Virus record (IMG/VR): IMGVR_UViG_3300030109_004133
Coordinates: 1-51,164 of that record
From: a virus
Length of the DNA stretch: 51,164 nucleotides
Strand: one strand, 5' to 3'
The translations under genes and the position numbers were made by a program. The notes beneath the pieces were generated by a model, which made no database searches, was not told the DNA's origin, and saw only the letters and a list, made by a program, of their open reading frames with translations. Shown one piece after another: positions 1 through 51,164 of the stretch (positions are counted from its first letter, which is position 1; every line of letters starts with the position of its first letter).

Positions 1-1
1 A

Positions 2-364
2 ACTTACGGGTTAAAAGATGCAGATTTAGAATTATTAATTTATTTAGATTGTAAAAAAAGATTTACACGAAACGATTTTATCAACGGAGTTTACACATAC
101 TCATGGGATAAAGCAAGATGGGAGAGGTTAAAAAGAGAAGGTTGGATAGAAACTTGGAGACATAGAAATAGAACAACTATAATGTATTCTATATTTAAAA
201 CTTCTTTTAAATGCTCTCAAATGATAAGCAGGATATATAGAATACTTTTAGGTGAAGAAGATTTACCAACATCTGAACGAAGTATTTTTTACAATAATGA
301 ATCATATACAGATAAAGTTTATAACAAAGCTATTGACGATATGATAAAAGATAAAGACAGATAA
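2..364 (+). CDS. Partial protein, winged-helix-like DNA-binding candidate
   Basis: The reading frame is open from the window edge, so the true start lies upstream and only the last 120 residues are visible. The visible part starts with a helix-rich stretch (GLKDADLELLIYLDCKKRF) followed by DKARWERLKREGWIETWRHR and a charged turn. This order resembles the recognition helix and wing of a MarR-type winged helix, as in small phage transcription factors. The tail is hydrophilic with Lys/Asp-rich helices. An internal Met at 182 would give a 60-residue product but would remove the helix-wing part, so the longer partial frame is preferred. It is followed within 2 bases by the next gene, suggesting one transcript. 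The DNA-binding role is an inference from pattern only. Confidence 0.55.
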   Translation, partial: TYGLKDADLELLIYLDCKKRFTRNDFINGVYTYSWDKARWERLKREGWIETWRHRNRTTIMYSIFKTSFKCSQMISRIYRILLGEEDLPTSERSIFYNNESYTDKVYNKAIDDMIKDKDR

Positions 365-365
365 T

Positions 366-686
366 ATGAAAGGAATAAAAAACATGGCTTATTGGAAGGC
401 AAAACATGCAGCTTCAGAAAAAAGCTCTCCAGCAAAAGTTAGTGACTCAGCTTTAGTTGATGCACAAGCAAAGCTAAACAGTACTGAGTTAGATTTTAGA
501 GAACCAGGTTGGGCTACAGCAGCTAGAGGTATTCATGAGGGCGCTAAAGGTGTTATGAAAAGTTTTGCTGATAAAAAGAAAGCTGGTGGTTTTGATGGTG
601 ATCCTGAAGCAGACGCTGCTCAAGCGGCTAATGTGCAGGATATTGTTTCAAAAACTGGAGACTTAGATACAGACGACGATTTATAA
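366..686 (+). CDS. Small hydrophilic phage protein with SPAK motif
   Basis: A 106-residue protein of unknown function. The start is 2 bases after the previous stop; an alternative start at 384 (MAYWKAKHAA, 100 residues) has the A-rich leader AATAAAAAAC seen before many starts here and may be the real one. The N-terminal third is basic and contains SSPAK, a motif shared with other small proteins in the window (near 1.4, 40 and 46.6 kb). The middle is Ala/Gly/Lys-rich and the C-terminus is acidic (DLDTDDDL). There is no signal peptide or membrane segment. It may be a virion-associated or DNA-associated protein, but nothing proves this. Confidence 0.6.
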   Translation: MKGIKNMAYWKAKHAASEKSSPAKVSDSALVDAQAKLNSTELDFREPGWATAARGIHEGAKGVMKSFADKKKAGGFDGDPEADAAQAANVQDIVSKTGDLDTDDDL

Positions 687-691
687 TAGCT

Positions 692-1057
692 ATGTTTAAA
701 TTACCTAATCAAAAACATAGAAAAGTTACCAAAGGCAGGTTTTTTAACGTTAAAGAAGAAGCTGCACCAGGTACGCCGTTATTTAGAAAAAAACTAGGAC
801 AAAATATACAGGGTGAAGCTAATGATGATGGAAGTATATTTTTAGACGTTTCAGTTGAAAAAGGAAGTAGAGAAGAAGAAGAGATACTAACTCACGAAAT
901 GAAACATCTAACAGATATGAAAATAGGTAAACTTAAGTATACTGACAACGATATAACGTGGGACGGTAAAAAGTACGAAAGAGCACAAGGTCACATATTG
1001 TACAACGGTGAATGGTTACCAGAAGGTAGTAAAGATTTTCCTTGGGAAAAACACTAA
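692..1057 (+). CDS. HExxH-motif protein, possible small metallopeptidase
   Basis: A 121-residue protein with the sequence EEEILTHEMKHLTDMK around residues 62-77. HEMKH fits the zinc-binding HExxH signature of metallopeptidases, on a helix preceded by an acidic stretch. A basic N-terminus (KHRKVTKGRFF) and a C-terminus rich in Trp, Lys and Glu surround it. No third zinc ligand can be assigned with certainty. It is much shorter than normal zincin domains, so it may be a minimal peptidase, an inactive relative or a coincidental match. It sits between two small basic proteins (366 and 1068), which could be substrates, but that is speculation. The start is 5 bases after the preceding stop. Confidence 0.6.
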   Translation: MFKLPNQKHRKVTKGRFFNVKEEAAPGTPLFRKKLGQNIQGEANDDGSIFLDVSVEKGSREEEEILTHEMKHLTDMKIGKLKYTDNDITWDGKKYERAQGHILYNGEWLPEGSKDFPWEKH

Positions 1058-1067
1058 AAATAAAAAC

Positions 1068-1379
1068 ATGGGATATAAAATGAAGGGATTTCGAGGGTTT
1101 AAAGGTGGTGGTAAAAAAACCAAGATATCTAAAAATCAACAAAGAATAGTTGGTGAAAACACTGGTGAAATTAAAACAGATAAAAAAGGACATAAATATG
1201 TGTTACAAGACTATGATACTGATTATGGCATAATGAAAGGTGATACTGTTAAATTGTCTGGTGACTTTCCAAAAGTAGGTAATTATTTAATGGGAGGTGA
1301 CTACTACGGTAAACAAACTAAAAAAAGTTTAAAAAGAAAATCTGGGCCAAAAACATATAAAATAAAAAACGAAAAGTAA
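1068..1379 (+). CDS. Small basic protein of the MGYKMKGF-tag family
   Basis: A 103-residue lysine-rich protein of unknown function. I chose the ATG at 1068 because it follows the leader AAATAAAAAC and begins MGYKMKGFRGFKGGGKK, the same N-terminus found in proteins at 1379, 39957 and 46401. A longer frame from 1008 would run into the preceding gene and hide this tag. The rest is mixed beta and charged sequence (KYVLQDYDTDYGIMKGDTVK) with a strongly basic C-terminus (KSLKRKSGPKTYKIKNEK). Its stop overlaps the next ATG by one base (TAATG), implying coupled translation with the next family member. The high positive charge suggests nucleic-acid or membrane contact; this is inference. Confidence 0.65.
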   Translation: MGYKMKGFRGFKGGGKKTKISKNQQRIVGENTGEIKTDKKGHKYVLQDYDTDYGIMKGDTVKLSGDFPKVGNYLMGGDYYGKQTKKSLKRKSGPKTYKIKNEK

Positions 1380-1789
1380 TGGGATATAAAATGAACGGTT
1401 TTTCTGGTTATGGTAACTCACCAGCCAAAAAAGATAAAAAATCAAAAAAGAAAGACAAGCCAATGCAAGGGCCAATACCTGAGCAAAATATAAAATTACA
1501 GCCAGGTGAAAATGAAGGCACTTGGATATACGGTAGAGGTTATAAAGGCGATGATCCAAAAGGAGGTATAGCAGAAATGAAAGCTGACAAAAAAAATGTT
1601 GGAAGTGATTTTGTAAAACGAGAAAGAATTATTGATTATGACAATAGAGCTGGTTATTTAGAGCAAAACGATTTAATGGATTTAGAAGGAGATAATAGTC
1701 CAGAAGCTAATAAAAAAAGAAAAAAATTAAAAGCAACTATTAAAACACTTGATCGTGAGGCTCAGATCATGAGAGATAGAAAAGGATAA
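1379..1789 (+). CDS. Small charged protein of the MGYKMKGF-tag family
   Basis: A 136-residue protein beginning MGYKMNGFSGYGNSPAKK, so it carries both the shared N-terminal tag and the NSPAK motif. A run of lysines follows (KKDKKSKKKDK), then a more structured middle (NEGTWIYGRGYKGDDPKGG) and a charged helical C-terminus (NKKRKKLKATIKTLDREAQ). The start overlaps the stop of the previous family member by one base. There is no signal peptide, membrane helix or known enzyme motif. The tandem arrangement of two tag-bearing genes suggests duplication of the N-terminal part with divergence of the remainder. Function unknown; virion-associated DNA-binding is one possibility. Confidence 0.65.
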   Translation: MGYKMNGFSGYGNSPAKKDKKSKKKDKPMQGPIPEQNIKLQPGENEGTWIYGRGYKGDDPKGGIAEMKADKKNVGSDFVKRERIIDYDNRAGYLEQNDLMDLEGDNSPEANKKRKKLKATIKTLDREAQIMRDRKG

Positions 1790-1801
1790 AAAACAAACAA
1801 T

Positions 1802-2188
1802 ATGCTAGACAAACTATTTTCAGCCGGTGCTGGAGAATTAATAAAAAATGTAGGTGGAGTTATAGATAACCTACACACGTCAAAAGAAGAAAAGCTTGAG
1901 GCGGAAAATAAAATCAAAGATATGATAATGGGTTACGAAGCTGAAATGCAAAAGCAAGTAACTGAAAGATGGAAGGTAGACATGCAGTCAGATTCATGGC
2001 TGTCTAAAAACATAAGACCACTAGTTTTAATATTTCTATGTGTATCAACAGTATTGTTAATATTTATCGATGCTGGTGTTATATCATTTGAGGTTAAAGC
2101 TTCATGGGTAGACTTATTACAACTAGTATTAATAACTGTGATCGGTGCCTATTTTGGTGGTCGTTCACTAGAAAAAGTAAAAAAATAA
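1802..2188 (+). CDS. Holin, 3-TM (GTA-type) family
   Basis: A 128-residue membrane protein. The N-terminal half is a charged, probably coiled-coil segment (SKEEKLEAENKIKDMI) with an amphipathic start (LFSAGAGELIKNVGGVI). Two clear hydrophobic helices follow: about residues 73-92 (RPLVLIFLCVSTVLLIFI) and 103-118 (LLQLVLITVIGAYFGG), then the ending GGRSLEKVKK. The motif order SKNIRP, two TM helices, GGRS matches the holin family called Holin of 3TMs, for gene-transfer release. Such proteins form inner-membrane holes that let the endolysin reach the cell wall. The probable endolysin of this phage is far away at 45.9 kb, so the lysis genes are split. Family assignment is fairly confident. Confidence 0.8.
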   Translation: MLDKLFSAGAGELIKNVGGVIDNLHTSKEEKLEAENKIKDMIMGYEAEMQKQVTERWKVDMQSDSWLSKNIRPLVLIFLCVSTVLLIFIDAGVISFEVKASWVDLLQLVLITVIGAYFGGRSLEKVKK

Positions 2189-2192
2189 AATT

Positions 2193-2762
2193 ATGGGAAT
2201 AAATTCAACAGCTACAGCTTATAACTTTGGTCAACTAGGATCTGCTTTTTTAGATCATTCAGGTAACACAGTAACTACCCCAGAGGGAATGGCTATTGTA
2301 GCAATAACATTTTTAGCTGAAACAGAACTAAGCGCTTTAGTAGCAAAAGATGCTAATATTTTTCCAAACATAGGAGCTGCAGCTCATGATAGAGGTCATC
2401 AAACTATACAGGTAAACGGTGCTGTTAGTAGTTCTGCTACTATAGCTTTTGACGTTACAACAGCTTCTTTAGGTTTAAAAGTTGGAGATGAAGTATATCT
2501 TACGGCTACAGGTGCTCTTTTAGGTACAATAGTAACACTAGGTGCTAGTAATATCATTATTAGCGCTACAACAAGTATTACTGATGATCATTACATTAGC
2601 ATTCTAACCCCAGATAAAAACGATGGTGGTAATGAAGGTGTAGGTGGTATGGCTATAGATTCAAGTAATTCTTTTCCAGCTGGATTAACAATATATGGTA
2701 GATGGGATTCTGTATCGTTAAACGATAATGATGGTGCACTTATAGCTTATTTTGGATACTAA
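2193..2762 (+). CDS. Beta-rich phage structural protein
   Basis: A 189-residue protein with Gly/Ala/Thr/Ser-rich beta-strand sequence and no membrane segment. Residues about 80-118 (ASLGLKVGDEVYLTATGALL followed by a strand pair) resemble small beta domains of phage fibre or decoration proteins; a similar KVGD pattern occurs in the protein at 43247. The C-terminus (AGLTIYGRWDSVSLNDNDGA) resembles C-termini of marine phage capsid-surface proteins. It lies 4 bases after the holin and overlaps the next gene by one base, within a run of small genes upstream of the terminase. A head decoration or fibre role is likely but unproven. Confidence 0.6.
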   Translation: MGINSTATAYNFGQLGSAFLDHSGNTVTTPEGMAIVAITFLAETELSALVAKDANIFPNIGAAAHDRGHQTIQVNGAVSSSATIAFDVTTASLGLKVGDEVYLTATGALLGTIVTLGASNIIISATTSITDDHYISILTPDKNDGGNEGVGGMAIDSSNSFPAGLTIYGRWDSVSLNDNDGALIAYFGY

Positions 2763-3139
2763 TGTCATTAGGTAACGCAAACACATCAGCTCAAGCTAGA
2801 GGAAAAGCTAAACCTGTTATGGTTAAAAGACGTAAGGAAGTTGTAGCGGCTAAAGGAGCTGGTACAATTACAGCTACACTTATAACTGGAGCCGACACCG
2901 GATCAGACGCCTGTGGGACAGCTATTTCTTTTGACCAAACGTATTATTTGAGAAATGGAGATTTCACTGGGGAGGCGGGATCCTATATACCAAACGGTGG
3001 TACAAAAATATATACCCGCCCAAGAATAAATGACAAGTACGCTTTAACAGAGGGTCTTTATAAGTTTAAAGTTGGCGAGACAGATTATCTTTTAGACGTA
3101 GCATCAAACCTTACAGCTAGAGCAACTATTTGTAGATAA
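2762..3139 (+). CDS. Small structural protein, unknown role
   Basis: A 125-residue protein. The N-terminus is basic and flexible (MSLGNANTSAQARGKAKPVM, then KRRKEV). The rest is beta-rich with two cysteines (residues near 50 and 124) and ends DVASNLTARATICR. The start overlaps the stop of the upstream structural gene (TAATG), so the two are probably translated together and may act together on the virion. No known domain can be named with confidence. The Lys/Arg-rich tail followed by a beta domain is compatible with a capsid cement or minor head protein. Confidence 0.55.
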   Translation: MSLGNANTSAQARGKAKPVMVKRRKEVVAAKGAGTITATLITGADTGSDACGTAISFDQTYYLRNGDFTGEAGSYIPNGGTKIYTRPRINDKYALTEGLYKFKVGETDYLLDVASNLTARATICR

Positions 3140-3166
3140 ATAAATAATTAACTTAAATTAAATAAC

Positions 3167-3460
3167 ATGACAAAAAAAGAAAAGGTTCTGGACCTTAAAC
3201 CAGAAAGAGTTAGCGACGAAGAGTTAGTAAAACTACAGTCGACAATAAGAACTATAGATAGACTAACTTCTGACGTTGGTAGAATTGAGGTTCAAAAATA
3301 TGCAGCTTTAGTTGCTATGCAAAAAGTACAAGGTAATGTTGATGAAATGAGAACAGAGTTTATGAACAAGTATGGTACTGATAATATTAACATTCAAACT
3401 GGTGACATTGCTTACACGCCAGAAGAAACAACTAAAGAAAATGGCGAAGTTAATTCGTAA
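3167..3460 (+). CDS. Small coiled-coil protein
   Basis: A 97-residue acidic protein. Residues about 15-75 form a long amphipathic helix (SDEELVKLQSTIRTIDRLTS and the following segment up to MNKYGTD), with a short polar tail (TPEETTKENGEVNS). The start follows an A/T-rich leader ending AAATAACATG. The last 20 bases overlap the next gene. Helical proteins of this size near portal and terminase genes often act as assembly chaperones or small terminase partners, but nothing here proves it. No enzyme motif or membrane segment. Confidence 0.6.
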   Translation: MTKKEKVLDLKPERVSDEELVKLQSTIRTIDRLTSDVGRIEVQKYAALVAMQKVQGNVDEMRTEFMNKYGTDNINIQTGDIAYTPEETTKENGEVNS

Positions 3461-3662
3461 AATATCTATAGGTAAAGATTATAAGAATGACGCTATGCAC
3501 TATGCCGTGGGGCAAGAAGTGTATGGTGGTCATACTATTTGTGATATAATAGAAGAAGACGATAAGTTTTCTATATATATCAAAAAGAAAAAAGATGTTT
3601 TACCTTGGAAAGACTTTAATAAAAACATGGCGGTTTCTATAGAATACAACTTAGAGTACTAA
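3441..3662 (+). CDS. Small conserved-type hypothetical protein
   Basis: A 73-residue protein starting MAKLIRKISIGKDYKNDAMH. I chose the ATG at 3441, preceded by ACTAAAGAAA, over an upstream in-frame Met at 3372 that would bury most of the overlap in the previous gene. The sequence alternates short strands with charged turns (DKFSIYIKKKKDVLPWKDF) and ends SIEYNLEY. The order of this small gene followed by a GroES-like gene suggests a linked function in capsid assembly, but I cannot name a family. It overlaps both neighbours slightly, as in a tightly coupled operon. Confidence 0.55.
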   Translation: MAKLIRKISIGKDYKNDAMHYAVGQEVYGGHTICDIIEEDDKFSIYIKKKKDVLPWKDFNKNMAVSIEYNLEY

Positions 3663-4252
3663 TGAAAAGCGTTTACAACTTTGTTGTAACACCAAAAGGA
3701 GAAAGATATAACAATACTAAAAAAATAGATGGTGGAGAGTTAATTGTTAACACAGAGATATCTAATCATCAATATATTAATAGAGAGGCTATTGTTATAT
3801 CAACACCAATTATTGGTGATACAGACATAAAACCAGGAGATACGGTTATAGTTCATCATAATGTTTTTCGCAGATGGCACAATGTAAGAGGTGAAGAAAA
3901 AAACAGTAGAGCTTACTTTAACGAAAATACTTACCTTTTAAACGATGATCAAATCTTTTTATATAAAAGAAGTGGAAAGTGGAAAGCGCCAAAGGGTTAT
4001 TGTTTTGTAACACCTATAAAAGCCACAGATCAATTTAATACTGAGTCTGAAAAACCTTTACAAGGTATAGTTAAATATTCTGACGGCACAGTTAACGTTG
4101 GAGATTTAATTGGTTTTAGACCAAATAGTGAATATGAGTTTGTCGTTGATGGCGAGAGACTATACAGAGTTTTATCTAATTTTATTACAATCAAATATGA
4201 ACATCAAGGAAACGAAAAAACTTATAATCCAAGCTGGGCACAGAGCAGTTGA
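3662..4252 (+). CDS. GroES-like co-chaperonin (gp31-type) candidate
   Basis: A 196-residue protein with GroES-like layout. It starts with a strand and basic turn (VYNFVVTPKGERYNNTKK), a mobile-loop-like segment, and then IKPGDTVIVHHNVFRRWH near residues 56-73, typical of the GroES beta barrel. A second barrel-like half follows: YCFVTPIKA, a polar loop, and VNVGDLIGFRPNSEYEFVVD with a closing strand. It is about twice as long as bacterial GroES (about 97 residues). Phage co-chaperonins such as T4 gp31 replace host GroES when the major capsid protein is folded; the position just upstream of terminase, portal and capsid genes fits. Assignment rests on motif spacing only. Confidence 0.55.
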   Translation: MKSVYNFVVTPKGERYNNTKKIDGGELIVNTEISNHQYINREAIVISTPIIGDTDIKPGDTVIVHHNVFRRWHNVRGEEKNSRAYFNENTYLLNDDQIFLYKRSGKWKAPKGYCFVTPIKATDQFNTESEKPLQGIVKYSDGTVNVGDLIGFRPNSEYEFVVDGERLYRVLSNFITIKYEHQGNEKTYNPSWAQSS

Positions 4253-4475
4253 AGAGCTTATTAATGTAGCTAGAGAAAAAATTATTACTAATACAGAGGA
4301 TGACGTATCAGCTGATAGATTAAAAAACGCTGCGGCTACTAAAAAATTGGCTATATTTGACGCGTTTGAAATACTTAACAGAATCCAAGAAGAAGAAAAC
4401 ATGCTTGAGGGCAAAGCACCTGAAGAAAGAAAAAAAGACGTATTTAAAGGATTTGCAGAGGGAAGATCAAAATGA
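4197..4475 (+). CDS. Small helical protein, possible terminase small subunit
   Basis: A 92-residue protein. The ATG at 4197 (MNIKETKKLIIQAGHRAVEE) is preferred because an earlier in-frame Met at 4110 would extend far into the GroES-like gene. The product is almost fully helical and charged, with AGHRAVEELINVAREKII and a second helix AIFDAFEILNRIQEEENML. It ends with the stop overlapping the terminase start (ATGA at 4472). Position directly before the large subunit and the helical make-up suggest a terminase small subunit, but no clear helix-turn-helix is visible and the protein is short. This is an inference from context. Confidence 0.55.
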   Translation: MNIKETKKLIIQAGHRAVEELINVAREKIITNTEDDVSADRLKNAAATKKLAIFDAFEILNRIQEEENMLEGKAPEERKKDVFKGFAEGRSK

Positions 4476-6691
4476 AATACGAGCAAGAGTTAATAAAAAT
4501 AATAGAGCCTATAAAAAGAACAACAATTAGTAGGCTCAATAAAAGTAAAAAATGGAAATATGGATACAATAAAGAACATGATATCGTGGTTATCTCTAAA
4601 ACTGGTCGCATTGGACAAGTGGTGGAGATTCAAAATTTGCGAATTGGGCTGCCGCCTGAACCGAAAAAAGTGTATTTGCACAGAAACAACAAGTGGCAAA
4701 AAATAGAATATCCAAAAGAATTAAGTAGATTAAAAAATATATTCGACTGGAGAAACTATCCAGAACAACAAAAAGAACAATGGTACGATTACATTGACGA
4801 AGAGTTTAAAAGAAGAGAAGAAGGGTTTTGGTTTATGAATGATAATAAACCAACTTATATAACAGGTACGCATTACATGTACTTGCAGTGGAGTAAAATC
4901 GATGTAGGTGCTCCTGATTTCAGAGAAGCTAATAGAATATTTTATATATTTTGGGAGGCTTGCAAAGCAGATAAAAGATGTTATGGTATGTGTTACCTTA
5001 AAAACAGAAGATCTGGTTTTTCTTTTATGTCTTCTGCGGAAACTGTAAATCAAGCAACAATATCAAGTGACGCAAGGTTTGGTGTGTTATCTAAGACAGG
5101 TGCTGATGCTAAAAAAATGTTTACAGACAAAGTAGTGCCAATTAGTATTAATTATCCGTTTTTCTTTAAACCAATACAAGATGGTATGGACAGGCCAAAG
5201 TCAGAACTTGCGTACAGAGTACCAGCTAGTAAATTTACAAGAAAAAAAATAACAGCAAATGAACGTATTGAAGACATTAAAGGTTTAGATACAACCATTG
5301 ACTGGAAAAATACTGGTGATAACAGTTATGATGGTGAAAAGTTAAACTTACTAGTGCATGATGAAAGTGGTAAATGGGAAAGACCCGATAATATATTAAA
5401 CAACTGGAGAGTTACAAAAACGTGTTTACGATTAGGTAGTAGGATAGTTGGTAAATGCATGATGGGCTCAACTTCAAACGCATTAGACAAAGGTGGAGAC
5501 AACTTTAAAAAACTATACAACTCATCAGATGTCAGCCAGCGAAATAGAAATGGTCAGACAAAATCTGGTTTATACTCTTTGTTTATCCCAATGGAATGGA
5601 ACTACGAAGGATTTATTGACCAATTCGGACATCCTGTATTTGATAACCCTGACACAGATGTACTCGGACCAGATGGAGAACTAATAGAATACGGAATAAT
5701 AGAACATTGGCAAAACGAAGCTGATGGTTTAAAATCTGATCAAGACGCTTTAAATGAGTTTTACCGTCAGTTTCCTAGAACAACTGAACACGCTTTTAGA
5801 GATGAGGCTTTAAATAGTATATTTAATTTAGTTAAAATATACGAACAAATAGATTACAACGAAGAAATGTCTAGAACGTTAGGAATAACAACTGGAAACT
5901 TTCAATGGGTTGGAGGGGTTAAAGATACTAGTGTATTGTTTTATCCAGATCAAAAAGGTAGGTTTAAAATAAACTGGACACCACCAATGAATTTACAAAA
6001 CAATATTGTTGTAAAAAACGGAGTAAGATATCCTGGAAACGAACACATGGGAGCTTTTGGATGTGACTCTTACGATATATCAGGAACGGTTGATGGAAGA
6101 GGCTCTAAAGGAGCCTTGCACGGTTTAACTAAATTTAGTATGGAAGATTCTCCTGCAAATCAATTTTTTTTAGAATACATAGCCAGACCACAAACAGCTG
6201 ATATATTTTTTGAAGATGTTTTAATGGCTTTAGTATTTTATGGTATGCCAATACTAGCAGAAAACAATAAACCTAGATTACTTTATTATTTGAGACGTAG
6301 AGGTTATAGAGGTTTTAGCATGAACAGACCAGACAAAGTGTGGAACAAATTATCCGTAGCTGAAAAAGAAGTTGGAGGTATACCTAACTCAAGCGAAGAT
6401 ATAAAACAAGCTCACGCAGCTGCTATTGAAATGTATATACAAAGTCATGTTGGAATGAAGAGCGATAACTCTTTTGGTAATATGAGTTTTAATAGAACTT
6501 TAAATGATTGGGCAAGATTTGATATAACAAAAAGAACAAAGTTTGATGCCGCGATAAGTAGCGGGCTAGCAGTTATGGCTTGTAATAGGCATCTATATAG
6601 ACCAAACGCTACCGTAGAAAAACCTAGTTTAGATATACACATATCTAGGTATTCAAACTCTGGTAACGCGTCAAAAATAATTAAAAAATAA
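4472..6691 (+). CDS. terL: Terminase large subunit
   Basis: A 739-residue DNA-packaging motor. It hydrolyses ATP to drive DNA into the procapsid through the portal and cuts the concatemer with its nuclease domain. Visible motifs: a deviant P-loop at about residues 176-188 (LKNRRSGFSFMSS, with basic residues before Ser-Gly instead of the usual GKS/T); Walker B with catalytic Glu at about 291-299 (LNLLVHDES); coupling motif MMGSTS near 330; RNase H-fold nuclease Asp at about 532 (GAFGCDSYD); and a second nuclease motif near 590-598 (YGMPILAENN). Length and motif order fit large terminases of podovirus-like phages. The start overlaps the preceding stop by 4 bases; the portal gene follows after 2 bases. 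Confidence 0.9.
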   Translation: MKYEQELIKIIEPIKRTTISRLNKSKKWKYGYNKEHDIVVISKTGRIGQVVEIQNLRIGLPPEPKKVYLHRNNKWQKIEYPKELSRLKNIFDWRNYPEQQKEQWYDYIDEEFKRREEGFWFMNDNKPTYITGTHYMYLQWSKIDVGAPDFREANRIFYIFWEACKADKRCYGMCYLKNRRSGFSFMSSAETVNQATISSDARFGVLSKTGADAKKMFTDKVVPISINYPFFFKPIQDGMDRPKSELAYRVPASKFTRKKITANERIEDIKGLDTTIDWKNTGDNSYDGEKLNLLVHDESGKWERPDNILNNWRVTKTCLRLGSRIVGKCMMGSTSNALDKGGDNFKKLYNSSDVSQRNRNGQTKSGLYSLFIPMEWNYEGFIDQFGHPVFDNPDTDVLGPDGELIEYGIIEHWQNEADGLKSDQDALNEFYRQFPRTTEHAFRDEALNSIFNLVKIYEQIDYNEEMSRTLGITTGNFQWVGGVKDTSVLFYPDQKGRFKINWTPPMNLQNNIVVKNGVRYPGNEHMGAFGCDSYDISGTVDGRGSKGALHGLTKFSMEDSPANQFFLEYIARPQTADIFFEDVLMALVFYGMPILAENNKPRLLYYLRRRGYRGFSMNRPDKVWNKLSVAEKEVGGIPNSSEDIKQAHAAAIEMYIQSHVGMKSDNSFGNMSFNRTLNDWARFDITKRTKFDAAISSGLAVMACNRHLYRPNATVEKPSLDIHISRYSNSGNASKIIKK

Positions 6692-6693
6692 AT

Positions 6694-9108
6694 ATGGCAA
6701 GATCGGTAAATTCAAATTCTTTTCCTAGCCAAGTTGTTAGTGATGTAGAGAAAGTAAGCTACGAATACGGCTTGAAAGTTGCTAAGGCTATAGAGCAAGA
6801 ATGGTTTAATGAGGATAATAATTTAAATAGATATAGATCTAATATAAATAATTTTCACAACTTAAGACTTTACGCTAGAGGAGAACAATCTATACAAAAA
6901 TATAAAGATGAGTTATCTATAAACGGTGATTTGTCTTATCTTAATTTAGACTGGAAACCGGTCCCAATAATACCTAAGTTTGTTGATATATTGGTAAACG
7001 GAATGTCGCAAAGAATGTATGATATAAAAGCTTATTCTCAAGATCCGTATGGAGTTGGTAAGAGAACTAAATATATGAAAGCTATACTAGACGACATGAG
7101 AAGCAAAGAGCTTAACGATTATGCCATGCAAGCTTTTAACGTTGATTTATATAGCACTGATCCAGAAGATTTACCAGAAACAGAAGAAGAATTAAAGCTG
7201 CACATGCAGTTAACTTACAAGCAAGGTGTTGAACTAGCAGAAGAACAAGCCATCAACGTTCTTTTTGACGGTAGTAATTATGAGCTTACTAAAAAGCGTT
7301 TTTACTACGATTTAGCAACTATAGGTATTGGAGCAACTAAAACAAATTTTACAACATCAGAAGGTGTTACAGTAGAATACGTTGATCCAGCTAACTTAGT
7401 TTACTCTTACACCGACTCTCCTTATTTTGACGATATATATTATGTAGGTGAAGTGAAAACAATACCTGTAAACGAACTCGCAAAACAATTCCCTCATTTA
7501 TCACAAGAAGACTTAGAAGAAATAATGGCTGACAAGTCTTATAATCGATCTAACTATAACAATAGACACGATTATGATAAGGAAGATGAAAACACTATTC
7601 AAGTTTTATATTTTAATTACAAAACTTACATGAACCAAGTTTACAAAGTCAAAACAACTGGATCTGGTAGTGAAAAAGCTATAGAAAAAGATGATACATT
7701 TAACCCGCCAGACACAATGGAAGGCGATTACAGTAAAATATCTAGATCAATAGAAACATTGTACGAAGGTGCTTTAATACTAGGAACCGAAAAGTTGTTA
7801 AAGTGGGAAATGGCTAAAAACATGATGCGTTCTAAAAGCGACTACAACAAGGTTAGAATGAATTACAGTATAGTTGCACCTAGAATGTATGAAGGTAAAA
7901 TAGAATCTATTGTAAGCAGAATAACAGGTTTTGCAGACATGATACAATTAACACATCTTAAACTACAGCAAGTATTAGCTCGTATGGTTCCTGATGGTGT
8001 TTATTTAGATGCAGATGGTTTAGCTGAGATAGATTTAGGTAATGGTACAAACTATAACCCGCAAGAAGCTTTAAACATGTTCTTCCAAACAGGTAGTATT
8101 ATTGGTAGATCATTAAACCAAGAAGGCGATATGAATCCTGGTAAAGTTCCAATACAGGAAATATCAGGTGGACAAGGTGCTGGTAATAAAATGCAAGCAC
8201 TTATAGGTAACTATAACTACTACCTACAAATGATAAGAGATGTCACAGGTTTAAATGAGGCTAAAGATGGTAGTATGCCAGATAAATATGCTTTAGTTGG
8301 TGTTCAAAAACTTGCTGCCGCAAATAGTAACACTGCTACAAGACACATATTACAAGCAGGTTTATATTTAACAGCTTCAACAGCAGAATGTTTGTCACTT
8401 AGAATATCTGATGTTTTAGAATACTCTCCAACAAGAGATGCTTTTATAAGAGGTATAGGTATACACAACGTTGCGACATTAGAAGAAATAGGAGAGTTGC
8501 ACATGCATGATTTTGGTATTTTTATTGAATTAATGCCAGATGAAGAAGAAAAAGCAATGTTGGAGCAAAATATACAAATGGCTCTTCAACAACAAAGTAT
8601 AGATTTAGAAGATGCTATTGATGTTAGAGAAATAAGAAACGTAAAACTAGCTAATCAAGTTCTTAAAATACGTAGAAAAAAGAAAATGGAACGTGACCAG
8701 CAAATGCAACAAGAAAACATACAAGCTCAGTCACAAGCTAATATTCAACAACAACAAGCCGCTGCTCAAAACGAAGTTCAAAAACAACAAGCGTTAACAC
8801 AAGCTCAAATTCAATTAGAGCAAGCTAAAGCTCAAATGGAGGCTCAAAAAATGCTTCAAGAAACAGATCTTAAAAAGCAAATAATGGAAGTACAGTTTAA
8901 TTTTGACATGCAGTTAAAGCAAGCTGAATTACAAACTGTAAAGGATAGAGATTCTGAAAAAGAAAACCGAAAAGACGAAAGAACGAGAATACAAGCAACT
9001 CAACAGAGTGAAATGATAAACCAAAGAACCGATGGTGGTCCAGCTAGAAAATTTGAAACTTCAGAAAACGATATGGCAGCTGGAGGGGCAGGTATGCCAC
9101 CTATGTAA
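6694..9108 (+). CDS. Portal protein
   Basis: An 804-residue protein directly after the terminase, the usual portal position. The N-terminal and middle parts mix helices and strands with the order expected of the clip, wing and stem (for example NLDWKPVPIIPKFVDILVNG near residue 88 and NYYLQMIRDVTGLNEAKDGS near 508). The dodecameric portal forms the vertex through which DNA enters and leaves. From about residue 660 the sequence becomes a long Gln/Ala-rich coiled coil (ENIQAQSQANIQQQQAAAQN), probably the barrel reaching into the capsid. Such Q-rich barrels are known in podovirus portals. The last residues are flexible and Gly/Met-rich. Assignment is from context, length and architecture. Confidence 0.85.
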   Translation: MARSVNSNSFPSQVVSDVEKVSYEYGLKVAKAIEQEWFNEDNNLNRYRSNINNFHNLRLYARGEQSIQKYKDELSINGDLSYLNLDWKPVPIIPKFVDILVNGMSQRMYDIKAYSQDPYGVGKRTKYMKAILDDMRSKELNDYAMQAFNVDLYSTDPEDLPETEEELKLHMQLTYKQGVELAEEQAINVLFDGSNYELTKKRFYYDLATIGIGATKTNFTTSEGVTVEYVDPANLVYSYTDSPYFDDIYYVGEVKTIPVNELAKQFPHLSQEDLEEIMADKSYNRSNYNNRHDYDKEDENTIQVLYFNYKTYMNQVYKVKTTGSGSEKAIEKDDTFNPPDTMEGDYSKISRSIETLYEGALILGTEKLLKWEMAKNMMRSKSDYNKVRMNYSIVAPRMYEGKIESIVSRITGFADMIQLTHLKLQQVLARMVPDGVYLDADGLAEIDLGNGTNYNPQEALNMFFQTGSIIGRSLNQEGDMNPGKVPIQEISGGQGAGNKMQALIGNYNYYLQMIRDVTGLNEAKDGSMPDKYALVGVQKLAAANSNTATRHILQAGLYLTASTAECLSLRISDVLEYSPTRDAFIRGIGIHNVATLEEIGELHMHDFGIFIELMPDEEEKAMLEQNIQMALQQQSIDLEDAIDVREIRNVKLANQVLKIRRKKKMERDQQMQQENIQAQSQANIQQQQAAAQNEVQKQQALTQAQIQLEQAKAQMEAQKMLQETDLKKQIMEVQFNFDMQLKQAELQTVKDRDSEKENRKDERTRIQATQQSEMINQRTDGGPARKFETSENDMAAGGAGMPPM

Positions 9109-9138
9109 CAAATTTATTAACTATTATTATATTATATT

Positions 9139-10350
9139 ATGGCAGAAAAAAAAGAAGAGCCGAAAGTAGATAACGAAGTAGGCTCGTTAAAAGTAAAAGA
9201 ACAAACAGAAAAACAACCTAAAGGTAACGAAACTAAAGAAAACGTTACAAAGGTTAAAGCAAAAATGAAAAAACCAGTTGAGGATTTAACTACCCCAACT
9301 TTAACAAAAGTAGATTTATCAAAAACTAAAACAGAAGAAGATGCCGTTTCAAAGCAAAGCTCAGATGAGGTTCCTGTACAAGACGAACCCGCAACTAGCC
9401 AAAAAGTGGTCGAAGAAATCATCGAAACAACAGATGAAAAACCTTCCGGAGAAAGCGACACCGTTCAAAATGAAACAACACCCCCTGTTAAGGAAGTAGA
9501 AAAACCTATTGAAAAAACAACTCCACTACCAGAAGGTATAGAAAAACTAGTCAACTTTATAGAAGAAACTGGTGGAGATTTAAATGACTATGTTAGGCTA
9601 AACCAAGATTACAGCGAGTTAGATAACATATCTTTATTAAAAGAATATTACAAACAAACAAAACCTCACTTAGATGGTGAGGAGATAAGCTTTCTTATGG
9701 AAGATCAGTTTTCTTACGACGAAGACAGAGATGACGAAAAAGAAGTTAAAAGAAAAAAATTAGCGTTAAAAGAGCAAGTTGCCAACGCTAAAACTCACTT
9801 GGAAGAGTCCAAAACCAAATACTATGAAGATATCAAAGCTGGAAGTAAGCTCACAACAGAGCAGCAGAAGGCTGTAGATTTTTTCAACAGATACAACGAA
9901 GAACAAGCAGAAAACCAAAAGGGAACAGAACACCGTACTTCTGTATTTCACGAAAAAACAAAAAATGTTTTTACCGACGATTTCAAAGGTTTTGAATTTA
10001 AAGTTGGTGACAAGAAATTTAGATACAACGTTCAAGATGCTAATAAAGTAAAAGAAAGCCAAAGTGATATATCAAATTTTGTTGGAAAGTTTCTAAACAA
10101 AAATAATGAAATGTCAGACGCTGAAGGTTATCACAAGTCTTTATATACAGCTATGAATCCTGATGCTATTGCTAAACATTTTTACGAACAAGGACAATCA
10201 GACGCTTTGAAACAAAGTGTTGAAAAAGGGAAAAATATAAGTATGGATCCTAGACAACAACACACAGATTCAAACTCAGGTGGTATGAAAGTAAAAGTGC
10301 TAGGCGATAATACTGCTAGTTTTAAGTTTAAAATTAAAAACAAAAATTAA
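9139..10350 (+). CDS. Putative capsid scaffolding protein
   Basis: A 403-residue, highly charged protein between portal and major capsid genes. Residues 1-130 are low-complexity Lys/Glu/Thr/Pro-rich and likely disordered. About 130-200 is a compact helical stretch (EGIEKLVNFIEETGGDLNDY), 200-290 a long charged helix (KRKKLALKEQVANAKTHLEE), and the C-terminus is basic (KVKVLGDNTASFKFKIKNKN), as expected for the capsid-binding end of scaffolds. Scaffold proteins guide capsid shell assembly and are then lost or cleaved. No protease motif is present. The leader TATTATATTATATT before the ATG is nearly the same as the one before the gene at 11932. Confidence 0.65.
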   Translation: MAEKKEEPKVDNEVGSLKVKEQTEKQPKGNETKENVTKVKAKMKKPVEDLTTPTLTKVDLSKTKTEEDAVSKQSSDEVPVQDEPATSQKVVEEIIETTDEKPSGESDTVQNETTPPVKEVEKPIEKTTPLPEGIEKLVNFIEETGGDLNDYVRLNQDYSELDNISLLKEYYKQTKPHLDGEEISFLMEDQFSYDEDRDDEKEVKRKKLALKEQVANAKTHLEESKTKYYEDIKAGSKLTTEQQKAVDFFNRYNEEQAENQKGTEHRTSVFHEKTKNVFTDDFKGFEFKVGDKKFRYNVQDANKVKESQSDISNFVGKFLNKNNEMSDAEGYHKSLYTAMNPDAIAKHFYEQGQSDALKQSVEKGKNISMDPRQQHTDSNSGGMKVKVLGDNTASFKFKIKNKN

Positions 10351-10370
10351 CAATTTAAAAATTATTTATT

Positions 10371-11858
10371 ATGGCAATTTCAAATCCTGGTGGTTTGTTG
10401 AATTCAACGCCTGCTACGGTACAGCAAGCATTCTCAACAAATTACCTTGACTTTACGTCCGGTGCAAATGACTGGGCACAGCAATACCTTCCAGATCTAA
10501 TGGAGAAAGAAGCTGAGGTTTATGGTAAAAGAACAATCTCAGGTTTCTTATCTCAAGTAGGTGCGGAAGAAGCAATGCAAGCTGATCAAGTTATTTGGTC
10601 AGAACAAGGAAGACTACACTTAACGTACACTTGTACTATTAAGACTGCAGCTTCTAACTTAGTTACAATTTCAGATCACGTTGATACTAACGCTGCTTAC
10701 GCAAGTGGTAGTCACGGTATTAGAAAAGGTGATACTGTTATTATAGCAAACTCTACTAAAAACCTTACAATAAAAGGTTACGTTAGTGCTATCGATGTTG
10801 GTGGTGACGCTAATGATATTACTGTAGCTCCGTATAACTCTAACGATTTAGCTGATACTAGAATTGGTATGGCTGATTCTGATGTTGGTGTTATTATGGT
10901 TTATGGTTCTGAGTACAAAAAAGGAGACACTTATAACGGTAGTGAAAACCACTCTGCTAATGAGCCTTCTTTCAAGTCTTACTCTAACAAGCCAATTATT
11001 ATCAAAGACTTCTATCAAGTTTCTGGTTCTGATACAGCTAGAATCGGTTGGGTTGAAGTAACTGGTGAAATGGGTCAATCTGGTTACCTATGGTACTTAA
11101 AAGCTGAAGGTGATACTAGAGCTAGATTTACTGATTACTTAGAAATGGCAATGATTGAAGGTGTTTTAGGTACTAACGACAACGTTGTTGATACTGCACT
11201 TGCAAACGACTCTTCTAACCCTGCTTCAAGTGTAGGTACTGAAGGTTTATTCGCTGCTATTGAATCAAGAGGTAACATTACTACTGGTGTAACTGGTGTT
11301 AATGCTGCAACTGATTTAGCTGAGTTTGACGCTATCTTGGCTGAGTTTGATAAGCAAGGAGCTATTGAAGAAAATATGATGTTTGTTAATAGAGCAACTG
11401 CTTTAGCAATGGATGACATGTTAGCTTCTATGAATTCTTACGGTGCTGGTGGTACATCTTACGGTGTGTTCAACAACTCTGAAGATATGGCTTTAAACTT
11501 AGGTTTCTCTGGTTTCAGAAGAGGTTCTTATGACTTCTATAAGTCTGACTGGAAATACTTAAATGACAAAGGTACTAGAGGATCAATTAACGACTTTGAT
11601 AAAGTTAACGCTATCAGAGGGGTTATGATTCCTGCTGGTGTATCTTCTGTTTATGATGAAATGTTAGGAAAAAATCTTAAGAGACCATTCTTACACGTTC
11701 GTTATAGAGCTTCACAAACAGATAACAGACGATTCAAAACTTGGGTTACTGGTTCTGTTGGTGCAGCTACAACTTCTTTAGATGCAATGAATATTCATTT
11801 CTTATCTGAAAGATGTTTAGTTACTCAAGGTGCTAATAACTTCATGTTATTGAAATAA
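10371..11858 (+). CDS. Major capsid protein
   Basis: A 495-residue protein, third in the terminase-portal-scaffold-capsid order. The N-terminus (MAISNPGGLLNSTPATVQQA, then DWAQQYLPDLMEKEAEVYGK) and a long N-arm match major capsid proteins of uncultured marine podovirus-like phages; an HK97 fold is expected. The region around residues 115-215 (HGIRKGDTVIIANSTKN and onward) looks like an inserted beta domain. The gene prefers TTC and AAC codons and GGT/GCT, unlike its TTT/AAT-rich neighbours, which fits very high expression. It is followed by the strongest terminator in the window. It forms the icosahedral shell. No cleavage site can be proven. Confidence 0.88.
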   Translation: MAISNPGGLLNSTPATVQQAFSTNYLDFTSGANDWAQQYLPDLMEKEAEVYGKRTISGFLSQVGAEEAMQADQVIWSEQGRLHLTYTCTIKTAASNLVTISDHVDTNAAYASGSHGIRKGDTVIIANSTKNLTIKGYVSAIDVGGDANDITVAPYNSNDLADTRIGMADSDVGVIMVYGSEYKKGDTYNGSENHSANEPSFKSYSNKPIIIKDFYQVSGSDTARIGWVEVTGEMGQSGYLWYLKAEGDTRARFTDYLEMAMIEGVLGTNDNVVDTALANDSSNPASSVGTEGLFAAIESRGNITTGVTGVNAATDLAEFDAILAEFDKQGAIEENMMFVNRATALAMDDMLASMNSYGAGGTSYGVFNNSEDMALNLGFSGFRRGSYDFYKSDWKYLNDKGTRGSINDFDKVNAIRGVMIPAGVSSVYDEMLGKNLKRPFLHVRYRASQTDNRRFKTWVTGSVGAATTSLDAMNIHFLSERCLVTQGANNFMLLK

Positions 11859-11870
11859 GCATTTATTTTT

Positions 11871-11908
11871 AAAAGACCGGGGCTTCGGCCTCGGCCTTTT
11901 ATTTTTTA
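11871..11908 (+). terminator. Intrinsic terminator with UUCG loop after capsid gene
   Basis: A hairpin of about 13 pairs, 13 bases after the capsid stop. The arms AAAAGACCGGGGC and GCCTCGGCCTTTT enclose the loop TTCG, closed by a C-G pair, which is the very stable UUCG tetraloop. There is one A-C mismatch and one G-T wobble. A T-rich run (CTTTTATTTTTTATT) follows. It should end or reduce transcription after the capsid gene and may also protect the capsid mRNA 3' end. Confidence 0.9.
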
Positions 11909-11931
11909 TTAATTTTATTATATATTATATT

Positions 11932-12762
11932 ATGGCAAAGAAAAAAGAAACAAAAGAAATTATGGAGGAAACTCCAAAGGTTGTTGAGACTGTAGTGGTT
12001 GAAGCACCAAAACCTAAAAAGGTTGAACCTAAAAAACCTGAGTGGGAAATAAAAGATAGATTGTATTACTTAAAAGGTGGAATGAAACCGTTATCTTACA
12101 TAGTTAAAAACTCTCAAATATTTTATTTTGACGAAGAAAAAGGTTATGAAAGAGAATTAAAATACACTTCAAATCAAAGAACTTGTTTTGTTGATGAATT
12201 TAAAGGTGATGCTAGACCAGAACACATAGTGTTTAGAGATGGTGTGCTTTTTGTAGAAAGAACAAAAACTGTTTTACAAAAACTATTATCTTTATACCAC
12301 CCTCACAAAGACGCTTTGTTTTATGAGCACAAACCTGTTGAAGTTGCTTCAAATCAAATTGATTGGTTAGAAATGGAAATAGAAGCTCTTAATGCAGCTA
12401 GCAACATTGATATTGATATGGCAGAGGCTATTATGCGTGTAGAGGTTGGTTCTAGAGTATCTAAGATGAGTTCTAAAGAACTTAAAAGAGATTTGTTGTT
12501 ATATGCTAAAAAGAATCCTCAACTGTTCTTAGAATTAGTTAACGATGAAAACGTACATCTTAGAAATTATGGTATAAAAGCTGTTGAAATGGGAATATTA
12601 AGATTATCAAATGACCAAAGAACTTTTGTTTGGGCATCAAATGATAGAAAATTAATGAACGTTCCTTTTGACGAGCACCCGTATTCAGCTTTAGCCGCTT
12701 GGTTTAAAACTGACGAAGGTATGGAGATATTTTCTAATATCGAAAAAAGATTAAATCAATAA
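11932..12762 (+). CDS. Phage protein of unknown function, probably structural
   Basis: A 276-residue protein. Residues 1-40 are Lys/Glu/Pro-rich and disordered (ETPKVVETVVVEAPKPKKVE). A beta region follows (DRLYYLKGGMKPLSYIVKNS, then FYFDEEKGYERELKYTSNQR), then a helical C-terminal half (DMAEAIMRVEVGSRVSKMSS, KRDLLLYAKKNPQLFLELVN). The gene stands between two hairpins, so it may form its own transcript. The leader TATATTATATT before the ATG matches the one at 9139. It might be a head-tail accessory or a late regulator; no known family can be named with confidence. No membrane segment. Confidence 0.6.
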   Translation: MAKKKETKEIMEETPKVVETVVVEAPKPKKVEPKKPEWEIKDRLYYLKGGMKPLSYIVKNSQIFYFDEEKGYERELKYTSNQRTCFVDEFKGDARPEHIVFRDGVLFVERTKTVLQKLLSLYHPHKDALFYEHKPVEVASNQIDWLEMEIEALNAASNIDIDMAEAIMRVEVGSRVSKMSSKELKRDLLLYAKKNPQLFLELVNDENVHLRNYGIKAVEMGILRLSNDQRTFVWASNDRKLMNVPFDEHPYSALAAWFKTDEGMEIFSNIEKRLNQ

Positions 12763-12770
12763 TTAATTTA

Positions 12771-12807
12771 TAGTAAGTAATCGCCCTTAGGGGTGATTAC
12801 ATTACTA
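12771..12807 (+). terminator. Long intergenic hairpin, terminator or RNA-processing site
   Basis: The core stem GTAATCGCCC / GGGTGATTAC (one G-T wobble) closes a TTAG loop. Outer arms TAGTAA / TTACTA extend it with a single A bulge, giving about 16 pairs in all. There is no clear T run on the plus strand, so it may be a weak terminator, an RNA stabiliser or a processing site between the genes at 11932 and 12824. Confidence 0.65.
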
Positions 12808-12823
12808 TATAAAATACAATAAT

Positions 12824-13015
12824 ATGGAAAAATCAAAAGGATTAGGAGATTCAATAGAAAAAATTACAAAAGCAACTGGAATAAAAAAAGTAGTTGACAC
12901 GGTTTCTAAAGCAACAGGTAAGGATTGTGGTTGTAAATCAAGAAAAGAAAAGCTAAACAAAATGTTTCCTTACAACCCGCACGGAAGCTGGTTAAGCCAA
13001 AGATTCAAATATTAA
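12824..13015 (+). CDS. Small basic protein with CGC motif
   Basis: A 63-residue protein: MEKSKGLGDSIEKITKATGI, a repeated amphipathic helix (KKVVDTVSKATGKD), then CGCKSRKEKLNKMFPYNPHG and an aromatic basic end (SWLSQRFKY). The two cysteines in CGC could bind metal or form a disulphide. It lies between a hairpin and the neck gene at 13026, 10 bases away. Similar small proteins are common near tail genes of Bacteroidota phages as far as I recall, but their role is unknown to me. Confidence 0.6.
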   Translation: MEKSKGLGDSIEKITKATGIKKVVDTVSKATGKDCGCKSRKEKLNKMFPYNPHGSWLSQRFKY

Positions 13016-13025
13016 AAAATAAAAA

Positions 13026-13799
13026 ATGGTAAATATAGATACGGTATATCAAAGAGTTCTAGCTATAGCAAATAAAGAACAAAGAGGTTATATAACGCCT
13101 TTAGAGTTTAACTTGCTAGCTAACCAGGCTCAAATGGCTGTTTTTGAGCAGTATTTTTACGATAGAAATAAACTAGCGGACACGCCTGGTAATTCTATGG
13201 AGTACTCAGATGCTGACAAGATGATTGATGAAAAAATTGCCGTATTTTCAATAAACAATGTAGATGTTGTTGGTGGTTCGAATTTACCGTTAGATATGTA
13301 TAGGTTAGGTTCTGTTTACCACAGAGAGTTTACAGAAACGTTTGCACCTCAACCAGTCCCTAACGCCGCTCAATTTAAAATTTACGAAGCTAAACTTATT
13401 AGTAATAAAGAGTGGGCAACTATTCAAAACGCACCGTTATTAAAACCAACTAATAGTCGACCTGTTTTTATAAGACCAACAGACGACACTATTACGGTTT
13501 TTGGAAACAATTCTCAACCTTTAACAGTTGTTAATGTTGGTGGTGTTGTTTTACCAAGCGTTACATGTGATTATATAGCTCAACCTACAAAGGTAGAATG
13601 GGGTTATGACGTTGTTGGTGAAAAAGCCCTGCATAATGGTGCTCCGGGTAGAACATTTCACTTTCAACATCATCCATCTGACGAAACAGATTTAGTTTAT
13701 AAAGTTTTAGAACTAGCTGGTGTTATAATAGAAGATCAAGGAATTGTACAGTATGCAAATCAAAAAGATAGAGAGTTAGTACAAAAACAAAAATCATAA
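13026..13799 (+). CDS. Neck/ring (head-tail connector) protein candidate
   Basis: A 257-residue soluble protein. The N-terminal part is helical (VYQRVLAIANKEQRGYITPL, then FNLLANQAQMAVFEQYFYDR), followed by a beta-rich middle with many Val/Pro turns and a short helical C-terminus rich in Gln and Lys (NQKDRELVQKQKS). In short-tailed phages the two genes after the capsid commonly encode ring or tail-tube adaptor proteins that dock below the portal; this gene and the one at 13803 fit in order and size. The exact family cannot be fixed by eye. The next gene begins 3 bases downstream. Confidence 0.6.
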   Translation: MVNIDTVYQRVLAIANKEQRGYITPLEFNLLANQAQMAVFEQYFYDRNKLADTPGNSMEYSDADKMIDEKIAVFSINNVDVVGGSNLPLDMYRLGSVYHREFTETFAPQPVPNAAQFKIYEAKLISNKEWATIQNAPLLKPTNSRPVFIRPTDDTITVFGNNSQPLTVVNVGGVVLPSVTCDYIAQPTKVEWGYDVVGEKALHNGAPGRTFHFQHHPSDETDLVYKVLELAGVIIEDQGIVQYANQKDRELVQKQKS

Positions 13800-13802
13800 T
13801 AA

Positions 13803-15053
13803 ATGGGATTACTACAACAAAACCAAAGGCAAAAATATCAGTCAAAGAAAAAGTTCACGGCTGATGGGACTGTTACAAAATTTCAGGTTTCTAATTTGTT
13901 AGCAACCTTTAACTCAGCTCACCAAGGTATATATCAACAAATATTAGCCGCTGGTCCATCAAGCGACTTAATAAACAAATACGTTAAAGTTTATTTAAAT
14001 GGCGATTTATATGCTGCCAAAGTAATTCTTGATACGTCTACACCTACTTCTATAACTTATGATAGAAGATATGATTTTAGATTTGACACTAATGATGGGT
14101 GGATAATTCATTTCAATGCAAGTCATGTTCCAGCTAATGCAACTATTATTGATGTACATATAGATCAATCTGTTTGGCAGGATTCTACTGGCACAACGCA
14201 TTTAACAACAAATAACTATCAAGTAACTTCTTTAGAGGATATTATAAGTAATTTTATGATAGCTTACACTGGTGAAGATAAAGTATTAAACAAAGCAAGA
14301 AGAACGGATGTACAGTTTCACGCTATGAGAGCATTGCAAGAATTAAGTTTTGATACTTTTAAATCTTGTAAATCAATGGAGTTAGAAGTTCCGCCTTCTT
14401 TAGTTTTACCACTCCCTCATGACTACGTTAATTACGTTAAGCTTAGTTGGAAAGATTCTTCTGGAATAAAAAGACCAATATATCCAACAAACAACACTTC
14501 AAACCCTATTCCGTATAGACAAGATGCTGACGGTAACATAGAGTTTGATGCTAATTCTACAAGTGATTTCTCTGATGTAAACAACGTTATTTCTGACAAA
14601 GACTCTGACACTTGGAACTCTTATAGTTCTGCAGTACCTTCAGAGGTTCAAGATGATTATCAAGATGATACATACTGGCCTAATGCCGGGCAAAGATACG
14701 GTTTAGACTCAAAAGAAGCTAACGTTAATGGTGTTTACTTTATTGATTGTGCCAGACATATGATTAATTTTAGCTCTAATTTAAATGGAAACACTATAAT
14801 ATTAGATTATATAAGTGATAGCTTGGGAACTGACGGGGAAATGGTTGTACACAAAATGGCTGAAGAAGCTATGTATAAATGGATAATGTATGGCTTATTA
14901 TCTACTAGGTCAAACATACCAGAACAAATTGTTCAAAGATATAAAAGAGAAAGATTTGCTGAAACAAGAAAGGCAAAATTAAGATTATCTAATATTAAAT
15001 TAGAAGAAATAACACAGGTATTAAGAGGGAAATCTAAATTTATAAAACACTAG
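13803..15053 (+). CDS. Neck/tail-tube (ring) protein candidate
   Basis: A 416-residue protein. The first 145 residues are beta-rich with fibre-like turns. From about 160, RRTDVQFHAMRALQELSFDT is a helical segment typical of adaptor or ring proteins in podovirus-like phages, followed by PPSLVLPLPHDYVNYVKLSW, a strand pair that could form the tube interface. The C-terminus is helical and basic (RYKRERFAETRKAKLRLSNI). It lies between the other connector candidate and the giant tail protein, with gaps of only 3 bases. A role in the tail tube or gatekeeper ring is likely. No enzyme motif is seen. Confidence 0.62.
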   Translation: MGLLQQNQRQKYQSKKKFTADGTVTKFQVSNLLATFNSAHQGIYQQILAAGPSSDLINKYVKVYLNGDLYAAKVILDTSTPTSITYDRRYDFRFDTNDGWIIHFNASHVPANATIIDVHIDQSVWQDSTGTTHLTTNNYQVTSLEDIISNFMIAYTGEDKVLNKARRTDVQFHAMRALQELSFDTFKSCKSMELEVPPSLVLPLPHDYVNYVKLSWKDSSGIKRPIYPTNNTSNPIPYRQDADGNIEFDANSTSDFSDVNNVISDKDSDTWNSYSSAVPSEVQDDYQDDTYWPNAGQRYGLDSKEANVNGVYFIDCARHMINFSSNLNGNTIILDYISDSLGTDGEMVVHKMAEEAMYKWIMYGLLSTRSNIPEQIVQRYKRERFAETRKAKLRLSNIKLEEITQVLRGKSKFIKH

Positions 15054-15056
15054 AAT

Positions 15057-18000
15057 ATGCCGGAAATGAAGAATAACTTTCAAAGAGGTCGAATGAACAA
15101 AGACCTTGATGAAAGAGCGGTGCCAAACGGCGAGTACAGAGATGCTTTAAATATACAGGTTTCTACTTCTGATGATTCGGAAGTGGGAACAATGCAGACG
15201 TTGAGAGGTAACATCCTGTTGTCTAATTTAGGTCCAGACCTAACGTGTATAGGTTCTGTTACTGACGAAAAAAACGACAAAATATATTGGATGGTAGCTG
15301 GACCGCAAAAAGACGTAATTGTTGAGTATGATTACAAAACAAATGCTGTTGTTCCGGTTTGCGTTGATCGACATGCTTTTTATGGTAGGCGTGCTTTAAA
15401 TTTTAACACCGATTACTTGATAACTGGGTTAAATGTAATGGATGGTTTTATTTTTTGGACAGATAATAATTCAGAGCCTAAAAAAGTAAATATAAGAAAA
15501 GGTAAAGCTGGATCAACTGGTTTTAACAACCACACTTTTCTTATGGTTAAAGATGTTAGCTCAAACGCTGCACCTAACAGTTTGGTTAACGCTATTGATA
15601 TTAACGGTTCAATTGTGCCTATATCAGAAAAACATTTAACAATTATAAAAAAGGGTCCAGATGCTGCCCCTGTTTTAGAAATGATAGACTCTACGGTTGG
15701 TGATTGGGATGGTGATGGAAACGTTGGTGCTGCAGAGTTACTAGCACCTGTAACAAATACTAGTTCTATAACCTGGTTAGATGGCGATGGTGAATTTGTA
15801 CCAAATATAACAATACAGACATCTTCTGGAACAGATTTTCCACCAAATTCATATCTTAATATATATAAAGATGGAGATAGAGCTATAAAAGTTAGAGTAA
15901 AAATAAACGGCGTTGGTGGACCAATTGGATATTCTGTTAATATACTTTCTGGAAATAAAGATATAGTAAACGAAGATGATCTTGTTGTAGAACTAGAACA
16001 GCAATCAGCTTTGTTTGAGTTTAAGTTTCCTAGATTTGCTTATAGATACAAATACGAAGACGGAGAATACTCTCCATACTCACCTTTCACACAACCAGCA
16101 TTTTTACCAGGTAGTTTTTCTTATTTGCCAAAACAAGGTTATAATCTTGGTATGGTTAATAGAGTAAGACAATTAGCTGTAAAAGACTTTGTTCATACTA
16201 GAAGCATGCCTGAAGATGTTGTCGCTATAGATATACTTTATAAAGAATCAAACTCTCCAAACGTTTATTCTGTTAAAACTATAAAAAGAAGAGGTTACGA
16301 TCCAAACAAGTGGGATGAGTGGAATGGTGTATCAGAGTCTTTAGTTATAGAAAACGGTATTCAACTTGGTGATGGTTGGGCCGGTAGAACAAAGGGTTAT
16401 TTACCAATAACCACAGAAATGATACACGCTACTTTACCTTCTAATCAATTGTTAAGACCTTGGGATAATGTACCAAGAAAAGCTTTAGCACAGGAAATAG
16501 TTGGTAATAGATTAGTTTATGGTAATTATTTACAAAACTACAACTTATCAAATAGCGACACAAATAACGTAAACATAAAAGTTGACTTAAAAGTTCAACT
16601 AAGATCTAAGACTTTAGGAGGTATATTACCAGAAGAAGTGGACGCTGGGCCTAATAGAAAACCTAAAAACTACAGCCCTGCTAAATCTTTAAAATCATTA
16701 AGAACCTATCAATTAGGTGTTGTTTACATTGATCAATACGGTAGAGAAACACCTGTATTTTCAGAAGATAAAAGAGGACAAACAGCAACTGGTTCTGATA
16801 CTTCTGAAGCTTCTATATATGTGTCCAAAGAAAATGCTAACAAAAGAAACTCGTTAATAGTAGAACTAAAAAACGATCCGCCAGACTGGGCAACCCACTT
16901 TAAACTTTTTGTGAAAGAAACCTCGAACGAATACTATAACCTAGCAATGGATCGTTGGTATGAGGCTGAAGATGGTAACATGTGGTTATCATTTCCTTCT
17001 GCAGAAAGAAACAAGGTTGATGAAGAAACATTTTTAATACTTAAAAAAGCTCATGATAGTAGTGAGTTTATAAGCGCTCCTGCTAGATATAAGATTATAG
17101 CTATAGAAAACGAAGCGCCTAGATTTATAAAGCTACAAAACGTTTCACAAGGTGGTATAGTAGATAGCACAACGTCTGGTGTCTCTATTCTAGGTCTATC
17201 TGCTTCTGGATTTCCTTTAGAAGGTGGATTTTTTATATATGTTGATCAGGACGCTTTTGAAGAGGCTGGTTGGAAAGACTCTCTTATAAATCAAGATATA
17301 TCTCAATGTTTTATGAGAGTAAAATCTGCTTCTGGTATAAGTAATTATTATAGATTAAAACAAATAACGTACGATTCCTCTACGGGTAGTTATTACAAAA
17401 TGGAATCAGACAAAGTGTTTGGTCCAGACATGAACCACACTTCTCCAGATGGCACTTTTTTAAATAGAATAACAAACTGTGAGTTACAAGTTATAAAAAG
17501 AATACCAGAAGATAAAGCTGAGTTTGAAGGAAGATTTTTTGTTAAAGTTTTAAAGGACGATGTTCTTATAAAGTCTTTAAACATAACGTCTGGTAGTGGT
17601 CTTGATTACGTGGCTATAGCTAGCATGCAGGTTCAATACATAAACCCTTTAGCAGCTCAAGCCGCTGGAGGTTGGGATGGTTTTGGTCAGAATAAATACC
17701 GAATCTCCATGGATAAAAGACAAGATGATTATTGGTCTAGACCTGATAATAGCATGGCAGAAGGTGATGGTCAAAATTTTTGGAAATACGCTGCTGACGA
17801 TACAGATACAGTTAATGCAAATTCTTTAGCAGCTTCCTCTGGTTGGTTTATTGATGCTGTTGAAGGTTTTAGACCTTACAATGGTGATTGGTATGGTAAA
17901 AACATAGGAATCCGTACAAATGCTAGAGATACTCCAAACACGCCTTGTTGGGCTGGATTTGGTCCTGTAGATGATGACTTCAACGACGGTTTAACTGATA

Positions 18001-21000
18001 GAATACCACACGCTATGGGGCTTAATACTTATGGTACTACTGGTAATAATTATTTAGGCACCAGTGGTGCTCAAAAAGTTAAATCTCCAAATGGTGTTAT
18101 GCAAGACACTTCTGTGGCCCTTGGGCCTGTAGCTAGATCTGTTGGTATAGATCCAAGTAGTGGAATAATAAACTTGTCATACGCTGGTTTAAACGAAGAT
18201 GGCGATGATGGTTCTATACCTAGTGGTAGTTGGGCTGACAATTTAACAACACATTATTTTAACGATGCTGCTAAACACGCTGCTGATGAATTATTTATAG
18301 GTAAACTACTAACACCTGGTTGTATATGGAGGTGGAAAGAAGATCCAGATCAAGTTTTATATACAACAGTTGCACAAACAGGGTTAAGCACCACGTCGAC
18401 ACCTTACACTAGTGCTGAATGGACTAACGAAGCTCAAGACACGGATGGTAATCCAGGTGTTATTCTTTTTAACTATATTAACTTTGCTGACTATGTAATT
18501 ACTAGTCATTATATTAGAGTTAAATATTGTACTAGCTTCCCAGCTAATCTGGCTCCAGGCGCTCCTTATCAAAAAACTGATTACAAGCCAGACTGGGTAA
18601 CAAGAGATATTAACAACCATAATATTAGTTCTTGGTGTTGTGGTGGTTGTGTTGCTTGTGGATCGGGAGGTGCTTGGCTTGTATTAAACACTGCTTGTTC
18701 TTTAACGGGTGCCGCTCTTGGTTGTGGTTGTAGTCACGGTAGTATAAAAGGAGCAAACAGATGGGGTGGGTTTTTTGGAGGATCTAATTACTCTGAACAT
18801 TGGAAATTTCCAAATTTAAATTATGATTGGGATATTTCAAAAAACAAACGTAGAAGATTTAGATTTAAAGCTGAAACTTTAGCCGACCCTACAATTCCTA
18901 TTGGTGGAACTGGTCATAATTACTTACCAACAAATGATCCTACTTTTGCTCCGCATTTTAACGCTTCTGCAACAGCTATATCAGTAAATCCTATAACTGG
19001 TGTTGCTTTTACTGATCCAGCACCTGGTATTAGACCAGACGGAATGCATACTGGCTATACAAACCCTGGTGGTTCTTGGACGTGGAACAACGGCTCTAGT
19101 ACTCAAACAGTAGATACAATACCACAATACAAAAGATGGAGCGATGATTCTACACCTGTTCAAACACCAGAACCTGGTAGTGTTACTTGGGAAATAGTAG
19201 AGCCTTTCACTCCTAGTGATGAAAAGTTTTCAAGTACAAATCCAGCTATTTGGGAAACAGAGCCAAAAGAAGATGTTGGTATGGATATTTATTACGAAGT
19301 GGGACATAAATACCCTATATATTTAAATGACGAAACTATAGAGCAATTTGTAGGTGCTGTCCACGAAGACATATCAAAAAATACATATGTACACTGTTGG
19401 GATGGTGGCGCGCCTATGGGTAGTGGTACTGGAACAATAAATCTATCAACAGGAAGTGGTAGTGACATAAGAGTTTACGCGGCTAGAGGAAAATTTGTTC
19501 AACTAGCTGATTTAAGCGGTAATATTTTAGACGACAACAACGCTACTCACCAAACACCTATTCAAGGTTCTTATTTAATGTTTTATAGGGCTGACGGTAG
19601 TGTCACAGAAGCTCATGTTGGTGGCGGTACGTATAACAACAACGGAACTTGGTACGAGTTAATAGGAAACACATTTAATAACGAGGTTGGTGTTCACAGT
19701 AAAATGATAGAACTACCTTTCTTTAATTGTTATTCATTTGGAAATGGTGTTGAGTCTGACAGAATAAGAGATGACTATAATCAAGTAACAATAGACAATG
19801 GGCCAAAAGCTTCTACAACTTTAGAAGAGCCTTATTTAGAAGATAGAAGAAAAAGTGGATTTATATGGTCTGGCATATATAACTCTAAAAGTGGTGTAAA
19901 CAATTTAAATCAATTCATACAAGCTGAATCAATAACAAAAGACGCAAACCCTGTTTATGGTAGTATACAAAAAATGCATGTTAGAGATAACGATTTGGTT
20001 GCTTTTTGTGAAGATAGAGTCTTGAAAGTTTTAGCCAACAAAGACGCTTTGTTTAACGCTGATGGTAATACAAATTTAGTTGCTACAAATAGAGTTTTAG
20101 GAAACATAAGACCTTTTGTTGGTGATTACGGTATATCTAAAAACCCAGAGTCGTTTGCTTCTGATTCTTATAGGTCTTACTTTTCAGACACTAGTAGAGG
20201 TGCTATAATTAGACTTTCACAAGATGGTTTAACTGCTATATCAAATGTTGGTATGAAAGACTGGTTTGCTGATAACCTACCTTTATACGACAGAATAATA
20301 GGTAGTTTTGATGATAACAAAAACGAGTACAACATAACATTAAAAAAGAAACTTATAGGTTCTAGAGTAGCAAAGAAAACTTTATCTTTCAATGAACCTT
20401 CTAACGGTTGGGTTAGTTTTAAATCTTTTATAAAAGAAAGCGGTGTTAGTTTAAATAATTCTTACTACACGTTTAAAAACGGTGATTTGTACGTTCATCA
20501 TGAAAACGAAACTCATAACAATTTTTATGGGGTTCAATACGAATCAACGGTTGATATTCTATTTAATCAAGCGCCTGGTGTTATGAAGAGTTTTTCTACA
20601 TTAAACTATGAAGGAACACAATCAAGAGTAACTGCCGATGTAGATAATAATCCGGATTACTACGATAACTTCCCTAAATCTGGTTGGTGGGTTGAAGAGT
20701 TGAACTCTGATATTCAACAATTAGGAGTTATGGAGTTTTGGGACAAAGAAGACAAGTGGTTTAGTCAAATAAAAGGTGTGGCAACAGAGTGGCTTAACGA
20801 TGGTACTGCTGGTAACATAGACCCTAGAGAGTTTTCTTACCAAGGTATAGGTAATGCTTATAATATAGAGTGTGAAGACTGCCCTGATGTTGTTAGTTGG
20901 ACTTGTTCTTCATCTGTTGTTGGAGTTGCTAGCGGTTATGGTTGTGTTCAAGTAAATGGACCATCTGGTTACCCAACAGAGCAAGAATGTATAGACGCTG

Positions 21001-23738
21001 GGTGTGGACCACAAGAGTCTTATAATTGTGATCTTGTAGCAAAAGCATGTGTTGACCCCGGTGATGGAAGTGGACAATACTCAACATACTGTGAGTGTGT
21101 TAATGATTTTTGCTGCCCAGAAGCAGAGGCTTACTTTTTTAGTTGTCAAAACCAAACAGTTCCAAGTGTTTTAACTTATGGTTGTATGGACGATGGAACA
21201 ACTAACGATCCTTTTATTATACAAGATAGACCTAACAACTGGTCTGGACCTGCAACAAACTATAATCCAGCAGCAAACGTTCACGATTGCGACTGCGTAT
21301 ATAATTCTGCTTCAACTTGGGACTGTGTTACAGGAAATTGTGTAGAAATATTTAATGGTACTGGTCAGTTTCCAACATTAGCTATTTGCGAACAAAACTG
21401 TGAACCACCTTGTCCTCCACGTCCCTTTGTTGTTCAAACCCCAATAATAACTAATTCTGTTTCTTTACAAAATGGAAACTGTGCTCTTGGTATTTATACT
21501 AATCACGGTCAAGTTACTGTTGGTTTAACAAGTGCTAATGGTAATCCGACAAACTGGTTGGTTAAGTTTACAGACTCTAACAACAATACATTTCACACAT
21601 CGGCTTCGCTACCGGCTTCAGTACCTTATGTTCTTGGTAATTTACTTCCTGGTTCTTATACTTATACAATAGTAGATATTGACACTAACTGTGAATTTAT
21701 ATATAACTTTACAATAAACTGTGAAGATCCACCACCACCAACACCAATTACTTTTGATTGTGCGTATCACCACGGTTCGTACACTTGTGTTGATCCTGGA
21801 AACGGACAAGGTCAATATACTGGTCCAAACGCGTTTAATGATTGTCAAACAGATCCAAACTCACCTTGTAATCCTAATTATCAATATGGTGGATGTACAG
21901 ATCCTTGCGCTTGCAACTATGATCCAAATGCTAGTTTTGATGATGGTTCTTGTATATACGACTGTGACAATAGTAGTTTAATTGATTTTTCAGCAGGTGT
22001 TGGATATCAAAACCAAATAAACGCGGGTATATACTCTGCTACAGGTACAACTGGAATTCCAGAAGCTATGATTGGTCTTACGGGTACTGGTGGAAATACC
22101 ACCTGCCTTGACTGTGGTGGTCCTGGTGTTAATTTAGCAAACCAACCGTATTTTGTAAACAACGAAACAATTATAGAGGCTTTCGTGCGTACTTATGGTA
22201 TAGATGCTGATATGAGAGATTATATTTATAACAGATCGACAAGTTACAATAGTTCTTCTGTAAGAAGATATATGAATTTACGTGTTAGTAATATAGATAT
22301 TAACGGTTGGTATAACTCGCAAAACGTTTTCTTTAAATGGAGAGATTATATTGACAGTGCTGTTGCTACCGGTGTTATATCAAACGTACTAAACGTAATA
22401 GATCCTAACTGTACGGGAAGTCCATGTGTTAATAATCCTCAAAATTTTGATACTGCGACAGGTTATGTTATAAGGTTATCAAAAATAAGAGAAGCTATAA
22501 CAACCGGAATGATGGCTTCAAACAATTGGACTTGCGATGGTACTTCTAGCACTTGGAATCAAAATGGTATAGGTGGTAATAATACTGCTAATTGTGATAG
22601 AACAAACGTTACGGTTTGTGACCCTTGCACTGTACCAGCTTCAAATCCTTGTGGTCCACCAAGCCCAATGAACTATATATGTTATGATGCGGAAATGCCA
22701 ACTGGACAGTGTCAACCAGTAAACTTGCCTGTTGGTGTAAGTTCTAACGGTGTGGTTTACAGCAGTTACAACGACTGCATGAGTAATTGTCAAATACAAA
22801 ATTACAAATGTGATGATAATGTGTGTGTTTCTACAACAGATCCTTTAGGTAGCGCTCCAGGTATTTATCCTACAATACAAGACTGTTACAACGCTGGTTG
22901 CGGTAGAGTTAGCGAAATACAATCTTATGAATGTGTTAACGGAAACTGTGTTTACGACCCAACTGGAGCTGGTCAATATAGTAGTTTAATACAATGTCAG
23001 GCATACTGTGGCGTAAGCAACTTTAACAATTGGGCTTGTGAAGCGGGTGGAACCGCTCAAGCACAGTGTGTACAAACAGCTAGCGCTGTTAACAACATAA
23101 ATGTTTTCAACACACAGCAAGATTGTTTGGATAACTGTAGCACGAGTATAAGCACTGCAGATGTATCTTGGGCTGGTTGTTGCCATCCAGGAGCTATGGA
23201 ATACAGTTATGTTGGCCCTAATGGTTTACCTTGCCACTCAGATACAATGTGTACCTGTAGTTTTGATCCTTTTTGGTGTACGTTACCAACATGTTTCGTT
23301 GGCGGAACAAAAGTAACCATGTTAAACGGTTTAAGTAAAAATATTGAAAATATTGTAACTGGAGATATAGTAAGATCTTACAACGAGCACACAAAAGAAT
23401 TATCAGACGCTGTTGTAATAAAAACACAATCGCAAACATCTGCTAAAACTATTAAGTTTGATTTTGATGGTATTGAGGTACAAAGTACTGTTGACCACCC
23501 TTATTATGTTAGTGGCAAAGGTTGGTCTGTTTACAACCCAGAAGAATCTAACCATGATTTTGCAGTAAATAAGTTAGAGATTGGTGACACGTGTTACGTT
23601 TACAACGATGGTGATACTAAAGAGGTTGAGTTAACTAATCTTGAAGAAATAACAGAAAATGTAACAACGTATATATTTACTCTTGATAGAGACAAAACTT
23701 TCTTCGCTAACAACATTTTAGTTCACAACAAAGCATAA
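15057..23738 (+). CDS. Giant tail (nozzle/stabilisation) protein with Cys repeats and C-terminal Hint domain
   Basis: A 2893-residue protein. The N-terminus (FQRGRMNKDLDERAVPNGEY, then RDALNIQVSTSDDSEVGT) resembles tail nozzle or stabilisation proteins of podovirus-like phages that begin a beta-propeller tail tip. Residues 216-227 (DWDGDGNVGAAE) form a perfect EF-hand-like calcium loop. Roughly 230-1930 is beta-rich, propeller/fibre-like sequence. Residues about 1948-2745 hold at least eight Cys-rich repeats and one GCTDP-type repeat at about 2279. Residues 2746-2893 are a Hint domain: Cys2746 in CFVGGTKV, His2814 in TVDHPYYV and the end FANNILVHNKA. The protein probably forms the distal tail and binds the host. 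The Hint domain predicts self-cleavage or ester formation at Cys2746. The host-like Cys repeats suggest horizontal gain. Confidence 0.82.
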   Translation: MPEMKNNFQRGRMNKDLDERAVPNGEYRDALNIQVSTSDDSEVGTMQTLRGNILLSNLGPDLTCIGSVTDEKNDKIYWMVAGPQKDVIVEYDYKTNAVVPVCVDRHAFYGRRALNFNTDYLITGLNVMDGFIFWTDNNSEPKKVNIRKGKAGSTGFNNHTFLMVKDVSSNAAPNSLVNAIDINGSIVPISEKHLTIIKKGPDAAPVLEMIDSTVGDWDGDGNVGAAELLAPVTNTSSITWLDGDGEFVPNITIQTSSGTDFPPNSYLNIYKDGDRAIKVRVKINGVGGPIGYSVNILSGNKDIVNEDDLVVELEQQSALFEFKFPRFAYRYKYEDGEYSPYSPFTQPAFLPGSFSYLPKQGYNLGMVNRVRQLAVKDFVHTRSMPEDVVAIDILYKESNSPNVYSVKTIKRRGYDPNKWDEWNGVSESLVIENGIQLGDGWAGRTKGYLPITTEMIHATLPSNQLLRPWDNVPRKALAQEIVGNRLVYGNYLQNYNLSNSDTNNVNIKVDLKVQLRSKTLGGILPEEVDAGPNRKPKNYSPAKSLKSLRTYQLGVVYIDQYGRETPVFSEDKRGQTATGSDTSEASIYVSKENANKRNSLIVELKNDPPDWATHFKLFVKETSNEYYNLAMDRWYEAEDGNMWLSFPSAERNKVDEETFLILKKAHDSSEFISAPARYKIIAIENEAPRFIKLQNVSQGGIVDSTTSGVSILGLSASGFPLEGGFFIYVDQDAFEEAGWKDSLINQDISQCFMRVKSASGISNYYRLKQITYDSSTGSYYKMESDKVFGPDMNHTSPDGTFLNRITNCELQVIKRIPEDKAEFEGRFFVKVLKDDVLIKSLNITSGSGLDYVAIASMQVQYINPLAAQAAGGWDGFGQNKYRISMDKRQDDYWSRPDNSMAEGDGQNFWKYAADDTDTVNANSLAASSGWFIDAVEGFRPYNGDWYGKNIGIRTNARDTPNTPCWAGFGPVDDDFNDGLTDRIPHAMGLNTYGTTGNNYLGTSGAQKVKSPNGVMQDTSVALGPVARSVGIDPSSGIINLSYAGLNEDGDDGSIPSGSWADNLTTHYFNDAAKHAADELFIGKLLTPGCIWRWKEDPDQVLYTTVAQTGLSTTSTPYTSAEWTNEAQDTDGNPGVILFNYINFADYVITSHYIRVKYCTSFPANLAPGAPYQKTDYKPDWVTRDINNHNISSWCCGGCVACGSGGAWLVLNTACSLTGAALGCGCSHGSIKGANRWGGFFGGSNYSEHWKFPNLNYDWDISKNKRRRFRFKAETLADPTIPIGGTGHNYLPTNDPTFAPHFNASATAISVNPITGVAFTDPAPGIRPDGMHTGYTNPGGSWTWNNGSSTQTVDTIPQYKRWSDDSTPVQTPEPGSVTWEIVEPFTPSDEKFSSTNPAIWETEPKEDVGMDIYYEVGHKYPIYLNDETIEQFVGAVHEDISKNTYVHCWDGGAPMGSGTGTINLSTGSGSDIRVYAARGKFVQLADLSGNILDDNNATHQTPIQGSYLMFYRADGSVTEAHVGGGTYNNNGTWYELIGNTFNNEVGVHSKMIELPFFNCYSFGNGVESDRIRDDYNQVTIDNGPKASTTLEEPYLEDRRKSGFIWSGIYNSKSGVNNLNQFIQAESITKDANPVYGSIQKMHVRDNDLVAFCEDRVLKVLANKDALFNADGNTNLVATNRVLGNIRPFVGDYGISKNPESFASDSYRSYFSDTSRGAIIRLSQDGLTAISNVGMKDWFADNLPLYDRIIGSFDDNKNEYNITLKKKLIGSRVAKKTLSFNEPSNGWVSFKSFIKESGVSLNNSYYTFKNGDLYVHHENETHNNFYGVQYESTVDILFNQAPGVMKSFSTLNYEGTQSRVTADVDNNPDYYDNFPKSGWWVEELNSDIQQLGVMEFWDKEDKWFSQIKGVATEWLNDGTAGNIDPREFSYQGIGNAYNIECEDCPDVVSWTCSSSVVGVASGYGCVQVNGPSGYPTEQECIDAGCGPQESYNCDLVAKACVDPGDGSGQYSTYCECVNDFCCPEAEAYFFSCQNQTVPSVLTYGCMDDGTTNDPFIIQDRPNNWSGPATNYNPAANVHDCDCVYNSASTWDCVTGNCVEIFNGTGQFPTLAICEQNCEPPCPPRPFVVQTPIITNSVSLQNGNCALGIYTNHGQVTVGLTSANGNPTNWLVKFTDSNNNTFHTSASLPASVPYVLGNLLPGSYTYTIVDIDTNCEFIYNFTINCEDPPPPTPITFDCAYHHGSYTCVDPGNGQGQYTGPNAFNDCQTDPNSPCNPNYQYGGCTDPCACNYDPNASFDDGSCIYDCDNSSLIDFSAGVGYQNQINAGIYSATGTTGIPEAMIGLTGTGGNTTCLDCGGPGVNLANQPYFVNNETIIEAFVRTYGIDADMRDYIYNRSTSYNSSSVRRYMNLRVSNIDINGWYNSQNVFFKWRDYIDSAVATGVISNVLNVIDPNCTGSPCVNNPQNFDTATGYVIRLSKIREAITTGMMASNNWTCDGTSSTWNQNGIGGNNTANCDRTNVTVCDPCTVPASNPCGPPSPMNYICYDAEMPTGQCQPVNLPVGVSSNGVVYSSYNDCMSNCQIQNYKCDDNVCVSTTDPLGSAPGIYPTIQDCYNAGCGRVSEIQSYECVNGNCVYDPTGAGQYSSLIQCQAYCGVSNFNNWACEAGGTAQAQCVQTASAVNNINVFNTQQDCLDNCSTSISTADVSWAGCCHPGAMEYSYVGPNGLPCHSDTMCTCSFDPFWCTLPTCFVGGTKVTMLNGLSKNIENIVTGDIVRSYNEHTKELSDAVVIKTQSQTSAKTIKFDFDGIEVQSTVDHPYYVSGKGWSVYNPEESNHDFAVNKLEIGDTCYVYNDGDTKEVELTNLEEITENVTTYIFTLDRDKTFFANNILVHNKA
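20898..23288 (+). repeat. Cysteine-rich repeat region in the giant tail protein
   Basis: This stretch encodes at least eight copies of a module of the form [YWF]-x-C, a second Cys, a Gly-rich turn with [YF]-x-T or similar, then C-x3-C. Examples: YECVNGNCVYDPTGAGQYSS, WDCVTGNCVEIFNGTGQFPT and YKCDDNVCVSTTDP. One GCTDP...NYDPNA...DDGSC module lies at about 21891-21956, the same type found in the exported protein at 40597. Such modules are typical of secreted marine Bacteroidota proteins. They probably form disulphide-stabilised small domains. Copies are diverged, so they are old or selected rather than recent duplications. Confidence 0.8.
23292..23735 (+). other. Hint (hedgehog/intein) self-processing domain
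   Basis: This encodes the last 148 residues of the giant tail protein. Block A: Cys2746 followed by FVGGTKVTMLNGLSKNIE and TGDIVRSYNE. Block B: TVDHPYYV, with the His that activates the N-terminal scissile bond. Later blocks: LEIGDTCYVY, then TYIFTLDRDKTFFANNILV and HNKA. The His-Asn pair (2890-2891) is the C-terminal splice-side motif of inteins, but only Lys-Ala follows, so there is no C-extein to join. N-terminal cleavage, thioester-mediated linkage or release of the domain are the possible outcomes. Confidence 0.85.
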
Positions 23739-23749
23739 AAAAATAAAAT

Positions 23750-26386
23750 ATGGCAGAATACGAGAGCGCAACACCGGAATCAGAAAAAAGAAAAGAGTCA
23801 ACTACTGAAATGAGTGAGCTGAAGTCTAAGTACGATCAACTATTAAAAGATTATGGAGGAGATCAAATTCCTTCAGAAATACTAGAAGGACTAAGAAATA
23901 GGGCTAAAGAAATTGGAATGGAGATGGAAAGAGATCAAGACACTTCTTCAGACGTTAAATACATAGAGCCTGACACTAAAGTTGTGGTTGAGATTGTTGA
24001 CGATCCCAACGCGAATATAGTGACACCTTTTGATTACGAAGAACCTATTACAGATAAGCCAAAAAAACCAAGGGTTAGACCTAAAAAACCTGAGGGTGAT
24101 TGGGTTTGGGATGGTAGAGGTTGGGTAAGGCCTATTGTTAGAAACTACGTGGTTGAAGAAACCTCAACCTCTGGTTATGTTTCAAATGTTGTTGCTCCAG
24201 CTAAAAATGATGAAGAAAAATTATATGAGACAATTTCTTGTCCTTGCTCTTCTTACGCTATACTTGATTTTAATAAAGAAATAGGTTGTGAAAGAGATAA
24301 CTTTGGAGAAAAACAATACGTAAAACCAACTATAGTAAAAAATCATATTATAGGTGGTTTAACACCTAGGATTGGTGACAAGTGGAGGTGCGCTGGTGAT
24401 TTTAGTTGTAGTCAAGATGATTTTAAATGGGACACCTTACATATTGTTCATATAAAAGAAAGCCCTAATGTTGAAACATCATCTTTTGTTAACTCTATAA
24501 TATCAACTTCTAGATGTTACGTTCCCAAAACAGATATAAAACAATACGGTTGGGCTTCTAATTTAGAAAATAACTACATAAACCCTATTACAGGTGAAAA
24601 AGAAATAGACGATACGACTGACGAGCTTTTTGAGGATTTCAAAATATCTGACAGCTATATAAAAGAAAAAATTGATGGAGTACCATTGTTTCCCACGGTA
24701 GTACAGGCTTTAGCTTGGGATTCTACGCTTGGTGAAAACACTAGCAAATATACAAAGTTTTACGACAATGGTGTTGAAAAATATCTTCCTGGAAATAAAC
24801 CATTAAACAACAAAGAGATATATATTGTAAAAATAAATGGTAAAAACGCGTTAAGCGAAAATATTAGAGCAGGTTTTAATTATGACAAAAAAGAATCTGA
24901 ATGTGGTAAACTAATAGTAGATAGTAAAAACAGTGAAATAGTTATAAAAATGGTTTCTACAAACACTTGTGTTGTGGATATCTCTATAACAGATAGCTCT
25001 GGTTGTGATGTTACTCTTACTAAGCTTGATAACGTTAAGTTTAAAGGAGATTATATTTATAAACAAAAAATAAAAAACTTACCTAGTGGAAAATCAAAAG
25101 AAATATATACTGTAAAAATAACACCAAGCGCTGAAACAGGTTTTTTTAGCTATGACCACGATGTTCCTTTTGTTGGAGCTCCGCTTAAGTTTAACGTTTA
25201 TCAGTACGCGGACCCTACTTACACGTTACAAGCGTCTGCTTCAACCATATCTAACACAACAACAACCACAACAGCTGTTACGCAGAAAGGAAAGCCAAAT
25301 AAATACTCTGACAAGCTGCCTAACTTTACTAGTTTAACACACACCGTGACTGTAGGTAGAAGTAGCGGTAGTGATAATTATTACTTAAAACCAAACGTTC
25401 TTTTAAGAGACGCAATAACAAATAGTGTTGTTGGTAAAAAGCAAATTGTAGGAAGGAGTGTTTCTAATGAACTAGGAGAGTGCCTTAGTAATTTTAGCGT
25501 AGCAGTAGCTGATTCTCCAGATGGAGAAACTACTTATACTGATGTAACTATAGAAAAAGGTATGCGTATTGAAGGAAAAACACAAACAACTAAAGAGATA
25601 ATAAAAGTTGTAAATATAGAGGAGCATTTAAAAGATCCTTGTGATGATTGTGATAGAGAACTTGAAATATTAACAAACAAAGTGGAGCTAATAAACACAT
25701 TTGATCTTTTTCCAGGAATGCTAGTTGAGGGTGTTGATAGTAGAGGTTTTGATTTTTATACTGAAATATTAGAGGTTTCTACAGATTGTATAACTTTTAC
25801 CACGCAACACTTGTTTCAAAAACAAAATATATTAACCTTTACGTACACGAGCGGTGCAAATGTTGTAGATATTAAAAACAATATTTTAGAAGTTGATAGT
25901 TGTATAAGATTACCTAAGAAAACATTACTTGATTTTTACAAATGCAACAAGCCTAAATTATCAGGAACGTCTAGGATTGATAAAAGTGGTAACTCATCTG
26001 TTGTTTTAACAACAACTATAGATAATATATATTTCAATGGAGATGACACTACGTTTACTATAGATACAGATTCTTTTATAACAAACAAACCAAACTCTTG
26101 CGATCAACATATTAAAACAGCTAAAGACACAGATGTGTATATAAATTTCGTAAACTGTGACACTGATTATAATAAACATAGTAAAACCGCAACTATAACG
26201 CAAGAACCAAAACATGGTTCTACATCGGCTGTTTCAGTTAGAGTTGGTGGAGAAGACTCAACGGTTAATTATTACAAAAAATATACGCCAGGCGCGGGTT
26301 ACACTGGTTTAGATAAAATAAAATTTACATTAAGCGATGGTGTTAACACTAGCGATGAAAAAACAATATTTTTAACAATAAAATAA
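23750..26386 (+). CDS. Tail/fibre structural protein with cadherin-like C-terminus
   Basis: An 878-residue protein. The N-terminus is a charged helix (SELKSKYDQLLKDYGGDQIP), followed by a Lys/Pro-rich linker (PKKPRVRPKKPEGDWVWDGR) and long beta-rich sequence with scattered Cys, including CPCSSYAILDF near residue 164. The last 90 residues (KTATITQEPKHGSTSAVSVR, then YTPGAGYTGLDKIKFTLSDG) match the cadherin/Ig-like tandem module of bacterial adhesins: a strand, an asymmetric turn with a P-x-x-G-x-x-G-x-D core, and a final strand. The gene follows the giant tail protein by 11 bases. It is likely a tail-tip or fibre protein for attachment. The middle domains are not recognised. Confidence 0.68.
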   Translation: MAEYESATPESEKRKESTTEMSELKSKYDQLLKDYGGDQIPSEILEGLRNRAKEIGMEMERDQDTSSDVKYIEPDTKVVVEIVDDPNANIVTPFDYEEPITDKPKKPRVRPKKPEGDWVWDGRGWVRPIVRNYVVEETSTSGYVSNVVAPAKNDEEKLYETISCPCSSYAILDFNKEIGCERDNFGEKQYVKPTIVKNHIIGGLTPRIGDKWRCAGDFSCSQDDFKWDTLHIVHIKESPNVETSSFVNSIISTSRCYVPKTDIKQYGWASNLENNYINPITGEKEIDDTTDELFEDFKISDSYIKEKIDGVPLFPTVVQALAWDSTLGENTSKYTKFYDNGVEKYLPGNKPLNNKEIYIVKINGKNALSENIRAGFNYDKKESECGKLIVDSKNSEIVIKMVSTNTCVVDISITDSSGCDVTLTKLDNVKFKGDYIYKQKIKNLPSGKSKEIYTVKITPSAETGFFSYDHDVPFVGAPLKFNVYQYADPTYTLQASASTISNTTTTTTAVTQKGKPNKYSDKLPNFTSLTHTVTVGRSSGSDNYYLKPNVLLRDAITNSVVGKKQIVGRSVSNELGECLSNFSVAVADSPDGETTYTDVTIEKGMRIEGKTQTTKEIIKVVNIEEHLKDPCDDCDRELEILTNKVELINTFDLFPGMLVEGVDSRGFDFYTEILEVSTDCITFTTQHLFQKQNILTFTYTSGANVVDIKNNILEVDSCIRLPKKTLLDFYKCNKPKLSGTSRIDKSGNSSVVLTTTIDNIYFNGDDTTFTIDTDSFITNKPNSCDQHIKTAKDTDVYINFVNCDTDYNKHSKTATITQEPKHGSTSAVSVRVGGEDSTVNYYKKYTPGAGYTGLDKIKFTLSDGVNTSDEKTIFLTIK

Positions 26387-26387
26387 T

Positions 26388-26795
26388 ATGGCTCAAATTA
26401 ACTTAGTATTTAATCACAGAATAAATGTTTCAGTACAAATAGGTGACGTTGTTTATTTCATAGAAACAAACCCTGTTGGTAATCCTAGAGTTTGGGAACA
26501 AACAACAACGCCTCACATGACTGCTGATAGAGAAAACATAATAATGATTGGCCCTGTTCTAAACATAATTCCTTGGAACGGAGCTGTGACAGTAATAGTT
26601 GCTGACTACGACGATGTTATAGCGGCACAATATGGTCCACCTCCGCCTGATAGTTTTATAATGTTTAGCAAGGATAACAAAGTTAATTTAAGTAGTTTGT
26701 TAGGTTATTACTCTTTAGCAAAAATTAGAAATAACTCTACAGAAAAGTCTGAAATGTTTTCTATAGCGGCTGATTTTGTTGAGAGTAGTAAATAA
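26388..26795 (+). CDS. Small structural protein, marine-phage type
   Basis: A 135-residue beta-rich protein starting MAQINLVFNHRINVSVQIGD. The C-terminal segment (DSFIMFSKDNKVNLSSLLGY, then YSLAKIRNNSTEKSEMFSIA) resembles a C-terminus seen in structural proteins of several marine tailed phages, as I recall from that group. The start is 1 base after the preceding stop. No Cys, membrane segment or enzyme motif. A small tail-associated or capsid-associated part is likely. Confidence 0.6.
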   Translation: MAQINLVFNHRINVSVQIGDVVYFIETNPVGNPRVWEQTTTPHMTADRENIIMIGPVLNIIPWNGAVTVIVADYDDVIAAQYGPPPPDSFIMFSKDNKVNLSSLLGYYSLAKIRNNSTEKSEMFSIAADFVESSK

Positions 26796-26836
26796 AACAC
26801 AAATAATGTAATTATAAATAGATAAAATAGTATATT

Positions 26837-27481
26837 ATGGCAAGAAATAAAAAAAATAGTCCTTTAAAACTTATTGGTGGAGCTATCACAGCTTTAGGAG
26901 CTTACGATTGGGGAGGTAAAAGAAAAAAAGCAATAGCTGAATCTCAAGATGAATACGACAAGCAAAAAAGAGCTTTCATGAATCTAGATACCAGCAACTT
27001 ATATGGTGATGTTTCTAACCCTTACGCTAATATGGAAAACACAATGGAAGACTTAACAGTTAACCAACAACAAGCACAATTCGAAGCTCAACAAGGTGCA
27101 CAACAAAGATCTAATATAATGCAAAACATGCAAGGAGCTGCTGGTAGTAGTGGTATTGCTGGTTTAGCACAAGCTATGGCTAATCAAGGACAGTTAGCAA
27201 CACAAAGAGCGTCTGCGTCTATTGGACAACAAGAATCTGCTAATCAAAAAGCAGCAGCTCAACAAGCTGGTCAATTGCAAAAAATGGAAAGACAAGGCGA
27301 TTGGAAGGCAGACATGACTAGGCGTGCCGGTGCTGAGCAGTCAAGGACTTTAGAAAAGCAAAAAACTAATACTCTTTTTACTATGGCTACAAACAGATTG
27401 AACAGTGCTAAATCAGCACATCAACAAGCTCAAGACCAAATGTGGAGCGGAATTGGAAGTATGTTTAATCCGTTGAGCTAG
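26837..27481 (+). CDS. Putative internal virion (ejection) protein, small
   Basis: A 214-residue protein. The N-terminus MARNKKNSPLKLIGGAITAL contains NSPLK, a variant of the SPxK motif, followed by a short hydrophobic helix with Gly residues. Residues about 65-200 are Gln/Ala-rich helices (QQAQFEAQQGAQQRSNIMQN, SANQKAAAQQAGQLQKMERQ), the composition of small ejection proteins such as the T7 gp14 group. Such proteins leave the virion with the DNA and form a channel across the envelope. It is followed by two larger proteins that would complete a three-protein ejection set. The assignment is by composition and position. Confidence 0.6.
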   Translation: MARNKKNSPLKLIGGAITALGAYDWGGKRKKAIAESQDEYDKQKRAFMNLDTSNLYGDVSNPYANMENTMEDLTVNQQQAQFEAQQGAQQRSNIMQNMQGAAGSSGIAGLAQAMANQGQLATQRASASIGQQESANQKAAAQQAGQLQKMERQGDWKADMTRRAGAEQSRTLEKQKTNTLFTMATNRLNSAKSAHQQAQDQMWSGIGSMFNPLS

Positions 27482-27498
27482 AACTAAACATAAAAATT

Positions 27499-28494
27499 AT
27501 GTCTACAAAAGAACAAAATAAAAACGCGAAATTAATGCAGGAGATGTTTAGCTACGTAACCACTGAATCTTTAAGAAATTTAGATGGTTATACAGAGTTA
27601 CATTTAAACGATCCTAAGTATATACCAGAAACTTTAAATCCTGTTATAAAAAACTACGTTGTTGAAAAAAGAAAAGATTATGATTATTTAAGAGGTGAAT
27701 TAGAAAAACATGACAAAGCAAGCGATCAATATATGGCTATAAATAATGAAATTGAGCATGTTCAACGTTCGTTTATGAATTTAAAAAGTGATGTGGATTT
27801 GTTTAAAAAAGCAAAAATGGATTTTAAAAACATATTAGGAGAAATGAACAAAGGTACTCAAGATTCAAACCACTTTTTAAACTCAGCTGTATTTGGAGAA
27901 TTAGCATCACCAGAAATAGATAAACATGGTAATCTTTTGTTTATGATGGAAACACCTGTTGCTGGAGCAGCAAACAACATTGCTAAATACAAAATGAAAG
28001 ATATGAGCAATGTTAAAGCTGGTCAGTCTCCTATCATAACAGAACCTTATGGTACTAAGAATTTTGTTTGGAAAATGGCAGAAGACACTTATAAGAAAAA
28101 ACAAATGGGTGCTGCTTATGATCCAGAGTGGACTAAAAGAATGGTGTCTAACAATATAAACTCATTTGGCCCTAATAATATTATAGGAACAGCGTTTACT
28201 GATTTAACTGGTGATAATAGAGCTAAATCTTTTGCTGAGCAATACGAAGAGGGTTTAAACAAAAAAGAATACTACACACATCCTATTACAGGCGAGCAAC
28301 TACCAACAAGTAGTTCTTGGATGAAAGATCCAGCTAACACGGAAGCCTTGAGTATGTTACTAACAAACTATATAACAGATGTTATGACTGATATATATGG
28401 CGTTATAGATTCTGCAACAGGAATGATTACTAAAAGCGTGTCGCAAGTTGATAAAGCAAAAGAGTTAATAGCTAAATACGGTAAAAAGAAATAA
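27499..28494 (+). CDS. Putative internal virion protein, medium
   Basis: A 331-residue, mostly helical, hydrophilic protein. Charged coiled-coil sequence covers about residues 50-115 (KRKDYDYLRGELEKHDKASD, then RSFMNLKSDVDLFKKAKMDF). A mixed middle (GNLLFMMETPVAGAANNIAK) and a helical C-terminus (ALSMLLTNYITDVMTDIYGV) follow, ending KAKELIAKYGKKK. It lies between the Gln-rich small protein and the 3224-residue giant, with spacing of 17 and 6 bases. The likely role is a cargo or ejection protein packed in the head. No catalytic motif is visible and I recognise no family. Confidence 0.58.
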   Translation: MSTKEQNKNAKLMQEMFSYVTTESLRNLDGYTELHLNDPKYIPETLNPVIKNYVVEKRKDYDYLRGELEKHDKASDQYMAINNEIEHVQRSFMNLKSDVDLFKKAKMDFKNILGEMNKGTQDSNHFLNSAVFGELASPEIDKHGNLLFMMETPVAGAANNIAKYKMKDMSNVKAGQSPIITEPYGTKNFVWKMAEDTYKKKQMGAAYDPEWTKRMVSNNINSFGPNNIIGTAFTDLTGDNRAKSFAEQYEEGLNKKEYYTHPITGEQLPTSSSWMKDPANTEALSMLLTNYITDVMTDIYGVIDSATGMITKSVSQVDKAKELIAKYGKKK

Positions 28495-28500
28495 AATTAT

Positions 28501-31500
28501 ATGACAAAAGCAGAGGTAATAGCTAACGCAAAAGCTAACAACGCGTCAGCCGAAGAATTACAAATATTAGAAAACACACCTGACGATCAGTTTGAAACAC
28601 CAAACGAAGTAGAGGCGGGAAAGACAAGCGACATTACATCACAGGATGCAAATGTGATGTCGAACAGTACAGCATCCGAGAATATGGATTTAGATTCGGA
28701 GATTGGTTCTTCGGATTCTATAGAAGATAAAATTGACGCATCACCAGCCCCAAGTGTAAATGATCCTTACACAACAAAGGGTTATCAGATTTACAATAAA
28801 GATACTGGCGAGTATGAAACCGTAAGTGCTCAAAAATATTTAGAGGTAATGAATCAAGAGGGTATGGAAAACGTGCCTTTTAACTCAAGAGACAGAATAT
28901 CTAACCAGTATTATATTGACGATTCATATTTTACAGGCTCAATAGATGAAACGGATTTGAGAAAAGCACTTAACCAAAAGCTTGGACCTTTAAAAGTAAA
29001 AATAGTAGAATCAACACCTGGTTTTGATGCGTTAGAATATACCTATAAGGACGGTACAAAAGAACTGGTTTCTTATGATGATTGGGGTATTGTTCAATAT
29101 AGACCAGACGGTCAAGTGCAAATGACCAATGAAGAAAGAGCTGCCCATGTAAACGACATTATTGATTCTCAAATAGAGTACTTAACAAATCCTGAAAGTG
29201 AGGGTTATGATCCTGATTTTGATTGGGGTCTTTACTCTGGCGCTTGGAACTACATGAGTAGACCTATGCCAGAGGCTTACAAAACACTTAAACTAAAACA
29301 TCCAGAAGGACACTTTACGGGTATTGACCCAATGGACTGGGCAAAGCTTTCTTTAGAGCAACAAGACGCACTTATTAAATCAGGTGGAGGTGTTCCTGAT
29401 ATGTACAGAAAGTCAGACCAAATAACACAAGCTATACTGAACAATGATCAAGACTGGTTAGATTTAAACGCCACAGCTGACGAAATATTACAAGCTAAAT
29501 CTGATAAGTTTCAAGATGTTATGAAAGGTTTTTCGGAATCAGGACATTTCAAAACAATATTAGCGCAGATTGAAGTTGAAAAAGAAAAAGCGCACGAACA
29601 GATAATGTCGGAAATAATGTCTAATTATAAGATAGTTCCACAATATAATGATCAAGGCGAGTTAACTGGTTATGCAGAAGATCCTAATTGGTCTAAAGAA
29701 GCAGCTGCTCAATACGAGCTTCGTATGAACGAGCTTACAGATGATATATACCAAGGTAATGAAGATTTGATGAGAGCTGTAAACAACTTTAGCTATGCTG
29801 CAAACCAAATGTTTGATGGTGCGCTTCAAGATTCTAGAGCTAGAGAAAACAGAATTGATTTAGCAGGAAAGACTATTGGTGATAATAATTTTATGTTTGC
29901 AGTTTGGAAATTTTTAAACACGGGTCTTCCTAAAACAATACAAGATTATCAAAACCTAACAGAGGCTGAATTTAAAACGCGGATGATTCAGCAAAGAAAT
30001 GATTTTGAATCTTTTACAAGTGGAAAAACAGATAAAAACGATTTTTGGGTAGGGTTAGAACTTACCGCTGCGTATAAAGCGTCGTTAAATCCCAACGTGG
30101 ATCAAGCCGCTATGCAAATGGCAGCTATGGAACTTGTTGATCCACACATGAAATATGATTGGACTTACAAAGAATACACAGACGTTAACGGTAAGAAGAT
30201 TAAAATGCCAATCGCTAGAAAATACTTGTTTGATAAAGAAAAAATAGAAAAAGATGGTTATATAGATATTCCTATTTGGTTTGCTGAAAAACCAACAGGT
30301 GATTATAATGGTAACAAAATTATTGGAAAGGCTGATCCTAAAAACGAAAACGCAATGTTCGGCGCCGAAGGTGATGGTCACATGATGACTGTTAGATTTG
30401 AAAACGTAGAAGATGGTTATAGACATGTTAAAAATCAGGCTGCAATGGCTGAGATTTATCAAAACTCTATTATTATAGAAGGTTTGATAAAATCAGAAGA
30501 ATATCAAAAAGTGTTGAGCTCGGTTGAAACACGCGAGTCTCAACTTTACGACGCAGACGGTAATTGGAATGTCAATCCTGATAATTGGGCTACAGCTTTA
30601 GGTGATCAAAGCATGATGATGATATCAAGCATATTAACTCTTGGTGGTTACACTTTTCTTGCTGAATCTAGCGGCTTGTTTATGGAAGCTGTAGAACTTC
30701 AAGCTATTGAAGACTCAAATGGCGAGTGGGAAACTATGTCAAAAGAAGAGCGTTTAATTTCTATGAATAGGGTTATAGATCAAAACCCAGATATAATTGA
30801 CCAGGCATTTTTAAACGGTGGTGTAAATATGATGTTGGACAACGTTTCTAACTTGTTTTTTATTGGTAAAGTAGCAAAACCAGTAACGGCAAATTTTTCT
30901 AAAGCGTTTAAATTTCTTCTCCAGAGTAAAATGAAAGCTGGTTTGCAAAACATGGGTATAAAAGGTGGTGTTAAAAACATTACTCAAGTTACGATAGCAG
31001 AAATGATAACTGAAATATTGCAAGAAGGAAACACACAACTGGGCTTAGGAAACGTAGTAGATGATTATCAGTTTAATATGAACCCTCTTATTAATGCCGC
31101 TGGAACAGTTGCTCTTACAACTCCTGTTTTTATGGGTGTTGGTACTACAACAAAAAGCTTTACTAGCTCTATATCTAAGAAGATTCAAACAATGAAAGCT
31201 GAGCCAGGCATGATTGTTGATTTTTGTAACAACATGAGAAAAGCTTTAGACGATGCTTTGATAAAAGGCAAGGGCAGTGGAGGTATTGATCAATCTACAT
31301 ATAATGAAAGAATGCAGATTGTAGAAGCTGTTTATGAGGCTTTTGTAGGTATGGGCAAACAAGACGGAAAATTTGTAGCTGATCAACTTTGGACAGATAA
31401 AAATGCTGTTCAACAAATGTTTGAAATACAAGCTACTATAGAACAAGAAAAACTTAGACTACAGGAGTTAAAAGTAGAAAAAGAAAAAGCTAAAAAAAGG

Positions 31501-34500
31501 TTTGGAGGTTACATGCCTGAGTTTGATAAAGCTAAGAATAAATCAGAACTAGACGCTATAGTAAGTAAAGTTGTTGCTTTAGAGTACGAAAAAACAAAAG
31601 TAAACCACATAAACGCTTACAAAACAAAAGGTATAACACAAGCATATAATATAAATAATAATCCCAATATACCTTACAAAGCACAAACGTTTGACACTAC
31701 TGCTGATGCGGTAAAATATTTAAAAAGTATAGGGTTAACAGATGAGATATTATCACAAGAAGCTGGGTTGTTTCTTACTAACGACGCTAACGGGTTTACT
31801 AAATCAAGAGAAGAGTTAGCTGCTTTATGGCAAAAATACAACTTACCACTACCGTTATTACCTGAAAAAGGTATAGCAATAGTATCAAATGAAACTGTAG
31901 AAAATGCTATAAGAAACGGAAATGTGTTTAGCTCTAACACTGTTCACCACGAGTTTGATCACATATTACTTAGTACAAAAACTGATCAAGAAATAGAAAG
32001 CTTAGTTACAGATATAGAGGCTGAAATAAACAACTCAACAGATCCACAGATACAAGAGATTCTTAAAATATATAATATAAGAACAAAACAATACGAAAGT
32101 TTAAATCTATCAGAAAGAGCGGCTAACGAAGAAAAACTAACAGCTTTGGGAGATGCTTTAAGTGCTATTTATAACGGTGGATTTATTATTGATGAAAATG
32201 GAGTTCCGACATACATGGAAGGTGTTTTAACACCAAAAGGTAGAGCTGCTTTTCAAGGTATAGCTGATAAACTAACAGCATTAATACATGGTGAATCTGG
32301 TACTGTTTATAATCCTGAAAATGCTATATCATTTCTTGCTAACAACCCGGAAATAGGACCAGAAGCGCTGGAAAACATAGCTGTTGTGTTAAATGATAAC
32401 GGAATACCAATGATGTCTACAACAACTAGTTATAGTATAACTGGAGAAGGTGGTGTTGACATGCAGGTGGTTAGAGAAGCTGCTAATATATACTACAAGC
32501 CAAACAGAAACCAACAGGAAATAGTTGAAGAAAACCTTAGGTTAGAAGAAAAAATTAAAGAAGCTGAAAACTACGTTAACGAAGATAAAGAGTTACAAGC
32601 AAAGGTAAGAGCTGGTTCAAGAAAGTGGAGAGAACAGTTGATGTTTAACAATTGGGGAGCTTTTGAAGAAGTGTTAAAAAAATACGACAGAAGTAATCCA
32701 GCTCATTCAACTTTAAACGAAGAAATATTTAACTCTGAAAATCTAGAGTCTTTTGTTAAAGCCGTAATGAACACTTGGCAGCCACAAATGTTAGATAAAG
32801 AAACTGGAAACTTAAAATCAGTTCCTTTTGCCGCTTATTATTTTGGTAGCAAAGATGGTAGACCTAGCATAGCCACGTTAAGACAAGCGGCTATATTTGA
32901 CAAGCTTGACAAACAGTTTAAGGTAGATATTGAAAACTTAGATTATGATTTAACAGACGAAGAAGGTGGTGGTGGTCTTGACATCGACAACACTATAAAC
33001 CTAATGGATCAAGTAGAGGATTATAACGAAAGATCTCAACTTGTACACACTATACCTGGTTTTGAATATAACGAAGAAACTGGAGAAGGAAGTAAAGCTT
33101 ACAATGATTGGATTGCAAACGTGCAAGAAATTATGGTAACACAGTACGATGGTGTTTACGATGAAAACTTTAAATCTAAAATACGTAAAGAAGGTAGAAA
33201 GTTTTTTAACCAACTTAAAAAAGATTTTGAAGGTGGTGTTATAAAAAACTATTTACCAACGCAAAGCTATATAGATTTTATAGAAACACAGATTGAGTTG
33301 ATATACAACCAAATGCCTCAGAAAGTAATGAACGAAAACTTTACTGAGTTTACTGACGTGGTTTCTGAACGTATGACTGCTGAGGAGTCAAAAATGCGTA
33401 AAGATTTAAAAACTGGAGATATATATTCAGGCACAAGTTTAAGAGAGAAAAAAGAGTTTACGCCAGAAATTAGAGAGGCATTTTTAGAGAAATTATTAAA
33501 AACAAATGAGATAGCTGCATTAAAAGCAGATGGTTTAAGTAACGCGGAAATACACAAGATAGTTAGAATGGACATGACGACAAAAGGAACGTTACAACAT
33601 TTGTCTGATATTTTGTTTAAAGACGCTATTATGCAAGCAACTAACAATCCAGAGTTTAAAGAGGCTAATGGTGTTGATCAACAACAGATTATGCAAGCCG
33701 CTATGATGATTGATAGAGGTATGGACGTTAAGTTTTCTATAGTTGGCGACATGATACCTGGTGAAAAAGTACAAACACTTAGTGGTAAGTACAGTAGTTC
33801 AGAACTCTTGACACAAATAGGTTTAATACAAAGATCTGTTTTACCTAAGTTTCAAAACGAAGAAGATGCCGAAACTATTGTAAACTTAATACAAAATGAT
33901 GAGGCTTTTGAAAACGTACCTCAGGATATAAAGAACTTTGTTAGTAATCTTTACAGCTCTAAACTTGTTATGGACGCCGAAACTAGAGATTTTGTTCAAT
34001 ATATAAAAACAAACGTTCCTGGAATAAGTGCAGATGTTTTATCTGACGTTGTTAATGTTAGTGTTAAAGAAAGAAAAGATATAAAAGACAATATGGCTTT
34101 GAATGCTAAAGAACTAATGTCTGTGTTTCCTAAAGAGGTTATTGACGCGGTTGGTTTAGAGTTTTTAGGATTTAAAGGTGGTGATAGATATTTAGATATA
34201 ACAGCTAAAGATAACAAGGGCGAGTACCTACAAGATTTTAATGACACAAAAAACCTAGCAAAAACAGCTGAAGAACTTGGTATAGTTTTAGACTTTGATC
34301 CAAAAGATATTTCTATATACAATAAAAGTACACCGCTTAAAAGCAACGGTATATTTAAAGAGATAATAAATTTAAACCAACGTATAGCTAGTGGTGAAAT
34401 AACAAACTATCAAGCAAGACAAATAATAAAAGAAAATGGTTTAGCTGATAGAATAGAAAAAGCAAACAAAGCCAACATGGGTCTTTTAAAACTTATGTAT

Positions 34501-37500
34501 AAATCAATGGCTGTTAAGCTAAAAGAAGGTAAAATAGACGAGGCTGCTTTGTTACAGTTGTTTAAAATGCAATCAAATCTAGTTGGTGGTTTTAGAGGTT
34601 TGTCAAGATTAGATGGTTATAATCTTTTACCAGGTAAGTTTAAGTTTAAACCTGAAGAAAAAGGTATAACATGGACTGAAAACAAAAAAGGAGAAAAAAT
34701 TATTTTGTGGAAAGGAGAGCACGCGGCATCAATGTCTAAGGTCGATGCTAATGTTATATCTTTAATGTATAGCTACAAAGATGGAGAAATAAACCAAGCT
34801 TTGTTTAATGCTCAGTTAGAGGTTGAACTAGCTGGTTATGGCCAAGTGCTTGGTCACACTGGACATTTTGATGTTATAGATGAAGCTGGAAAAACAAATG
34901 TAACTGATACGTATAGGTTTAACATGCTTGACTCAAAAACATTAGGTTATTACGAAAGTATATACGGGGAAAACATGAAAGATATGCAGTTGAGAATACT
35001 ACTTGATTTAGACCGTAAAGTACAAGTAGTAAACTCTATAAAGAAAGAAACTGCTATAACAAACATAAGACAACAAAGAGTAGATGGTATTGAGCGTGGT
35101 GCTAGCGTTTTTGATTTTGATAGTACTTTAGAAGAAGGTGGTTCTAATATAATAGTAGCAACAAACCCAGAAACAGGAGAAAAAATTGATATTAAATCTC
35201 ATGATTTTCACAGTGTTGTTGTTGATCTAACAGAAAGAGGTTTTGAGTTTAACTTTGATGATTTTGTAAACGTTAAAGAAAGTGAAAAAGGATTATTGTT
35301 TGAAAAATTTCAAAACCAAATAAACAAGTACGGCGTTGATAACGTTATGATACTTACAGCTAGACAACCAGAAGCCGCTGTTGCTATACAAGCTTGGTTA
35401 AAGAAAAACGGAGTTGACCTACCTTTAGAAAATATAACTGGTCTTGGTGTTTCTGGTCCTGATGGTAAGCCAATAACGGTTAAAGGAACAGATAAAGCAA
35501 ATTGGATAGAAGAAAACTTAATATGGGATGGTTTTAGTGATATATACTTTGTTGATGACGGTCAGCAAATAGTAAAAGATGTTCAAGCTATGTTTGACAC
35601 GTATCCGCCTGGGCTTTTAGTAAATGGTGGTAAATCTGTTTTAGCTGATCCAGATTACGTTATTCCAGAGGTTTCTTTAAACGATATGAGTGAAGGTTAT
35701 CCTAGCGATAAACTCACAGAGCCTGGAAAATATTCATTAACAGGGCCTAACATAGATTTAAACAAAACTTTTAACGAGATAATAGAATCTAAAACAGGTA
35801 TATTATCTGAAAAAACATTTTCTTTAGCAGAAGGAACAATTAGAGGTAGAAGCCATTTTAGTTTAGCTGATAAAATATATCCAGCATCAGCTTATGATTT
35901 AGAGACGTTTACTTATAGGTATTTAGCTAAAGGAGAGCTTGGTGAAAACCAACAAGCGTTTTTTCAAGAAAAATTATTTAAACCTTTTGCAATAGCAAAC
36001 AATGCTATAAACATAAAGAAACAGGAGGTAAAAAGAAATTATAGAGATTTAATAACAAAAATCCCTAAAGTAACTAAAAGTTTAAAAGACAATGTTGAAG
36101 GTACTAGTTTTACAAAAGAGCAAGCTATAAGGGTTAAGCTTTGGTCAGACGCTGGGTTTGAAATACCTGGATTAGCACCAACAACCCAGGCGAAACTAAT
36201 AAAAGCTGTTGAAAACGACGCTGAGTTATTAGCTTTTTCTCAAGAACTAGGTATAATATCACAACAAGAAAATGGATATATAAAACCAACAGAGTATTGG
36301 ACTGTTGAAAACATAGCTTTTGACTTAAGCGAAATAACTGGTAGTGTTGGTAGAGCTAAATACTTAACAGAGTGGAAAGCTAATGTTAACGAAATATTTT
36401 CAGAAGCAAACAAAGCTAAATTAAGAGCTGCTTATGGTAATGAACACGTTGAAGCTTTAGAAGACATGCTTTACCGTATGGAGTATGGTAGAAATAGAAA
36501 TAGGCCTGGTAGAATAGAAAACGCCTGGAATAATTGGGTTAACAACTCTGTTGGTGCTATCATGTTCTTTAATATGAGATCTGCGTTTTTACAAACAATA
36601 TCTTCTATTAACTACGTTGATATGGGAGATAACAATATAATAAACGCCGGTAAAAGACTAGCAAACGTACCTCAGTTTGCAAAAGACTTTGCTTTTATAT
36701 TTAACTCTGACATGTTAAAACAGAGAAGATCTGGTAACGAAAGAACTATTAACGAAGCTGAATTATCAGCTCGTTTAGAAGGCTCAACAAACAAAGTTAA
36801 AGCAACCATAGCGTTCTTGTTAGAAAAAGGATTTTTACCTACACAAATTGCAGATAGTTTTGCTATATCATCTGGTGGTGCTACTTTTTATAGAAGTAAA
36901 GTAATTGCTTATGAAAAACAAGGTATGACAACAGCTGAAGCTGAGGCTCAAGCGTTTATTGATTTTCAAGAAAAAACTGAAATGGGTCAACAGTCTTCTA
37001 GACCAGACCTTATATCACAACAACAAGCTGGTGGTTTAGGAAGACTCTTATTAGCTTTTAAGAACACGCCAATGCAGTACAACCGTATTATGATTAAGGC
37101 TGCTTTAGATCTTAAAAATGGTCGAGGATCAGTAAAAGAAAATATTGGAAAGATAGCTTATTACGGTGCTGTTCAAAATGTTATATTTTCGAGTTTACAA
37201 ACCGCTCTTTGGGCAGCGTTAGGAGATGAAGATGAGTGGGATACTAGAACAGAAAGAATAGCAAACGGTATGATAGATAGTATACTTAACGGTATGGGTA
37301 TAACTGGAGCTGTAGCCGTTACTATTAAAAACGGTTATTTAAGATACTCAAAAGAAAAAGATAGAGGTTTTAAAGCTGACCATACTAGAACTATAATTGA
37401 ATTTGCTAATTTATCCCCAACTATAGGTTCTAAGTTAAGAAAAATGTACTCTGCTATACAAACAGAACAGTTTAACAAAGATGTTATTGAAGAAATGGGC

Positions 37501-38175
37501 TTTACGATAGAAAACCCAGGTTTTAACTCTATGGCTAATTTGATATCAGCAACTACAAACATTCCTTTAGATAGAGCGGTTCAAAAGTTACAAAACTTAA
37601 TGCTAGCCGCAGACAGTGAGACTGAGTTTTGGGATAGCTTTGCGTTGACATTAGGTTGGAACCCTTGGGATTTAAACATGGACAACAAAGCTAAAATAGT
37701 TAGAGAAGATATAAAAGAGCAGAAAAAAATAGAGCAAAAGCAACAAAAACTAAGAGATAAATACCCTGGAAAAACAGACAAACAGATTGTTGTGTTAGAA
37801 AAAGAAAAAGAAGCTCTTAATTTAAACAAAAAGCAACAAAATAGAATTATAAAAGGTTTAGGTTTAGATATAGAGAAATATAAAACAGAATCTGATAGAG
37901 TAAAAGTAATAATGGAGTATTACGGTAAAGACTCTGAAAAAATAAACAAAGCCATAGAAGATACCAAAAACTACGTCCCTAGCAAAGAAGAGATACAGCT
38001 AGAAAAAAGGGAAAAAGAATTGATTAATTCTGCTAAAAAAGACCAAGTAAATCTACTGTTAGAGCTTGGCTTATCTGAAAAAGAAATAAAAGCTCTTAAG
38101 TATGAAAAAGACAGAGTTAAAAAAATAATGGAGTTAGAAAAAAATAAAAAAGTAAAAAACAATAAAAACAAGTGA
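28501..38175 (+). CDS. Giant internal virion protein with HExxH and HAD phosphatase motifs
   Basis: A 3224-residue protein, the largest in the window. It has a disordered acidic N-terminus (about 1-90) and long helical regions. HHEFDH places an HExxH zinc-binding motif at 1150-1154, with an acidic helix after it. A complete HAD motif set is visible: Asp2205/Asp2207 in VFDFDSTLEEGG, Thr2286 in MILTARQPEA, Lys2332 in GTDKANWIEE, and Asp2352-Asp2353 in YFVDDGQQ. The C-terminal third has amphipathic helices (VNNSVGAIMFFNMRSAFLQT, RLLLAFKNTPMQYNRIMIKA) and ends in a Lys-rich coiled coil. The layout fits a giant protein ejected with the DNA, like core or multi-enzyme ejection proteins of podoviruses. 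The substrates of both putative active sites are unknown. Confidence 0.78.
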   Translation: MTKAEVIANAKANNASAEELQILENTPDDQFETPNEVEAGKTSDITSQDANVMSNSTASENMDLDSEIGSSDSIEDKIDASPAPSVNDPYTTKGYQIYNKDTGEYETVSAQKYLEVMNQEGMENVPFNSRDRISNQYYIDDSYFTGSIDETDLRKALNQKLGPLKVKIVESTPGFDALEYTYKDGTKELVSYDDWGIVQYRPDGQVQMTNEERAAHVNDIIDSQIEYLTNPESEGYDPDFDWGLYSGAWNYMSRPMPEAYKTLKLKHPEGHFTGIDPMDWAKLSLEQQDALIKSGGGVPDMYRKSDQITQAILNNDQDWLDLNATADEILQAKSDKFQDVMKGFSESGHFKTILAQIEVEKEKAHEQIMSEIMSNYKIVPQYNDQGELTGYAEDPNWSKEAAAQYELRMNELTDDIYQGNEDLMRAVNNFSYAANQMFDGALQDSRARENRIDLAGKTIGDNNFMFAVWKFLNTGLPKTIQDYQNLTEAEFKTRMIQQRNDFESFTSGKTDKNDFWVGLELTAAYKASLNPNVDQAAMQMAAMELVDPHMKYDWTYKEYTDVNGKKIKMPIARKYLFDKEKIEKDGYIDIPIWFAEKPTGDYNGNKIIGKADPKNENAMFGAEGDGHMMTVRFENVEDGYRHVKNQAAMAEIYQNSIIIEGLIKSEEYQKVLSSVETRESQLYDADGNWNVNPDNWATALGDQSMMMISSILTLGGYTFLAESSGLFMEAVELQAIEDSNGEWETMSKEERLISMNRVIDQNPDIIDQAFLNGGVNMMLDNVSNLFFIGKVAKPVTANFSKAFKFLLQSKMKAGLQNMGIKGGVKNITQVTIAEMITEILQEGNTQLGLGNVVDDYQFNMNPLINAAGTVALTTPVFMGVGTTTKSFTSSISKKIQTMKAEPGMIVDFCNNMRKALDDALIKGKGSGGIDQSTYNERMQIVEAVYEAFVGMGKQDGKFVADQLWTDKNAVQQMFEIQATIEQEKLRLQELKVEKEKAKKRFGGYMPEFDKAKNKSELDAIVSKVVALEYEKTKVNHINAYKTKGITQAYNINNNPNIPYKAQTFDTTADAVKYLKSIGLTDEILSQEAGLFLTNDANGFTKSREELAALWQKYNLPLPLLPEKGIAIVSNETVENAIRNGNVFSSNTVHHEFDHILLSTKTDQEIESLVTDIEAEINNSTDPQIQEILKIYNIRTKQYESLNLSERAANEEKLTALGDALSAIYNGGFIIDENGVPTYMEGVLTPKGRAAFQGIADKLTALIHGESGTVYNPENAISFLANNPEIGPEALENIAVVLNDNGIPMMSTTTSYSITGEGGVDMQVVREAANIYYKPNRNQQEIVEENLRLEEKIKEAENYVNEDKELQAKVRAGSRKWREQLMFNNWGAFEEVLKKYDRSNPAHSTLNEEIFNSENLESFVKAVMNTWQPQMLDKETGNLKSVPFAAYYFGSKDGRPSIATLRQAAIFDKLDKQFKVDIENLDYDLTDEEGGGGLDIDNTINLMDQVEDYNERSQLVHTIPGFEYNEETGEGSKAYNDWIANVQEIMVTQYDGVYDENFKSKIRKEGRKFFNQLKKDFEGGVIKNYLPTQSYIDFIETQIELIYNQMPQKVMNENFTEFTDVVSERMTAEESKMRKDLKTGDIYSGTSLREKKEFTPEIREAFLEKLLKTNEIAALKADGLSNAEIHKIVRMDMTTKGTLQHLSDILFKDAIMQATNNPEFKEANGVDQQQIMQAAMMIDRGMDVKFSIVGDMIPGEKVQTLSGKYSSSELLTQIGLIQRSVLPKFQNEEDAETIVNLIQNDEAFENVPQDIKNFVSNLYSSKLVMDAETRDFVQYIKTNVPGISADVLSDVVNVSVKERKDIKDNMALNAKELMSVFPKEVIDAVGLEFLGFKGGDRYLDITAKDNKGEYLQDFNDTKNLAKTAEELGIVLDFDPKDISIYNKSTPLKSNGIFKEIINLNQRIASGEITNYQARQIIKENGLADRIEKANKANMGLLKLMYKSMAVKLKEGKIDEAALLQLFKMQSNLVGGFRGLSRLDGYNLLPGKFKFKPEEKGITWTENKKGEKIILWKGEHAASMSKVDANVISLMYSYKDGEINQALFNAQLEVELAGYGQVLGHTGHFDVIDEAGKTNVTDTYRFNMLDSKTLGYYESIYGENMKDMQLRILLDLDRKVQVVNSIKKETAITNIRQQRVDGIERGASVFDFDSTLEEGGSNIIVATNPETGEKIDIKSHDFHSVVVDLTERGFEFNFDDFVNVKESEKGLLFEKFQNQINKYGVDNVMILTARQPEAAVAIQAWLKKNGVDLPLENITGLGVSGPDGKPITVKGTDKANWIEENLIWDGFSDIYFVDDGQQIVKDVQAMFDTYPPGLLVNGGKSVLADPDYVIPEVSLNDMSEGYPSDKLTEPGKYSLTGPNIDLNKTFNEIIESKTGILSEKTFSLAEGTIRGRSHFSLADKIYPASAYDLETFTYRYLAKGELGENQQAFFQEKLFKPFAIANNAINIKKQEVKRNYRDLITKIPKVTKSLKDNVEGTSFTKEQAIRVKLWSDAGFEIPGLAPTTQAKLIKAVENDAELLAFSQELGIISQQENGYIKPTEYWTVENIAFDLSEITGSVGRAKYLTEWKANVNEIFSEANKAKLRAAYGNEHVEALEDMLYRMEYGRNRNRPGRIENAWNNWVNNSVGAIMFFNMRSAFLQTISSINYVDMGDNNIINAGKRLANVPQFAKDFAFIFNSDMLKQRRSGNERTINEAELSARLEGSTNKVKATIAFLLEKGFLPTQIADSFAISSGGATFYRSKVIAYEKQGMTTAEAEAQAFIDFQEKTEMGQQSSRPDLISQQQAGGLGRLLLAFKNTPMQYNRIMIKAALDLKNGRGSVKENIGKIAYYGAVQNVIFSSLQTALWAALGDEDEWDTRTERIANGMIDSILNGMGITGAVAVTIKNGYLRYSKEKDRGFKADHTRTIIEFANLSPTIGSKLRKMYSAIQTEQFNKDVIEEMGFTIENPGFNSMANLISATTNIPLDRAVQKLQNLMLAADSETEFWDSFALTLGWNPWDLNMDNKAKIVREDIKEQKKIEQKQQKLRDKYPGKTDKQIVVLEKEKEALNLNKKQQNRIIKGLGLDIEKYKTESDRVKVIMEYYGKDSEKINKAIEDTKNYVPSKEEIQLEKREKELINSAKKDQVNLLLELGLSEKEIKALKYEKDRVKKIMELEKNKKVKNNKNK

Positions 38176-38201
38176 TTTTACATAAAAGGACCTTTTTATA
38201 A

Positions 38202-39305
38202 ATGAAAAAAATAATAATATTAATAACAGTAATATTTTTGGCAGCTTGTTCTGTTCCAAAAAAATGCTGTTCTCAAAATATAGACTTACAAGAGATAATT
38301 AAAAAAGAACTAAAGTTTTCTACTTTTTACGCCGCTGTAAATGGTGGAACGTCTTTATCTGATGTTGATGTTTTTTCTGTTAATAACGGGTTGTCAACAC
38401 AAACGGTTTCAACGCCTTATGATTATAATCTTACTATTGGTTTAAGAAAAATAGCTAGGTTTGGGTATGAGAATAAAGCACAAACGTTTTATGACGGCAC
38501 AGAGTCTAATTATACTGACGCAGCAACTGTTGGTAAAGTTCAGGGTTTTGAGTATTTATTTGAAGTTAATTATAAGAGACAAGAGGGTGTAGATTACATG
38601 GATCAACACCACTTTATTAGATATAGCTCTGATGATGATTGTGAAGGTCCTTATTGTATAGATCATTTTGCTTTTAAAATAGAATATTTAGAAGATGGTT
38701 TTGCAGATGTAAAGTACTTTGAAGCATCGGAAAGATACAGGTATAAAAAAAGCAAGGATTTAGCTTTTAGTATTGGTGCGGCACATAGATTAGCAGAACC
38801 TTATGGGTATAATCCTTTAGACGAGTGGATGCTTTCAAATGGTAGTTTACACTATACTTATCTAGCTTTACAAGAAGGTTACAATGTGGACGTCGCTAAT
38901 AGCCAATACTTTGATCCTAACGGTGTTTTAGTCGCAACTAGTCCTGAAGTATGGGAAGCAGTTGTAATACCTCAGGTTTTATCTGATTATACTAACAAAA
39001 AAAGAAACGAGCTAAAAAATATTATACAACACTCTATAGTTGTTGGTTTTGACTACTACAAATACACAAAGAAAAATTGGTTACATGTTTGGGGTAATTT
39101 AATGCCTTGGCATTATAACGATGGTAGTGAGTTTAGTTATCACAATTTTATAGACGAAGACCAGTGGTATGACTATTCAGGTGGAATAATTTTTGGAATA
39201 AAACAAAGCAAGCACTTAGGTTATTTCGTAGAGGGTAAATACAATAAGTACTGGAACAGAGAGTGGTACGATTTTAAACTAGGATTAAATTACACAATAT
39301 TTTAA
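38202..39305 (+). CDS. Phage-encoded envelope protein, lipoprotein signal and barrel-like C-terminus
   Basis: A 367-residue protein. The N-terminus MKKIIILITVIFLAACSVPK is a signal peptide with lipobox LAAC (Cys16 modified), followed by two more Cys. The body has alternating aromatic/polar strands (NLTIGLRKIARFGYENKA, AFSIGAAHRLAEPYGYNP), and the end YFVEGKYNKYWNREWYDFKL, then NYTIF, closes with a terminal Phe, as outer-membrane beta-barrels do. A SDDDCEGPYC loop holds a possible disulphide. It would be placed in the host outer membrane or periplasm during infection. Possible roles are exclusion of other phages, receptor masking or help with release; none is shown. It opens a cluster of envelope-directed genes. 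Confidence 0.7.
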   Translation: MKKIIILITVIFLAACSVPKKCCSQNIDLQEIIKKELKFSTFYAAVNGGTSLSDVDVFSVNNGLSTQTVSTPYDYNLTIGLRKIARFGYENKAQTFYDGTESNYTDAATVGKVQGFEYLFEVNYKRQEGVDYMDQHHFIRYSSDDDCEGPYCIDHFAFKIEYLEDGFADVKYFEASERYRYKKSKDLAFSIGAAHRLAEPYGYNPLDEWMLSNGSLHYTYLALQEGYNVDVANSQYFDPNGVLVATSPEVWEAVVIPQVLSDYTNKKRNELKNIIQHSIVVGFDYYKYTKKNWLHVWGNLMPWHYNDGSEFSYHNFIDEDQWYDYSGGIIFGIKQSKHLGYFVEGKYNKYWNREWYDFKLGLNYTIF

Positions 39306-39306
39306 A

Positions 39307-39588
39307 ATGGCAAAAGAATTAAATGAAGACACGGCTTTTAAGCTAAGTATAAAAACTATGATGGCAATAGGTTTTGCTATAATAACATTAGCTGGTATGT
39401 GGTTTACTTTGCAAGCTGAAATAGCAGAGGCAAAAACACTCCCACTAGCACCAGACCCTGAGGTTACTCGCATGGAGTTTGATATGAAAGATCAAATGAT
39501 ACGTAACACTATCATGGACACGCAAAAAGATGTAGAAGAGATGAAAGAAACCTTAGAGCGAATAGAAGATAAATTATATAATAGATAA
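39307..39588 (+). CDS. Single-TM coiled-coil protein (XhlA-like lysis accessory candidate)
   Basis: A 93-residue membrane protein. A short charged N-terminus (MAKELNEDTAFKLSIKT) precedes one hydrophobic helix at about 18-35 (MMAIGFAIITLAGMWFTL). A Pro-rich break (TLPLAPDPEVTRMEF) leads to a heptad coiled coil up to the end (KDVEEMKETLERIEDKLYNR). The layout resembles XhlA-type or spanin-like phage lysis accessory proteins, though those often have the coiled coil before the TM helix, so topology is uncertain. It starts 1 base after the upstream stop and lies beside two other envelope-directed genes. A role in membrane or lysis control is plausible. Confidence 0.65.
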   Translation: MAKELNEDTAFKLSIKTMMAIGFAIITLAGMWFTLQAEIAEAKTLPLAPDPEVTRMEFDMKDQMIRNTIMDTQKDVEEMKETLERIEDKLYNR

Positions 39589-39592
39589 TTAA

Positions 39593-39955
39593 ATGGAACA
39601 ACAAGATATAGCTTGGCCACAATACATTCTTTACATATTAGTAATGTTGTTTGTGTTTTTTGCAAGCACCTCTTTTGGGCAAATAACAGCAGTTCATTTT
39701 AACGCTGGTTGGAACTCTGACAACGGTGTTGAATGGTTTATGGGTTTGAAAGATTGTAAAACAAAAAGTAACGTCGATATAACTAAAGACGCTAAAGCTG
39801 CTAAAAAATATAAAATAGCTGTTGTACCTACTATTATAATATTTAAAGATGGAGAAGAAGTTGCTAGGTTTCAAGCTGATCTTAGTTTTAAGATGGTAGC
39901 AACAAGAGAAGAAGTACAAGATGAAATAGACGATATAATAATGAGCGATTTTTAA
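39593..39955 (+). CDS. Membrane-anchored thioredoxin-fold protein without CxxC
   Basis: A 120-residue protein. Residues about 11-29 (YILYILVMLFVFFASTSFG) form a signal anchor or signal peptide. The rest follows a thioredoxin fold: strand TAVHFNAGWNSDNGVEWF, where a WCxxC motif would be expected but no cysteine pair occurs; a middle helix (DAKAAKKYKIA); cis-Pro motif VVPTIIIFKDGEEVARFQ; and a C-terminal helix (ATREEVQDEIDDIIM). Only one Cys is present (KDCKTK), away from the active-site position. It is therefore probably a redox-inactive binding protein in the periplasm or envelope. It starts 4 bases after the coiled-coil membrane protein and may act with it. Confidence 0.7.
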   Translation: MEQQDIAWPQYILYILVMLFVFFASTSFGQITAVHFNAGWNSDNGVEWFMGLKDCKTKSNVDITKDAKAAKKYKIAVVPTIIIFKDGEEVARFQADLSFKMVATREEVQDEIDDIIMSDF

Positions 39956-39956
39956 T

Positions 39957-40586
39957 ATGGGATTTAAAATGAAAGGTTTTGGTGGGTTTGTTAACTCACC
40001 GGTAAAAAATAAAAAGCTTGAAAAAGTAGTAGAAGAACTTAAAGGTGCAGTAAAAGCACATGGTAGGCAAGCCAGTGTTGTTGAAGATCATCTTGATAAA
40101 ATGGAAGAGTCTCCTGCAAAAAAACGTGGGTTATGGGATAATATACATGCTAAACGTAGGCGTGGAGAAAAAATGAGGAAACCTGGCGAAAAAGGCGCTC
40201 CTACAGAAAAAGCATTAAAAGAGTCTCAATCACCAGCTAAAAAATCTTGTGACTGTTGGGAGGGGCATAGTAGAGTTCCTGGTACAAAACCTTGTGCGCC
40301 TGGTAGTTGTAAAAAAGACTCACCAGCTAAAGCTAGTAACGAGCCTAGAAAAACAACAAAAGGTAAAGGTCGTAATTTTAGAACCGTAGAAGAAGGTGCT
40401 GGTATGACAGCTAAAGGTGTTGCTAGTTATAAAGCTAAAAACCCTGGCAGTAAATTAAAAACAGCTGTAACTGGTAAGGTAAAACCAGGTAGTAAAGCTG
40501 CTAAACGTAGAAAGTCATTTTGCGCTAGATCAAAAGGTTGGACCGGGGAAAGAGGTAAAGCCGCAAGAGCAAGATGGAAATGTTAA
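39957..40586 (+). CDS. Basic MGFKMKGF-tag protein with SPAK repeats and DUF6321-like end
   Basis: A 209-residue, very basic protein. It starts MGFKMKGFGGFVNSPVKNKK, a tag shared with genes at 1068, 1379 and 46401. Further SPxK motifs occur: ESPAKK (about 52), QSPAKK (about 92), DSPAKA (about 122). A Cys cluster (KSCDCWEGH, KPCAPGSCKK) could bind metal. The C-terminal part (GAGMTAKGVASYKAKNPGSK, then KPGSKAAKRRKSFCARSKGW) resembles the family I know as DUF6321, found in marine phages, and ends RGKAARARWKC. Strong positive charge and SPxK motifs suggest DNA binding, perhaps as a packaged protein. It lies 1 base after the thioredoxin-fold gene. Confidence 0.7.
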   Translation: MGFKMKGFGGFVNSPVKNKKLEKVVEELKGAVKAHGRQASVVEDHLDKMEESPAKKRGLWDNIHAKRRRGEKMRKPGEKGAPTEKALKESQSPAKKSCDCWEGHSRVPGTKPCAPGSCKKDSPAKASNEPRKTTKGKGRNFRTVEEGAGMTAKGVASYKAKNPGSKLKTAVTGKVKPGSKAAKRRKSFCARSKGWTGERGKAARARWKC

Positions 40587-40596
40587 AAAAAATAAA

Positions 40597-42840
40597 ATGA
40601 AAAGAATACTATTACTATTATTATTACCTTTATTAACTTTCGCGCAAAAAGAAGTTGTTGTTATTATTAAAACAGACTCGTATCCACAAGAGACTAAATG
40701 GACTCTGTATGCTAATGCTTATCAGGGCGACACTATAGATTATGTTTCTTATGGTCATTATGATTCAGCTAACGTTATGAATTATGATACTTTATATTTA
40801 GCAGATAGTATAACAAATATTTCGTGGGTTATATCTGATGATTATGGAGATGGTATTACTAACGGTGAGTATTATGTAACTATATGTGGTGATACCGTTG
40901 TTGACTATCCTGTTAGTACTTTTACAACGGGTTTAATACACAATAGAACTGTTCCACAGTGTATGCCAAACCCACCACCACCACCATTAGGCCCTTGTGT
41001 GCCCACGATGGTAAACATAAACTTAGATCAATATCAAGGTGAAACAACTTGGGATATTAAAGACACATTAGGAAATATATTATACTCTGGAGGACCATAT
41101 TCTAACGCGCCAGATTATCAACCGCAGTTTATACCTATCTGCCTGCCAACTGGTCCTTTAACATTTACTATATATGATGCTTATGGAGATGGATTAGCTG
41201 GTAGCTTGTGGGGAGGTCAAGACGGATCTTACTATTTATTTCAATGTGGCGATACCTTAGTTTACGGAACAGAGGCTAACTTTGGGACAGACTCCACGCA
41301 CTCGTTTGTTTCTGATACTTGTGTGCCTCCACCACCAGTGCCCGGCTGTACGGACGAAGATTACACGGAATACAACCCTTTGGCTACGGTAGATGATTCG
41401 TCGTGTGTTACACTAAAAGTTTGGGGATGTATAGACTCAACTATGTTTAACTACGACTCTGCTGCCAACACAATGGACTACGTAGACAGCTGCGATTACA
41501 CTCTTATACTACATGATCTTGTAGGTAATGGCTGGGTTGGTAGTAGATTAGAGATATATCAAGAAGACAAAGATACTAGTGTGTTTTTTATGACACAACC
41601 TAGTTTAAACCAGCAATTTTCTATTAACCTACACGCTCCAGACGAAGTTCAAGCTAAGTTTTTTGTGTCACAACAGGCTCAGCACACGGCTTTAGAATGT
41701 GGTTTTACATTGGTAAATCCGTTTGGCGACACAGTTATAAGTGTTGTACCACCTTTTATAGTTCCGTTTCAAACTTATACCGGTGTAACGTATTGTGGTA
41801 ATACTTGTGTTGAGATAGTTGAAGGATGTATGGAGGTTTTGGCTTGGAATTATGATTCTTTAGCTAACACTAGTTTACCTTGTTATTATAATCCAGGTTG
41901 TTTAAGTCCGGCTTATTTAGAGTATCATAATGACACTACAAATGGATATTATACAGATATAAACATACAAGATAGTTGTAATACTTTAGCTATATTTGGT
42001 TGTACAGACCTTTTATCTTTTAACTACGATCCACTTGCAAACGTAGATAACGGCGGTTGTGTTCCGGTTATACTTGGTTGTATGGAGACTTTTGCTTTTA
42101 ACTACAATCCTAACGCTAACACGCCCGACACATGTATACAGTTCTCGTATGGTTGTACTGATCCAACTATGTTTAATTACGATTCGTTAGCTAATACTGA
42201 TGACGGTAGTTGTATTGAGTTTGTGTATGGTTGCATGGACTCAACAATGTTTAATTTTAACCCTTTAGCAAATGCAAATAGTAATCTTGTTCCTTGTATA
42301 CCTTACATCTATGGTTGTACTGACCCTAGCATGCTTAACTATAACTCACAAGCCAACACAGAAGATTTTAGTTGCATTGCTTATATTTATGGCTGTATGG
42401 ATAATACTGCTATTAACTATGATTCACTGGCTAATACTGACAATGGTTCGTGTATTGAGGCTATTGTCGGATGTATGGATCCAAATGCGTACAACTATAA
42501 CCCGCTAGCAAATGTAATTTTAGGACACGATTCACTTGGGTGTTTATATGCAGCAAGTTGGTGTGTAAACGGATCTGGTAATCCTTATTTTTTAAATGAC
42601 GAGTGTTACGCTTGGGTAATTAGCGTAGATGATTACTGTTGTGAAAACGAGTGGGATAATATATGTCAAGCGACTTACGATTATTGTGAAGGAACTTGGG
42701 TTGGACCATTACCTAGGCGTATACCTAAAATAAAAGCGGTTACAGATTTACTTGGCAGGCCGTCTAAAATAATAAAAAATCAATTATTGTTCTTTATATA
42801 CGAAGATGGAACAATAGAGAAAAAACTAATAAAAGAATAA
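40597..42840 (+). CDS. Exported host-like repeat protein with T9SS-type C-terminal signal
   Basis: A 747-residue protein. MKRILLLLLLPLLTFAQKEV is a clear signal peptide, cleaved near TFA-Q. Residues about 20-240 hold two beta domains with SDDYGDGITNGEYYV and FTIYDAYGDGLAGSLWGG, typical of flavobacterial secreted proteins; a third similar block lies near 305. Residues 250-649 carry about ten Cys modules of the type GCTDPTMFNYDSLANTDDGS. Residues 707-747 (RRIPKIKAVTDLLGRPSKII, then LLFFIYEDGTIEKKLIKE) resemble the end of a T9SS type A sorting domain. The predicted product is displayed on the host surface through the host type IX system. Its place amid phage structural genes is odd; a virion adhesin is the alternative. 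Confidence 0.78.
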   Translation: MKRILLLLLLPLLTFAQKEVVVIIKTDSYPQETKWTLYANAYQGDTIDYVSYGHYDSANVMNYDTLYLADSITNISWVISDDYGDGITNGEYYVTICGDTVVDYPVSTFTTGLIHNRTVPQCMPNPPPPPLGPCVPTMVNINLDQYQGETTWDIKDTLGNILYSGGPYSNAPDYQPQFIPICLPTGPLTFTIYDAYGDGLAGSLWGGQDGSYYLFQCGDTLVYGTEANFGTDSTHSFVSDTCVPPPPVPGCTDEDYTEYNPLATVDDSSCVTLKVWGCIDSTMFNYDSAANTMDYVDSCDYTLILHDLVGNGWVGSRLEIYQEDKDTSVFFMTQPSLNQQFSINLHAPDEVQAKFFVSQQAQHTALECGFTLVNPFGDTVISVVPPFIVPFQTYTGVTYCGNTCVEIVEGCMEVLAWNYDSLANTSLPCYYNPGCLSPAYLEYHNDTTNGYYTDINIQDSCNTLAIFGCTDLLSFNYDPLANVDNGGCVPVILGCMETFAFNYNPNANTPDTCIQFSYGCTDPTMFNYDSLANTDDGSCIEFVYGCMDSTMFNFNPLANANSNLVPCIPYIYGCTDPSMLNYNSQANTEDFSCIAYIYGCMDNTAINYDSLANTDNGSCIEAIVGCMDPNAYNYNPLANVILGHDSLGCLYAASWCVNGSGNPYFLNDECYAWVISVDDYCCENEWDNICQATYDYCEGTWVGPLPRRIPKIKAVTDLLGRPSKIIKNQLLFFIYEDGTIEKKLIKE
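41344..42543 (+). repeat. GC[TM]D...FNYD.LAN...GSC cysteine module array
   Basis: About ten copies of a module of roughly 24-40 residues: Gly-Cys-[Thr/Met/Ile]-[Asp/Glu], a short helix, [FY]NY[DN]xxAN, an acidic turn and a closing Cys. Good examples are GCTDPTMFNYDSLANTDDGS, GCMDNTAINYDSLANTDNGS and GCTDPSMLNYNSQANTEDFS. Two Cys per module suggest one disulphide each. Neighbouring copies are more alike than distant ones, which suggests tandem expansion. The same module occurs once in the giant tail protein at about 21891. Confidence 0.85.
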
Positions 42841-42843
42841 ATT

Positions 42844-43212
42844 ATGGCATTAATACCAACACTTTCAATAAAAGACACAACAACATTTAGTGATGAAATA
42901 CATTTTTCCGCTACAGATAGTTTAAGCGTAACAGCACCAGCGCAGGGTCTAACCTTGGTAAACGTGGCTAATAGCGCTACAGAAGTAATATACGCAGATT
43001 CCGGTAGTGCTGGAACGGCTTTTGTATATATTAAAAATACTAACACATCAAATTCGTATTCAATAGATTTAAAAACAGATGGAGCATCTACCTATGGAAC
43101 TTTAGATAATGGGGAGTTTGCTTTTATACCTATAGATACAAACGAAGGTTTAGAAGTAACAGCAGCAGGCGGAACAGTAGCAGTTGAATACGCTTACTGG
43201 ACTAAAGCATAA
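42844..43212 (+). CDS. Small beta-rich structural protein
   Basis: A 122-residue protein without charged helices or a signal peptide: MALIPTLSIKDTTTFSDEIH, a strand-rich middle (AFVYIKNTNTSNSYSIDLKT) and the end VAVEYAYWTKA. The core pattern (KNTNTSNSYSI, then GEFAFIPID) is like the later part of the two proteins downstream (KNLSTNTEEYFTI, then GDWMFIPW), so it appears to be a distant paralog. It starts 3 bases after the exported repeat protein. It is probably a capsid or fibre decoration protein. Confidence 0.6.
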   Translation: MALIPTLSIKDTTTFSDEIHFSATDSLSVTAPAQGLTLVNVANSATEVIYADSGSAGTAFVYIKNTNTSNSYSIDLKTDGASTYGTLDNGEFAFIPIDTNEGLEVTAAGGTVAVEYAYWTKA

Positions 43213-43246
43213 AAATAAATAATAACAAAAACAAAAACAATTAATT

Positions 43247-43906
43247 ATGGCAACAACAACAGCAACATTCTCTCTTTCTAGTGCTGATATTGCCCCATCA
43301 CCAGTTAGCATATCCACATCGGCTACGCTTTATAAGGCTGGTTTGAGTAAGGGTTTAGATCAGACTACTGGTATGAGTAGAAGAATTTTAAAAACAACAG
43401 AAACAGGTAAAACATTATTGATGTCACCTGCTATGTATGGTACACAGATTTTACATGGCGTTACTTTAGCAAACGGAGATGCTACGGTAGAATTAGCAAG
43501 TGCAAGTCCTACTTTAGCAGAGCTTGGTGTAAAGGTTGGCGACGCTCTTGAAGGAACCGGCGTTCCAGCAGGCGCAACAGTTTTATCTATAACAGATGCT
43601 GATACTTTTGAGATGTCTGCAAATGCTGATCAAGATGTAGTTACAACTGATGGTTCTATGGCAGTTTTCACTCAAGCAACAGCAAACAAAGCAAATAAAG
43701 TTTACATTTGTAATTCTAGCACTACTTCAGCTGATTTTTTTGAGGTAACCATTAATCAAGAGCTAATAGGTAGATTATATGGAGGAGATTGGCTTTTCAT
43801 GCCTTGGGGAGCTACTGACGTTGATGCGGAAATATATGTAACAGCAGCAACTCACACAACTCCAGTGATTATAGATTACATGGTGATAGGTGAAGGTAAC
43901 TCATAG
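43247..43906 (+). CDS. Beta-rich structural protein with inserted domain
   Basis: A 219-residue protein, paralog of the next gene. Shared ends: MATTTATFSLSSADI with TLYKAGLSKGLD, and ANKANKVYICNSSTTSADFF with GRLYGGDWLFMPWGATDVDA. Between them, about residues 65-145, lies an extra beta module (VKVGDALEGTGVPAGATVLS, then DADTFEMSANADQDV) of the type G-x-G-[IV]-P-x-G-[AT]-x-V found repeatedly in phage fibre and sheath-like proteins. The leader is AACAATTAATTATG. It is likely a decoration or fibre-associated protein. Confidence 0.62.
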   Translation: MATTTATFSLSSADIAPSPVSISTSATLYKAGLSKGLDQTTGMSRRILKTTETGKTLLMSPAMYGTQILHGVTLANGDATVELASASPTLAELGVKVGDALEGTGVPAGATVLSITDADTFEMSANADQDVVTTDGSMAVFTQATANKANKVYICNSSTTSADFFEVTINQELIGRLYGGDWLFMPWGATDVDAEIYVTAATHTTPVIIDYMVIGEGNS

Positions 43907-43933
43907 TAATTAATATTAAAAAAAAATAAAAAC

Positions 43934-44338
43934 ATGGCAACAACAACTGCAAGTATTTCATTATCTAGCACGGTAATACCTGGAATGGCAATGAATTACT
44001 ATAAAACTTCAACCCTACACAAAGCGGGTGGTTGTGATGGTTTAGCTAAAATACAAAGTGGTAACGCTGAGTATTCTTCTACAGCCGCTGCAACTCTTTT
44101 AGATCAATCAGCTATGTCGGTTACCGCTGACAAAGCAAACAAATTATACATAAAAAATCTATCAACTAACACAGAAGAGTATTTTACTATAACAATCAAC
44201 TCCGAAGAGCTTGGTAGGTTATATGCTGGAGACTGGATGTTTATCCCTTGGAGTGCTGAGGATTCTGGTGCTGATGTAAAGGTAACACCTAGTGTGTCTA
44301 GCGCAATGAAATTAGAATATGTATTAGTACACGAATAA
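43934..44338 (+). CDS. Beta-rich structural protein, paralog of upstream gene
   Basis: A 134-residue protein: MATTTASISLSSTVIPGMAM, TLHKAGGCDGLAKIQSGN, then ADKANKLYIKNLSTNTEEYF and GRLYAGDWMFIPWSAEDSGA. It is the compact form of the protein at 43247, without the inserted beta module. The leader AAAAAATAAAAAC matches the A-rich pattern at other starts. The next gene begins 1 base after its stop. It is probably a virion surface protein that works with the tail fibre downstream. Confidence 0.62.
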   Translation: MATTTASISLSSTVIPGMAMNYYKTSTLHKAGGCDGLAKIQSGNAEYSSTAAATLLDQSAMSVTADKANKLYIKNLSTNTEEYFTITINSEELGRLYAGDWMFIPWSAEDSGADVKVTPSVSSAMKLEYVLVHE

Positions 44339-44339
44339 A

Positions 44340-45626
44340 ATGAAATGGTTAGGTCAATACATACAGAGCTTTACCGCTAGGTTTCGTAATGACGTTTACT
44401 TGGAAGATATATCTACCGGCACCATAGCTTCCGGTGGTAACCTAGGTTTAGATTCTAATAATAAAATAGTAAAAGCTACTGTAAGTAGTGGTAGTGGTGA
44501 TATTGAGTCTGTTTCTTTAGTATCTGATAGTGGAACAATAAATGGACTTACGGGTGCGGTTACTTTTACTATTGAAGGTGGAACTAATGTTTCAACTAGC
44601 GCCACGGGGTCAACGCTGACTATAAATAATGATTTATCTGGTGATATAACAGATGTAAGAATAACAGCTGACGACTCTAACCAACTCTCCGCGTCATCTG
44701 GTAGTGCTGCTTTTACAATTGCTGGGGGAGAAGGTATAGACACTAGCGTTAGTAGTGCCACTATGACTATAGCAGGTGAAGACGCTTCTACGTCGAACAA
44801 AGGTATTGCTAGTTTTAGCGAGCAAAATTTTGCGGTTGATAATGGTAATGTAACAATAAAAGATGAAGGCGTGAGTTTATCGGATAACGTCACAGGTACT
44901 TTACTTGGTTCTAAAGTACAAGCGGCTAGCTTAACTAATGCTGGCGCTGTAGAATTAGCAACGACTGGTGAGGCTGATACGGGTACAGACGCAACTAGAG
45001 CTGTAACGCCTGCTGGTTTAAAATCTCATGTTGATTCTAGATATTCTACTTCTTATACAACTTTTTCAGCTAAAAGCACTAGTAGTTATGGAACTAACTA
45101 CGTTTTTATTCACGCTAACGGTATTTCTGAATCTACGTTTAGCGTAGATAGCGGTGTTGATTCTGCTGGAGATTTTGGCGGTGTAACTACAGAGCTAGGT
45201 GGAACTGGTACGGATGCTGTTGTTGATGTACCAACTGGAACTTTAGAACAGCAAATACCAATACCCGAAGCGTGTAAGTTGATCGGTTTTTATGCAACAT
45301 CATCAACAACAACAAATACTGGAGCTGGTTATGACACCGGTGTGGCAATATGGCATATTCCGGAAGCCAACATTAACTGGGGAGCTTCTGTGGCTGGACA
45401 AGCAACGTTAATACATAAATCAGACTCGTCAAGACACGCTGAAAATACTGCACATAGTGGGTCAAATAGGAAAAAAGTGCAATTGGTTAAGCGTATGGAT
45501 GGAACCACTAAGGATCTCGCTGCTGGAGACATATTGATACCATCTGTATTTGGCGAAACTTCAAATCAACAAATACTAGCGTCTATAACACTAGTAATAG
45601 CAACACCGATTAAAACAATAACTTAG
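44340..45626 (+). CDS. Tail fibre protein
   Basis: A 428-residue fibre. The N-terminus MKWLGQYIQSFTARFRNDVY, then LEDISTGTIASGGNLGLDSN, is a virion-anchoring sequence seen in many marine phage fibres as I recall. Thr/Ser/Gly/Asp-rich beta-helical sequence follows. Residues about 200-240 (AGAVELATTGEADTGTDATR, then AVTPAGL) form the classic phage tail-fibre repeat found near trimeric stems. The C-terminal 180 residues form a distinct, probably receptor-binding head (QQIPIPEACKLIGFYATSST, ending VIATPIKTIT). It lies with its beta-rich neighbours in a host-recognition block. Confidence 0.8.
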   Translation: MKWLGQYIQSFTARFRNDVYLEDISTGTIASGGNLGLDSNNKIVKATVSSGSGDIESVSLVSDSGTINGLTGAVTFTIEGGTNVSTSATGSTLTINNDLSGDITDVRITADDSNQLSASSGSAAFTIAGGEGIDTSVSSATMTIAGEDASTSNKGIASFSEQNFAVDNGNVTIKDEGVSLSDNVTGTLLGSKVQAASLTNAGAVELATTGEADTGTDATRAVTPAGLKSHVDSRYSTSYTTFSAKSTSSYGTNYVFIHANGISESTFSVDSGVDSAGDFGGVTTELGGTGTDAVVDVPTGTLEQQIPIPEACKLIGFYATSSTTTNTGAGYDTGVAIWHIPEANINWGASVAGQATLIHKSDSSRHAENTAHSGSNRKKVQLVKRMDGTTKDLAAGDILIPSVFGETSNQQILASITLVIATPIKTIT

Positions 45627-45631
45627 AAAAT

Positions 45632-45928
45632 ATGCCATCATTTTTAGTACAAACATTGTCAAATAATAGCGAGACAGCTCTTACCAATATGAAGGTAACG
45701 TATAGGTCTCTTTCTTTTTGCAACACAGATACCTCTGACGTTACTTTAGATTTGTATGTAAAAGATAGCTCAGCAACAATAACATATTTTTTAAAAGGCG
45801 TTTCAATACCGCCTGGTATAAGCTTAAAACTAGAAAACGATGAGTTTATGTTCGATCCTCAGAACTTTACTTTGTACGCTAAATCAAACAACGCATCAGG
45901 AAAAATAGATATTATAAAAAGATATTAA
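45632..45928 (+). CDS. Small beta-rich fibre-associated protein
   Basis: A 98-residue protein with regular strands: MPSFLVQTLSNNSETALTNM, SFCNTDTSDVTLDLYVKDSS, YFLKGVSIPPGISLKLENDE, and the end NASGKIDIIKRY. The motif order resembles the small decoration proteins upstream (KNTNTSNSYSIDL). It starts 5 bases after the fibre gene, and the endolysin begins at the next base after its stop. It is likely a small virion surface protein or a fibre cap. Confidence 0.58.
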   Translation: MPSFLVQTLSNNSETALTNMKVTYRSLSFCNTDTSDVTLDLYVKDSSATITYFLKGVSIPPGISLKLENDEFMFDPQNFTLYAKSNNASGKIDIIKRY

Positions 45929-46399
45929 ATGGAAAATATAAGTAAACACATAAGTTACAAAGAAGCAACAACAAGCGCTACAGCTCTAAGAAGAGGTTTA
46001 GACAACACTCCCGGGCCAAAAGAATTAAAATGCATGCAAGAAATTGCTGAGTATTTGTTTGAGCCACTAAGAGAGTGGGTTGGAGGACCTATAAAAATTA
46101 CAAGTATGTTTAGAGGAGAGCCTGTTAACACGGCTATAGGAGGTTCTAAAAACTCACAACACATGAAAGGACAGGCTTTAGACTTAGACGATACATTTAA
46201 ACATAAAACAAACGCTGAAATGTACCATTATATAAAAGATAACTTGATATTTGATCAACTTATATGGGAGTTTGGCGATGATAATAATCCTAATTGGATA
46301 CATGTTAGCTATGTTACTCATAGAGAAAACAGAAAGAAATTAACGATAGCATATAAAGAAAAAGGTAGAACTAAATATATTCATAAAGAAAAAAAATAA
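45929..46399 (+). CDS. Peptidase M15-type endolysin
   Basis: A 156-residue peptidoglycan peptidase (D-Ala-D-Ala carboxypeptidase / L-Ala-D-Glu endopeptidase fold). Zinc ligands are visible: His78 and Asp85 in SQHMKGQALDLD (H-x6-D) and His125 in PNWIHVSY, with ITSMFRGEPVN before them as the usual substrate-side strand. The size is typical for the minimal catalytic domain without a wall-binding domain. There is no signal peptide, so it needs the holin (near 1.8 kb) to reach the wall; a virion-bound use cannot be excluded. It begins directly after the preceding stop. Confidence in the family is high. Confidence 0.87.
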   Translation: MENISKHISYKEATTSATALRRGLDNTPGPKELKCMQEIAEYLFEPLREWVGGPIKITSMFRGEPVNTAIGGSKNSQHMKGQALDLDDTFKHKTNAEMYHYIKDNLIFDQLIWEFGDDNNPNWIHVSYVTHRENRKKLTIAYKEKGRTKYIHKEKK

Positions 46400-46400
46400 T

Positions 46401-46916
46401 ATGTCTTATAAAATGAAAGGTTTTAGTGGCTTTGGCGATGGCACTAGAAAAGCAAAAAGAATGGAAAAAAGGTTGGGTAAAATTGCTACAAAAGCATATG
46501 AAAACCAAAAAAAAGAGTTTGAAAAATCTGGCATGGACAGTTATGTGAAGTTTATGGCTAAAGGTGATCATTCTAAAAAAACAAAAAGATTACATAAAAG
46601 GTTTGATAGAATAGAAACCAAGCTAGATGAAATATATGATAAAAAAGAATCACCAAACAAAGCTATGCAAGAAGATGCAAAAGCTGTAACAAAACAAGGT
46701 ATAAAAGAAACTGCTAAACCTGTGATTAAAAAAGGATTGTTAAAAATGGGTGCTAAAGCAGGAGCTAGAATGTTAGGTCCAATTGGAGCTGTTTTAACTG
46801 GTTATGAAGTGGCTAAACTCGCGGGTAGAGCTTCTAAAGAAGTCGTGCCAGGTTTAAAGAAAAGAGCAAAAAGAGAGAAAGGGGGAGAAAGTATGTATAC
46901 ATCTCCAAAATTATGA
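46401..46916 (+). CDS. Basic MSYKMKGF-tag protein with SPxK and glycine-helix region
   Basis: A 171-residue, very basic protein: MSYKMKGFSGFGDGTRKAKR is the same N-terminal tag seen at 1068, 1379 and 39957. A charged coiled coil follows (KTKRLHKRFDRIETKLDEIY), then KESPNKAMQED. Residues about 110-145 form a Gly/Ala-rich hydrophobic helix (KMGAKAGARMLGPIGAVLTG, YEVAKLAGRAS). The C-terminus is basic, ending MYTSPKL. The mixture of basic and membrane-active-looking parts suggests a DNA- or membrane-contacting virion protein. It starts 1 base after the endolysin. Its stop overlaps the start of the small ORF at 46913. Confidence 0.65.
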   Translation: MSYKMKGFSGFGDGTRKAKRMEKRLGKIATKAYENQKKEFEKSGMDSYVKFMAKGDHSKKTKRLHKRFDRIETKLDEIYDKKESPNKAMQEDAKAVTKQGIKETAKPVIKKGLLKMGAKAGARMLGPIGAVLTGYEVAKLAGRASKEVVPGLKKRAKREKGGESMYTSPKL

Positions 46917-47044
46917 TAGAGTTTCTTAAACATATAACGGGGTTATGCGGAGAGCCACATCCAAGTTTATTAACTCTTTTATATGGCACGCCTGTATTGG
47001 GTTATGTGTTATATAAAATAAAAAACATAAAAAAAGGGAGCTAA
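46913..47044 (+). CDS. 43-residue membrane protein
   Basis: A short gene that starts in the ATGA overlap with the stop of the preceding gene, the usual sign of coupled translation. Product: MIEFLKHITGLCGEPHPSLL, a hydrophobic helix (LTLLYGTPVLGYVLY) and a basic end KIKNIKKGS. It is the last gene of the plus-strand operon. Its stop codon lies at the base of the loop of the following terminator. It may be a small lysis or envelope protein. Confidence 0.6.
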   Translation: MIEFLKHITGLCGEPHPSLLTLLYGTPVLGYVLYKIKNIKKGS

Positions 47045-47056
47045 AAAGCTCCCTTT
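47033..47056. terminator. Bidirectional terminator between convergent operons
   Basis: A perfect 10-bp stem AAAGGGAGCT / AGCTCCCTTT with an AAAA loop. On the minus strand a long T run follows (CCCTTTTTTTATG); on the plus strand the run is shorter (CCCTTTGTTGTTT). It separates the plus-strand late genes from the minus-strand nucleotide-metabolism operon. The stop codon of the 43-residue gene (47042-47044) starts at the last stem base and runs into the loop. Confidence 0.85.
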
Positions 47057-47061
47057 GTTGT

Positions 47062-47481
47062 TTAAAATTTATAAGATATTCCTAATCTAAATTCACCATC
47101 TCTTTCGCCGTCATCATTTTCTTTTAATGATAAAACGTAGCTTGGATCAATATAAAGCTTTTTCCAGACGTTATAAGAATAACCAACACCAATATCTAAT
47201 TTGTCTTTCATTTCAGCGTCAGAATCTTTTTCGTAGTTATATATACATGTAGCCCACAACCCGTAGTGCATATCATATCTACCTAGAAGTTCGTATTTAT
47301 CCTCACCGTCCATAGTAACAGCTACCATAAGTTTTTCATTAACTTGATAACCAACACCCATCATATCTGTTACGTTCCAAGTTGAATCAGTACCCTCACT
47401 AAAAGTGGTCATCGCGGTAAACTGAGCTGAAGCAAGCATTGTTGATGCTGTGAAAAATAATGTTAAAAATAATTTGTTCAT
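47062..47481 (-). CDS. Secreted outer-membrane beta-barrel protein
   Basis: A 139-residue protein. I start it at 47481 (MNKLFLTLFFTASTMLASAQ), a clear signal peptide with a probable cut at ASA-Q; a longer frame to 47532 would overlap the upstream RNR gene and hide the signal. The mature part is a series of short alternating strands (MGVGYQVNEKLMVAVTMDGE, KLDIGVGYSYNVWKKLYIDP) ending GEFRLGISYKF, with the terminal Phe that the Bam outer-membrane machinery prefers. It is a small (about 8-strand) barrel by length. It is the last gene of the nucleotide operon, 14 bases after the RNR stop, yet its role must be in the envelope. Confidence 0.72.
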   Translation of the reverse strand: MNKLFLTLFFTASTMLASAQFTAMTTFSEGTDSTWNVTDMMGVGYQVNEKLMVAVTMDGEDKYELLGRYDMHYGLWATCIYNYEKDSDAEMKDKLDIGVGYSYNVWKKLYIDPSYVLSLKENDDGERDGEFRLGISYKF

Positions 47482-47495
47482 AATAATTGTTTTAG

Positions 47496-49367
47496 TTATA
47501 AGCTTGTTATTTCGCAAGATCCACCGGCACAAGCTAATTCACCAGATAGATCAGTTTCGTCAGTTTGTTCACTTACATTTTCTAAGTTTATATCATGTAA
47601 ATGTTTAACTAGTTTTTCAAACTCTTTTTTAGTTATATCTTCAAAAGGAGCCTGAGTGTATGTACCGCCGTCATAAGGTAGTACGGAAAGACCATTATAA
47701 CAGTCTCTATTATCCCACATCCATTTACCAGCTTTATCCCATTCATCAGCTTTTAAACTAATCGTTGCGGACACATTGTGAGTATTAGAGCCTTTTCTAT
47801 GTCCAGGCTTTACCCATTCGGTAGCAACTTTTTTAACTCTTTTGAGTAAGTCAAAAGCAGATTCAGTTCTTAATATAGAACCTTTTGGTGATGATTGTGG
47901 TATTTCTATAACAGCGGTGTCGTGAGGCCTAAAATATTCATCTTTTACTAACTCAGGATGGTTAGCTTTTAAATAACTATATATAGCCTCATTTTTACCA
48001 ACACGTAATCTACGTATATAATAATCATTATGCCAAGCGTGAATACCTGAAGATGTTCCAAGCACCAGAGATGTTGTACCAGCAGGTTTAACGCAAGTTG
48101 TCCTCGCCGCTTTGTTTATTCCTATTAGTTTTGCTACTCTTGTGTTTTCTCTTTTTACTGTACTTGCAGCTGCCTTCATATCCAGCGGGAGCACAGCGGC
48201 ACTCGCGATTCCTGTCATTGACACACCTATAAGCGCGTCTTTCTCTGTTGTTTCTTGCCATATTTCTCTTAAGTAATGAAATTCAGTATAACCAGCTTGT
48301 AATGTTCCTATAAAAGAAGCCGCTTTAACTCTATCGTTAAGATCTTTTTGATCAACAATATCACTAACGTTAACTTCACATAAGTTACAAAACTGGTAAG
48401 GACGTAAAGCTATTTCGCAGCACGGATTTGTTCCCCAGTCTTTATCGTGGTTAAAGTATATACCAGGCTCACCTGATCCCGACAACTCTATACGCTTCCA
48501 CAAATTCATAAAAAACTCTTTGGTTATTTTATGTCTCATTAAAACAGCAGAGTTATTAGCCCTACCTCTTTGAGGTTGTGTTTCCCACCAGTTACCCGAC
48601 TTACACGATATCATCTGCTCATCGTAAGCAGAGAATAAACTTATAAGAGCCGCGCGGCGAATACCACCAGCAAGCACAGCGTCAGCAATGTGACACACAA
48701 TATCGTGAACTTCAATCGTTGATAATTGTTCTCCATCTTTTTTGTTTTCTAATATTCCTTTTATTTTTACAATACACTCTTTTAAAGGTTGTGGTCCAGG
48801 TGCTTTTCCCCCTGAGGTTACAAGCCTAGCTCCCTTTGGTCTAATATCAGAATAATCAAATTTGATCTTAGATGATCTCTTAGAGCCCAAATAAGACTTG
48901 ATTAAAACTTTTATTGCATCAGACCAACCTTCAATTGAATCTCCAATAACAAACCTACGTGTTCTACCCTCAAAAGGTTTTGTCAAACAAGGGAGTAAGT
49001 TGATATGGTGTTTTTGAACGCTATAACCCACTCCACAACCAGAGAGAAGAAGAAACATGCATTCGCTGAAGCTATCGACATGATCAATAGGTAAGTAGCT
49101 ACAATTGTATAATCTATTTGGGCTAATTTCAATCGGCTTACCGCCGAACTGAAGGCTTCGCATGCTTGGTAAAACTTTTTTCTTATAAACATATCTGTAA
49201 TTTTCTTCTATTTCATTATATAAATCAGGGTAGCGTTTTTGGTGCATTTCCTTGTTTCTGGTTACTAATTCCTCCCAAGTTTCTCTCCTGTTTAACTCTG
49301 GCACGTACTTTGCGTACTTCATGTGTACTGTAATTTCTGATAGTATTTTGTTATTTAATTCTGCCAT
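47496..49367 (-). CDS. nrdJ: Class II (adenosylcobalamin-dependent) ribonucleotide reductase
   Basis: A 623-residue enzyme that reduces ribonucleotides to deoxyribonucleotides for phage DNA synthesis, using coenzyme B12 to make the thiyl radical. Catalytic residues are visible: Cys89 (YNCSY, one of the reducing pair), the NPCCEI motif with thiyl Cys316 and Glu318, and Cys327 (QFCNLCEVN). The 11-residue spacing between Cys316 and Cys327 equals that of the Lactobacillus leichmannii monomeric enzyme (C408, C419). The C-terminal redox pair is Cys613 and Cys618 (CAGGSC). No N-terminal ATP cone is seen. No intein is present. It is shorter than the 739-residue bacterial form. The start overlaps the nuclease gene by 17 bases. 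Confidence 0.94.
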   Translation of the reverse strand: MAELNNKILSEITVHMKYAKYVPELNRRETWEELVTRNKEMHQKRYPDLYNEIEENYRYVYKKKVLPSMRSLQFGGKPIEISPNRLYNCSYLPIDHVDSFSECMFLLLSGCGVGYSVQKHHINLLPCLTKPFEGRTRRFVIGDSIEGWSDAIKVLIKSYLGSKRSSKIKFDYSDIRPKGARLVTSGGKAPGPQPLKECIVKIKGILENKKDGEQLSTIEVHDIVCHIADAVLAGGIRRAALISLFSAYDEQMISCKSGNWWETQPQRGRANNSAVLMRHKITKEFFMNLWKRIELSGSGEPGIYFNHDKDWGTNPCCEIALRPYQFCNLCEVNVSDIVDQKDLNDRVKAASFIGTLQAGYTEFHYLREIWQETTEKDALIGVSMTGIASAAVLPLDMKAAASTVKRENTRVAKLIGINKAARTTCVKPAGTTSLVLGTSSGIHAWHNDYYIRRLRVGKNEAIYSYLKANHPELVKDEYFRPHDTAVIEIPQSSPKGSILRTESAFDLLKRVKKVATEWVKPGHRKGSNTHNVSATISLKADEWDKAGKWMWDNRDCYNGLSVLPYDGGTYTQAPFEDITKKEFEKLVKHLHDINLENVSEQTDETDLSGELACAGGSCEITSL

Positions 49368-49812
49368 TTTTGTTTTTAATTATTAATTCTACAACTAAGT
49401 CACATTCTTTTTGGTTTTGAGGTTTATATAAGGTTACATGTTTCATCTTATGATTAACATAATTTTTAAACATTTTCCAACGTATTGGGAAGCTTTCGTT
49501 AGCTCTACCTTTACATTCAATTATAAACGAACTACTTACAAAATCAGGCGTGTACTTTATTGGTAATATTTTTTTATTACCTCTGTTAACCATATCACCT
49601 TTACCGTTGCTTTGTCGTTCGTAGCTTTTAACATCAAACATAAATCCTTCTTGTAGTGTAAACGTACACCCTTCATAATCAGCGTGTATTTTAGCTTTTT
49701 TTAATGCCTGGTACATATACCTTTCTAAACCTGAAGCAAACTTGATCCCGTCAAATGTGACTTTTTTTGATCTGACGGGACCACGTTTTCTTTTAATTCT
49801 CTTCTTCATCAT
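49351..49812 (-). CDS. PD-(D/E)XK nuclease (DUF1064 / T7 endonuclease I-like)
   Basis: A 153-residue protein with a very basic N-terminus (MMKKRIKRKRGPVRSKKVTF). Likely catalytic residues: Glu30 in FASGLERYMYQAL, Asp90 in IKYTPDF, and Glu99 with Lys101 in FIIECKGR. This matches the E...PD...ExK pattern of small phage resolvase-like nucleases such as DUF1064 or T7 endonuclease I. It may cut branched DNA or degrade host DNA for nucleotide recycling, which fits its place beside RNR and MazG genes. It overlaps the MazG-like gene by 20 bases and the RNR gene by 17. Confidence 0.8.
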   Translation of the reverse strand: MMKKRIKRKRGPVRSKKVTFDGIKFASGLERYMYQALKKAKIHADYEGCTFTLQEGFMFDVKSYERQSNGKGDMVNRGNKKILPIKYTPDFVSSSFIIECKGRANESFPIRWKMFKNYVNHKMKHVTLYKPQNQKECDLVVELIIKNKNGRIK

Positions 49813-50116
49813 CGTAATCTGATGCTAAGTTGTTATCAAACGGTTTGCCGTTTTTAAGATCTTCAATCTCTTCTCTAGCTGTTTGTATATACAATATAGC
49901 ATCCATAAGCTCTTCTTGTATGTCTGTTAAATACCCATATAGATTTTTCATTTTAAATCTACGCTCATCGTCTAGCGTTGAGCCATACTTTTCATAACCC
50001 ACATCCGATCTTGATACAAACTTATCAACAACGTGTTTAACTACAGGATCTCTAAAACCGTAAGACTTTCTTACAGCTATACCGTTTTTACCGTCCATTA
50101 TTTCTCTATCGCTCAT
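49793..50116 (-). CDS. MazG-like nucleotide pyrophosphohydrolase candidate
   Basis: A 107-residue, acidic, helical protein. GYEKYGSTLDDERR is followed by KNLYGYLTDIQEELMDAILY and TAREEIEDLKNG. The EELxDA helix with the preceding KYG segment matches small phage MazG-like all-alpha pyrophosphohydrolases, which hydrolyse (d)NTPs to monophosphates. Such proteins may control ppGpp or clean nucleotide pools. It lacks the longer MazG loop, so assignment is by pattern. Its start is 1 base after the stop of the fusion gene upstream, and it overlaps the nuclease gene by 20 bases. Confidence 0.68.
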   Translation of the reverse strand: MSDREIMDGKNGIAVRKSYGFRDPVVKHVVDKFVSRSDVGYEKYGSTLDDERRFKMKNLYGYLTDIQEELMDAILYIQTAREEIEDLKNGKPFDNNLASDYDDEEEN

Positions 50117-50117
50117 A

Positions 50118-50966
50118 TTAATCTTTTTTAAATGTTCCGTTATTCATTTTACCTGTTCTGTCTTTAATTTCATCATAAGCAATCTGCATACACTCTTCAA
50201 TAGGCACGCCAACTAATTCAGCTAAATTAGTTAATACAACTACAGAATCGCCAATACCGTCAATAACTTCTTCCGTGTCTTCTTTTAACATAGCTTTACC
50301 AATTTCTCCAACCTCTTCTATTAGTTTTATATACTGTGTTTTAATGTCTCCTTTGTCGTACAAACCTCTGTTTTTTGCCCAGGTTCTTATACAGTCAAAC
50401 AGACTTTTATCACAGTCTGGTTCTACACAAGGAGCGCACCTAACACCTGTCGGGGCTAATGCTCCAGTTATAGTTTTACCGTTATATTGATCAAAAGCAT
50501 TGTTGTTGTCAAACCACCTTACAAAAGCCTTGTTGTATATGTAGCATCTACCGGCTGTGTATTGAGATGATTTAACGTTTTGCATTATCCATTTTATAGT
50601 AGCGTCTGTTATTACAACGTTACTACTAGCTATATCCCATCTCATACCTATGTTGTCCATAAGTTGTCCTTTTAACTTATTAACAGGACATGGAAATGTA
50701 GTTGTCATTTCTGTTACGTTTATGTTCATGTTTTTTAATTTTATAAAATTGTTATTAAATAGTTTTGAGTATAATTTGCGGTCTACTCTGTAACCGTACT
50801 TCTTTTGAAGCTCTATTTCTAGATGTGAGATGTAGTCTATATCGTCTGACATTTCTAGTATTTCATACTCACTGTCTTTATAACCTTGTTGTTTTTCAAC
50901 GCGGTCATACACGTTGTTTGTTACACCTATTTTTACACCCGGTATGTGGTATATACAGTACGTCAT
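50118..50966 (-). CDS. GIY-YIG-like nuclease fused to MazG domain
   Basis: A 282-residue protein with two recognisable ends. The N-terminus CIYHIPGVKIGVTNNVYDR (residues 4-22, including Arg22) followed by HLEIELQKKYG (Glu50/Glu52) resembles a shortened GIY-YIG nuclease with KIG in place of YIG. Residues about 85-205 are unknown, with a Cys pattern (RCAPCVEPDCDK) that could bind zinc. The C-terminus (213-282) is a MazG domain: KLIEEVGEIGKAM with Glu217, Glu218 and Glu221, then EEVIDGIGDSVVVL with Glu233, Asp236 and Asp240. It probably hydrolyses nucleoside triphosphates; the GIY-YIG activity is uncertain. The ATG overlaps the stop of the 26-residue gene upstream (ATGA). Confidence 0.75.
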   Translation of the reverse strand: MTYCIYHIPGVKIGVTNNVYDRVEKQQGYKDSEYEILEMSDDIDYISHLEIELQKKYGYRVDRKLYSKLFNNNFIKLKNMNINVTEMTTTFPCPVNKLKGQLMDNIGMRWDIASSNVVITDATIKWIMQNVKSSQYTAGRCYIYNKAFVRWFDNNNAFDQYNGKTITGALAPTGVRCAPCVEPDCDKSLFDCIRTWAKNRGLYDKGDIKTQYIKLIEEVGEIGKAMLKEDTEEVIDGIGDSVVVLTNLAELVGVPIEECMQIAYDEIKDRTGKMNNGTFKKD

Positions 50967-51043
50967 ATTTTATTTTCTATTTGAGAAGATATATACATAC
51001 CTACGGCTACACCAACTCCAAATGTTATTATTATTGTTATCAT
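50963..51043 (-). CDS. 26-residue single-membrane-span peptide
   Basis: A very short gene, MITIIITFGVGVAVGMYISS then QIENKI. One hydrophobic helix fills most of the protein, with a Gly-x-Gly-x3-Gly pattern that could support helix packing. Its ATG lies in the stop of the thymidylate synthase-like gene (ATGATAA) and its own stop overlaps the next start (ATGA). Double coupling makes a chance reading frame unlikely. Function unknown. Confidence 0.55.
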   Translation of the reverse strand: MITIIITFGVGVAVGMYISSQIENKI

Positions 51044-51162
51044 ATCTTATCGTTATATAAATGCATATTATGTGCAAAGTGATAGTAAACACCAGTTTCA
51101 ATATCTAATCGTTTAGAGACCATCTCTTGCAGTTTAGAAAATTGATATTGATCATTACAAAA
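51040..51162 (-). CDS. C-terminus of a thymidylate synthase-like enzyme (partial)
   Basis: Only the last 40 residues are in the window: FCNDQYQFSKLQEMVSKRLD, IETGVYYHFAHNMHLYNDKI. The order LQEMV, xLxIETGxYYH and NMHLY matches the end of ThyA-type thymidylate synthases, where a helix is followed by a GxYxH strand and a xxHLY motif. It would make dTMP from dUMP, or a modified pyrimidine such as hydroxymethyl-dCMP or -dUMP in relatives. It starts the minus-strand operon visible here, upstream of MazG, nuclease and RNR genes. The catalytic Cys lies outside the window, so substrate type cannot be decided. Confidence 0.6.
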   Translation of the reverse strand, partial: FCNDQYQFSKLQEMVSKRLDIETGVYYHFAHNMHLYNDKI

Positions 51163-51164
51163 AC

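Follow-up and report, generated by a model that had tools for sequence, protein, structure and literature searches.

A single large gene in the DNA studied here raises the question of why a phage should encode a protein built like those that bacteria export, and where in the infected cell that protein would be sent. The window, meaning the whole stretch of DNA analysed, is one entire virus record of 51,164 bases. We conclude that the gene probably specifies a surface or extracellular cargo protein that is made by the phage, sorted via the type IX secretion system (T9SS) of the host, and encoded together with an envelope-remodelling cassette.

A candidate exported protein among phage structural genes

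The original prediction had placed this gene in a structural block of a phage and not on a contaminating host contig, and both points stand: the gene is surrounded by phage genes, with terminase, portal and virion proteins encoded upstream, an endolysin downstream, and a muzzle protein also present in the window. The order of the terminase, portal and virion genes is as in Elemovirus, and the phage, judged from its muzzle protein sequence and head gene order, is a crAss-like podovirus.

15057..23738, + strand: crAss-type muzzle protein, 2,893 aa (PF25731, 37.4 bits; PF25729, 31.8 bits; cut-offs 27)

Three further features of these phages were recorded. The muzzle protein (15057-23738) has a Hint/AXH domain at its C-terminus, and its last residues, ILVHNKA, follow the pattern with which intein-like self-processing domains end. 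Basic small proteins encoded at 366-686, 1379-1789, 26837-27481, 39957-40586 and 46401-46916 have common N-terminal pieces resembling KMKGFSGFGNSPAKK or SPAK, which may represent a shared motif for targeting or processing. Finally, the terminase reading frame at loci L020, L055 and L070 (in G488, G494 and G497) holds internal TAG codons, and in G488 one TAA; the TAG codons suggest TAG recoding, which occurs in other crAss-like phages.

The gene in question and the parts of its product, hereafter the cargo protein, are as follows.

40597..42840, + strand: coding sequence of the cargo protein, 747 aa, putative T9SS-type cargo (ORF translation; relatives in 117 viral loci)
40597..40644, + strand: signal peptide, residues 1-16, predicted cleavage between A16 and Q17 (Q-rule; hydropathy, M1/Q17 conservation)
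40645..40950, + strand: beta domain 1, residues 17-118, with DDYGDG (AlphaFold model, local pLDDT ~85-90)
40999..41313, + strand: beta domain 2, residues 135-239, with DAYGDG (AlphaFold model)
41344..41493, + strand: GC-type Cys modules 1-2, residues 250-299 (sequence motif, shuffle test)
41488..41787, + strand: beta domain 3, residues 298-397, with GNGW (AlphaFold model)
41824..42543, + strand: GC-type Cys modules 3-11, residues 410-649 (motif; model confidence low here)
42562..42687, + strand: Cys domain, residues 656-697 (DDYCCENEWDNIC), the last common part before either tail type (homolog comparison)
42715..42837, + strand: short C-terminal sorting tail, residues 707-747 (A1 profile; host use; exchange for type A tails in homologs)

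The signal peptide, the beta domains with YDAYGDG, the approximately ten GCTDP-type Cys modules and the C-terminal tail that had been proposed from the sequence were all recovered. The N-terminus, MKRILLLLLLPLLTFA followed after the predicted cleavage site by QKEV, is a Sec-type signal with a hydropathy peak of 2.96 over 11 residues, and both M1 and Q17 are unchanged across 33/33 homologs. Under the Q-rule of Bacteroidota a Gln is exposed after signal cleavage (PMC5837995), and Q-rule proteins have been noted as encoded by phages of Porphyromonas gingivalis (PMC10367356); the invariant Q17 of the cargo fits this rule. A Shine-Dalgarno scan found no enrichment. The motif YGDG occurs at residues 83 and 196, GNGW at 310, and three beta domains are modelled. 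The cargo contains 11 GC...C modules; the pattern GC[TMILV][DES] is present 11 times where shuffled sequences give 0.14 (maximum 3), which rules out the modules as a product of chance. The tail, KAVTDLLGRPSKIIKNQLLFFIYEDGTIEKKLIKE, ends at the stop codon and is the sole such tail within the window. It scores 72 bits against a model built from homologs with the window tail among them, and its ~41 residues are predicted to form three strands (pLDDT 72-79, in an AlphaFold model of low overall confidence). The entire protein had no meaningful match in Pfam, NCBIfam, PHROGs or PDB sequences, and the matches that Foldseek returned for its model, all to multi-domain beta proteins at low TM, are uninterpretable.

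The Cys repeats had been described as host-like. That is true of them, and host proteins do pair GC modules with either kind of tail discussed below (a short tail at L211, a type A-like tail at L212), but as evidence the likeness is weak: the same modules occur in a gene of Synechococcus phage S-CAM3 (NC_031906, 36382-37932) annotated as a virion structural protein, and are therefore not diagnostic of host cargo. They are found, too, in large signal-less proteins of related phages.

A short tail and its exchange for type A sorting domains

According to the original prediction, the host T9SS exports this protein, and the lack of any profile match of the tail to T9SS domains would speak against export by that route. 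No such match exists in Pfam or NCBIfam. The cargo matched none of their profiles even at E = 10, a search that covers TIGR04183 and PF18962, nor did it match those for the type B C-terminal domain (CTD; TIGR04131 and PF13585). The ChiA-type (type C) CTD is a C-terminal region of ~100 residues (PMC10202324) as against the ~40 of this tail, and the cargo was without any NCBIfam match. Because the absence of a profile match was refuting on the prediction's own terms, independent evidence was sought; export through the host T9SS gains good support from tail exchange and from host use of the tail, and none from the profile route that had been proposed.

The type A CTD is a seven-strand Ig-like fold of ~70-80 residues. 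Cargo bearing it (TIGR04183 or PF18962) consists of multi-domain surface proteins and, like the cargo protein, pairs a Sec signal with a sorting tail at the C-terminus; phage homologs of the window cargo carry a type A tail in the corresponding position. Unlike such cargo, the window protein has a tail of ~40 residues, not 70-80, that matches no T9SS model. The cargo itself has a Sec signal at its N-terminus and the tail at its extreme C-terminus, a layout shared by host proteins. Profile-profile comparison between short tails and those of type A gave nothing significant, also when 75 host and 43 phage tails were used, and homology is therefore not claimed; the best local pieces of the alignment were DxLGR, which resembles motif B, and the final K-rich part, which resembles motif E. 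A short secretion signal is nonetheless plausible, since the last 22 residues of the type A CTD of HBP35, which comprise motifs D and E, are able to secrete GFP; the last 13 residues of that domain are needed for secretion (both reviewed in PMC10202324).

The cargo was also compared with its phage relatives. A viral scan identified 117 stretches encoding relatives, of which 80 were retained. Among 78 homologs with a classifiable end, 60 end in the short tail, whereas the other 18 have a longer one with a YPNP motif and type A layout, and both kinds start after the same Cys domain. All of the long-tailed homologs scanned (8/8) lie above the TIGR04183 cut-off and 7/8 pass PF18962, the eighth scoring 26.7 against a cut-off of 27; the short-tailed homologs scanned gave no match. 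On a tree of the tail-less bodies the tail type switches 10 times, at least seven of these switches being forced by starred branches, and the sister pairs L055/L079 and L015/L021 differ in tail type. Such repeated mutual replacement of two tails on one body most likely means that they do the same job, and the presence in relatives of a standard T9SS tail at the same place indicates that the phage probably displays or releases the cargo at the surface of the infected cell.

Host genomes, with which comparison had been proposed, point the same way: in the likely host clade, many exported proteins end in this tail. Scanning genomes for the short tail yielded 91 confirmed stretches, of which 79 were examined as host loci; judged by record titles, almost all come from marine Flavobacteriales or other Bacteroidota. 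In host proteins read on the + strand the tail motif lies 9-14 residues from the stop, and a simple rule assigns signal-like N-termini to 56 short-tailed host proteins. Their domains are unrelated (PHB esterase, arylsulfotransferase, LRR, PKD, Kelch, GH16, CAP and others), and no library family among the matches listed models the tail. One host family carries it in 52/52 genomes, at 3-51 copies per genome; it occurs in 3/297 genomes of a phylum-wide draw and in 69/198 of an order-wide draw. In the latter, SprA is present in 66/69 tail-positive and 96/129 tail-negative genomes (Fisher p = 0.00016), an association that is supportive and not decisive because small genomes without both contribute. 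The 12 short-tail genomes tested hold 33-134 TIGR04183 tails each, so the two signals coexist. Evidence for tail exchange among host orthologs, sought with the PHB esterase, is weak: the one case is a distant ortholog (L208, at 31% identity) whose tail is type A-like. Marine Flavobacteriales are likely hosts of the phage.

A four-gene cassette around the cargo gene

The original prediction missed a four-gene membrane and export cassette, of which the cargo gene is the fourth member.

38202..39305, + strand: cassette gene 1, predicted beta-barrel of the outer membrane, N-terminus like that of a signal or lipoprotein (12-strand model, pLDDT 68)
39307..39588, + strand: cassette gene 2, 93 aa, one TM stretch and a coiled-coil-like C-terminal part (alignment; topology by inspection)
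39593..39955, + strand: cassette gene 3, exported thioredoxin-fold protein, window copy without CxxC (PF00085, 26.3 bits, cut-off 23.5; alignment)
39957..40586, + strand: basic DUF6321 protein, between cassette genes 3 and 4 (PF19846, 43 bits)

Across 81 cargo loci, many of them incomplete, the neighbours included the barrel in 67, the TM/coiled-coil protein in 72 and the thioredoxin-like protein in 72; the DUF6321 protein was less constant (29/81), and fibre-region genes occurred in at most 36 of the 81. To remove selection bias, a second scan was anchored on the barrel. The cargo gene was present in 37/37 of the barrel-anchored loci with at least 6 kb downstream, the genes stood in the order barrel, TM/coiled-coil, thioredoxin, cargo 49 times and in a permuted order three times, and every complete cargo protein ended in one of the two tails; at L288 only a signal-less GC-module protein is present. 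The same terminase family was detected in 20/25 cassette records tested, at E-values from ~1e-51 to 1e-207, a range indicating that the cassette is common to diverged members of one phage lineage. None of 50,697 phage records matched the four cassette proteins. A host origin of the cassette was rejected, the barrel being absent from 51/52 host-family genomes and its sole match lying on a phage contig in a metagenome-assembled genome (MAG). That contig (L210; C32 of G003), binned into a Flavobacteriales MAG, carries ribonucleotide reductase, QueC-like and amidase genes, and in it the cassette is rearranged and the cargo has a type A tail.

The thioredoxin-fold protein (39593-39955) retains FNA.WN..N, KIA..PTIIIFKDGEE and a C-terminal MSDF strongly conserved in all copies; it is probably inactive. 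At L015, L025, L036, L069 and L266 the cargo signal is like that of the adjoining thioredoxin-like protein (MKKD...YIILM.LVF), and from these sequences signal peptides look as if swapped inside the cassette. Since the cargo is encoded with a barrel, a coiled-coil membrane protein and a thioredoxin-fold protein, the four probably form one envelope-remodelling module in infection.

PorP/SprF is a 14-strand FadL-type barrel. An addition to sorting by the host T9SS, possible and on balance rather unlikely, is that the cassette barrel serves in the same manner as a phage shuttle or surface anchor for the cargo; the linkage of barrel and cargo in 37/37 loci recalls the type B cargo genes of Flavobacterium johnsoniae, which are often linked to PorP/SprF shuttles of their own (PMC12618676, PMC9143113), and in both systems a surface cargo gene adjoins an outer-membrane barrel gene. 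The window, however, lacks a type B CTD, its barrel matches neither Pfam nor the PorP/SprF profile and is predicted to have about 12 strands and not 14, and short-tailed host proteins manage without it. Foldseek likewise gave no support for identity with PorV/PorP, listing generic barrels with FadL only at rank 46 and PorV/PorP absent among the 50 matches listed; the best viral structural match was A0A516LKJ4, at 22% identity.

Alternative destinations and the meaning of the proposed surface sorting

A distinctly unlikely alternative holds that the tail is a T9SS-independent anchor or sorting signal of marine Flavobacteriales, its exchange reflecting a common envelope destination only. The two tails have no significant sequence relation, and the many type A tails in short-tail genomes leave room for different roles, but the repeated exchange at one junction, the presence of SprA in 66/69 tail-positive genomes, the absence on inspection of a membrane helix, lipobox or other known anchor from the tail, and the likeness of DxLGR and the terminal K-rich part to motifs B and E all argue against it. 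More improbable still is that the cassette belongs to the lysis apparatus, with a TM/coiled-coil protein laid out like a spanin or holin and with barrel and cargo disrupting the outer membrane: a small protein of that kind is present and an endolysin gene lies at most a few kb away in 32/81 loci, but that distance varies, three cassette proteins lack any lysis-family match, and lysis would hardly seem to call for a multi-domain cargo of this size that ends in a host sorting tail. Least probable of all is that the cargo is a spike, fibre or decoration of the virion, with a tail for folding or attachment and no working signal, as its place in the late structural region beside fibre-like genes and the GC modules of a virion-annotated cyanophage gene and of signal-less phage proteins might suggest, for it has a signal with invariant Q17, shares its tail with host enzymes, has relatives ending in TIGR04183 domains, and travels with other exported proteins as fibre-region genes do not.

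If the cargo is instead sorted by the host T9SS, as we prefer, Sec would export it to the periplasm, the tail would serve the SprA translocon as a short alternative CTD, in which DxLGR resembles motif B and LFYIYxDGTVEKK resembles motifs D/E, and the protein would reach the cell surface or be released. Counted against this are a tail about half the usual length, its mere three predicted strands, and the non-significant profile-profile comparison. The balance is even as to whether the ~40-residue tail constitutes a further class of T9SS signal, borne by dozens of proteins per genome in a marine Flavobacteriales clade, together with a phage cassette dedicated to rebuilding the surface, in which tails are swapped between classes, perhaps to suit the host. 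We suggest tentatively that the likeliest purpose could be to alter the surface of the infected cell, for example by excluding further phages or by stopping progeny from binding spent cells. The original prediction had offered, as conjectures, a block on superinfection, masking of receptors, cell aggregation or altered adhesion; the present data do not discriminate among these.

Phage-encoded T9SS cargo is already published. For Cryophage, export of such cargo by the host T9SS has been proposed, in that case for enzymes and a PA14 protein that bear type A domains (PMC7468147); the window phage differs in that the tail is new, the body is another one and the gene belongs to a fixed cassette of four. 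Gut BACON phages similarly encode T9SS sorting-domain proteins near the head genes of Bacteroidota phages, these having BACON bodies and recognised T9SS domains, and the accessible text of that report describes no such cassette (PMC6949934). In the literature and profile libraries searched we found neither the short tail nor the cassette described, and no account of tails switching between signal classes.

A secretion signal of ~40 residues would, if true, be a minimal T9SS tag, and many exported proteins of marine bacteria would then be unannotated. Natural exchange of tails on a constant body separates signal from cargo, which opens the manner in which the T9SS reads different signals to direct testing. 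The cassette, for its part, suggests that a phage group has conserved surface remodelling via host secretion as a trait, as opposed to acquiring it occasionally.
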